From an uncultured bacterium (GTDB lineage: Bacteria > JAAXHH01), in assembly GCA_913051705.1 (NCBI GenBank), contig CAJXCW010000020.1, forward strand, positions 1-35,675: a DNA stretch of 35,675 nucleotides. The letters are read 5' to 3'. Below, piece after piece: positions 1-35,675 of the stretch. The translations under genes were made by a program, and so were the position numbers. The notes below the pieces were generated by a model. That model had not been told where the DNA came from. It did no database searches and saw only the letters and a list, made by a program, of their open reading frames with translations. Positions within the stretch are counted from its first letter, which is position 1, and the number at the start of each line of letters is the position of its first letter.

Positions 1-88
1 TGGAATCAAAATGGATTGATTCTGGAATCCAAATGGATTGATTCTAGAATCAAAATGTATTGATTCTGGAATCAAGGTGGGTTGATTG
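1..88. repeat. Four 22-bp tandem repeats with internal dyad
   Basis: Four consecutive 22-bp units occupy 1-22, 23-44, 45-66 and 67-88. They differ from one another at only a few bases, and the fourth is the most diverged. Each unit carries GAATCA near its left end and TGATTC (or TGATTG) at its right end. These are reverse complements, so every unit is an imperfect palindrome. The array runs off the contig start, so its full length is unknown. There are no spacers between units, so it is not CRISPR. It could be a minisatellite or an operator array, or it could belong to the foreign DNA at this end. Confidence 0.85.
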
Positions 89-188
89 TGGAGGGGTTCG
101 GTCTGTGGTTCGGACATCGAAAAACAAATCAGAACGTTCATTACCGACAAATTGCATCCCCAATTAACACACCTCGCTGGGCCGGCAG

Positions 189-604
189 GACATTGGCGAA
201 TATGGCAATCGCAGCTTTGCCGCCTTCGGACTGGCACAGTCGCTTCAGGTAACGCCTGCCCGACGATCGATGCCACGATCGACGGCAATCGCACTCTGGG
301 CGGCAGCAACACGGTTTCCGACGTCGTCAATCCGGCTCAGCCCGTGGCTAGCGGGGGGCAACTGGGCCAAGACGGCACGCTGTTCGAAGACTTCAACGCG
401 GTCACCCTTGGCATGGCGTGGCGCAAGGATCGGTGGAGCGCCACGGGGCGCGCCGAATATCGCAATGGCGAATTCGCCGATCGCAAGGGCCTGACCCTCG
501 GTGCGATCCGCCAGCTGGGCGAAGGCAGCATCGTCGGATCGGGCTTTACCTGGACGGAAGCGAAAGCCGACAATGGAGCTGCAACCCAAATCATGGACGC
601 GGCG
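189..604 (+). pseudogene. Fragment of sphingomonad-like surface/outer-membrane protein (foreign DNA)
   Basis: This stretch is richer in G+C than most of the window. Its translation reads like the C-terminal part of large surface proteins I associate with Sphingomonadales, with phrases such as [31 protein letters not shown] and [18 protein letters not shown]. The reading frame changes once. From about 189 it runs in one frame ([20 protein letters not shown]), and after an indel near 250-265 it continues in the frame ending at 784. Around 604 it passes without a stop into an unrelated ABC-transporter C-terminus. I infer a foreign fragment joined by chimera formation, not a native gene. The family attribution is from memory and was not searched. 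Confidence 0.55.
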
Positions 605-784
605 ATTGCCATCGCGCACCGTCTATCCACGTTGCGGGATGCCCGCCGCCTGGTGGTGCTGGATCAGGGCCGTGTGGTTGAAGTCGGCACACATGAAGAG
701 TTGATCGCCAAACGCGGTCATTTTCACCATCTGGTGCATTTGCAACAGGTGACCTCGGAGATTATTGCGGTAAGCGGGAAGTAA
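605..784 (+). pseudogene. 3' end of ABC exporter ATPase (partial)
   Basis: Only the last ~59 residues remain. They begin at the H-loop ([19 protein letters not shown]), continue through [19 protein letters not shown] and end at TAA 782-784. The segment is very similar to the same part of the complete ABC protein downstream. This suggests the two were tandem half-transporters forming a heterodimer, as is common for exporter pairs. Walker A, Q-loop, signature and Walker B are absent because the sequence upstream of about 605 is foreign. The real gene is probably intact in the source genome and cut here by the chimeric join. Confidence 0.75.
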
Positions 785-796
785 AAGAAATTGTCT

Positions 797-912
797 GATT
801 TGTTGATTTGGTGATGGCATGTGTCCTCTGGACACGATGCGAGCCCTTCGGGGTTGTCTGATTGACAACCAAAATCACCAAATCACTAGATCGCCAAATC
901 ACTAAATCACTT
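797..912. repeat. Inverted octamer arrays enclosing stacked hairpins
   Basis: GATTTGGTGAT (805-815) is the reverse complement of ATCACCAAATC (874-884). The right side continues as 8-bp CAAATCAC-type repeats to about 910. Between the arms are three small hairpins. GTGTCC/GGACAC (821-826/830-835) is extended by GCAT/ATGC. CCC-TTCG-GGG (844-853) has a UUCG-type tetraloop. GGTTGTC/GACAACC (852-858/864-870) overlaps the preceding one by two bases, so those two may not form fully together. It lies between the two ABC genes and may be a terminator, attenuator or structured repeat. Confidence 0.75.
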
Positions 913-3183
913 ATGAATGATTCGATGACGTACGAAGAAAAGATGCCGGATGAGCTGGCGGAGAAGTGCCGGGCGTCGTTGCGGGATGGAGAGAAAATCC
1001 ATATTACGGCCGCGACCGATCTGTCGGAGGACCTGCGTTTCGAAGAGCGCTGGCTGGTGGTGACGGACCAGCGGCTTTTGCGGCTTAACCCGGACAGCAC
1101 GAACGGGATATCTTCGCTCGATCTGAAAGATATCAAAAGTGCGTCGGTTGAAGAACTCGTGGGCGCCGGTCGATTGAATGTGGAAATGGGAAATGAGCAG
1201 GTCGAATTCATGCAATATACGCCGTCACAACGCAAAAAGTTTGCGCAGATCGCCCGGAGTATTGATCAGCTTATTAAAGAAAAGCCCATGGAGTTTGGCG
1301 ATAAAATCGACAAGACAAAATGCGAAACATGCGGTCGGCTTTTGCCGGAGGTCAATGGCGTATGTGCCTTGTGCACGGATCGACTTGCGATGCTTAAGCG
1401 TATTATGGGGTACATGAAGCCATTCAAGAGGAAAGCTATCTGGATGGTGGCCATTTCGCTCCTCTTTACGGTAGCCGAGTTGGGCCCGCCGTTTATCATG
1501 AAACATATTCTTGATGATGTACTCGGCATTGAGAGCCAGGTCGCAGCCGGGGACAAGTTGCCCCTTCTCTACTGGCTGGTAGGCGCATTCGCCGCGATCC
1601 GACTGCTTTCCTATGTCCTCGAGATTTTCAGAGGCCGGTTGTCCATCTGGCTGGGCGGCCAGGTTACCGTGGCGATACGCGATGACCTGTATAACAATCT
1701 GGTTCACCTGGGGCTCAAATTTTACAATAAACGGCAAGTCGGTTCGCTCATATCGCGGGTGACCAACGATGCGGAAAGTATGATGGATTTCCTGGTCGAC
1801 GGTGTGCCGTATATGCTGAGCAACGCGTTGTTGCTGATCGGAATTCTGATCCTGCTATTCATTACAAGCTGGGAATTGACGCTGCTTGTGTTGATTCCTG
1901 TCCCCTTGATGATTATGGGAGGCTGGTTCTTCTGGGGCCGGTTGATGCGGGCTTTTCGTACCAAATACCACCGATGGAGCAAACTGGTCGGTCTGGCCAG
2001 TGAGATGCTGGCCTCCGTCCGCGTAATGAAAGCCTTCGCTCAGGAAAAAAGGGAGATGCGGCGTTTCGACAAGAACAACGAGGGCGTATTCCGGGGAGAC
2101 TATGGAAGTGAAAAAGAGACATTTATCTTTTTCGGCACGCTCAGTATGCTGACATCCACCGGTCTGATTCTGGTCTGGTATTTCGGGGGAATGGACATCA
2201 TTGAAGGCACATTTACGCTGGGTTCGCTCATGATGTTCATCAGCTACCTGTGGATGCTGTATGAACCGTTGCAGTGGTTCGGTGAGTTGAATACCTGGTC
2301 GAGCCGGGCGATGAGCGGCGCGGAGAAAATCTTCGAAATAATCGACACACCGATAGAGACCGATGACCAGGAGAACCCGGTGGCTATGCCGAATATAAAA
2401 GGGGAAGTGGTCTTCAAAGATGCCTTCTTCGCCTATGAGCCGGGCAAGCCTGTACTTAAGGACATCAATCTGGAGGTCGCATCAGGCGAGATGATCGGTC
2501 TGGTCGGCAAGTCCGGCGCCGGAAAGAGTACGCTGATTAACCTGCTCTGCCGGTTTTATGATATTGACGAAGGCGCGTTGACCATTGACGGGGTGAACAT
2601 TAAGGACATCAGCCTCGAAAATCTCCGCAGTCAGATTGGTATGGTCTTGCAGGAGTCGTTTTTCTTCAGCGGTACGATTGCGGAGAATATCCGATACGGC
2701 CGCCCAATGGCGCCGCTGAAGGAAATCATAGCCGCCGCCCGTGCAGCCAACGCACACGACTTTATCTGTGCCAAACCGGACGGCTACGATACGCAGGTCG
2801 GTGAAAACGGTCGCGAGCTGTCCGGCGGTGAACGACAGCGTATCGCTATCGCACGGGCCATCATTCACAATCCACGTATCCTGATTCTCGATGAAGCGAC
2901 CTCATCGGTGGACACGCACACGGAGAAGTTGATTCAGGAGGCCATCGCCAACCTGATCAAGGGCCGCACGACGTTTGCGATTGCACATCGTCTGTCGACC
3001 CTCCGCCGTGCGGACCGGCTGGTCGTGCTGGACGAAGGTAAAATAGCCGAAGTCGGTTCCCATGCCGAGCTGATGAAAAAGAAAGGCCACTTCTACCGGA
3101 TGGTCGAAACGCAGCGTGCTACGACGGCCATTCTGGGCGTTGGGGGTGGGAAAGATGATCCGAATAAGGAGAAAAAGAGCTGA
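913..3183 (+). CDS. ABC exporter with N-terminal PH-like domain and zinc ribbon
   Basis: This is a fused membrane-ATPase half-transporter of about 756 residues. Residues 1-120 are soluble and resemble a bacterial PH-like domain (RWLVVTDQRLLRL). They are followed by a CxxC-10-CxxC zinc ribbon (Cys137, 140, 151, 154). A type-1 exporter membrane domain with about six helices spans roughly 165-470. The nucleotide-binding domain has Walker A GKSGAGKST (from 532), Q-loop VLQE, signature LSGGERQR (from 636), Walker B ILILDEATSSVD and H-loop AIAHRLST. I chose ATG 913 because the longer reading frame from 862 only translates octamer repeat DNA. The neighbours are a partial ABC ATPase upstream and a DUF1854 gene downstream. 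That trio matches the ABC-ABC-DUF1854 arrangement seen near cyanophycin genes in other bacteria. No cyanophycin gene is present here, so the cargo is unknown. Confidence 0.9.
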   Translation: MNDSMTYEEKMPDELAEKCRASLRDGEKIHITAATDLSEDLRFEERWLVVTDQRLLRLNPDSTNGISSLDLKDIKSASVEELVGAGRLNVEMGNEQVEFMQYTPSQRKKFAQIARSIDQLIKEKPMEFGDKIDKTKCETCGRLLPEVNGVCALCTDRLAMLKRIMGYMKPFKRKAIWMVAISLLFTVAELGPPFIMKHILDDVLGIESQVAAGDKLPLLYWLVGAFAAIRLLSYVLEIFRGRLSIWLGGQVTVAIRDDLYNNLVHLGLKFYNKRQVGSLISRVTNDAESMMDFLVDGVPYMLSNALLLIGILILLFITSWELTLLVLIPVPLMIMGGWFFWGRLMRAFRTKYHRWSKLVGLASEMLASVRVMKAFAQEKREMRRFDKNNEGVFRGDYGSEKETFIFFGTLSMLTSTGLILVWYFGGMDIIEGTFTLGSLMMFISYLWMLYEPLQWFGELNTWSSRAMSGAEKIFEIIDTPIETDDQENPVAMPNIKGEVVFKDAFFAYEPGKPVLKDINLEVASGEMIGLVGKSGAGKSTLINLLCRFYDIDEGALTIDGVNIKDISLENLRSQIGMVLQESFFFSGTIAENIRYGRPMAPLKEIIAAARAANAHDFICAKPDGYDTQVGENGRELSGGERQRIAIARAIIHNPRILILDEATSSVDTHTEKLIQEAIANLIKGRTTFAIAHRLSTLRRADRLVVLDEGKIAEVGSHAELMKKKGHFYRMVETQRATTAILGVGGGKDDPNKEKKS

Positions 3184-3241
3184 ACCACGAAGAACACGGA
3201 AGTTTAAAGATAAAAGAAATTCCCGTGCTCTACGTGGTTCA
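3181..3241. repeat. Inverted repeat between ABC and DUF1854 genes
   Basis: The arm at 3181-3200 starts TGAACCACG and pairs with 3221-3241, ending CGTGGTTCA, with about two mismatches and a one-base bulge. The loop is AT-rich (about 20 nt). The stop codon of the ABC gene is the first three bases of the left arm. The ACCACGAAGAACACG phrase resembles a heptamer-type intergenic repeat known from other bacterial groups. It could act as an mRNA stabiliser or attenuator inside the operon. Confidence 0.8.
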
Positions 3242-3258
3242 GGATCCCGAGGTGATTT

Positions 3259-3807
3259 ATGACCGAAGAAATAAAAACAGAGGACCCGAAAGACACGACG
3301 TTCGAACCGGGGATCGAGTATGCGCCTACAGAGCCGTATAAGGCGCATGGAATTCGTGTGTACCGGGCGCCGAAGAACACAGTGCGAATGACCGTGGGGG
3401 ATGAGAGGTCGTATATTCGAGTCCGTCCGGTTCAGGCCTCTCCCATGGCTTATCCGAATCAATATATCGCTTTGCTGGACTCGAAGAATGAGGAAGTGGC
3501 GTTCATAGAAAACATGGACGATCTGGATGAAACCTCGAAACAGGTGATTGAAGAGGAAATGGCCAGACGTTATCTTAAAGCGCATATTGAGTCTATCTAC
3601 TCTATACAGATGGAGTACGGCGTTGCCTACTGGGATGTGATGACCGATCGGGGCCGCCGTGAATTCGTCATTCGTGGTCATGACAGTACCTTCTGGGTGT
3701 CGGAGACGCGACTTCTCCTTACAGATGTGGACGGCAACCGTTTCGAAATCATTGACTACAAGAAACTTGATGCGGCCAGTGTGAAGATGATTGAAACAAG
3801 TGTGTAA
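3259..3807 (+). CDS. DUF1854 family protein
   Basis: This 182-residue soluble protein has no signal peptide. The region from about residue 30 matches the DUF1854 pattern as I know it: an N-terminal beta-rich part (GIRVYRAPKN, VRPVQASPMAYP), a central YSIQMEYGVAYWDVMTDRG and a C-terminal LLLTDVDGNRFEIIDY. Proteins of this family are annotated as associated with ABC transporters in cyanophycin gene clusters, and no biochemical role is established. GAGGTG lies upstream of ATG at good spacing. It follows the ABC exporter by 75 bp across an inverted repeat, so co-transcription is likely. The assignment is from sequence resemblance and context. Confidence 0.8.
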   Translation: MTEEIKTEDPKDTTFEPGIEYAPTEPYKAHGIRVYRAPKNTVRMTVGDERSYIRVRPVQASPMAYPNQYIALLDSKNEEVAFIENMDDLDETSKQVIEEEMARRYLKAHIESIYSIQMEYGVAYWDVMTDRGRREFVIRGHDSTFWVSETRLLLTDVDGNRFEIIDYKKLDAASVKMIETSV

Positions 3808-3866
3808 CTATACTTTCATCCGCCCGTGGCTTGTGGCACAAGTAGAAGTACATAAAAGGGGATTTT

Positions 3867-4853
3867 ATGAACGATAATTTTCGAGTTCGATTGTTCAGTG
3901 TCATCGGATGTATGGCTCTGCTCATCGTAAGCTGTAGCCAGCCGGCGCCCCCTGAGGAGGACCATGTGCCTGTGAATCCCATGAATGATTTCGGTATGAC
4001 GGCCAGTAATGTATTTTTCTATTACACTGACCTTGACCGGGCAACCATATTTTATACCGAGACATTAGGGTTGAACATTGCTGCAGATTATGGTTTTGCC
4101 AAGATTCTCCAGGTTGCGCCGACCTCGTTTATCACACTGGTTGATGAAACCAAAGGGATGCACAAGTCCAGTGAGCCCAAGACCGTGGCGATTGCTCTGG
4201 TTACGGATCAATTGGGTGAGTGGTGGGATTATATCGAGAAGCAGGATGTCGAGATTAAATTTCCTTACGACCCGAAAGAAGGACGGCCTCACCACGGCTT
4301 TGTCGCGATCGACCCGGAAGGATATCTCCTTGAGTTCGAGCGATTTAACATCCATGAAGAAAATGAAAAACTGATGCCCGTGCTGGATAAAACGGCCACC
4401 GTGTATCCGCCCGACGATCAAACCACGACCGTCCCGCCGGGGCTTGGGTTTAAGGCCACCGTGGTCTGGTTTTATTACAAGGATATGGCAGGTATTCAGC
4501 GTTTTTACGAGGAAGTGATGGGCTTCGATCTGATTGTGGACCAGGGGTGGGCGAAGATCTATCCCATTTCGCCGTCCGGCTATTTCGGTCTGGTCGACGA
4601 ACAACGCGGCATGCACAACTTCACGGAGCAGAAGGCCGTAACCATGTCATTCTGGACGGACCGTCTCGACGACTGGTACGCCTACGCCAGCACCCACGAA
4701 GCCATTAAAATGCGTTCCGAAAAGATCGAAGATGGGAGTCCGGAATACCGTGCGTTTGTCGGCTACGATCCCGAAGGGTATTATATCGAGTGGGATGTGT
4801 TTAACGATGTACCGGATAATGAAGAGCTGCTAAAGATAGTAAAAGGACAGTAA
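3867..4853 (+). CDS. Lipoprotein with two VOC (glyoxalase-like) domains
   Basis: The N-terminus is a lipoprotein signal (MALLIVSC, lipobox Cys near residue 23), followed by a short proline/acid-rich linker. Two homologous VOC modules follow. The first is about residues 45-155 (VFFYYTDLDRATIFYTETLG to YLLEFERF) and the second about 195-310 (VVWFYYKDMAGIQRFYEEVMG to YYIEWDVF). Both keep the terminal Glu of the usual metal site. The first-strand His of classical glyoxalase I is not evident, so the enzyme type (isomerase, dioxygenase or binding protein) cannot be given. AAAGGGG precedes ATG. An exported, membrane-tethered double VOC protein is unusual, since most VOC proteins are cytoplasmic. It probably arose by internal duplication. 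Confidence 0.85.
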   Translation: MNDNFRVRLFSVIGCMALLIVSCSQPAPPEEDHVPVNPMNDFGMTASNVFFYYTDLDRATIFYTETLGLNIAADYGFAKILQVAPTSFITLVDETKGMHKSSEPKTVAIALVTDQLGEWWDYIEKQDVEIKFPYDPKEGRPHHGFVAIDPEGYLLEFERFNIHEENEKLMPVLDKTATVYPPDDQTTTVPPGLGFKATVVWFYYKDMAGIQRFYEEVMGFDLIVDQGWAKIYPISPSGYFGLVDEQRGMHNFTEQKAVTMSFWTDRLDDWYAYASTHEAIKMRSEKIEDGSPEYRAFVGYDPEGYYIEWDVFNDVPDNEELLKIVKGQ

Positions 4854-4873
4854 TAGGTATAACTCGGAACTTT

Positions 4874-5419
4874 TCACTCGGATCTGTTTTTCTCGATCAG
4901 TTCGTCGATCTTCCACTCGGGATAACTCAGCATTTCACCGAAGCGGTGGGCAATCTCTTCGCGGGCTTCGCCGGTATATTGGTTTGATGCGACCAGTTGC
5001 GCTTTCCGGGCTTTGAGATCCAGATATTCCTGTTTGGTTTTTCCCTTGTATATGACAATCACATGTTTACCTACCGTAGGGGATGCGGGGAACAGGTCCG
5101 TCACCAGAAAGTCATTTTCCCGGTATATTTCGACGTTATTCCGTTTGGCGACACGGGCCGCTTCTTCGACGAGCGCATCCATGTCCTCAGGCGATAATAC
5201 GGCGCTCAGGGCCAGGGTCTTGACCCCCACATCCACCATCTCACCGAAAGCGCCGATCGCACCGAGGTTATAAGAGCGCTGGTCAATGGCCGGGGCGTCA
5301 TTCCCCTGGGTGTTGTCCGCCGATTTCTGTTGTCCGTTGCCGCACCCCATGATGGTGATCACAACGAGCATAGACAGAGGCAGCCAGAGGTCATAAGCAT
5401 CCAGTACGCGATAAGTCAT
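4874..5419 (-). CDS. Small lipoprotein, family not recognised
   Basis: This 181-residue protein has a hydrophobic N-terminus and a lipobox-like TIMGC (Cys26), followed by a low-complexity Asn/Gln/Asp linker typical of surface lipoproteins. The rest is mixed alpha/beta with no motif I recognise. It includes VGKHVIVIYKGKTKQEYLDLKARKAQLV and a C-terminal helix ending in EKNRSE (the first phrase covers about 28 residues and is mentioned only by its ends VGKHV and AQLV elsewhere). AGGAGG lies 8 bases upstream of ATG 5419, which fixes the start. It is convergent with the double-VOC lipoprotein gene, with ends 20 bp apart. No function is proposed. Confidence 0.7.
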   Translation of the reverse strand: MTYRVLDAYDLWLPLSMLVVITIMGCGNGQQKSADNTQGNDAPAIDQRSYNLGAIGAFGEMVDVGVKTLALSAVLSPEDMDALVEEAARVAKRNNVEIYRENDFLVTDLFPASPTVGKHVIVIYKGKTKQEYLDLKARKAQLVASNQYTGEAREEIAHRFGEMLSYPEWKIDELIEKNRSE

Positions 5420-5445
5420 ATTGCCTCCTGAGTGTGAGTAAAGTG

Positions 5446-5568
5446 GGCCAATAGCAAATGGCCAATGGGAGTCGGATAGGGAGAATTACATGTCTGTGAC
5501 CCTTCTGTCAACGACTATCTCTGATCTATGATTTTCAACAAAGTACAAAACACAAAGTACATAGCACC
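5446..5568. repeat. Two heptamer arrays upstream of the acetyltransferase gene
   Basis: The first array is GGCCAAT-AGCAAAT-GGCCAAT at 5446-5466. The second, about 5536-5568, is built on ACAAAG-type heptamers (ACAAAGTAC occurs twice). The second shares its core with the array at 24428-24458. They lie in the divergent gap between the lipoprotein (-) and acetyltransferase (+) genes, so they sit in or near the promoter region of both. Confidence 0.7.
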
Positions 5569-5589
5569 TATTAATATGATGAGGAACTT

Positions 5590-6822
5590 ATGACGATCAG
5601 ACCTTATAACGCCGAACGGGATGCGAAAGCAGTACGCCGGATCTGGCGCGAAGTGCATTGGATTAATAGTGATGATGAAGAGCAGATGATGGATCATTTT
5701 CTGGCTGTGGTCCGGGCGTTTGTGGTGGAACTGAATGGGGAAGCTGAATGCCTCGCCACCTCTGTGCCGGGAACATTCAGGTATCTGAATGAGGATCTCT
5801 GTCTTTCGGCGATTACGGGGGTGACCACAAGTCGGGTTGCTCGTAAACAAGGTTTTGCCGGACGGCTAACGGCCGAACGTATCGCTGCAGACGTGGTGGA
5901 AGGCGCTGAAATCTGTGTACTCAGTATGTTCGAACAGGGATTTTACGACCGTCTTGGTTTCGGCACCGGCCCTTACGAGCACAAGGTGCGATTTGATCCG
6001 GCGGATCTGATGGTCGGTGGTCCTTTTCGCGTGCCGAAACGACTGACAAGCGATGATTGGAAGGCGGTTCATGCCGGCCTGCTCGATCGATGTCTCAGCC
6101 ATGGCGCCTGCAGCCTGGCGCCGCCGCGGCTTGTTCAAGCGGAACTGGGGTGTCCCGCCGGCGGTTTCTTCGGTCTGGGCTATGATGACGGTCCGGATGG
6201 CGCACTTACGCATTTTTTCTGGGCGAAGGGGAAGGAGGAATCCGGACCTTATCACCTCAAATTTTTCGTCTATCAGACCTACGATCAACTGCTTGAACTG
6301 CTGGCTCTGCTCAAGTCATTGGGCGATCAGATTCGCCTGGTCAGTCTTATTGAGCCGCCGGAGATTCAATTGCAGGATTTGATCAAACAGCCGTTCCGGG
6401 GACAGATGGTGACGCATAAAACGGGCTACGAGCAACATTGCCGGGCCTCCGCTTACTGGCAGGCCAGGATCTGTAACCTGAAAGCCTGCTTGGAAAAAAC
6501 CCATTTGACCGGGAGCCTGGTTCGGTTTAACCTTTCTCTGCATGATCCCATTTCGGATTTACTGGACGCCGATACGCCCTGGCATGGCATAAGCGGTCAA
6601 TATGTGGTTACCCTTGGACCCGAGTCGAGCGCGGAACCAGGAATTGACGAACACTTGCCCACGCTCACCGCCTCCGTCGGCGCCTTCACCCGCCTATGGC
6701 TCGGCGTTCGCCCGGCGACAGGTCTGGCGGTAACAGATGACCTGGACGGCCTGCCCGAACTACTGTCGGCGCTCGATGAGATCCTGAGGCTGCCTGTGCC
6801 GAATATCGGCTGGGAGTTTTGA
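5590..6822 (+). CDS. Eis-like GNAT N-acetyltransferase
   Basis: The 410-residue length and layout fit the Eis family: an N-terminal GNAT domain with the acetyl-CoA loop SRVARKQGFAGRL (about 81-93), a second GNAT-like domain, and a C-terminal SCP2-like domain (about 300-410). Tyr119 in GFYDRLGFG aligns with the catalytic Tyr of mycobacterial Eis (IYGRFGYG). The protein ends in Phe, as Eis does, where the C-terminal carboxylate serves as general base. Eis proteins acetylate amines such as aminoglycosides or lysines, and the substrate here is unknown. GAGGAA sits upstream of ATG 5590. A strong hairpin and the sulfatase gene follow within 96 bp, possibly in one operon. Confidence 0.88.
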   Translation: MTIRPYNAERDAKAVRRIWREVHWINSDDEEQMMDHFLAVVRAFVVELNGEAECLATSVPGTFRYLNEDLCLSAITGVTTSRVARKQGFAGRLTAERIAADVVEGAEICVLSMFEQGFYDRLGFGTGPYEHKVRFDPADLMVGGPFRVPKRLTSDDWKAVHAGLLDRCLSHGACSLAPPRLVQAELGCPAGGFFGLGYDDGPDGALTHFFWAKGKEESGPYHLKFFVYQTYDQLLELLALLKSLGDQIRLVSLIEPPEIQLQDLIKQPFRGQMVTHKTGYEQHCRASAYWQARICNLKACLEKTHLTGSLVRFNLSLHDPISDLLDADTPWHGISGQYVVTLGPESSAEPGIDEHLPTLTASVGAFTRLWLGVRPATGLAVTDDLDGLPELLSALDEILRLPVPNIGWEF

Positions 6823-6845
6823 TATGTCCGGCTGGCCAATACACC

Positions 6846-6868
6846 GCCCGGTGCTGAAGCAACCGGGC
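6846..6868. terminator. GC-rich hairpin after the acetyltransferase gene
   Basis: GCCCGGT (6846-6852) pairs with ACCGGGC (6862-6868). The stem extends inward by two further pairs around a TGAA loop, with one bulged A. It lies 24 bases past the acetyltransferase stop. No T-run follows, so it is not a classical intrinsic terminator. An mRNA-stabilising or attenuating stem is equally possible. Confidence 0.5.
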
Positions 6869-6889
6869 TCCAACTGCAATCGGTCTCTT

Positions 6890-6917
6890 CATTCACCATT
6901 CACCAATCACCAATCAT
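6890..6917. repeat. Heptamer array abutting the sulfatase start codon
   Basis: Four heptamers run in register: CATTCAC twice (6890-6903), CAATCAC (6904-6910) and CAATCAT (6911-6917). One base later comes ATG 6919 of the sulfatase. The array occupies the place of a Shine-Dalgarno sequence and contains no purine-rich site. Confidence 0.85.
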
Positions 6918-6918
6918 C

Positions 6919-8367
6919 ATGTCCAAACCCAATATCCTTTTCCTGATGGCTGATCAAATGCAGGGGCGGGTCTTCGAGCCCGGCCATCCCTGTCTGACGC
7001 CGAATTTCGACTGGCTGATGGCCCGAGGCGTCCGGTTTACGCGGGCGTATACGCCGAATGCCGTCTGTTCACCGGCGCGGGCGAGTCTGATGACCGGCCT
7101 GTTGCCCCATAATCACGGCGTGTTAACCGTCACACACACGGTGGCGGCAGACCAGAGCCGGCTGCGTACGCACCATCCACACTGGGCCCAGCGGCTTGAT
7201 GCAGCCGGCTATCGCACCGGTTATTTCGGTAAGTGGCATGTAGAAGAGCATCAGCCGCTCAGCGATTTCGGCTGGCAGGTCAGCGGCGAGATGGGGCATG
7301 GTAAGCTGAAAAGTGCGCTGCTCGAGCAGAAAGCCCGGGCACTACGAGGCGACCGGCCGTACGAGCCAGACTATTCATTATCCTTCCGACTTGATGGTGG
7401 CATGGGCTACCCGGCCAGTGTATTCTACGGCGTGACTGAGCTGCCGCCGGAGCAACGCAACATGGGCATCGTCACGGCCCTGTCCCTTGATTTCCTGGAT
7501 GAAGCCCTGCAACAGGACGGACCATGGTGCTGTTTTGTCAGCGTGCAGGAGCCGCACGATCCATTTATAGCAGGGCAGGAAGCCTTTGATCAATATGATG
7601 TAGAGGCCATGCCGTTATCAGAAAATGTACACGACGATCTGACCGGCCGCCCCGGCATCTATCGCAAGTCGGCTCGCGTCTGGGCGCAGATGACCGATCA
7701 TCAGCGGCGCGAAGCCGCTGCCTGCTACTATGCCTCCATCACGGAAATCGACCACCAGTTCGGGCGAATACTGGATCGGGTCGAACAGGCCGGTCAGATG
7801 GATAATACCCTTGTGGTGCTCACCTCGGATCATGGGGAACTGCTCGGCGCCCACGGCATGTACTGCAAGAACTTCTCTGCTTATGAGGAAATCTACAATA
7901 TTCCGCTGATCATGACCGGCCCCGGCATGGCGGAGGGCGTAACGACTTCAGCGCGTGTCGGCTCGCATGATCTGTGCCCGACCCTGCTGGACCTGGCCGG
8001 CTGCGCGACCATTGAGAACGAGGATTCCCGGTCGTTCGCCCCGGTTCTGCAAGATCCACAGACGCATGAAACAGCGTATACGACCGGCTATGCGGAATAC
8101 TTCGGCGGCCGTATGATCCTCACGCAACGGATCGTCTGGGATGGACCGTGGAAGTTCGTGTTCAACGGCTTCGATTTTGATGAGATGTATAATCTGGAGG
8201 ACGATCCAGGGGAGATGAACAACCTGGCAGAGCAGGCCGACTATACTGATCAACTACGCGCCATGACGGCATTGATGTGGCAAAAAATAGAAGCCACCGG
8301 CGATCACAGCCTGGCAAGATCGAATTACCCGCCGCTGCGCGTGGCGCCGTATGGACCAGGCAGGTGA
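6919..8367 (+). CDS. Sulfatase family hydrolase (formylglycine type)
   Basis: This 482-residue protein carries the type I sulfatase signature CSPARASLMTG, with Cys50 as the residue converted to formylglycine and Pro52 and Arg54 conserved. PNILFLMADQ near the N-terminus supplies the metal-binding Asp12, and TSDHGELLGAHG in the C-terminal half supplies the further Asp and His metal ligands. No signal peptide is visible, so it appears cytoplasmic unless the start is misplaced. It would hydrolyse a sulfate ester, and the substrate is unknown (carbohydrate and choline-type sulfates are both possible). Maturation needs a formylglycine-generating enzyme, and the only FGE-fold protein in the window lacks the required cysteines. 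The start has no Shine-Dalgarno because a heptamer repeat abuts it. The TGA stop lies inside another repeat array. Confidence 0.92.
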   Translation: MSKPNILFLMADQMQGRVFEPGHPCLTPNFDWLMARGVRFTRAYTPNAVCSPARASLMTGLLPHNHGVLTVTHTVAADQSRLRTHHPHWAQRLDAAGYRTGYFGKWHVEEHQPLSDFGWQVSGEMGHGKLKSALLEQKARALRGDRPYEPDYSLSFRLDGGMGYPASVFYGVTELPPEQRNMGIVTALSLDFLDEALQQDGPWCCFVSVQEPHDPFIAGQEAFDQYDVEAMPLSENVHDDLTGRPGIYRKSARVWAQMTDHQRREAAACYYASITEIDHQFGRILDRVEQAGQMDNTLVVLTSDHGELLGAHGMYCKNFSAYEEIYNIPLIMTGPGMAEGVTTSARVGSHDLCPTLLDLAGCATIENEDSRSFAPVLQDPQTHETAYTTGYAEYFGGRMILTQRIVWDGPWKFVFNGFDFDEMYNLEDDPGEMNNLAEQADYTDQLRAMTALMWQKIEATGDHSLARSNYPPLRVAPYGPGR

Positions 8368-8473
8368 ATTATGATTTTTGAATTATGAATTATGGTCAGT
8401 GATGGGGACGTCAATAGGCGTAAACCCTTTGCTTCTCAATCATAATTCAAAAATCATAACTCATAATTCACCT
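8366..8473. repeat. Inverted heptamer arrays between convergent genes
   Basis: The left array is GAATTAT-GATTTTT-GAATTAT-GAATTAT (8366-8393). The right array is CATAATT-CAAAAAT-CATAACT-CATAATT (8441-8468), its approximate reverse complement. About 47 bases of non-repeat spacer lie between. Both convergent genes end in AGG-TGA followed by ATTATG, so the repeat edge supplies both stop codons. Transcripts from either side would fold into a long AU-rich hairpin, consistent with a bidirectional termination or 3'-end-protecting role. Confidence 0.85.
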
Positions 8474-9919
8474 TATCTTCCTCGCCTCACGCGTCTGGCC
8501 GTTTTTCAGGAAGAGCAGATGGGTGATATTGCCGGCGGCGTCCTTCACGAAGGTGATCTGGGCATTTTCCTGTTGAAGGAAGAAATCTCTATTTGATTCC
8601 GGAAACAACTCGCTTCTCATCTGGCCCGGTGGCTGTCCGTACAGCTTGCCATCGGTGGTCATGATGTCTACGGTAAGGCCGGGTGAGAATTCGTACGTGC
8701 CGGTGTAGGCTTGAAACGTCTGCGGGTCCGCGGTTGAAGTAAGTTTAGGGGGGGACGCCAGCGGATAGCCGGGGGTTAAGATATGAAAGCCGATATCGTC
8801 GATAGGAACCGAAGAATTAGACAGCACGATCACGCCTCTTCGGGATAATTTATTGAAGCCGACAAAGCTGTAAAAACCGCGTGTACGACCACTGAGCCAG
8901 TGGGTATACCGGTCTCTTGCCCCTTTTCGCGCTCTCCAGCCCAAGGCTGTTTCCACACCCGGTCTGCCGGCAGCGTATCGCGGTCGGATCACCTCTTCAA
9001 ACGCCGCCTGAAATTTGATGGAATCCTCTTCGGTGTATTCCGGCATGACGTAGATGATGCCCATATTGGCGGATATAAATGCCATCATATCCAGGATATT
9101 CGAGCGGACGCCGTTACCGCCCACCAGTGTGGTGTCCGACCAGGCGGTGATCGGACGCCTGGTTCGATCATGTCCCGTTGCCATCAGGGTTTTCATGGAG
9201 ATGGTCGGCGTACTCCCGGTGTTCGCTAATTTGAGCGGGGTGCTGATATATTCCTGGATCAGCGCGTCATACGATTTGCCTGCCTGCCACGCCAGCACAT
9301 GCCCCAATAAACCCATCCCGACCTCCGAATATTCATAGGTGGTCCCGACATCATAGGTCAGCGGGTAGGTTGAAAGAAATTGATAGAGCAGATCAACGGA
9401 GTAGCCGTCCAGTGGATTATTCAGGTCGGCAGAGATCACATTGTTCGGCAGGCTCGGTAACCCTGAGGTGTGTGTGGCCAGATGCTCCAGGCGGATCGGC
9501 TGGCCGTTATATTCGGGTATCTTTACCGAGTCCGGCAGAAATTTCGACACCGGATCACTCAAACTCACTTCCCCGTCTTTAACCATGAGGCCCAACAAGG
9601 CCGAGGTATACAGCGAACTTAACGGACCGATCTCGAAGACCGTCATCCCGCTGGTCTTGCGTATCGTCGCCCGGTTAAGCGTCCCCCGGGCGTAGACCGT
9701 TCGGCGCGTCCCCCGGATCTCCCCCACGACGATCCCCACCGTCTGCCGGTACGCATCCACACGCTGACGTAGGATCGTTACGATGGGATCCTCGACCGGT
9801 TCTGCCGATTCGTCTTTATCTTTTTCCTGCTGGGTCTGCGCCGACAGACTCAGAGTGCCTGTAACCAGGATACCCAGACCAAGGAAAATACCGATGAGAT
9901 ATCGATAGACAGGCAACAT
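8468..9919 (-). CDS. Exported beta-lactamase-fold protein, probable pseudoenzyme
   Basis: The 483-residue protein starts with a signal peptide (MLPVYRYLIGIFLGLGILV to LSAQ). It follows the class C beta-lactamase/PBP4-like fold (Pfam beta-lactamase type) and has a C-terminal lipocalin-like domain (from about 405, YTGTYEFSPG). The fold landmarks are clear: FEIG near 95, DGEVSLSDPVSKFLPD, HLATHTSGLPSL. The catalytic residues are not. The usual SxxK after FEIG reads PLSS (99-102), YxN reads YSE (197-199), and the third HxG/KxG box reads LSG. The reading frame is intact, so this looks like a conserved non-hydrolytic relative (ligand binding or envelope role) and not decay. The neighbours give no clear hint. 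Confidence 0.85.
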   Translation of the reverse strand: MLPVYRYLIGIFLGLGILVTGTLSLSAQTQQEKDKDESAEPVEDPIVTILRQRVDAYRQTVGIVVGEIRGTRRTVYARGTLNRATIRKTSGMTVFEIGPLSSLYTSALLGLMVKDGEVSLSDPVSKFLPDSVKIPEYNGQPIRLEHLATHTSGLPSLPNNVISADLNNPLDGYSVDLLYQFLSTYPLTYDVGTTYEYSEVGMGLLGHVLAWQAGKSYDALIQEYISTPLKLANTGSTPTISMKTLMATGHDRTRRPITAWSDTTLVGGNGVRSNILDMMAFISANMGIIYVMPEYTEEDSIKFQAAFEEVIRPRYAAGRPGVETALGWRARKGARDRYTHWLSGRTRGFYSFVGFNKLSRRGVIVLSNSSVPIDDIGFHILTPGYPLASPPKLTSTADPQTFQAYTGTYEFSPGLTVDIMTTDGKLYGQPPGQMRSELFPESNRDFFLQQENAQITFVKDAAGNITHLLFLKNGQTREARKIR

Positions 9920-9943
9920 ACGTCACGCCTCCATATTCTGCTT

Positions 9944-10032
9944 AATTCACCAATGTATCCTGACAGCTATACAAAATAACAAAATTGGCCTGAATTCCAA
10001 GTGGAATTGGTGATTTGGTGATTTGGTGAGTG
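9944..10032. repeat. Octamer array with inverted partner
   Basis: GGTGATTT repeats in register at 10009-10030. AATTCACCAAT at 9944-9954 is close to its reverse complement, giving the same inverted-array layout as elsewhere in the window. It sits directly upstream of the beta-lactamase-fold gene (-). Confidence 0.65.
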
Positions 10033-10385
10033 AATGAAACCTATTTATTTCAGTCTGATATAAACAATCCGATTTGGTCTCGTGCTTGGCTTTTGCTATT
10101 ACCATTGATCAGTAAAGTTTTCAGGCCTATCTTGACGCCGGGACGAACGCTTGTACACACTCTAACATGATATAATCTATAATGTGTTGTTTATCGGCAA
10201 CATATGATGTAACGTTGGATATTTGAATGGGTTGACTTCTACTTTTATAATACTAATTTAAACTTTGATAAGGCTATATTTTTTAAATAGTTGAATACCT
10301 CCTCAGTCGCGAGATCAATAGGCATGGTGCACTCTGTGCATATTGAAAACATATCGTATTCGTCGGATCAATCTTTTTTGTCGAG
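10033..10385. other. AT-rich intergenic stretch, no gene found
   Basis: About 350 bases without a convincing reading frame. The sequence is AT-rich. It holds TATAAT hexamers at 10171-10176, 10178-10183 and 10246-10251, but no partner -35 box at normal spacing. It probably contains the promoter of the following lipoprotein gene and perhaps the beta-lactamase-fold gene. I see no tRNA fold or other RNA gene. Confidence 0.4.
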
Positions 10386-10934
10386 ATGTCTACCATTATG
10401 ACTCATAATCACCAGCATCTGACCATCCTACTCCTCACCCTCCTGACGGCGCTTGCTTGTAGCCCATCACGCGACGACGGTCTGCCCGATCTGGATACCT
10501 TGCCGTATCGGTTCGAGACGATACAGGTAATGGGCAATACCAATTGGACCGGAATGGATCTCGATGGCGACGGCATCGACGAATTGGTGGTAGCTGATTA
10601 TGTCCATCCCATTTTAAATACAGGCCCCCTGACGTTACACACCCACAGTCAGGAAATGACCAGCCAGGTAAATCTGCCCGGAAGGATGGTCATACATACG
10701 AATATAAATACGAAGGATTGGAACGGTCTGATGGTCGGCTATACGGCTCGTGACTCGTTATTTGTACGATTCATTGACCATCGGGGGAACACCCGGAATA
10801 ATAAAGAAATAGCACGGCTGGTACCGACGGAACAGGCCGACTGGCGTAATAAAATGACGCAGAAGCCAGAACTGCTCGTTACCCCAGAAGAACTGATCAA
10901 GCCAATGACAGATATCAGGAAGGTTCATGTATAA
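10386..10934 (+). CDS. Putative lipoprotein with Ca-binding-like DLDGDG repeat
   Basis: This 182-residue protein has an N-terminal hydrophobic segment ending in LTALAC (lipobox Cys near residue 25). Residues around 57-68 read MDLDGDGIDELVV, the aspartate-rich loop of FG-GAP/VCBS or dockerin-like calcium sites. The rest is beta-rich (HTNINTKDWNGLMVGYT, DSLFVRFIDHRGN). FG-GAP proteins normally have several such repeats, and here there is one. It may therefore be a shortened relative of the exported N-terminal region of larger sensor or adhesion proteins. ATG 10398 is an alternative start. The next gene is convergent, 36 bp away. Function unknown. Confidence 0.6.
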   Translation: MSTIMTHNHQHLTILLLTLLTALACSPSRDDGLPDLDTLPYRFETIQVMGNTNWTGMDLDGDGIDELVVADYVHPILNTGPLTLHTHSQEMTSQVNLPGRMVIHTNINTKDWNGLMVGYTARDSLFVRFIDHRGNTRNNKEIARLVPTEQADWRNKMTQKPELLVTPEELIKPMTDIRKVHV

Positions 10935-10970
10935 AAATTGCGGTATTTTTCCTCTCCGCTGCCCACTTGC

Positions 10971-11753
10971 CTACTTGCCCACCTGCACCACCTCATTCAC
11001 CACATCCATCCGCACCGACTTCGAATAATGGTACACGCTAAGCCCTTCACCGACCGGCGTTGGGACGCGTATGATAAATTCAACCCAGCGTGAAGTGTTG
11101 AAGCCGACGAAGGCCAGCTCGAAGCCGGCCATCAGATCTTCCGTATCCCGATTTAAATCCGGCAGCAGCACCGGTCCCGTGTCAGGCTGATACACCCAAT
11201 CCCTCTCGTTGGCGTTTATGGTCTTGATCGGGTATTCAAGTATCGCGGTGTATCGGTCGTTCTCGATGGTCGTCCGGGCGTTCAGAATCTGGTTAGCGAG
11301 CACGGCCTCGACAATAGCCTGCGGCGTCTTCAGCACCTGACCGGCCACTCGGGGCAGATCCACTTTCAGGCTGTCAAAGGACTCCTCTATGCTGCTGATC
11401 TGCCGCTCAGGCTGCTCTCCGAGCGATGGCGGATAGAGCGTGGCGCTTTTGTTCGCCAGGTCGTACGTCTTGATGGCCATAAATGTATCCGACGAGCAAA
11501 TCGGTTTAAAGTCTGCATTCGGCATGTGCCAGATGTTTTTTTCTACCCCCACTTGCTCCGTCTTACAACTAACCCCAAGGACATATTCTTCAGAGAAGTC
11601 GGTCCCTCTTTCTGAAATCGTCAGATACGCGTCCAACGGAATACGGGCGTTATTGAGCGAATACGGCGGCTTCTGCGTCACCGTCCTCGGCGTCTTTTTC
11701 AACGTATCAATACGAAAGGTCAAAAACGAATGTGGGAAATCGATGGCTTGCAT
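10971..11753 (-). CDS. Hypothetical protein, family not recognised
   Basis: This 260-residue protein has no signal peptide, membrane segment or motif I recognise. It appears beta-rich, with alternating hydrophobic stretches such as YTAILEYPIK and VEFIIRVPTP. The central region carries two Cys residues spaced apart (GVSCKTE, KPICSSD). AGGAG lies 6-7 bases upstream of ATG 11753, so it looks translated. It stands alone, convergent with the small lipoprotein and divergent from the glycosidase. No function is proposed. Confidence 0.6.
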   Translation of the reverse strand: MQAIDFPHSFLTFRIDTLKKTPRTVTQKPPYSLNNARIPLDAYLTISERGTDFSEEYVLGVSCKTEQVGVEKNIWHMPNADFKPICSSDTFMAIKTYDLANKSATLYPPSLGEQPERQISSIEESFDSLKVDLPRVAGQVLKTPQAIVEAVLANQILNARTTIENDRYTAILEYPIKTINANERDWVYQPDTGPVLLPDLNRDTEDLMAGFELAFVGFNTSRWVEFIIRVPTPVGEGLSVYHYSKSVRMDVVNEVVQVGK

Positions 11754-11877
11754 AAAAGCTCCTGGAATAGAAGGCGAACGACGCGGATCGGGCGGTTAGT
11801 TTTTCAATATGATATAAAATACGTGCATGGACATGTTTGGTAACATTTATTATACGAAGATGTCGTTTATTCTATCC

Positions 11878-11909
11878 TAACTCACCAACTCACCAACTCA
11901 CCATTTCCC
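11878..11909. repeat. Octamer array upstream of the glycosidase gene
   Basis: TAACTCAC-CAACTCAC-CAACTCAC-CATTTCCC runs in 8-bp register and ends nine bases before ATG 11919. As with the sulfatase, the array replaces any Shine-Dalgarno sequence. I see no inverted partner nearby. Confidence 0.85.
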
Positions 11910-11918
11910 AAACTTCCC

Positions 11919-13781
11919 ATGCACACCGACCTACTCAGAACCTACCGCCCTTTTCTCGACTCCCGTCCCTACACCCGCTGGTGGTGGTTTAATGATGCGA
12001 TACAGAAAGAAGACATCAAGACGCAGCTCACCTGGGTGTGTGATCAGCACTTCGGCGGGGTTGAGATCGCCTGGATGTATCCGCAGCCAGGGGCGGAAGA
12101 AGGGCCGAGGTGGCTGAGTGCGGGCTGGAGCGATCTGGTCGCTTATACTAAGCAGGAAGCGGATCGGCTGGGCATCGGGTGTGATTTTACGTTCGGTACT
12201 CAATGGCCGTTCGGCGGGCGCATCGTGCCGCAGGAGGATGCGTCTCAGGTCTTCAGTGGCCTGTCGTCGCAGCGGTTGGAGAAATCATGGGAGCTGCACT
12301 ATTCCGGCGAAGAATATGTCCTGAACCACCTGGACCACAGGGCGCTGGAGCGGTATGCCGGTCATATCGGCGAGGCGTTGACCGCCGCGATGCAGGGCGC
12401 CACGTCCGGATTGTTTTCCGACTCGTGGGAGGTGTTTCCGGAAAATCTGTGGAGCGCCCAACTGGACCCGGTGTTCCGGGAACGGTTCGGCTACGACCTG
12501 GAGCCGTATAAAGCGCAGATTGATGAGCATCCGCAGGTGCGCTATGACTACCGCAAGTTGTTATCGGACGCCGTCCTCGAAGGGTTCTTCAAACCATATA
12601 CCGAAATTTGTCATCAACTGGGCGGGGTAAGTCGCGTTCAGTGCCACGGGGCGCCGACGGACTTACTGGCGGCTTTCGCGATGGTTGATGTCCCGGAATC
12701 CGAAGCCCTGCTCTTTGAGACGTTCTTCTCCGCCATCCCCGGATCGGCGGCCGCCTTGGCCGATCTGCCGGTGGTGACGTGCGAGACCTTCACCTGTCTC
12801 TACGGATACGAACCCTGGCCGGCGAATTCTCCGCACCACGGTAGGGAAAAAATCGAAGATATGAAACTCCTGGCCGATGCCGTGTTCGCCCACGGCGTCA
12901 ACCATATCATCTGGCACGGTATGCCGTACAATAAGCCAGGCGGCAGTAATACCTTCTACGCCACGACCCACGTCGGTCCCGGTAGCGGGTTCATCCACGA
13001 ACTGCCCGCCTTCAATCGATATCTGGAATCGGTCAGCCGGTTTCTTAAACCGGGCAAGACCTATTCGGATGTAGCGGTCTATTTGCCATTGGAAGACATT
13101 TGGATGCGGCACAGATTGCCGGAGGAGCGTCAGGGGCCGGCCTCCACCTATTACTGGGAACTACAAACGGTCGATCTACCTGCGTCCCTGGAAGGCTACC
13201 ATCCTTTATGGATTTCGACCCCATTTTTAAAAGAGGCCACTGTAGAAAACGGTCTGATAAGATATGGTGAAACAACCTTTTCCATGTTATATATGGATGT
13301 AGAATGGCTGGACCATGAGGCATTGGAGGCGCTAATCCAACTGGCCTTGAAAGGGGCAACCATCTGTATCGCCCGCCGCTCCAAAGTACCGGGGCATCAG
13401 CCGCCGTCAGATTACGACGACCGTCTCACGCAACTGATGAATTACCCAACGGTGACGTCCGACCTGAACGCGGCGCTTCGTCACCCGCCCCTGGTCGGTG
13501 GAGAAGACCTCCCCGAATACTGGTGCCGGGAAGTTGACGGCGCGTATCATATTTTCTTCGCCCATCCCGATACCAAACGTATCAGATATCCTATGGCTTA
13601 CGAGGGCTGGCGGTCAACAGGTACCCTGGAACGGCATGTGACGATCGACATCAAAGACCGAGAGTACGACCTCCACCTTACTTTCGAACCGGAAGACGCC
13701 CTATTCGTTAAAGTAACATCTATGGGAGAAGTTGATATCGCCTCCGCCCGTATCGGTAAGGATGAAAAGACGAAAGGATGA
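11919..13781 (+). CDS. GH106-like glycoside hydrolase (alpha-L-rhamnosidase type)
   Basis: The 620-residue protein opens with the family's tryptophan-rich segment (YTRWWWFNDAIQKEDI) followed by FGGVEIAWMYP, which matches the start of the GH106 catalytic barrel. Other catalytic-domain landmarks are GLFSDSWEVFPENLW and the HGVNHIIWHGMPY/GPGSGF region. GH106 enzymes remove terminal L-rhamnose from glycans. This one is shorter than typical members (usually over 900 residues), lacks most C-terminal beta-sandwich modules and has no visible signal peptide, so it may act on imported oligosaccharides. The last residues (KDEKTKG) are encoded by heptamer repeat DNA, which also supplies the stop. Two amidohydrolases and a PHP enzyme follow on the same strand. 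The family assignment is moderately sure, the substrate is not. Confidence 0.75.
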   Translation: MHTDLLRTYRPFLDSRPYTRWWWFNDAIQKEDIKTQLTWVCDQHFGGVEIAWMYPQPGAEEGPRWLSAGWSDLVAYTKQEADRLGIGCDFTFGTQWPFGGRIVPQEDASQVFSGLSSQRLEKSWELHYSGEEYVLNHLDHRALERYAGHIGEALTAAMQGATSGLFSDSWEVFPENLWSAQLDPVFRERFGYDLEPYKAQIDEHPQVRYDYRKLLSDAVLEGFFKPYTEICHQLGGVSRVQCHGAPTDLLAAFAMVDVPESEALLFETFFSAIPGSAAALADLPVVTCETFTCLYGYEPWPANSPHHGREKIEDMKLLADAVFAHGVNHIIWHGMPYNKPGGSNTFYATTHVGPGSGFIHELPAFNRYLESVSRFLKPGKTYSDVAVYLPLEDIWMRHRLPEERQGPASTYYWELQTVDLPASLEGYHPLWISTPFLKEATVENGLIRYGETTFSMLYMDVEWLDHEALEALIQLALKGATICIARRSKVPGHQPPSDYDDRLTQLMNYPTVTSDLNAALRHPPLVGGEDLPEYWCREVDGAYHIFFAHPDTKRIRYPMAYEGWRSTGTLERHVTIDIKDREYDLHLTFEPEDALFVKVTSMGEVDIASARIGKDEKTKG

Positions 13782-13866
13782 AAGGACGAGATGAAAGGAC
13801 GAAAGGATGCTTTATCTTGCGCTCTTCCTTTCGATTTTTGAACCGCTCTTCCTTTCGCCTTTCCAG
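13757..13866. repeat. Inverted GAAAGGA heptamer arrays
   Basis: From about 13760 to 13808 the sequence repeats GAAAGGA-type heptamers. From about 13826 to 13866 the complementary TCTTCCTTTCG motif occurs twice, followed by CCTTTCC. The left array overlaps the 3' end of the glycosidase gene and contains its TGA. The right array ends just before the Shine-Dalgarno of the next gene. A large hairpin in the operon mRNA is expected. Confidence 0.8.
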
Positions 13867-13882
13867 CAAGGAGCCATTCTAA

Positions 13883-14734
13883 ATGATTGTTGATACACAC
13901 GTACATGTCTGGGAGATCGATCCGCCGAAATACCCGGTGGGACCGACGGCGCCGAGCTGGACATCCGAACCGGATGAGCCTGGCACAGCGGATGAATTAA
14001 TTGAGGATATGGACGCCAATGGGGTGAACAAGACCGTGCTGGTGCAGACCTCCTGGTCTACATGGGACAATGGCTATATAGCCGATTCGGTCGCGCGTTT
14101 TCCGGATCGATTCGTGGGACACGGTCTTATCGATCCGCAGGGTATTGCCGGAAATGCCGAGCAGGTACGCTACTGGATGGCAGATCGGGGCCTGGTGGGC
14201 TTTCGATTTCATCCGTTTTACTATCCGGATGAAAAAATCCTGGTAGCGGAGGAAAACCGGCCCATGTGGGAGGAGCTGGCTTCTCGTAATGCGGTGATCC
14301 AGTTCCATATGCGGGCGGAAGATGCGGATCAAATCGGCGAGATCGCCCGACGGTACCCGAATATGACGTTGCTCATCGACCACATGGGCTACCCGAATGT
14401 AGACGAAGACCTGGCCCCTTTTGCCCCGTTGTTGTCTCTGGCACAACATCCGAATATCTGCGTGAAGATATCAGATGTAAAAGGTCGATCAAAGGAAGCG
14501 TTCCCCTTTCGGGATGTACACCCCTTTGTTCGTGCGTTGTTGGATGCTTTCAGTGCCGATCGGGCCCTGTGGGGCACCGGATATCCAGGGCATCACCGAA
14601 CAAAACACAACTGGCTGAGCCTGGCCGATGAACTGCGGCTGGTCCAAGAGGGATTCGACTTCCTCACGGATACCCAGAGGGAACGGATGCTTGGCGGCAC
14701 GGCGGCGGATGTGTGGGCATTGGATGCAGGTTAG
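13883..14734 (+). CDS. Amidohydrolase-2 family protein (lactonase-like)
   Basis: This 283-residue TIM-barrel hydrolase belongs to the group that includes L-fuconolactonase and 2-pyrone-4,6-dicarboxylate lactonase. The metal-site motif MIVDTHVHVW gives His6 and His8. Later barrel His residues are in GFRFHPFYY, IQFHMR and LLIDHMGYP. The final strand normally reads WG(S/T)D(F/W/Y)P with a catalytic Asp. Here it reads WGTGYPG, so that Asp is Gly233. This could mean altered chemistry, or a subfamily that uses another residue. AAGGAG precedes ATG at 9 bases. The gene lies between the GH106-like glycosidase and the PHP hydrolase, probably in one operon. It is likely cytoplasmic. Confidence 0.85.
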   Translation: MIVDTHVHVWEIDPPKYPVGPTAPSWTSEPDEPGTADELIEDMDANGVNKTVLVQTSWSTWDNGYIADSVARFPDRFVGHGLIDPQGIAGNAEQVRYWMADRGLVGFRFHPFYYPDEKILVAEENRPMWEELASRNAVIQFHMRAEDADQIGEIARRYPNMTLLIDHMGYPNVDEDLAPFAPLLSLAQHPNICVKISDVKGRSKEAFPFRDVHPFVRALLDAFSADRALWGTGYPGHHRTKHNWLSLADELRLVQEGFDFLTDTQRERMLGGTAADVWALDAG

Positions 14735-14795
14735 AGATGGCATCTGGATAATTCCAGATTGATTTTAAATCAACAAAAAGCAAAGCGAGCGAAGC

Positions 14796-14831
14796 GGAGC
14801 GCGTTCTAATAATGCCTCGAAGAGGCGCTCC
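14796..14831. repeat. Nested hairpin upstream of the PHP gene
   Basis: GGAGCGC (14796-14802) pairs with GCGCTCC (14825-14831). Inside lies GCCTC-GAA-GAGGC (14814-14826), which overlaps the outer right arm by two bases. The surrounding DNA (GCGAGCGAAGCGGAGCGCG) is G+C-rich and repetitive compared with its flanks. It looks like a REP-type palindromic element in the gap between the amidohydrolase and PHP genes. Confidence 0.6.
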
Positions 14832-14895
14832 TTACTTTCGATGACGCGTAGCGGCATCCATCAACAAATGGCATACCCCTCTGAAAGGAAGTCCA

Positions 14896-15780
14896 ATGGG
14901 AGCAGAATTAGAAAATCCGTATCGCAATTTAAATGGCACGTGGATTCGAGGGAGTTTCCACGGCCATTGTAGTGAACACAGCGCCTGTGCCTCGGTGCCG
15001 TTGGTCGATAGTGTACGGAAATACAATGAACTCGACGTGGGGGTGATTACCCTCACGGATCATGATACCGTCACCGATTTGACGGCCATGCAAGCCGCCT
15101 ATCCGGACATGGTTTTTCTGGAAGGTTTTGAGTACAGTTCGCGTGAGAATGTTGTTTTCGTAGGACCGAAGGTAGAACCCCTTTACAAATTTTCTCTGGA
15201 AGACGCGCTCAAGCTTGCTGGTGATTTGCTCACGATTGTCTGCCATCCCAGACCGCATGCCTCTGGACGCGATTACTGGACACGGGCCATGCTGGAGGCG
15301 CTGGGCACCTGGCCCGATGGCATCGAAGTGTACAATGGCCACTATGGCACGGGAACCGCTCTAAGAGGTGGCCGCTGGCCGCTGTACTCGGACTTCTGGG
15401 ACGAGCTGTTGACCGCTGGTCATCGCGTATGGGGTTTCGCCAACGATGATTTCCACGATCCGAAAGATTTCGACAATGCATTTAATATGTTACTTGTCGA
15501 AGACGATACATCCGAAGCGGTCATACAGGCGGCTAAGACCGGTCGGTGCTACGCCTCTACCGGGTTGTTGCTGAAAACGATTGCAGAGCAGAATGGCCAT
15601 ATTACCGTGGAAGTCGATGCCCCATGCACCGGCCTCTTTGTGGGACCGGGTGGCCAGGAGTTGTCAAAAGACCAGGGTGTCCGATTTGAATACACAGTCG
15701 GTGATGAGGCCTATGTGCGATTCGAGGCGGAAGGCGACACCGGCCGGATCTTTCTGCAACCCATGTGGGCACTTAATTAA
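14896..15780 (+). CDS. PHP-domain metal-dependent hydrolase
   Basis: This 294-residue protein has the PHP phosphoesterase motifs in order: RGSFHGHCSEHS (His22, His24), TLTDHDTV (Asp55, His56, Asp57), LEGFEYS (Glu), IVCHPRPH (His) and GFANDDFHD (Asp/His). The set is complete, so a trinuclear metal site is expected. The C-terminal ~60 residues form a small beta domain (VEVDAPCTGLFVGPGG). Stand-alone PHP proteins of this type hydrolyse phosphoesters, and the substrate here is unknown. AAAGGAAG lies 6 bases before ATG. It is sandwiched between two amidohydrolases on the same strand, with 28 bp to the next start. Confidence 0.88.
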   Translation: MGAELENPYRNLNGTWIRGSFHGHCSEHSACASVPLVDSVRKYNELDVGVITLTDHDTVTDLTAMQAAYPDMVFLEGFEYSSRENVVFVGPKVEPLYKFSLEDALKLAGDLLTIVCHPRPHASGRDYWTRAMLEALGTWPDGIEVYNGHYGTGTALRGGRWPLYSDFWDELLTAGHRVWGFANDDFHDPKDFDNAFNMLLVEDDTSEAVIQAAKTGRCYASTGLLLKTIAEQNGHITVEVDAPCTGLFVGPGGQELSKDQGVRFEYTVGDEAYVRFEAEGDTGRIFLQPMWALN

Positions 15781-15808
15781 TCACCGAATCAAACAAGGAG
15801 TCCTCCGT

Positions 15809-16717
15809 ATGATCATCGATGTCCACGCCCACGTGCTGCGCTGGCCGATATTAAAGAAGACCAACAACGACAGGCCCTTCATGTCGCCGGAAGAGCAGAT
15901 ACGCCGTATGGATGAAAAGGGCATCGACAAGGCCGTCATTCTGCCGCTCACATCCGCCGAGGTCAACGCTGAACATCAGAGCATGGGGGAGGTATTCGAA
16001 ATCACCCGTATGTATCCCGGTCGCTTCATTCCGTTCTGCGACATCGAAGTACGTCGCGCCGGATGGGGGACGACCGAGCGGTTCCGCGATGTGCTGGAGC
16101 AGTATGTCGCGCACGGAGCTAAGGGCGTGGGCGAGCTGACCTGCCGCGTGTACTGGGACGATCCACGACTGTGGGCGTTGTTCGCGGCCTGCCAGGATAT
16201 GGGCTTGACGGTGACCTTTCACACCTCACCGCCGGAAGCCGTCACCTATGGCGTGATCGATGAGCTCGGCTTGCCGCGTTTCGAGAAAACGCTGCAAGCC
16301 TTTCCTGAGCTGTATTTCTTCGGCCACAGTGCCTCGTTCTGGAGTGAAATCAGTGGCGATCTCACTGCCGATCAGAAGGAAAGCTATTCGGCCACGCCGA
16401 TTGTACCGGGCGGCACCCTGGTGAGATTATTTCGTGCCTATCCGAACCTGTGCGGCGACCTGTCGGCCGGATCGGGCTTCAACGCCCTGACGCGCGACCC
16501 TTCGTTTACTTACGAATTTCTGGACGAGTTCCAGGACCGGCTCATGATGGGCCTCGACCACACTGATGTGGAACTCGACTTTCAGCAGATCGAGTGGCTT
16601 AAGGCCTGCCGAGATGAAAAACATATCACCGCCGAGATCTGCGAGAAAATCTTGTGGCGAAATGCGGATAGACTGATTGGTCTGGGATTGGCTGATGCAA
16701 TGGATCAGGGCAAGTAG
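15809..16717 (+). CDS. Amidohydrolase-2 family metal-dependent hydrolase
   Basis: I take ATG 15809, preceded by AAGGAG at 8 bases. The longer frame from 15581 merely reads through the end of the PHP gene. The 302-residue protein has the full metal/catalytic set: MIIDVHAHV (His6, His8), VGELTCRVYWDD, TVTFHTSPP, FFGHSAS and a C-terminal MMGLDHTDVE with the Asp. It therefore looks active, unlike the first amidohydrolase of this cluster. Relatives include decarboxylases and lactonases acting on small carbonyl or carboxylate compounds. It is the last gene of the glycosidase-amidohydrolase-PHP-amidohydrolase run. Confidence 0.88.
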   Translation: MIIDVHAHVLRWPILKKTNNDRPFMSPEEQIRRMDEKGIDKAVILPLTSAEVNAEHQSMGEVFEITRMYPGRFIPFCDIEVRRAGWGTTERFRDVLEQYVAHGAKGVGELTCRVYWDDPRLWALFAACQDMGLTVTFHTSPPEAVTYGVIDELGLPRFEKTLQAFPELYFFGHSASFWSEISGDLTADQKESYSATPIVPGGTLVRLFRAYPNLCGDLSAGSGFNALTRDPSFTYEFLDEFQDRLMMGLDHTDVELDFQQIEWLKACRDEKHITAEICEKILWRNADRLIGLGLADAMDQGK

Positions 16718-16730
16718 CGTGTGGCGGAGG

Positions 16731-17510
16731 CTACACAGACAGCCCCTGCGTATTCCGGGCAGGCCAGGTCACTGAGTATTGTCCGGCTGCCTGGACTTGA
16801 TCCTCCAGGCGGACCACTTCCTGCCCCAACAGATTGTACACCGTCAAGGTGACGTGCGTCCGCTCGGGTAGGGCATAAGCGACGGTTGCTGATGGATTAA
16901 AGGGGTTCGGAACAGCGTTGTGCAAAGAGAAGGAGACCGCCGCGCCGGTAGATCGCGTAATCGAGGCCTCTGCATGGACCGTAATCGCAGAAATAAGTTG
17001 AGCCTGAGAACCAACAACTATAATGTCGGTGAGAGACAGAACAGCCGTTTCCACACGGTCTATCCTCGTCACAGGAATTAATAAAGCCTGTTCAGTACCA
17101 ACCATCAGACCTGATCCCGGTTGCGGGGGAAAGACAACAACCCGAAGTACCCCGTTTTCAGCAAAGCTGTCGATGCCAGTCCCTGGATTGGATCAGCAAA
17201 TTGCACCGGCGCCGACATGATCGGTTTTGACGGTGGCAACCCAAGAATATCATTAACTATTGCAATTACGTCGGCAATATTGAGGTTGCCATCTGAATTC
17301 ATATCGGCGATTTTAAAGGCGGTTGATCCATCTACCGGCGCGGCATCTTTACCTATCAGAATCCGCACGAGTTTGATCACATCCAGAATGCTGGTATGCC
17401 GCCCATCCAGATTCACATCCCCTTTAATACCCACATTCAGGGCACCGGCCACGGTATTCACCGTCAACACGTTGCCTGTCGCATCGCCGGCTTCCTCTTC
17501 GCTGACGGTC
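16731..17510 (-). pseudogene. Broken dockerin plus C-terminal sorting/FlgD-like domain gene
   Basis: Two adjacent frames on the minus strand make one ancestral protein. The upstream piece (ending 17105) holds two dockerin calcium repeats, GDVNLDGRHTSILDVIKLV and ADMNSDGNLNIADVIAIVN. The downstream piece (17105-16731, TGATG overlap) holds NAVPNPFNPSATVAYALPE and LTVYNLLGQEVVRLED, the typical C-terminal sorting/FlgD-like Ig domain of secreted FCB-type proteins. That domain stops at QGLSV, before the usual SGVYFYRL strand and basic end. The 5' end has no plausible signal peptide and merges into unrelated sequence near 17510. I read it as a remnant with a lost 5' end, a frameshift near 17105 and a truncated 3' end. 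Confidence 0.75.
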
Positions 17511-17812
17511 AACCAGCGCGATCGCCGGGAAGGCCATCGCCTCGAAAAACAACTCAAACAGTTGACGACGCTCATCGAGAGTCTGTACGAAAAGTGGATG
17601 GCGGAGACGGCGGAATAAGAGGGGACTACCTTGTTCTTAACTTATCGGAAAGGCCGGCCCTGATGATATTCTGAAAACCACTTTTGATATTCAGGTTATC
17701 CTCGAGAAACGATCAGTTGCATGGCCAAATCCAGGATGGTTGATATATGCGGATGGTCGCCGAGGCGGTTACTTTTACAAGACATGTTGAAAGTTCGAAA
17801 GTCATCGTCGCC
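17511..17812. other. Intergenic debris between pseudogene and transporter
   Basis: About 300 bases without a complete gene. On the plus strand, roughly 17523-17618 encodes a coiled-coil-like tail (LEKQLKQLTTLIESLYEKW) with its own stop. It resembles the C-terminal helices of some ATPases but lacks any start or domain. The remainder shows nothing I can identify. Confidence 0.35.
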
Positions 17813-19150
17813 TCATCCATCACCAGCCATCTTCTCCTGCTTCCGTCCCAGCTTCAGAGAGGTCCAGGCCCACAAACCGCAAAGCGGTACGGCCACGAAC
17901 GCGATGCCGCCCAACGATAGCCCCAGGCTCTGCAATCCGGGGTAGACCCAGGAGCTGACGGCATCGCCGCCTCGGTAGACCACGGTATCGATAAAATTCT
18001 TCGCTTTGTATTTCTCTTCTTTACCGAGGACCACATAGAGCATTTCGCGGGCGGGCCGCATGATCGCGTAATTGCCGGCGCGGCGCAGCACCTGTACGAC
18101 GATCAGCACCGCCAGCACCGGTGAGAAACCCAGAATCAGAAATCCGACACCCAGGCCGATAGGGATCACTGCCAGCGTCCATCCCGTACCCAGCCGGTTT
18201 ACAATGCGGCCGGTCAAGAATACTTGCAGGATGATCGTCAACGCGTTGGTGACAAAATCCATCGCAGCGAAGAGGCGTGTGCGTTCCGAACCGTCTGAAA
18301 AATTGTCTCGTATGATCTGCAATTGCTGAAAATACAGGAACGTGGCCAGCGTGGACAGAAGGAGGATCAACAGGCAAATCCCCATCAGATACGGGGATCG
18401 CAGGACCAGATGGATACCGGCGAATATACTGCCGCCCATATTCAACGCATCGGTCTCCTTCTCCGGTTCATTTTGATCAGGTGATACGGCCTGTAGTTTT
18501 TCCTTCCAGGCAATCAGTCGGTTGAAGCATAAAATGGGCCAACCTAAAAACACCGCAGATAGGATCAGCAGATTGGCGGCGCCCAGGGGAACGACCAGCA
18601 GGGCGGTAAGCATCGGACCAAGCAGAGCGCCTGCCGTACCACCCGCTGCGATAAAGCCGAAGAGGCGTTTGGCCTGCACCGTGTCGAAGATATCCGCCAT
18701 AAAACTCCAGAAGATGGATATGATAAACAGATTGAATACACTCGCCCAGATATAAAACGCCCGGGCTACATAGGCGTGTGTAATGTCTGAGGTAAAGAGT
18801 CCGAAGAATAACAGCAGATTGGAGATGAAGAACCCGTATATATAGGGTAAGAACTGCTTTCGGGGATAGCGTGACGTCACCCATCCGAAAAACGGCACGG
18901 CGGCCAGCATAACCAGGAAGGTGCCGGTGAACATCCACGGCAGATTTTCGATGCCGCCGGCAATACCCATTTCATCACGTATCGGACGCACAATATAATA
19001 GCCGCACAGAATCGCAAAGAAATAACTGAACGCCCAGAACAGCGCCTTGATCTCTTCCGGCTCTACATTAACCAGCCGCTGGAGACGGCGATATATCGGC
19101 GAACCCGACTGATCCGGGGAAGCGACTTCTTTCTCGGTTATTTGGGTCAT
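17813..19150 (-). CDS. Npt1/Npt2-like nucleotide-transporter/MFS family permease
   Basis: This 445-residue integral membrane protein has about 12 helices. Its N-terminal region (VEPEEIKALFWAFSYFFAIL, then GYYIVRPIRDEMGIAGG) is typical of bacterial proteins annotated as MFS or Npt-type ATP/ADP-translocase relatives. In free-living bacteria the transported solute is not known, so ATP/ADP exchange should not be assumed. A central hydrophilic loop (about 225-245) separates the two six-helix halves. A GAGGACC site precedes ATG. The gene starts 30 bp after the aldo/keto reductase gene ends, so the two are probably one transcript. Confidence 0.8.
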   Translation of the reverse strand: MTQITEKEVASPDQSGSPIYRRLQRLVNVEPEEIKALFWAFSYFFAILCGYYIVRPIRDEMGIAGGIENLPWMFTGTFLVMLAAVPFFGWVTSRYPRKQFLPYIYGFFISNLLLFFGLFTSDITHAYVARAFYIWASVFNLFIISIFWSFMADIFDTVQAKRLFGFIAAGGTAGALLGPMLTALLVVPLGAANLLILSAVFLGWPILCFNRLIAWKEKLQAVSPDQNEPEKETDALNMGGSIFAGIHLVLRSPYLMGICLLILLLSTLATFLYFQQLQIIRDNFSDGSERTRLFAAMDFVTNALTIILQVFLTGRIVNRLGTGWTLAVIPIGLGVGFLILGFSPVLAVLIVVQVLRRAGNYAIMRPAREMLYVVLGKEEKYKAKNFIDTVVYRGGDAVSSWVYPGLQSLGLSLGGIAFVAVPLCGLWAWTSLKLGRKQEKMAGDG

Positions 19151-19180
19151 GAGGTCCTCGATGAAACGTCCTTCTATAGG

Positions 19181-20128
19181 TTACGACGGCAGCGCATCGT
19201 AGAATTGCTCCATACGTTTTTGTATGGCGGCATCCGGCATGGGGCCACGAGCGGCACCCAGATTGTCCTCCAGATATTTGATCTTAGCCGTACCGGGAAT
19301 CACGCAGGTGACGGCAGGGTTAGCCAGGATGTATTTCAGGAAGAACTGACCCCAGGTATCCGCATAGTCCGCAGCCCAGTCCGGTATCGCCCGATCCCCG
19401 GCGCGCTGGAAAACCCGGCCCCGGCTGTACGGTAGATTAACCAGCACCGCCATGCCGCGATCCCTGGCCAGGGGCAGGATACGCTCAGCCGCCGTACGAG
19501 ACGTCATGGAGTAATTCACCTGAATAAAATCCAGATCTTCTATTTCCATCATCTTTATAAAATCAGCGTACTGACGACCAGAGGACGTGCTCACCCCCAC
19601 ATATCGGATGCGACCGGCGGCTTTCATCTCTCTCAGGACGGGCAGAACGTCGTCAAGGCCCACCAGGTTATGGACCTGAATCAGATCAATCTTGTCGGTA
19701 TGCAATATCTCGAAAGACTGCTCGATTTCCTTTTTGGCGTCTGCCAGATCCTGCTTACGTACCTTCGTGGCGATGAACAGCCTGTCCCGGTTGCCGATGT
19801 CGCGGACCAGATCACCGACGACGGTTTCCGCCGTGCCGTAAGAGGGGGCGGTATCGATCAGCTTGCCGCCCAGTTCCGGTAGCCGTTTCAGCACCTCTTT
19901 TAGCGGGGCGCGTTCCTCTGCGGATGTCCCTACATTGTACCGTCGGGCGGTGCCGATACCAACAAGGGGAAGGCGTTCTCCCGATGAAGGAATGGCGCGC
20001 TGAATCAACCCCGACGATTGTGAATTTTGAGCAAATACAGACCAATTACCCAGCGCCAATCCGGCGCCTGCTCCGGCGCTGATTTTCAGCATGTCTCGAC
20101 GTGAAAACAGGTTGAATTTCCGGCTCAT
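19181..20128 (-). CDS. Tat-exported aldo/keto reductase
   Basis: The 315-residue protein begins with a twin-arginine signal (FSRRDMLKISAGAGAGLALG), so it should be folded with its nicotinamide cofactor in the cytoplasm and then exported. The AKR tetrad is visible: Asp and Tyr in DTAPSYGTAE, Lys in FIATKV and His in QVHNL. C-terminal VIPGTAKIKYLEDN is the cofactor phosphate-binding segment. It would reduce a carbonyl compound, with unknown substrate. AAAGGAG sits 8 bases before ATG. The downstream partner is the Npt-like permease. Confidence 0.9.
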   Translation of the reverse strand: MSRKFNLFSRRDMLKISAGAGAGLALGNWSVFAQNSQSSGLIQRAIPSSGERLPLVGIGTARRYNVGTSAEERAPLKEVLKRLPELGGKLIDTAPSYGTAETVVGDLVRDIGNRDRLFIATKVRKQDLADAKKEIEQSFEILHTDKIDLIQVHNLVGLDDVLPVLREMKAAGRIRYVGVSTSSGRQYADFIKMMEIEDLDFIQVNYSMTSRTAAERILPLARDRGMAVLVNLPYSRGRVFQRAGDRAIPDWAADYADTWGQFFLKYILANPAVTCVIPGTAKIKYLEDNLGAARGPMPDAAIQKRMEQFYDALPS

Positions 20129-20154
20129 GATGTAAGCTCCTTTGGTTGTATAGA

Positions 20155-20228
20155 GTACAGCGTGCAGAGTATAAGATGGTTCCGAGTTCCGAGTTAAAAG
20201 AAAGTACAGCGTGCAGAGTAAAAGATGG
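20155..20228. repeat. Duplicated heptamer block
   Basis: GTACAGC-GTGCAGA-GTATAAG at 20155-20175 recurs as GTACAGC-GTGCAGA-GTAAAAG at 20204-20224, both followed by ATGG. Between them lies another heptamer pair, GTTCCGA-GTTCCGA. It sits just upstream of the aldo/keto reductase gene, in its promoter region. Confidence 0.8.
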
Positions 20229-20300
20229 AAGATCCTTATTCCATCAGATATTATTGGCAGGGTAGTAAGATAATATACAATTGAAGGTCCTGTTGTATTT

Positions 20301-20450
20301 AATAGCTGATGTTACGCAAAGACCGCGCAACATCAGCGCGGATGGCCTGTGGCGGGTAGTAGGTGGTCTGATCGTCATGAGGATCAGAATAACATACACC
20401 ACCGGCTACAAACCACCTGCTACACGCGCTGATGCATAGCATCAGTTATT
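20301..20450. repeat. 150-bp nested imperfect palindrome
   Basis: The outer arms 20301-20314 and 20437-20450 are near-complementary. Inside, CATCAGCGCG (20331-20340) pairs with CGCGCTGATG (20425-20434), GTAGTAGGTGGT (20356-20367) with ACCACCTGCTAC (20412-20423, one mismatch) and CTGATC (20368-20373) with GATCAG (20382-20387). Alternative small hairpins exist at each end: GCTGATGTT/AACATCAGC (20305-20337) and CTGATGC/GCATCAG (20429-20445). It overlaps the stop codon of the Bax1 gene. It could be a MITE-like element, a termination structure or a structured RNA. Confidence 0.7.
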
Positions 20451-21696
20451 CAAACAATTCCAGGGTGAGCGGGCTTTTTTCCGGGCGAGCCTCGCGCATG
20501 CGTTCCAATATCTTATTGATTTTCCGGGCGATAGGTGTCTGGCGAAACACGTAGATTTCACCGGGTAAATTCCCCGCCTCTTCTTCATCGACGGCCAGCT
20601 CTTTCGATATGGCCAGGATCAGGTTGGGTGGACCATGTTGTTTCAGCAGGTCAAGACGGGTCTGTACGCCGCCACGCCGCCAGAAGCCAAGGATTTCCAT
20701 ATAAACCTTCATGCCGGTAGGCTGATGCACAAAGATATAGTCGGGCGCCAGAACACCCTGACCACCCAAATTTACTATTTCCGCCTCGGGTGAGATTTTC
20801 CAATCGGTCTTCACCTTGTTGAATTGCTGCTCGAGCCAGGCGACTTCTTCAGGCACCCACTGGCCGGTACTATGCCCAATGGGCTGAAGGCCAGTGGCTG
20901 GGGTCAACCGGAAGGTGGCCTCCCGACGTTTGATGCCCCATAGAATATCGGCGTCTATTTTCCAATTGGCGCAGTGCAGGACCGTCGGCAGAAACTGCGC
21001 CATCTGCAGGCCGTATCGCTGGGAGGATTTAAATATCGAAAGGGGTCCGTCAATATGGATATGGTATTTGCCGGAACCTTCCTGGTAGATTTCATGCAGC
21101 AGTTGAAAAAACTTCATCTTACGGAACACCTCGCGGTACCGGGTGACGGACTCGCCCTCAATCACGAGATTCATGCCGGTCGCACGCAGCAAAACAGCCT
21201 GGGCCAGGGCGACGTTGTAGCGTTGCAGTAACCATTCCGGTGAACAGCCTTTGAATTCGATCAGCAGCTCGGCTTCTTTCAGGTCGGCATACAGGACGCC
21301 ATCGATCTCTTGAGGGGTTCGCTCCACCTGCTGAGCTATCTCGTCGAGTATCGTGGCGCGATCAAAACGTACCTGCTCTGTGCTGCGGTACGCGGCGGCG
21401 GCGGCAGAGAAGACTCGCTGCCGTAATTCAATCGGCTCTATATCCGTAGCCATCTCGAATTCACATCGATCCCGCAGCAGCTTACTCAGACCGCGATGCA
21501 CCAGGAAATCAGCCCCGGCGCCTAAAAAGTCTTTCAACTCTTCGTCGAGTTCATATCGGGTCAATCCAACGTGGCGTTCGAAAATACCGATCAACGTTTT
21601 CGCCAATCCCAGGAGATCCTCCTCCTCGGGGACAATATAGGGGGGCTGGATAACGCCTTTACGAAACCGGACGCGAACGAGATCACCTGTAAGCAT
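20446..21696 (-). CDS. Bax1-like (DUF790) nuclease
   Basis: The 416-residue protein matches the DUF790/Bax1 family, the partner nuclease of XPB helicase. The N-terminal helical region includes GADFLVHRGLSKLLRDRCEF. The middle part, ILIEFKGCSPEWLLQRYN-like (about 145-162), is characteristic. The C-terminal PD-(D/E)xK-type core has APDYIF (Asp319) and MEILGFW (Glu334). In archaea Bax1 is a structure-specific nuclease that cuts beside a bubble opened by XPB. The gene overlaps the upstream helicase gene by 14 bp, so translational coupling is likely. The 3' end enters a 150-bp palindrome. Confidence 0.87.
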   Translation of the reverse strand: MLTGDLVRVRFRKGVIQPPYIVPEEEDLLGLAKTLIGIFERHVGLTRYELDEELKDFLGAGADFLVHRGLSKLLRDRCEFEMATDIEPIELRQRVFSAAAAAYRSTEQVRFDRATILDEIAQQVERTPQEIDGVLYADLKEAELLIEFKGCSPEWLLQRYNVALAQAVLLRATGMNLVIEGESVTRYREVFRKMKFFQLLHEIYQEGSGKYHIHIDGPLSIFKSSQRYGLQMAQFLPTVLHCANWKIDADILWGIKRREATFRLTPATGLQPIGHSTGQWVPEEVAWLEQQFNKVKTDWKISPEAEIVNLGGQGVLAPDYIFVHQPTGMKVYMEILGFWRRGGVQTRLDLLKQHGPPNLILAISKELAVDEEEAGNLPGEIYVFRQTPIARKINKILERMREARPEKSPLTLELFE

Positions 21697-23050
21697 TATG
21701 CTGCCTCCGCCGGGTGCTGACGTACTCTTCGCCTGTACGTTCGGCTACGAGCTCGTACAAAATCGCATGTTTGTCTTTGGCACGCCGCAGGATACGCCCC
21801 AGGCGCTGCACATGTTCCCGGACACTGCCCGATCCGGACAGGATGACCGCCACATTTGCCGCAGGCACATCAATGCCCTCGTTAAGTACACGGGAGGTGA
21901 CCAGAAAAGGATAATCTCCGGCGTTGAACCCGGAAAGAAGCGCATGCCGCTCCTTGACTTTGGTCTGGTGCGTAATGGCGGGCATAAGAAAACGGCGGGA
22001 GATGCGGTACACCGTCTCGTTGTCACTGGTGAAGATCAGCATCCGGTCCTGCCGGTGCTGCGACAGCAAGCGTTCTAAGACACGCATCTTGGCAGTCGAA
22101 CCCTGCGAGATGGTCTTCTGCGTCCGGTAGGCCATAAACGCCTTTCGGCCCGCTTCACTACGTGAGGTCATCGTCAGAAACCGTACCCAGCCGTGCGAAC
22201 TGGCCATCGAGATACGGTGTTGACTGAGGAACGCCCGGTAGATCTCCCTGGAGGCCTGGTATTGCTCCCGTTCTTCCGGCGACAGGCGGACGCTGATTTT
22301 AATGGTTTCATAGTCGGCTAAGTATTCTCCGGCCAGCGATTTTATTTCCTGGCGATACACGGTAGGGCCGACGGCGTCAACGAGCTTTTCTTCGCCCCCG
22401 TCTTCCCGCTCGAGCGTTGCGGTCAGGCCCAACCGATACGGGGCCAGCGTCAGGTCGGCCGTCATCAAATACGACGGGCCCGGCAGATGATGGCATTCGT
22501 CGAAGATCACCATCCCATATCGATTACCCAGGCGTTCCATATGAATGTATGCGGAATCGTAGGTGGACACGGAAATTGGTTTTACTTCGAAATAACCGCC
22601 GCCGATCAGGCCGACCTCCGTATCGAACTGGCCGGACAGAACGCCGTACCACTGCTGCATCAAATCGATGGTTGGCACGATAATGAGCGTATTGCGTCGG
22701 GCGCGCATCATGGCCAGTTGAGCGACAAAGGTCTTGCCCGAGCCGGTCGGCAAGACGATAATCCCTCGGCCTTTGGCCTGCCACCAGGCATCGATAGCCT
22801 CCTGCTGATACGGAAACGGCGTGCGGTCCACCTGAAGGGCCAGGTCCAATTTTCCAAAGGAGCGGGCTTCATCTTCGAAAGGAATATGGACTTCTGTCAA
22901 TCGGGTGACGATATCCCGATAGTACCGCGCCGGCGCACGACACAACGCCACCCGGTGGTCGAAGGCGCAGCCGGGCAGTTCAAGGTCTTCAATCGTGGCC
23001 TGATCGCCATGCACCAGGATGGTGCCGCGGTCGAATTCGAGTTTGAGCAT
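21683..23050 (-). CDS. XPB/Ssl2-family superfamily-2 DNA helicase
   Basis: This 455-residue helicase has Walker A LPTGSGKT (100-107), DEAH-type box DECHH (184-188), TAT motif (210-212), the XPB-specific RED triad within LEREDGG (215-217) and motif VI QRLGRILRR. An N-terminal damage-recognition-like domain (1-70) precedes the RecA folds. The segment after RED, about 240-300, is in the position of the thumb domain. XPB opens DNA around lesions in archaeal and eukaryotic excision repair and transcription. Bacterial copies paired with Bax1 are known but sparsely distributed. No clear Shine-Dalgarno precedes ATG 23050. The gene overlaps bax1-like by 14 bp and heads a two-gene operon. Confidence 0.9.
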   Translation of the reverse strand: MLKLEFDRGTILVHGDQATIEDLELPGCAFDHRVALCRAPARYYRDIVTRLTEVHIPFEDEARSFGKLDLALQVDRTPFPYQQEAIDAWWQAKGRGIIVLPTGSGKTFVAQLAMMRARRNTLIIVPTIDLMQQWYGVLSGQFDTEVGLIGGGYFEVKPISVSTYDSAYIHMERLGNRYGMVIFDECHHLPGPSYLMTADLTLAPYRLGLTATLEREDGGEEKLVDAVGPTVYRQEIKSLAGEYLADYETIKISVRLSPEEREQYQASREIYRAFLSQHRISMASSHGWVRFLTMTSRSEAGRKAFMAYRTQKTISQGSTAKMRVLERLLSQHRQDRMLIFTSDNETVYRISRRFLMPAITHQTKVKERHALLSGFNAGDYPFLVTSRVLNEGIDVPAANVAVILSGSGSVREHVQRLGRILRRAKDKHAILYELVAERTGEEYVSTRRRQHNAYR

Positions 23051-23145
23051 GAGATATGGGATGGTTACGGCGTGACGTGATCGTACGAATGATTCGCCTT
23101 CTTAAATATTGCGTTCTCTTTAAACATGAAAGTTAAGAACTAAGA

Positions 23146-23390
23146 TCATCCTATAATTCGATCATAATCGGCGTGTGTACCGATCCAGAACCAAAGTACT
23201 CCATCAGGCGCTTCGATGCCAAGCGCGCGATAATACAAGCCAATTCGGACAGCATAGTATTGACCAATTTTCTTAAAGTGCAATGAAGGATGCCTGGCGT
23301 CTGATTTAAGAAGATTATAGTCTTTACCAGCCAAATTCTGTATGGTACCCGGTAGACTATCATAACATGTCCAGAAACGGGGTTATTCAC
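23146..23390 (-). pseudogene. RelE/ParE-like toxin, frameshifted
   Basis: The frame ending at 23146 contains LLKSDARHPSLHFKKIGQY, YYRALGIEAPDGVLWFWIG and THADYDRII, a clear RelE/ParE-superfamily toxin pattern. Upstream residues of the same fold (RFWTCYDSLPGTIQNLAGKD) continue in that frame without an ATG. A GTG at 23388-23390 is in the other frame and would join correctly if one base were added at the C4 run (plus-strand G4, 23379-23382). TTG 23334 would give only 62 residues and lose the first helix. I infer a one-base deletion (or sequencing error) in a homopolymer. A 27-residue frame (23383-23466) overlaps its start and could be an antitoxin remnant. Confidence 0.65.
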
Positions 23391-23466
23391 GATTATTGAA
23401 TTTGGAAGCCCAATTCTGCACTACTGTTATCGTAGGCGTCTTCTCAATATCCGCCTGCTGTATCAT
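23383..23466 (-). CDS. Tiny frame upstream of the toxin (possible antitoxin remnant)
   Basis: ATG 23466 opens a 27-residue frame (MIQQADIEKTPTITV to KFNNRE) that ends inside the start of the toxin frame, overlapping it by 8 bases. This is the usual place of an antitoxin gene, but the product is too short for any standard antitoxin, so it may be a remnant or an unrelated tail. TITVVQNW resembles a short C-terminal tail I have seen in other bacterial proteins. No Shine-Dalgarno is evident. Confidence 0.3.
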   Translation of the reverse strand: MIQQADIEKTPTITVVQNWASKFNNRE

Positions 23467-23488
23467 GACGAACCATTGATTTCGACTT

Positions 23489-24382
23489 TTAATTCACCTT
23501 TTTCATTAAACGAAAACCGACGTTGTCAAACGCATAATCCGCATTTCGTTTCTCCCTGTTTGCAGGGCGGATCAGCGTGGAGGGGACCATCCAACTCCCG
23601 CCGCGAAAGACGCGGAACAGGACACGGTTGTCTTTTACGATATTATTTGTGGCATGACCGCCGTTGATCACACGAAATCCGTCTTCCATCACCATATCTG
23701 AACCACGGTAGGGCGCATAAGCATTATGGCACCATTCCCATACATTGCCGAACATATCATATATCCCCCAGGCATTGGGTGCCTTTTGACCAACACGGTG
23801 GGACTTTTCTCTTGAATTTCCTTCATGCCAGGCGATCCGATTTAATTGGGATACGCCCCCATCGACGGTGCCGGCCAGAGCAGCGTATTCCCATTCCTCT
23901 TCTGTCGGCAATCGGTACAGATTACCTTTTTCGAATTTGTTTATTTTCCGAACAAAGGCTTGAATATTATCCCAGGAGACGGTTTCAACCGGTAGATTAT
24001 CCCCCTTGAAAATACTCGGATTCTCGCCCATGATGGATGTCCATTGTTTTTGCGTCACTTCATATTTTCCTATATAATAAGGATATTTAAATTGGACGGT
24101 ATGTACGGGTGATTCGTCCAGATCACCAGTTTCAGATCCCATACTGAATTCACCGGGACGGATCAATACATATTCAATACCGTGGAAATCTTTAATCGTA
24201 GCCGGCAAGGCGTCTACGTCGATCTCTCTTTCTACAATTTTCGGGGTCATATAGTTCGGGAGCGCGCTATCCATATTAGACGTGGGTACATTTTCCCCGG
24301 ATTTTTGCGCATCTTGATCCTGACCGCAATGCATAACCGACAATGTGCTGAAAATAATCAGCAGGATAAACCATCTGCGCAT
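23489..24382 (-). CDS. Lipoprotein with FGE-sulfatase (SUMF1) fold
   Basis: I choose ATG 24382, preceded by GGAGAGG, over a TTG six codons earlier. The N-terminus is a lipoprotein signal (LSVMHCG). From about residue 70 the protein follows the formylglycine-generating-enzyme fold: RPGEFSMGSE, ESPVHTVQF, YYIGKYEVTQKQW, PVETVSWDN, YRLPTEEEWEYAA, YDMFGNVWEWC, FRVFRGGSW and DNVGFRL. True FGEs carry two active-site Cys shortly after GGSW. Here that segment reads MVPSTLIRPANR, with neither Cys. It is therefore unlikely to activate the window's sulfatase and is better called an FGE-fold surface lipoprotein of unknown role. Its end (GGTGAATTAAAAG) abuts repeat-like DNA. Confidence 0.88.
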   Translation of the reverse strand: MRRWFILLIIFSTLSVMHCGQDQDAQKSGENVPTSNMDSALPNYMTPKIVEREIDVDALPATIKDFHGIEYVLIRPGEFSMGSETGDLDESPVHTVQFKYPYYIGKYEVTQKQWTSIMGENPSIFKGDNLPVETVSWDNIQAFVRKINKFEKGNLYRLPTEEEWEYAALAGTVDGGVSQLNRIAWHEGNSREKSHRVGQKAPNAWGIYDMFGNVWEWCHNAYAPYRGSDMVMEDGFRVINGGHATNNIVKDNRVLFRVFRGGSWMVPSTLIRPANREKRNADYAFDNVGFRLMKKVN

Positions 24383-24427
24383 GTGTAATTTCCTCTCCAA
24401 TTGTTGATTTATGAAACGATTTTAGCT

Positions 24428-24458
24428 AAGCACAAAGTACAATGCACAAAGCACCCTG
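24428..24458. repeat. ACAAAG heptamer array
   Basis: CACAAAGTACAATGCACAAAGCACC repeats the ACAAAG core in about 7/14-base register and is closely related to the array at 5536-5568. It lies between the AI-2E-family permease and the FGE-fold lipoprotein genes. Confidence 0.7.
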
Positions 24459-24483
24459 ATATTTCGCTGCTTGCTGTTTAACA

Positions 24484-25575
24484 TCATTTGGCCATTGGTA
24501 TTATATACCGTTTATAGTAGGAATGAAGAAGGAATGTAATCGGTAAGGCGATTATCAACCCTAACATCCCCAATAATTTACCCCAGACAGATAGAGATAA
24601 TAAGATGACCGCCGGATTAAACCCGGTCACTTTTCCCATAATCTTTGGTACCAGCACGGCGTCTTGAATGAGCTGAATCACCACAAAGACCAGAAGGGTC
24701 ATCAGTAATATGAACCAGGCGCTTTCTCCTGTTTCCAGGGAAGACATCAAAGCAAACAGACCCGCAGGAATTAATCCGATCACTTGTAAATAGGGCACCA
24801 TATTAAGAAGGCCAATGAATAAGCCGAGGAAAATGCCCATGGGTAAGCCGATCAGCCAGAATCCGATCGCAAATAAGATCCCCACAATAAAGGCGATTAA
24901 CGCCTGGGCGCGAAAATAATTCTGCATGGCCGACGTGAAATCATCCAGCACGGCGATGATCATCGTCTTATACTGTGGAGGAATCAGATTTTTCCAGCCT
25001 TCTGATACTTCTTCAAAATCCACTAAAATAAAGATAAGATAAAGTAAAATTATAACAATGCCTAACAGGCCTATAAAAATGCTAATGGTCCCGGAGAATA
25101 CCCCCCAAACCCCCGGCAATATCTGTTGAGATAATTCTTTAACATTCTGGTAGTTCAGCAGTTGAATCAATTCTTCACTTTCTATAAAACCCGTGATATA
25201 ACTCCAGACCTCCTCAGGAACATAAAAGAATACCTGCCCTTGAATCTGGTCCGTATCTATAACGCCGGATAACAGGTTTTTCATATGGGTAATCTCGGCG
25301 ATGATCAGGGGGATGAGAACAATCAAAAAACCAGCAACTATGATTAATATGACAAGTAAACTTAATAAAACAGCCAATACCCTTGTTTTTATCCGTATTC
25401 GTCTTTGGATCCATGAGACCAGAGGATTGATCAGATAGGCGAGGAGAAGTGCCACGGCAAAAGGCATCAACACATCACTTAAATAGGCAAGGAGGGTGAG
25501 CATACCCCAGACAATACCCACTGTAATGGCAATCCGTATAACCCGATCAAATGTAAAGGGTTTATCTATCAGCAT
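24484..25575 (-). CDS. AI-2E family transporter (PF01594 type)
   Basis: The protein has about 363 residues from ATG 25575. A longer frame begins at TTG 25608 but adds only a short polar lead. It shows the family layout: two N-terminal helices, a helix near 80-100, a large soluble segment (about 110-175) and then at least five helices. Characteristic motifs are PFAVALLLAYLINPLVSW, FIGLLNMVPYLQVIG, QLIQDAVLVPKIMGK and NPAVILLSLSVWGKLLGMLG. Members export small molecules or act as Na+/H+ antiporters. AI-2 export is shown only for a few, so a signalling role cannot be assumed. It appears monocistronic. Confidence 0.9.
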   Translation of the reverse strand: MLIDKPFTFDRVIRIAITVGIVWGMLTLLAYLSDVLMPFAVALLLAYLINPLVSWIQRRIRIKTRVLAVLLSLLVILIIVAGFLIVLIPLIIAEITHMKNLLSGVIDTDQIQGQVFFYVPEEVWSYITGFIESEELIQLLNYQNVKELSQQILPGVWGVFSGTISIFIGLLGIVIILLYLIFILVDFEEVSEGWKNLIPPQYKTMIIAVLDDFTSAMQNYFRAQALIAFIVGILFAIGFWLIGLPMGIFLGLFIGLLNMVPYLQVIGLIPAGLFALMSSLETGESAWFILLMTLLVFVVIQLIQDAVLVPKIMGKVTGFNPAVILLSLSVWGKLLGMLGLIIALPITFLLHSYYKRYIIPMAK

Positions 25576-25920
25576 GGCATGAACCTGGAAATATAACCGA
25601 GACAACAATAAGATCAGTGACAGGCAATGGGATCCAACCCAAATAGGTATAGTTTTCGGTCAGCCTCCGTCAAGCCTTTTCCATCGAATCAGGATCATCC
25701 CGCACAGCAGATACGGTGAAATTTTCAACAATTGGATCGGGGCCAAATTTCAAAAAGAGAGGAAGGGAGGAGCCAAGTAAAACTTAAAGAATCGAAATTC
25801 GGGTTTCCCTTGACGGATTAAATCATGGAGAATAGGTTTTTTATTACATCTTTAGCATCAATCAATACTTCGAACAGTTTTTCTTGGCGTTGACCCGGTT
25901 TGAAGGAACCATCAATCCTT
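25576..25920. other. Intergenic region without a recognised gene
   Basis: About 340 bases. Reading frames here are short and overlap on both strands. I see no RNA gene, and no clear promoter. The right part grades into the pseudogene fragment that follows. Confidence 0.35.
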
Positions 25921-26076
25921 GACGGCCGCTCGGTAACGAGTCGCAAAGTCGAACTCCAAGATGCTCTCGATACCTTTATTGCCCAATTTCCAGCCGTTCC
26001 TTCGCCGTTCTCCGTGGCGGCTCTCGAAGAGCTCAGCGGCACGGTGACCCGCATCAACGAAGACGCGACGGCGTGA
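25921..26076 (+). pseudogene. C-terminal fragment resembling a BBE-like FAD oxidase
   Basis: Without a start codon, this frame encodes DGRSVTSRKVELQDALDTF, PSPFSVAALEELSG and TVTRINEDATA, then TGA. The phrase LSGTVTRINEDATA resembles the segment before the C-terminal substrate-binding part of berberine-bridge-type FAD oxidoreductases (GGAVSRVPEDATAF). The FAD-binding domain upstream and the C-terminal BBE tail are both missing. I read it as a relic. The family guess is from a short match only. Confidence 0.4.
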
Positions 26077-26136
26077 CAGCATCATGGAATGATTGGCTGA
26101 CCATATGCAATCAGGAACCAACATACTGCCGGCATC

Positions 26137-26860
26137 ATGAAGTCACTCAGCACCCTGCCCTGGGCAACAGCAGAATCTGATCCGGTATATGCCCGTTCTA
26201 CCGGTGAAGAACTGCTGACGTTGGCGCGCAAGGAAAATAATACCCCCTACATCGCCAGTGCGTTTGATCTGTTAGGAAATATAGCATTAGAACAGAGCGA
26301 TTACACGGAGGCGACACGGCACTTTGAAGAGCGATTAGCGATTGAGCGAGAACGGGATGGGGACATCGTGACAGGCTTGGTCAAACTGTCTCATGTGGCT
26401 TTTAAGCAGGGCGACTCTAACCGAGTAGGGGAGTATGAAGCCGCCTATAAGGATTACTTATACTGCCTGGAAATCGCAAAGAACATGTAAATCAAGTGGG
26501 GTATCGCCGCGGGATACCAGGCGATGGGAAGGTTGGCTGCGGCTCGGAGGGATTATGTTGAAGCCCGCACGATGCATGAAAAATATCTGGCACTTCTACG
26601 AGAGATAGGTAGCGAAATGGCTATAGCCGGACAGCTTAGTACGATTGGCTTTATCAGGCAGGGTGACCTTGTGAAAGCGCAGGAGCCCGGGGGCAGAGAG
26701 CGTGAAGCTATGCCGGGACATTGGTGGGAAATGGGCACTGGCCGACGCCCTCGGTCATTTGGGGATGGTGGCACAACAGCAAGGGCATTACGATCAGGCT
26801 CTGGATTGCTCTCAGGAGAGCTTGACCTTACGTGATGAGATGGGTGATCAACGGACTCAG
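26137..26860 (+). pseudogene. TPR-repeat protein relic
   Basis: Tetratricopeptide repeats run through three broken pieces. 26137-26490 holds ASAFDLLGNIALEQSDYTEA and ends at TAA 26488-26490. The same frame continues directly after that stop with KWGIAAGYQAMGRLAAARRD and HEKYLALLREIGSEMA. Near 26690-26705 the repeat pattern shifts into the next frame, with ADALGHLGMVAQQQGHYDQA and ESLTLRDEMGD. Such repeats form the C-terminal half of many large kinase, cyclase or LuxR-like regulators, and no such domain remains upstream. A premature stop plus a frameshift show a decayed gene. Confidence 0.75.
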
Positions 26861-27056
26861 GAACGGCCGCCGGGAGTCTGTTATTACGGGATCGGTAATA
26901 AAAATAATGGCGGCTTGCGGACCAGAGTAGAAGATAAACGGGGTATCGACGCATGTCGGGAGAAACTTACTCCAGGAAGATAGGTTTTAATTTATAGAAA
27001 GATGGGCTACGTTCGCCGATCTCTTATTCCCCCATAGCATTGATAAAGGAATGGTT

Positions 27057-28715
27057 ATGATTAAATATGGTGTACCCTTTCTTGTAATGGGCGCGCTTGT
27101 TTTTTCAGGCGTGATATATCTTAGTGATCCATTATCTGCCCGGATTGTTAATTCCGTCGGGCGCACCCTGCCGGAGGATGCCGCGCCCCTTGCGCAACAA
27201 ATATTCCGGTCTATGAGCCCCGAACCGCGGAGTCTGGATATTCAGGTTAATCTCTACGACGGTGAATCAACGCTACAGCCGTTTGAACCTTTGCTGACGC
27301 GCGATGAGTTATGGCAGCCGGTCCCTGCCGCCGCGACATCTTACGATGTTTCAGATGATGGGTTGACCTGGACATTTCACCTCAGGCCGGGCGCACGGTG
27401 GAGTGACGGCAGACCGGTGACCGCGCATGATTTTGTCTATGGATATCGTCGGATGATTGATCCAAAAAACGCCAATCCGTATGCGTTTTTTTATTACGAT
27501 ATTAAATATGCGAAAGCGATCAGTCAGGGAACGATAAAAGATATCACCCGACTGGGCCTCAGGGCGCAGGATGATTTGACGCTGATCATTGAAACAGAAC
27601 GGAGCGCCCCCTATTTTCCTCATATCGCCTCCTTCGCCCTGGCCTATCCGGCGCCTGAATGGGCGATTGAAAAATACGGTTTGAAATGGACGGAAGTAGA
27701 CCATATCGTCTCCAACGCTTCCTTTAAAATGTCCGAATGGGTTAACGGCAGTCACATGACCTTTGTACCCGACCCCATGTATAACGGGCCCCATAAACCC
27801 TACCTGGAAAAAGTCATTCACCCCTTCAGGGATGCTGCTACGGCGACTGTGCTGGCCTATGAAAATGATGAAGTGGATATCGAAGTGGTCGACATTAATG
27901 ATCTGGACCGAATACAGCGTCACCCCATTCTGGGTAAAGAACTGGTGAAATCACCCGGCCGGACGTCATGGTACCTCTTCTTTAAAATGTTGGAACCGCC
28001 GTTCGACGATATTCGTGTTCGGGAAGCCTTTGCACGGGCGATAGACAGGGAGGCTATCTGCCGTTACGTGCTGAGAGAAACCGCCGTTCCGGCCTATTCC
28101 ATGATGCCACCTGATTTCAAGGAATATAACGGCGAGGCGATGAAACCCTATCAAGCGTTTGATCCGGCGAAAGCTAAAAAACTGCTACGCGAAGCCGGTT
28201 ATCCTAACGGACGAGGGTTTCCACGGCCTGAAATGTGGATTCGTGCGCCGACGCCGTCTCTGAAAATGGTTGGCGTCGCCATACAAAGTATGTTGAAAGA
28301 AAATCTTGGCGTGGATGTCACAATCCGTACGGCTGACCGGACCGCTTATATGAGTAAATTATATAATTGGGAGATGGATTTCGGCTTCCTTCGTTTTGTT
28401 GCCGACTATGTAGATCCCAGAAATATGCTCGATATGACCTGGCACTCACAGCCCAAGGGCGCCGCCCGCCACGACTGGTCGAATCCGGCGTTTGATAGAT
28501 TGGTAGAACAAGCCGGTTCTGAATTGAATTCGGACCGACGTACTCAGCTTTACCGTCAGGCGGAAGAAATACTGGTGGGGAATTACGCCGCCGCCTTTGT
28601 CTTTCATCCCCTTTCCCTCGGATTACGTAAACCCCGCCTGAAAGGGTATACACGCTATCCGGATGGAACCGTTGGAAGTATCATCTATTCCAATGTATAC
28701 ATCGCGCGTGAGTGA
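27057..28715 (+). CDS. Peptide/solute ABC transporter substrate-binding protein (family 5)
   Basis: The protein has about 552 residues, starting at ATG 27057 (AAAGGA sits 6 bases upstream; the ATG at 27051 touches it). An N-terminal hydrophobic stretch (YGVPFLVMGALVFSGVIYL) serves as signal or anchor. The mature part follows the OppA/DppA family: EPLLTRDELWQPVPAAATSY, TWTFHLRPGARWSDGRPVTA, DFVYGYRRMIDP, DIRVREAFARAIDREAI, AKKLLREAGYPNG and the C-terminal QAEEILVGNYAAAFVFHP. It would bind an oligopeptide or another small solute outside the membrane. No permease or ATPase gene is adjacent, so it is an orphan here. A creatininase-family gene follows 38 bp later on the same strand. Confidence 0.9.
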   Translation: MIKYGVPFLVMGALVFSGVIYLSDPLSARIVNSVGRTLPEDAAPLAQQIFRSMSPEPRSLDIQVNLYDGESTLQPFEPLLTRDELWQPVPAAATSYDVSDDGLTWTFHLRPGARWSDGRPVTAHDFVYGYRRMIDPKNANPYAFFYYDIKYAKAISQGTIKDITRLGLRAQDDLTLIIETERSAPYFPHIASFALAYPAPEWAIEKYGLKWTEVDHIVSNASFKMSEWVNGSHMTFVPDPMYNGPHKPYLEKVIHPFRDAATATVLAYENDEVDIEVVDINDLDRIQRHPILGKELVKSPGRTSWYLFFKMLEPPFDDIRVREAFARAIDREAICRYVLRETAVPAYSMMPPDFKEYNGEAMKPYQAFDPAKAKKLLREAGYPNGRGFPRPEMWIRAPTPSLKMVGVAIQSMLKENLGVDVTIRTADRTAYMSKLYNWEMDFGFLRFVADYVDPRNMLDMTWHSQPKGAARHDWSNPAFDRLVEQAGSELNSDRRTQLYRQAEEILVGNYAAAFVFHPLSLGLRKPRLKGYTRYPDGTVGSIIYSNVYIARE

Positions 28716-28753
28716 AATCAACATGTTGTGTATTTCATGAGGAGGCTTGACCT

Positions 28754-29623
28754 GTGACTCTACGGAAAAGCACCTGCCAATGGGAGTTAATGTTACCGGA
28801 TGAGTTTCACAGAGCGATGGAGGCCTTAGCCGTCTGTTTCCTGCCGCTGGGAACCGTCGAATGGCATGGCCTCCACAATGCGCTGGGACTCGATTCGATC
28901 AAAGCCCATTCGTTATGTATCGCAGCCGTACAGAAGGCTAAAGGCGGCATCGTTCATCCGCCGCTATATGGCGGTATGGGTGGGTTGAATCAACCCGCCA
29001 CAGTCAAGATGGAACCGGAAACAACCTGGGACAATCATCTGCTGCGTCCCTGGCTGGAGAAGTTGTGTGGTGAATTCCATCGCCTCGGATTCAGAGCGGT
29101 CATTATGCTCACCGGTCACTATGGGCACAATCAGCAAATCGTAGTTCGGGAGACCGCTGCGAGGATGACGGAACGGTTGCAGATCCCCATCCTTGGAACG
29201 TCTGAATACTGGCTTGCTCTGGATAGCGGATATCATGGTGATCATGCCGGTATCGGTGAAACTTCCCTGCTCTGGCATCTTCAGCCTGACCTGGTGGCTA
29301 TGGACCGGATTGACCGCGATCCTGATTATGGTAAAGATGACCGAATCAAGCAAGGCTCATCGCCAGAACTGGGCAAGGCATATGCCGATCTCATCACCGA
29401 TAGGTTATCCCGTTTGGCCTCCGCGATGCCGGGGTGGGATACAGCCACGCTGGCTTCATTTGTTGAGGCGGAACGGGCCCTGGTCTCAGCCCAGGTGCGT
29501 GGATGGCGCGAAACGGACCCCTGGCATGCCTGGAAGAAAATAGAACATATTCAAGATTATGGCCAACTCCTAGTTTCCGAGGATTTTCAATCTATTAAGG
29601 CGATCGCCGGGCGACTGATTTGA
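28754..29623 (+). CDS. Creatininase-family amidohydrolase
   Basis: The 289-residue protein begins at GTG 28754, with AGGAGG 7-8 bases upstream. Family motifs are present: LPLGTVEWHGLHNALGLDS (metal-binding Glu, His, Asp), LTGHYGHNQQ and YHGDHAGIGETSLLW (His and Glu). These give the two-metal site of creatininase and of related enzymes acting on cyclic amides or formamides. The substrate is unknown. Context: it follows an orphan solute-binding protein and precedes a rhamnonate-dehydratase-like gene on the same strand. The length is close to that of other family members. Confidence 0.88.
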   Translation: MTLRKSTCQWELMLPDEFHRAMEALAVCFLPLGTVEWHGLHNALGLDSIKAHSLCIAAVQKAKGGIVHPPLYGGMGGLNQPATVKMEPETTWDNHLLRPWLEKLCGEFHRLGFRAVIMLTGHYGHNQQIVVRETAARMTERLQIPILGTSEYWLALDSGYHGDHAGIGETSLLWHLQPDLVAMDRIDRDPDYGKDDRIKQGSSPELGKAYADLITDRLSRLASAMPGWDTATLASFVEAERALVSAQVRGWRETDPWHAWKKIEHIQDYGQLLVSEDFQSIKAIAGRLI

Positions 29624-29707
29624 TCAGGAATCGTGATCCAAAACCAATACGTTGTGAAATGGGATACAAGGTATTTCACATGACCATTGGTATCACCTGG
29701 TATTATC

Positions 29708-30868
29708 ATGAATATATCATCCATACGCCTTGTCCAGATTGACAGGCCACATGCACCACCAAAAACAAAAGGGCGGCGGCCCTCCTGGAGCCAGCAGTCG
29801 CCTCGAGCGTTACCCTTGAATAAATATCCCGAGTTTTCACGAATGCCGGGCGCTCAGCCGGGAATAGGCGGAGGCGTCAACTGGGTGCAGGTGATTGCAG
29901 AGGATGGGACCTGGGGATTGGGTCGGTGCGGGTTCGGCCCGCCGGTGGCCTCAGTAATCGAGACCATATTCGCTCCTCTTCTGGAAGGGCGAGATTGTCT
30001 GGCGACAGAATACCTGAATGACCTCATGTGGCGCTCCATGCAGCGCCTGGGATCGGCAGGACATGCGGCGGTAGCACAGAGTGGGATCGATCTGGCCCTC
30101 TGGGACCTCAAAGGAAAACTGTTAAATCAACCCGTCTATTCTTTACTCGGCGGCCCATGCCGGGACAAGATCCGGTGTTATGCTACGGGTGATGATCTGG
30201 ACTGGGCTATTGAGCTTGGATTTACGGCCTTTAAAATTACCAATCCGGTGCATTACGATTCGGGCACGGAAGGATTAAACCGGCTTGAAGAGAAAGTGGC
30301 TCAGGCTCGTGATACGGTAGGTCCGGATGCCGATCTGATGATAAATCCGGTCATGTCTTATAACGTAGATTTTGCGATTCAGGCGGCTGAGCGTCTTCGT
30401 CCCTACCGTTTACGCTGGTTGGAGGAGCCACTCATCCCCCCCGACCTCGAAGGTCACATTGCACTCAAGCGAGCGGTCCCCTGGATGCCGATCGCCACGG
30501 GTGAGGATCACCACGGTCGATATGCCTTCCGTCAACTGGTAGAACATCGGTGTGTAGACGTGCTTCAGCCGGATATCAACTGGTGCGGCGGATTGACCGA
30601 GGCGGTCAAAATTTATATCATCGGGGAGGCCGCCGGTCTCACCACCATACCCCACGGCGGCGCTAACTCGCCCTTCGGACAACATTTTTCCTTTGCTATG
30701 CCTGAATCGCCTATGGCTGAATACTGGCTCGGCACCGATCCGGGTATTCCGCTGGAGGAGGTAAAACCATGGCCGGGCATGGCTATGCCTGAAAATGGAT
30801 ATGTGGTCCCGTCAGATGAACCGGGCTTCGGGTTGGGCATCAACGAAGACTGGATACGGACCACCTGA
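29708..30868 (+). CDS. Enolase-superfamily dehydratase, L-rhamnonate dehydratase-like
   Basis: I take ATG 29708. A TTG seven codons upstream is an alternative, and neither has a strong Shine-Dalgarno. The ~386-residue protein fits the mandelate-racemase/muconate-lactonising group: an N-terminal capping domain to about 115, then a TIM barrel. The barrel motifs LRWLEEPL, ATGEDHHGR, QPDINWCGGLT and TIPHGGA match L-rhamnonate dehydratase-like proteins (metal ligands Glu240, Glu266, catalytic His316). The first metal ligand is normally Asp in SLDVNYA. The aligned segment reads SYNVDFA, so Asn219 replaces it. Activity may be altered, or Asp221 may substitute. If active, it would dehydrate a sugar acid. 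Its 3' end is 3 bp from the convergent lipoprotein gene. Confidence 0.8.
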   Translation: MNISSIRLVQIDRPHAPPKTKGRRPSWSQQSPRALPLNKYPEFSRMPGAQPGIGGGVNWVQVIAEDGTWGLGRCGFGPPVASVIETIFAPLLEGRDCLATEYLNDLMWRSMQRLGSAGHAAVAQSGIDLALWDLKGKLLNQPVYSLLGGPCRDKIRCYATGDDLDWAIELGFTAFKITNPVHYDSGTEGLNRLEEKVAQARDTVGPDADLMINPVMSYNVDFAIQAAERLRPYRLRWLEEPLIPPDLEGHIALKRAVPWMPIATGEDHHGRYAFRQLVEHRCVDVLQPDINWCGGLTEAVKIYIIGEAAGLTTIPHGGANSPFGQHFSFAMPESPMAEYWLGTDPGIPLEEVKPWPGMAMPENGYVVPSDEPGFGLGINEDWIRTT

Positions 30869-30871
30869 TTC

Positions 30872-31513
30872 TCACTCCTTCTCAAAGACAACAACCCGCA
30901 ATCCTAAATCAGCCGTATCCTGGCAGAGGGCTTGTAACAGGTCGATCGAGTTCTGGTGTTTCATAAAGCGTTTTCGAGGATCCCGTAACCCGTCAGCGGG
31001 CACATAATAGCCGCCCGGCAATTCAAGTTGAAACGAAGGCGGTACTTCCTGATTACCCAATTTCTTCCCGAATGGATACATGGCCCCGTGGCCTGTTCCT
31101 TTTTCCGGGGTGTCGACCTGTTCGGAGAATTTTATGGTGCCTTCTTCAATGCCGTTTGCGACGGATGCGTCATTATCCTGCGTGTTGATGGTTATAATTC
31201 CAAAAGGTCCCCCGTCATATACCGCAGATATGGATTCTATGTGTTTACCACCGCGTATCCACGACTTGCGAGTCACCGTGATATTTGTGCTACGGGATAC
31301 ATGGACGTAATGCCATAGATTCTGGAGATGATTGAGTACCAGGCCTTCCTCTTCTGAAGAGGGTTTTGCCTCCGCGAGCGCGGCACCCACCTGCGCCATT
31401 ATTTTTTCTGCTTCAGCGCCTTCGATTATGACAGAAGCCTCCTGTACGGTAGAACGGCAAGCCATCAAAATAAGGATCAAACACAAGCATAGGGCTCCCA
31501 ACAGTGATTTCAT
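30872..31513 (-). CDS. Lipoprotein, paralogue B of an unrecognised pair
   Basis: The protein has about 213 residues from ATG 31513, where GGAT spacing is better than for ATG 31516. The signal peptide ends in LILMAC. Landmarks are LQNLWHYVHVSRSTNI, GTIKFSEQVDTPEKG, MYPFGKKLG, PPSFQLELPGGYYVPA and DPRKRFMKHQNSI. Each has a counterpart in the adjacent gene 31542-32180, so the two are tandem duplicates that have diverged. I know no family for them. The YPF and PPSFQLELPGG blocks are the most conserved between the copies. It is co-transcribed downstream of its paralogue (gap about 28 bp) and convergent with the dehydratase-like gene. Confidence 0.75.
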   Translation of the reverse strand: MKSLLGALCLCLILILMACRSTVQEASVIIEGAEAEKIMAQVGAALAEAKPSSEEEGLVLNHLQNLWHYVHVSRSTNITVTRKSWIRGGKHIESISAVYDGGPFGIITINTQDNDASVANGIEEGTIKFSEQVDTPEKGTGHGAMYPFGKKLGNQEVPPSFQLELPGGYYVPADGLRDPRKRFMKHQNSIDLLQALCQDTADLGLRVVVFEKE

Positions 31514-31541
31514 CATATCCTCACTCCCTTGAAACGATCCA

Positions 31542-32180
31542 TCATCTGTCAGGCAAAACGACCTCTCTCATGCCGAACTCAAATAAACCCTGGGCAATTT
31601 CCCGGTATATCTCAATGGCTTCCGGATCTTTCATGTACTTCTTTCTATGATCCAGATTGGACCCTGTAGGGACGACAAAACCCGATGGGAGAATCATTTG
31701 CATGGAGGGCGGGAAGGTTTCGCCGTTTATTGTGCGGAAAAATGGATATATGACACCCGTTGCCGTACCGGGCGAAGGACTTTCCACTTCGGTCGCAAAT
31801 TTAATATGCCCTCGATTTACACCATTATTTTCTTTTACATCATCATCCACCGCCATCACATCAATGGTACCCAGGGGATGATTGAAGCGGGCGATAATGG
31901 TTTCTCGAACCTTAAACAAAATAGAATACCGGCTTCTGATGAGAACAAGCCGGGTGTTGGTGGAAACCTTCATGTAGTGCCATAACTTCTGCGTTTCATG
32001 TATAATCCGGCCTCCACTACCTTTCGGCGGCGAGAATTGCTCCAGCGATGCGCCTGTCTTCTGCATCAACATCTGGAGAGGTGGACCCTCTATATCTCGG
32101 CTGAGGTCAATTCTCTCCGGCAGACATCCGGTGCACAAGATGCATAAGAGAAGCGATGATTCTACAAAAAGTTTCCGCAT
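31542..32180 (-). CDS. Lipoprotein, paralogue A of an unrecognised pair
   Basis: I choose ATG 32180, which gives a clean lipoprotein signal (MRKLFVESSLLLCILCTGC) with AAGGCG upstream. The longer frame from 32222 would prepend a polar tail. The mature part shares an ordered set of blocks with its neighbour: TQKLWHYMKVSTNTRL, RGHIKFATEVESPSPG, VIYPFFRTING, PPSMQMILPSGFVVP and DHRKKYMKDPEAI. Between these, a central segment ends in HPLGTIDVMAVDDDV, paralogous to GPFGIITINTQDND. Function unknown. The pair forms its own operon on the minus strand. Confidence 0.75.
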   Translation of the reverse strand: MRKLFVESSLLLCILCTGCLPERIDLSRDIEGPPLQMLMQKTGASLEQFSPPKGSGGRIIHETQKLWHYMKVSTNTRLVLIRSRYSILFKVRETIIARFNHPLGTIDVMAVDDDVKENNGVNRGHIKFATEVESPSPGTATGVIYPFFRTINGETFPPSMQMILPSGFVVPTGSNLDHRKKYMKDPEAIEIYREIAQGLFEFGMREVVLPDR

Positions 32181-32332
32181 ATCTTTTTCGCCTTGATCAT
32201 ATCCAAAACATACATGTTTCAATATAGAAAATTAATAAATCATGATATATCGTCAATACCTATCTATCATCATGGTTATTCTTGCGGTGTTTTTTAATTC
32301 GTCCTACTTTATGGAGCGAATCTTCATTAAGT

Positions 32333-32408
32333 TCCCGTATCATGTTCTGAGTTCCTAGTTCCGAGCATGATACGGGATTGAATACTAGGAACTCAGAACT
32401 CAGAATTA
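32333..32408. promoter_or_regulatory. Interleaved inverted repeats upstream of the SDR gene
   Basis: Two perfect inverted repeats alternate. TCCCGTATCATG (32333-32344) pairs with CATGATACGGGA (32366-32377). TTCTGAGTTCCTAGT (32345-32359) pairs with ACTAGGAACTCAGAA (32384-32398). The order A-B-A'-B' means the stems cannot both form as simple hairpins. They would be alternatives or an H-type pseudoknot. The B arms are built from GAGTTCC-type heptamers. It ends 16 bases before the Shine-Dalgarno of the SDR gene, in the 5' leader, where such switching could affect expression. Confidence 0.7.
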
Positions 32409-32424
32409 AAAACTTGGAGGAAAT

Positions 32425-33210
32425 ATGTTCGATTTTAAAGCGCTTTTCGACCTATCCGACCGGACAGCTCTTGTCGTAGGCAGCGGAAGTGGTATCGGCC
32501 GGTCTTCGGCGATGGGGCTGGCGCAATTCGGCGCTCATGTCATTTGTGCTGATGTAGATGCAGAAGCTGCAAAAGCAAGTGCTTCAGAGATCACCCAAAC
32601 CGATGGGTCCGCAGAGTCGATTCACCTGGATATGTGCGATCCGCAAAGTATCCTGAGTGGCCTGGACCATATCGGTCGGGTTCATATCCTCGTCAGTACC
32701 CCCGGCATCAACGTAAGAAAACCGATTCTCGATATTACAGATGAAGAATTCGACCGGGTGATCAATCTGAATCTAAAAGGGACATTCCGGCTGGTTCGTG
32801 AGGTGTCCCGGAATATGGTTGCAAACGGCGGTGGGAGTGTCATTGTCTTCTCAAGTATCCGATCCCAGGTCGTCGAACCGGGGCAGGGCGTGTATGCAGC
32901 CACTAAGTCCGGTGTGGTCCTAATGATCCGCGCTCTTGCCGTTGAGTTAGCAGATAAGGGGGTTCGTGCTAATGCAATCGCACCGGGAGTGGTGGACACT
33001 CCGCTGACCCAGCAGATAAAAAGCAATGAAGACTGGTATAATGCCTATGCGGATAAAAGCATGTTGAAACGCTGGGCAAAACCTGAAGAAATGGTGGGGG
33101 CCGTTGTTTATCTCGCATCCGACGCCAGCAGTTATACTACCGGATCCCTATTATTTGTCGATGGCGGCTGGACAGCGGCAGATGGTCGTTTTACACCGCC
33201 CGAGGGATAA
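32425..33210 (+). CDS. Short-chain dehydrogenase/reductase
   Basis: This 261-residue classical SDR has the nucleotide-binding glycine motif VGSGSGIGRS (19-25 core), the catalytic triad Ser144 (VFSSIRS), Tyr157 and Lys161 (YAATK) and Asn115 (NLNLKGT), plus the C-terminal YTTGSLLFVDGGW. The structural NNAG motif is replaced by STPG (91-94). CADVD after the second strand has an acidic residue in the position that usually favours NAD(H). It would oxidise or reduce an alcohol or carbonyl, and sugar dehydrogenases share this pattern. GGAGG precedes ATG. A GC-rich palindrome separates it from the GDPD gene. Confidence 0.9.
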   Translation: MFDFKALFDLSDRTALVVGSGSGIGRSSAMGLAQFGAHVICADVDAEAAKASASEITQTDGSAESIHLDMCDPQSILSGLDHIGRVHILVSTPGINVRKPILDITDEEFDRVINLNLKGTFRLVREVSRNMVANGGGSVIVFSSIRSQVVEPGQGVYAATKSGVVLMIRALAVELADKGVRANAIAPGVVDTPLTQQIKSNEDWYNAYADKSMLKRWAKPEEMVGAVVYLASDASSYTTGSLLFVDGGWTAADGRFTPPEG

Positions 33211-33234
33211 ATACCTTCAATCCCCAGCTCGTCA

Positions 33235-33252
33235 CCCCGGCGAAGGCCGGGG
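33235..33252. repeat. REP-like GC-rich hairpin
   Basis: CCCCGGC (33235-33241) and GCCGGGG (33246-33252) flank a GAAG loop, within the phrase GTCACCCCGGCGAAGGCCGG. This resembles the REP-type palindromes with the GTCA-stem-GAAx-stem form that are widespread in other bacteria. It lies between the SDR and GDPD genes. No T-run follows. Confidence 0.7.
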
Positions 33253-33290
33253 ACCAGCGACTTTGTACTTCTCATGAAGGACCATTCAAT

Positions 33291-34019
33291 ATGAAATCTA
33301 TCCAAGTGGTTGCCCACAGAGGCTTCTCAGGAGAATATCCTGAAAATACAGCGATCGCTTTTGAGGAAGCGTTGAAGCTGGAAGTAGACATGATAGAATT
33401 CGATATCCATCTTTCCAGGGATCATGAACTGATTATCATTCACGATGCCACGGTGGATCGAACCTCCAATGGCAGCGGGTCTGTCGGCGACATGACCCTG
33501 TCCGAGATTAAACGATTGGACGCCGGTTCCTGGATGGACGCCCGCTTTAAAGGCGTATCCTTTCTAACCCTGGAGGAAGTCCTGCATCAGATCGGCAGAA
33601 AAACCCGGTTGAATATACATATTAAAACCTATGATCACGACCGGGATATATTAATACCGCTTGTCGTCAAACAGCTTGAAACCTCCGATATGCTCACGTC
33701 ATGTTTTATAGCCTCTGACGAAGCTACGTTGTGCCTTGTCAGGCAGATTCAGCCTGAATGGTCGATTTGTAATCTATCCACCAGGCCCTCTGCATCGTAT
33801 ATTGATCGTTCGTTAGCGATAGGATGTACCATTTTACAACCGGGTAATGCGATGGTCGATGAGTCGTTTGTAAAAAATGCCCATACCCATTGCCTTGAAG
33901 TAAATCCTTTTTATGCGGATGATAAGGCAGAAATGAAACGGCTCATCGCCTGTGGTGTTGATGGGGTGCTGACAAATTATCCGGACAGGCTGTATGAGGT
34001 TCTGGATGAAAGAGATTAG
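33291..34019 (+). CDS. Glycerophosphodiester phosphodiesterase family protein
   Basis: The 242-residue length is usual for bacterial GDPDs. The signature VAHRGFSGEYPENT (His9, Arg10, Glu18, Asn19) is followed by MIEFDIHLSRD (Glu36, Asp38) and IIIHDATVDRTSNG (His51), the Ca/Mg-dependent active site of the TIM barrel. C-terminal GVDGVLTNYPDRL is also typical. It cleaves glycerophosphodiesters to glycerol-3-phosphate and an alcohol. No signal peptide is present, so it is cytoplasmic. AAGGA precedes ATG. The AEC carrier starts 13 bp after its stop, so they share a transcript. Confidence 0.9.
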   Translation: MKSIQVVAHRGFSGEYPENTAIAFEEALKLEVDMIEFDIHLSRDHELIIIHDATVDRTSNGSGSVGDMTLSEIKRLDAGSWMDARFKGVSFLTLEEVLHQIGRKTRLNIHIKTYDHDRDILIPLVVKQLETSDMLTSCFIASDEATLCLVRQIQPEWSICNLSTRPSASYIDRSLAIGCTILQPGNAMVDESFVKNAHTHCLEVNPFYADDKAEMKRLIACGVDGVLTNYPDRLYEVLDERD

Positions 34020-34032
34020 TGGATAACATCAA

Positions 34033-34947
34033 ATGGCTCTGACTCATATCCTGCTCGATATCATTGTGCCCATCTTCGTCCTTATCGGGATGGGCTTTTT
34101 TATTGAAAAAAAATCTCATTTTGACCTGCAGGTCCTGACAAAGACCCTGTTGTACCTGATCATGCCCGCCACGCTGATCACCACATTGAGTACCTCCGAG
34201 TTATCCTCCGATTATATCTGGGATACGCTCGTCTTTTGCCTGGCCATGTTGATCCTGTTATACCTTCTCAGTGCGCTTGTAGCCAGGGTGCTCAAATACA
34301 ATAAGAACATGACACGCGCGTTTAATTTATCCGTCATGTATTATAACAGCGGAAATTTCGGATTTCCGGCAAGCGACCTGGCCTTCCCGGGTTTAGGGTT
34401 GGCGGTACAGTCGATTATCCTTTCAGTACAGAACTTCCTCATCTTCACCCTGGGCATCTTTGTTGTATCTACCCGACATATATCCGCGGCACAGGCTTTT
34501 AAGCAGATGTTCAAGATGCCGTTTATTTATGCGGTTACGTTGGCCTGGTGCATTCGATCCTTTGAGATCGACATGCCCCCATTTATCTGGCTACCTCTGG
34601 AATACCTCACGCAAGCCCTTATTCCCATGGCCCTGCTTGCCCTGGGCATTCAATTGGCCAAAACAAAAATAAGCCATGCCTGGCAGGTCAGCATCGTTTC
34701 TTTATGCTGTAGGTTATTACTTTCGCCGGTTATGGGATTTGGACTCGTTATTCTCCTGGATATAGACCGGACCATAGCTCCTATTCTGGTCCTCTCAACG
34801 AGTTATCCTACCGCGATTAATACAGTTTTACTTGCCATGGAATTTGATAGCGAAGAAGAATTTGCAGCGAATGCGGTTTTTCTGTCTACCGTGTGGAGCA
34901 TCATTACGGTGGCGACGGTGATCTTTTTGGTAAAGGGGGGTTTTTAG
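34033..34947 (+). CDS. AEC-family (auxin efflux carrier type) permease
   Basis: The 304-residue membrane protein has about 10 helices. Features of the AEC family are visible: the first helix DIIVPIFVLIGMGFFIEK, YYNSGNFGFPASDLAFPG at the inverted-repeat midpoint (the NxGxxGxP-like segment), ALIPMALLALGIQLAKTK and SYPTAINTVLLAMEFDSEE. Members export organic acids or malonate-type compounds, and the solute here is unknown. It follows the GDPD gene closely. The next gene remnant (histidine kinase) is convergent, with 10 bp between stops. Confidence 0.9.
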   Translation: MALTHILLDIIVPIFVLIGMGFFIEKKSHFDLQVLTKTLLYLIMPATLITTLSTSELSSDYIWDTLVFCLAMLILLYLLSALVARVLKYNKNMTRAFNLSVMYYNSGNFGFPASDLAFPGLGLAVQSIILSVQNFLIFTLGIFVVSTRHISAAQAFKQMFKMPFIYAVTLAWCIRSFEIDMPPFIWLPLEYLTQALIPMALLALGIQLAKTKISHAWQVSIVSLCCRLLLSPVMGFGLVILLDIDRTIAPILVLSTSYPTAINTVLLAMEFDSEEEFAANAVFLSTVWSIITVATVIFLVKGGF

Positions 34948-34957
34948 GGCGCTGAGA

Positions 34958-35113
34958 TTATGTATTAAACACGGGAAAAGATAAAGTAAATGAAGTGCCT
35001 TCATGTGGGATACTCGCCACAGTAATCCTGCCACCATGACGCTGGATAATACAATGAACGACGCTCAACCCTAAGCCGGATCCCACCGTGCCTTTAGTCG
35101 TGAAGAGCGGGGC
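34958..35113 (-). pseudogene. 3' end of a sensor histidine kinase (partial)
   Basis: The last ~50 residues contain LFTTKGTVGSGLGLSVVH and then QRHGGRITVASIPHEGTSF, the G1/G2 boxes of the ATP-binding domain of a histidine kinase, ending in FPVFNT. The rest of the kinase is missing because the sequence switches to an unrelated gene near 35105-35115. The native gene is probably intact in the source organism, convergent with the AEC carrier. Nothing can be said about its sensor or partner. Confidence 0.75.
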
Positions 35114-35562
35114 GCCTGGGCGCGAGACCAATCCCATGTTGGTGATATCCTCGTATACCTCAGGCGAGCCATGCCAGCCATCCACCGAAATAAGGTCGCA
35201 CTTGAAGCCTGGGTGCAGTTTAGCAAATGTTGCCACCGAGTGGTTGGAGTTACCGGCAATGCGCTTGGCGCGATGCGGCCAGCGCATCGAGATGAACCGG
35301 ATGGCATCGTGCTGCTGCGAGGACATGCTTTCGGCCGTCCATGATCCCATCTTGCCGCTGGCCTCCGTCGCTGGGAGAGGAAACAGGTCGAACGTCAGTG
35401 TCTTAATTCGTGGGTGGGCAGCAAGGAGCGCCGCGGTGCTCTGGCCCGACCCAAAGCCGACCTCGCACCACATTGTATCGTTCTGTGAATTCGCTGCAGC
35501 AATGCGCCAGGCCTCGCTTGTATATTGGTTCAGTTGCTGGAGTTTGGTACCAATGCCGCCAA
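35114..35562 (-). pseudogene. SAM-methyltransferase-like fragment joined to kinase end (foreign DNA)
   Basis: Reading on the minus strand, the frame runs from beyond 35473 with KLQQLNQYTSEAWRIAAAN, then MWCEVGFGSGQSTAALLAA (SAM-binding glycine loop), IKTLTFDLFP and DLISVDGWHGSPEVYEDI. This is a class I methyltransferase-like domain of the type called methyltransferase 24. It passes without a stop into kinase sequence at APLFTTKG. Upstream (35563-35675) the DNA is extremely G+C-rich and low-complexity, unlike the rest of the window. I infer a chimeric junction with DNA of another organism, possibly eukaryotic (algal). Confidence 0.6.
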
Positions 35563-35675
35563 GGGGCCGTCGCCCGCCGCCCGCCCGTCTCGCTTCCAGC
35601 CTCCCGCGCGGCCCCGCTCCCGCGCGGGAGAGACCGCGCGGCCTCGCTCTCCCGCGCCGCCGCCCTTGCCGCCCT
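35563..35675. other. Extremely GC-rich low-complexity contig end
   Basis: These 113 bases are nearly all C and G, with repeated CCGCCGCC, CTCCCGCGCGG and GAGACCGCGCGGCC motifs, including the palindrome CTCCCGCGCGGGAG. Composition is sharply different from the moderate G+C of the rest of the window. No gene is visible. It continues the foreign segment at this end. Confidence 0.75.

Follow-up and report, generated by a model that had tools for sequence, protein, structure and literature searches.

Intergenic direct repeats of the heptamer TAACTGA have been described in Beggiatoaceae, Cyanobacteria and Bacteroidetes (MacGregor 2015, PMC4679880). In that report, 13 sets of these repeats overlap stop codons, stop triplets are present in all three frames, repeat-encoded residues lie mostly at the edges of proteins, and the phylogenetic distribution is scattered. 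The system is presented there as one motif arranged in direct repeats, with one indirect repeat, and most copies sit just upstream of starts. Palindromic repeats overlapping gene 3' ends are also on record, namely the mobile QMITE1/2 of Coxiella (PMC5896051) and the enterobacterial RU-1/ERIC and RU-2/YPAL (PMC2759123, PMC2229807), among which an RU-1 fusion with loss of the normal stop codon is described.

Here we analysed a 35,675-nt stretch of DNA (the window) and a wider sample of its source genome. The repeats we found resemble the TAACTGA repeats in being intergenic heptamers that close all three frames (on at least one strand in 137 of 292 arrays) and overlap the ends of open reading frames (45 arrays cross a stop). 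Unlike that system as described, they comprise many 7- and 8-mers, often form inverted pairs, in some cases fill whole gaps, and supply both stops of convergent pairs. The unit TAACTGATAACTGA had no copy in the 1.63 Mb sampled and is absent from the 60 commonest units listed. With QMITE and RU our arrays share the capacity to form hairpins, the overlap or extension of gene 3' ends and, sometimes, the supply of the last residues; however, those are families whose whole-element sequence is defined (~100-200 bp, PMC2229807), whereas the unit here is an array of 7/8-mers in numerous motifs, and by eye the spacers are unlike one another. In contrast to the REP palindromes tagged with GTAG/CGTC (PMC3733652), the element at 8362-8473 starts with AGGTGA, ends with TCACCT and carries neither tag (this element only, by inspection). 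Heptamers overlapping stops are therefore already published for TAACTGA (PMC4679880), and the many-motif inverted arrays are a variant of that kind. Literature on such many-motif inverted arrays in this genome was absent from the top-ranked matches of a search that left most subscription journals outside its range.

The locus that drew attention to these repeats lies between two convergent genes and has the following features:

6919-8367, plus strand: sulfatase gene, 482 aa (PF00884 Sulfatase, PF16347 SGSH_C)
8362-8394, plus strand: left quasi-palindrome arm, made of heptamers resembling (TGAATTA)n and holding the sulfatase stop
8365-8367, plus strand: sulfatase TGA stop, the triplet with which the left heptamer array opens
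8395-8440, no strand: spacer (loop) between the arms, 46 nt
8441-8473, minus strand: right arm of the quasi-palindrome, inverted copy of the left arm, holding the stop of the beta-lactamase-fold gene
8468-8470, minus strand: beta-lactamase-fold TGA stop, the triplet with which the right heptamer array opens
8468-9919, minus strand: beta-lactamase-fold gene, 483 aa (PF00144, PF11954)

The 100 bp between the two stops are a quasi-palindrome built of heptamer arrays. TRF called period-7 arrays at 8365-8394 and 8440-8470, and the inverted repeat 8362-8394/8441-8473 spans 33 nt at 88% complementarity, with a 24-nt core pair at 96%. The sulfatase gene ends ...GGC AGG TGA ATTATG and the minus-strand beta-lactamase-fold gene ends ...ATA AGG TGA ATTATG, so that sequence and TRF together confirmed the claim of the initial annotation that both genes end AGG-TGA-ATTATG with the TGA at the array edge. 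Because the arms are inverted copies of each other, these matching ends are a single feature and not a double coincidence. As RNA, 8355-8480 folds at -43 kcal/mol on the plus strand (z -6.6 against dinucleotide shuffles), and the minus-strand hairpin has a z of -4.6. Chance origin of the repeat was ruled out by the 23-mer TGAATTATGATTTTTGAATTATG, which has 116 genome matches with at most 3 mismatches vs 0 for the reversed pattern. On the other side of the sulfatase gene, a CA-rich heptamer array (6890-6920) abuts the start codon at 6919.

Elsewhere in the window, three more genes take their stop from repeat DNA:

913-3183, plus strand: ABC transporter gene (PF00664, PF00005), its stop within an inverted repeat
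3180-3242, no strand: 26-nt inverted repeat with an 11-nt loop, which takes up the greater part of the spacer behind the ABC gene and contains the ABC TGA stop at 3181-3183
10960-10991, minus strand: period-8 array (TGCCCACT) in which the minus-strand gene 10971-11753 has its TAG stop (10971-10973)
11919-13781, plus strand: glycosidase gene, 620 aa (PF17132 Glyco_hydro_106)
13758-13809, plus strand: array of period 8 (and 13 nt) that runs over the 3' end of the glycosidase gene, with the stop at 13779-13781 inside

The ABC and glycosidase stops had both been attributed to repeat DNA, the latter together with its last residues, and both attributions held. The ABC stop is among the first bases of the inverted repeat 3180-3205/3217-3242 (26 nt, 85%), at which TRF called no 7/8-mer array. 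In the glycosidase gene, the final seven codons (AAG GAT GAA AAG ACG AAA GGA) are repeat DNA as well, and the protein extends 6 residues past the end of its relative in G007, a sampled genome of the same family. The gene at 10971-11753, missing from the initial annotation, is the fifth repeat-stopped gene of the window; its G007 relative is equal in length and its relative in G015, a sampled genome of the same order, is one residue shorter.

The window holds further repeats. Quasi-palindromic array pairs fill two more gaps, one from a stop at 784 to the ATG at 913 (785-912) and one upstream of the gene at 32425 (32341-32405), and dispersed elements occur in or near repeat spacers at 817-860 and 14755-14850. 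The dispersed cores GCATCGTGTCC, AGCGAGCGAAGCG and CCTCGAAGAGGCG have 15, 14 and 9 copies in 1.63 Mb, of which 8, 9 and 6, respectively, are within 150 nt of an array. Of the two contig ends (1-92 and 35560-35675), one carries a 22-nt tandem repeat and the other GC-rich simple sequence.

To place the window, which is one complete contig, in its genome (5.45 Mb in 405 contigs), we sampled 80 further stretches, which with the window make 1,632,675 bp (30%). The 1285 genes in this sample were called with a simple codon model and no standard gene finder, and their starts are less certain than their stops. TRF yielded 292 merged period-7/8 arrays in 1.63 Mb, ~180 per Mb. In the first 0.836 Mb, the 73 period-7 and 86 period-8 rows compare with 0 and 1 in a Markov-2 control, and this difference (159 vs 1) rules out a chance origin of the arrays. 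The units are many and fall into several groups, among them AAATCACC, AATCACC, AATTATG, ACCTGCCC, AACTCGG and AAAGTAC. Row density is 190 per Mb in this genome vs 12.5 per Mb in G007 (400 kb sampled) and 0 in G015 (242 kb). Among the 143 genomes searched, the AATTATG pattern (at most 1 mismatch) was found in 5, the source genome included, and the AAATCACC pattern in the source genome only. This lineage is thus rich in arrays that are scarce (G007) or missing (G015) in the sampled relatives. A stop triplet occurs on at least one strand in 219 of the 292. Outside the lineage, an Anaerolineae sulfatase homologue (L095, after 6482) has a short-repeat-like stretch, GGACACGGATGACAAGGATG, ~50 nt past its stop; similar arrays may occur in other phyla.

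Do these arrays merely lie near stops, or do they provide them? Arrays cover 47 of 1281 stops vs 15 of 1246 starts (p=5e-5). The covered stops comprise 29 TGA, 11 TAG and 7 TAA, a TGA share of 62%, as opposed to 36% (402/1111) at stops with no array within 60 nt (chi2 p=3.5e-4). At stops lying 3-12 nt before an array the share is normal (20/59, 34%). Both the excess and the TGA shift were stable over four TRF settings. Since the shift is confined to covered stops and accompanies an excess over starts, repeats do supply gene stop codons. As to the genome-wide test proposed in the initial annotation, stops in the sampled 30% thus fall within arrays more often than starts do, and ~150 repeat-stopped genes would be expected in the entire genome. 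Convergent pairs with both stops in inverted-repeat arms also recur, at L138:3519-3595, L148:5474-5546 and L116:17886-17943; these three come from 30 convergent hairpins, and the last is without a 7/8-mer array.

The placement of the arrays is mostly intergenic: 215 of the 292 are purely so, 45 lie across a stop, 15 across a start and 18 within genes (one counted twice). In gaps of 30-260 bp their rates are similar whatever the gene orientation (tandem 115/531, divergent 10/42, convergent 16/89). Nine of the 18 intragenic arrays are at most 60 nt from where the gene ends; of these, 8 lack a coding-strand stop triplet and encode the protein tail; the coding-strand triplet is also lacking in 6 of the remaining 9. 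Arrays with at least 2 stop triplets intrude into genes by no more than 27 nt, stop included (n=36), and stop-poor arrays that cross a stop at most 21 nt (n=9). The stop-poor arrays reach no deeper than the stop-bearing ones, so depth does not discriminate between them. Among 139 blocks in tandem gaps, 36 start within the stop codon or upstream of it and 46 start 3-12 nt after its first base. Together these 82 blocks exceed the 40-56 obtained by sliding blocks uniformly over the region behind the stop, and compare with 66-79 expected when intrusion into the gene by up to 24 nt is allowed. The excess next to stops therefore depends on the null. The same holds for the 36 stop-covered blocks, which are above the downstream-only nulls (15-24) and below those with up to 24 nt of coding entry (53-67). 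With uniform placement of single arrays in the first sample, 22 stops were covered vs 16.3 expected, and 5 starts vs 14.6. Stop coverage alone is thus weak evidence. On the coding strand, C-rich sequence prevails among the arrays closest to starts (53/71) and G-rich sequence among those closest to stops (59/81) in the first 0.836 Mb.

The initial annotation had further proposed that repeats reset C-termini. We compared the C-terminal 110 residues of 24 repeat-stopped genes (23 with arrays plus the ABC gene) and of 24 random array-free genes with relatives in G015, G007 and G001, taking at most three relatives per gene at 50% identity over 60 aligned residues. Six test and 7 control genes had no relative passing this filter and were left out, leaving small sets of 18 and 17 genes with identities of 51-89%. 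The end of the best relative coincides for 5 of 18 test vs 10 of 17 control genes, and is shifted by at least 3 residues for 7 of 18 vs 2 of 17 (Fisher p=0.12; Mann-Whitney p=0.064). When any of the up to three relatives is allowed, the same end is found for 10 of 18 and 10 of 17 genes; when the relative must also have no 7/8-mer array within 40 nt of its own stop, for 9 of 18 and 10 of 17. Relatives excluded for an array of their own near the stop, at a laxer TRF score, numbered 2 of 36 in the test set and 0 of 28 in the control set. The relatives' ends moreover differ among themselves by at least 3 residues in 11 of 23 pairs for test genes vs 2 of 12 for controls, and the C-termini of repeat-stopped genes therefore vary anyway. 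Clear repeat-encoded tails relative to the relatives were seen in three cases: the glycosidase (+6), L124:18853 (+3 to +4) and L127:9087 (+12, resting on one relative at 52% identity). Individual tails thus support the proposal, but it was not shown to be a rule, since relatives with an unchanged end and no array near their stop were found for half of the test genes and about as often for controls, even though shifts of at least 3 residues affect 7 of the 18. From these alignments, a general resetting of C-termini by repeats is not established, and the commoner shifts in the test set (p=0.12) would be compatible with a modest effect.

At the convergent locus itself, no repeat was found in the gap of the syntenic G015 pair, whose sulfatase is longer than that of the window by 1 residue and whose beta-lactamase protein is longer by 7. 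The G007 beta-lactamase relative (L214:839-907) stops at the same residue (AGG TAG). It is not a clean counterexample, because its stop is covered by an 11-nt inverted arm (897-907) and followed, 33 nt further on, by a G-rich array; the arrangement seen in the window thus recurs there in weaker form, built on a different motif. Among 22 sulfatase loci, 21 homologues could be traced to the stop (L109, a partial match, was left out), and these have 2 to 18 residues after a conserved GP. The best named sulfatase relative is from a Candidatus Latescibacterota metagenome genome (L091, 71% identity), and a Planctomycetota homologue (L108, 45% identity) has two residues after the GP, as in the window. 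Given the longer G015 pair and the variable homologue ends, it may be that both convergent C-termini were trimmed, at ends that are variable in any case.

Several explanations other than tolerated repeats can be weighed against these data. If the hairpins were selected RNA 3'-end structures, acting as bidirectional terminators or as stabilisers of mRNA 3' ends, the stops would be a by-product. Inverted pairs scoring at least 12 are indeed concentrated in convergent gaps of 30-260 bp (30/89, vs 83/531 tandem and 2/42 divergent; convergent vs divergent p=1.6e-4) and occur in only 2 of 662 shuffled gaps; in the relatives they are present in 3 of 148 gaps (G007) and 5 of 84 (G015). The position of the stop codon near the stem base and the fold scores of both strands (z -6.6 and -4.6) also fit. 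However, this gap-type bias is carried by array-free gaps (22/73 convergent, 34/416 tandem, 0/32 divergent), whose hairpins are probably in part ordinary terminators, whereas array gaps have hairpins in 8 of 16 convergent, 49 of 115 tandem and 2 of 10 divergent cases (convergent vs divergent p=0.22), and divergent gaps are as rich in arrays as the other two types. A classical intrinsic terminator was rejected for the arrays: the 8 nt past the stem contain 5 or more T on 5 of 65 array hairpin sides vs 14 of 78 without arrays, the stem G+C of array hairpins is 42%, and there is no terminator-like site at 8200-8640. A known RNA family was likewise rejected, with 0 Rfam matches at the gathering score within the window. 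An RNA 3'-end role is possible for the arrays, but we regard selection for such a role as an improbable origin of the pattern.

Insertion at, or growth into, gene ends as a general process that resets C-termini would account for the three repeat-encoded tails, for the tail-encoding intragenic arrays near gene ends, for the longer repeat-free G015 pair and for the greater number of shifts in the test set. It is unlikely all the same, as array-free relatives share the end about as often in test as in control genes, the difference in shifts is not significant, and ends vary among the relatives too. Very unlikely is a mobile palindromic element, MITE- or REP-like, with preferential insertion at stop codons. 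The 116 dispersed near-identical copies of the 23-mer and the dispersed elements nested in or near spacers would be expected of such an element, and MITEs with short overlaps of gene 3' ends have been published (PMC5896051); yet several unlike motif groups share the architecture, and the spacers between the inverted-repeat arms differ by eye and in length.

Taken together, the probable explanation that we propose is that quasi-palindromic 7/8-mer arrays multiplied in a burst confined to this lineage and are tolerated where gene ends permit it. Period-7/8 arrays of many motifs, often as inverted pairs around a variable spacer, would mainly fill intergenic spacers. Neither 7 nor 8 is divisible by three, so that three units of an array containing TGA, TAG or TAA are enough to close every frame. 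Where an array borders or nibbles a gene end, its first in-frame triplet would become the stop, and inverted arms would make the two sides of a convergent gap alike, so that the facing genes share a TGA ending. Arrays would persist beside stops mainly because C-termini tolerant of change are coding edges open to invasion; protein ends would often stay unmoved, and a minority would be lengthened or trimmed by a few residues. The arrays may have expanded by replication slippage, and their placement probably reflects tolerance rather than benefit. The arms may have been matched by inverted copying or template switching. Template switching at quasipalindromes (PMC8604942, PMC7202029) would both create and maintain alike inverted arms. 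Here an arm's own partner is its best match in 25 of 45 loci only, with no significant difference from the best foreign arm (Wilcoxon p=0.27), which does not demonstrate homogenisation of arms within a locus. Complementarity outside the arms of the 30 convergent hairpins showed no excess in counts judged by eye. A related possibility is that the arrays act as general gene-end cassettes, combining a three-frame stop with a hairpin, renewing themselves, overwriting spacers and setting two facing ends in one event; we consider this quite doubtful.

For the biology of this lineage, the results mean that repeats turn into coding signals in a measurable way, with stop-codon usage shifting only where an array covers the stop. 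If the cassette reading were true, a single repeat event could fix where two facing genes end. Should strains be found that differ in the presence of individual arrays, the rate at which repeats set or move C-termini would be directly testable.
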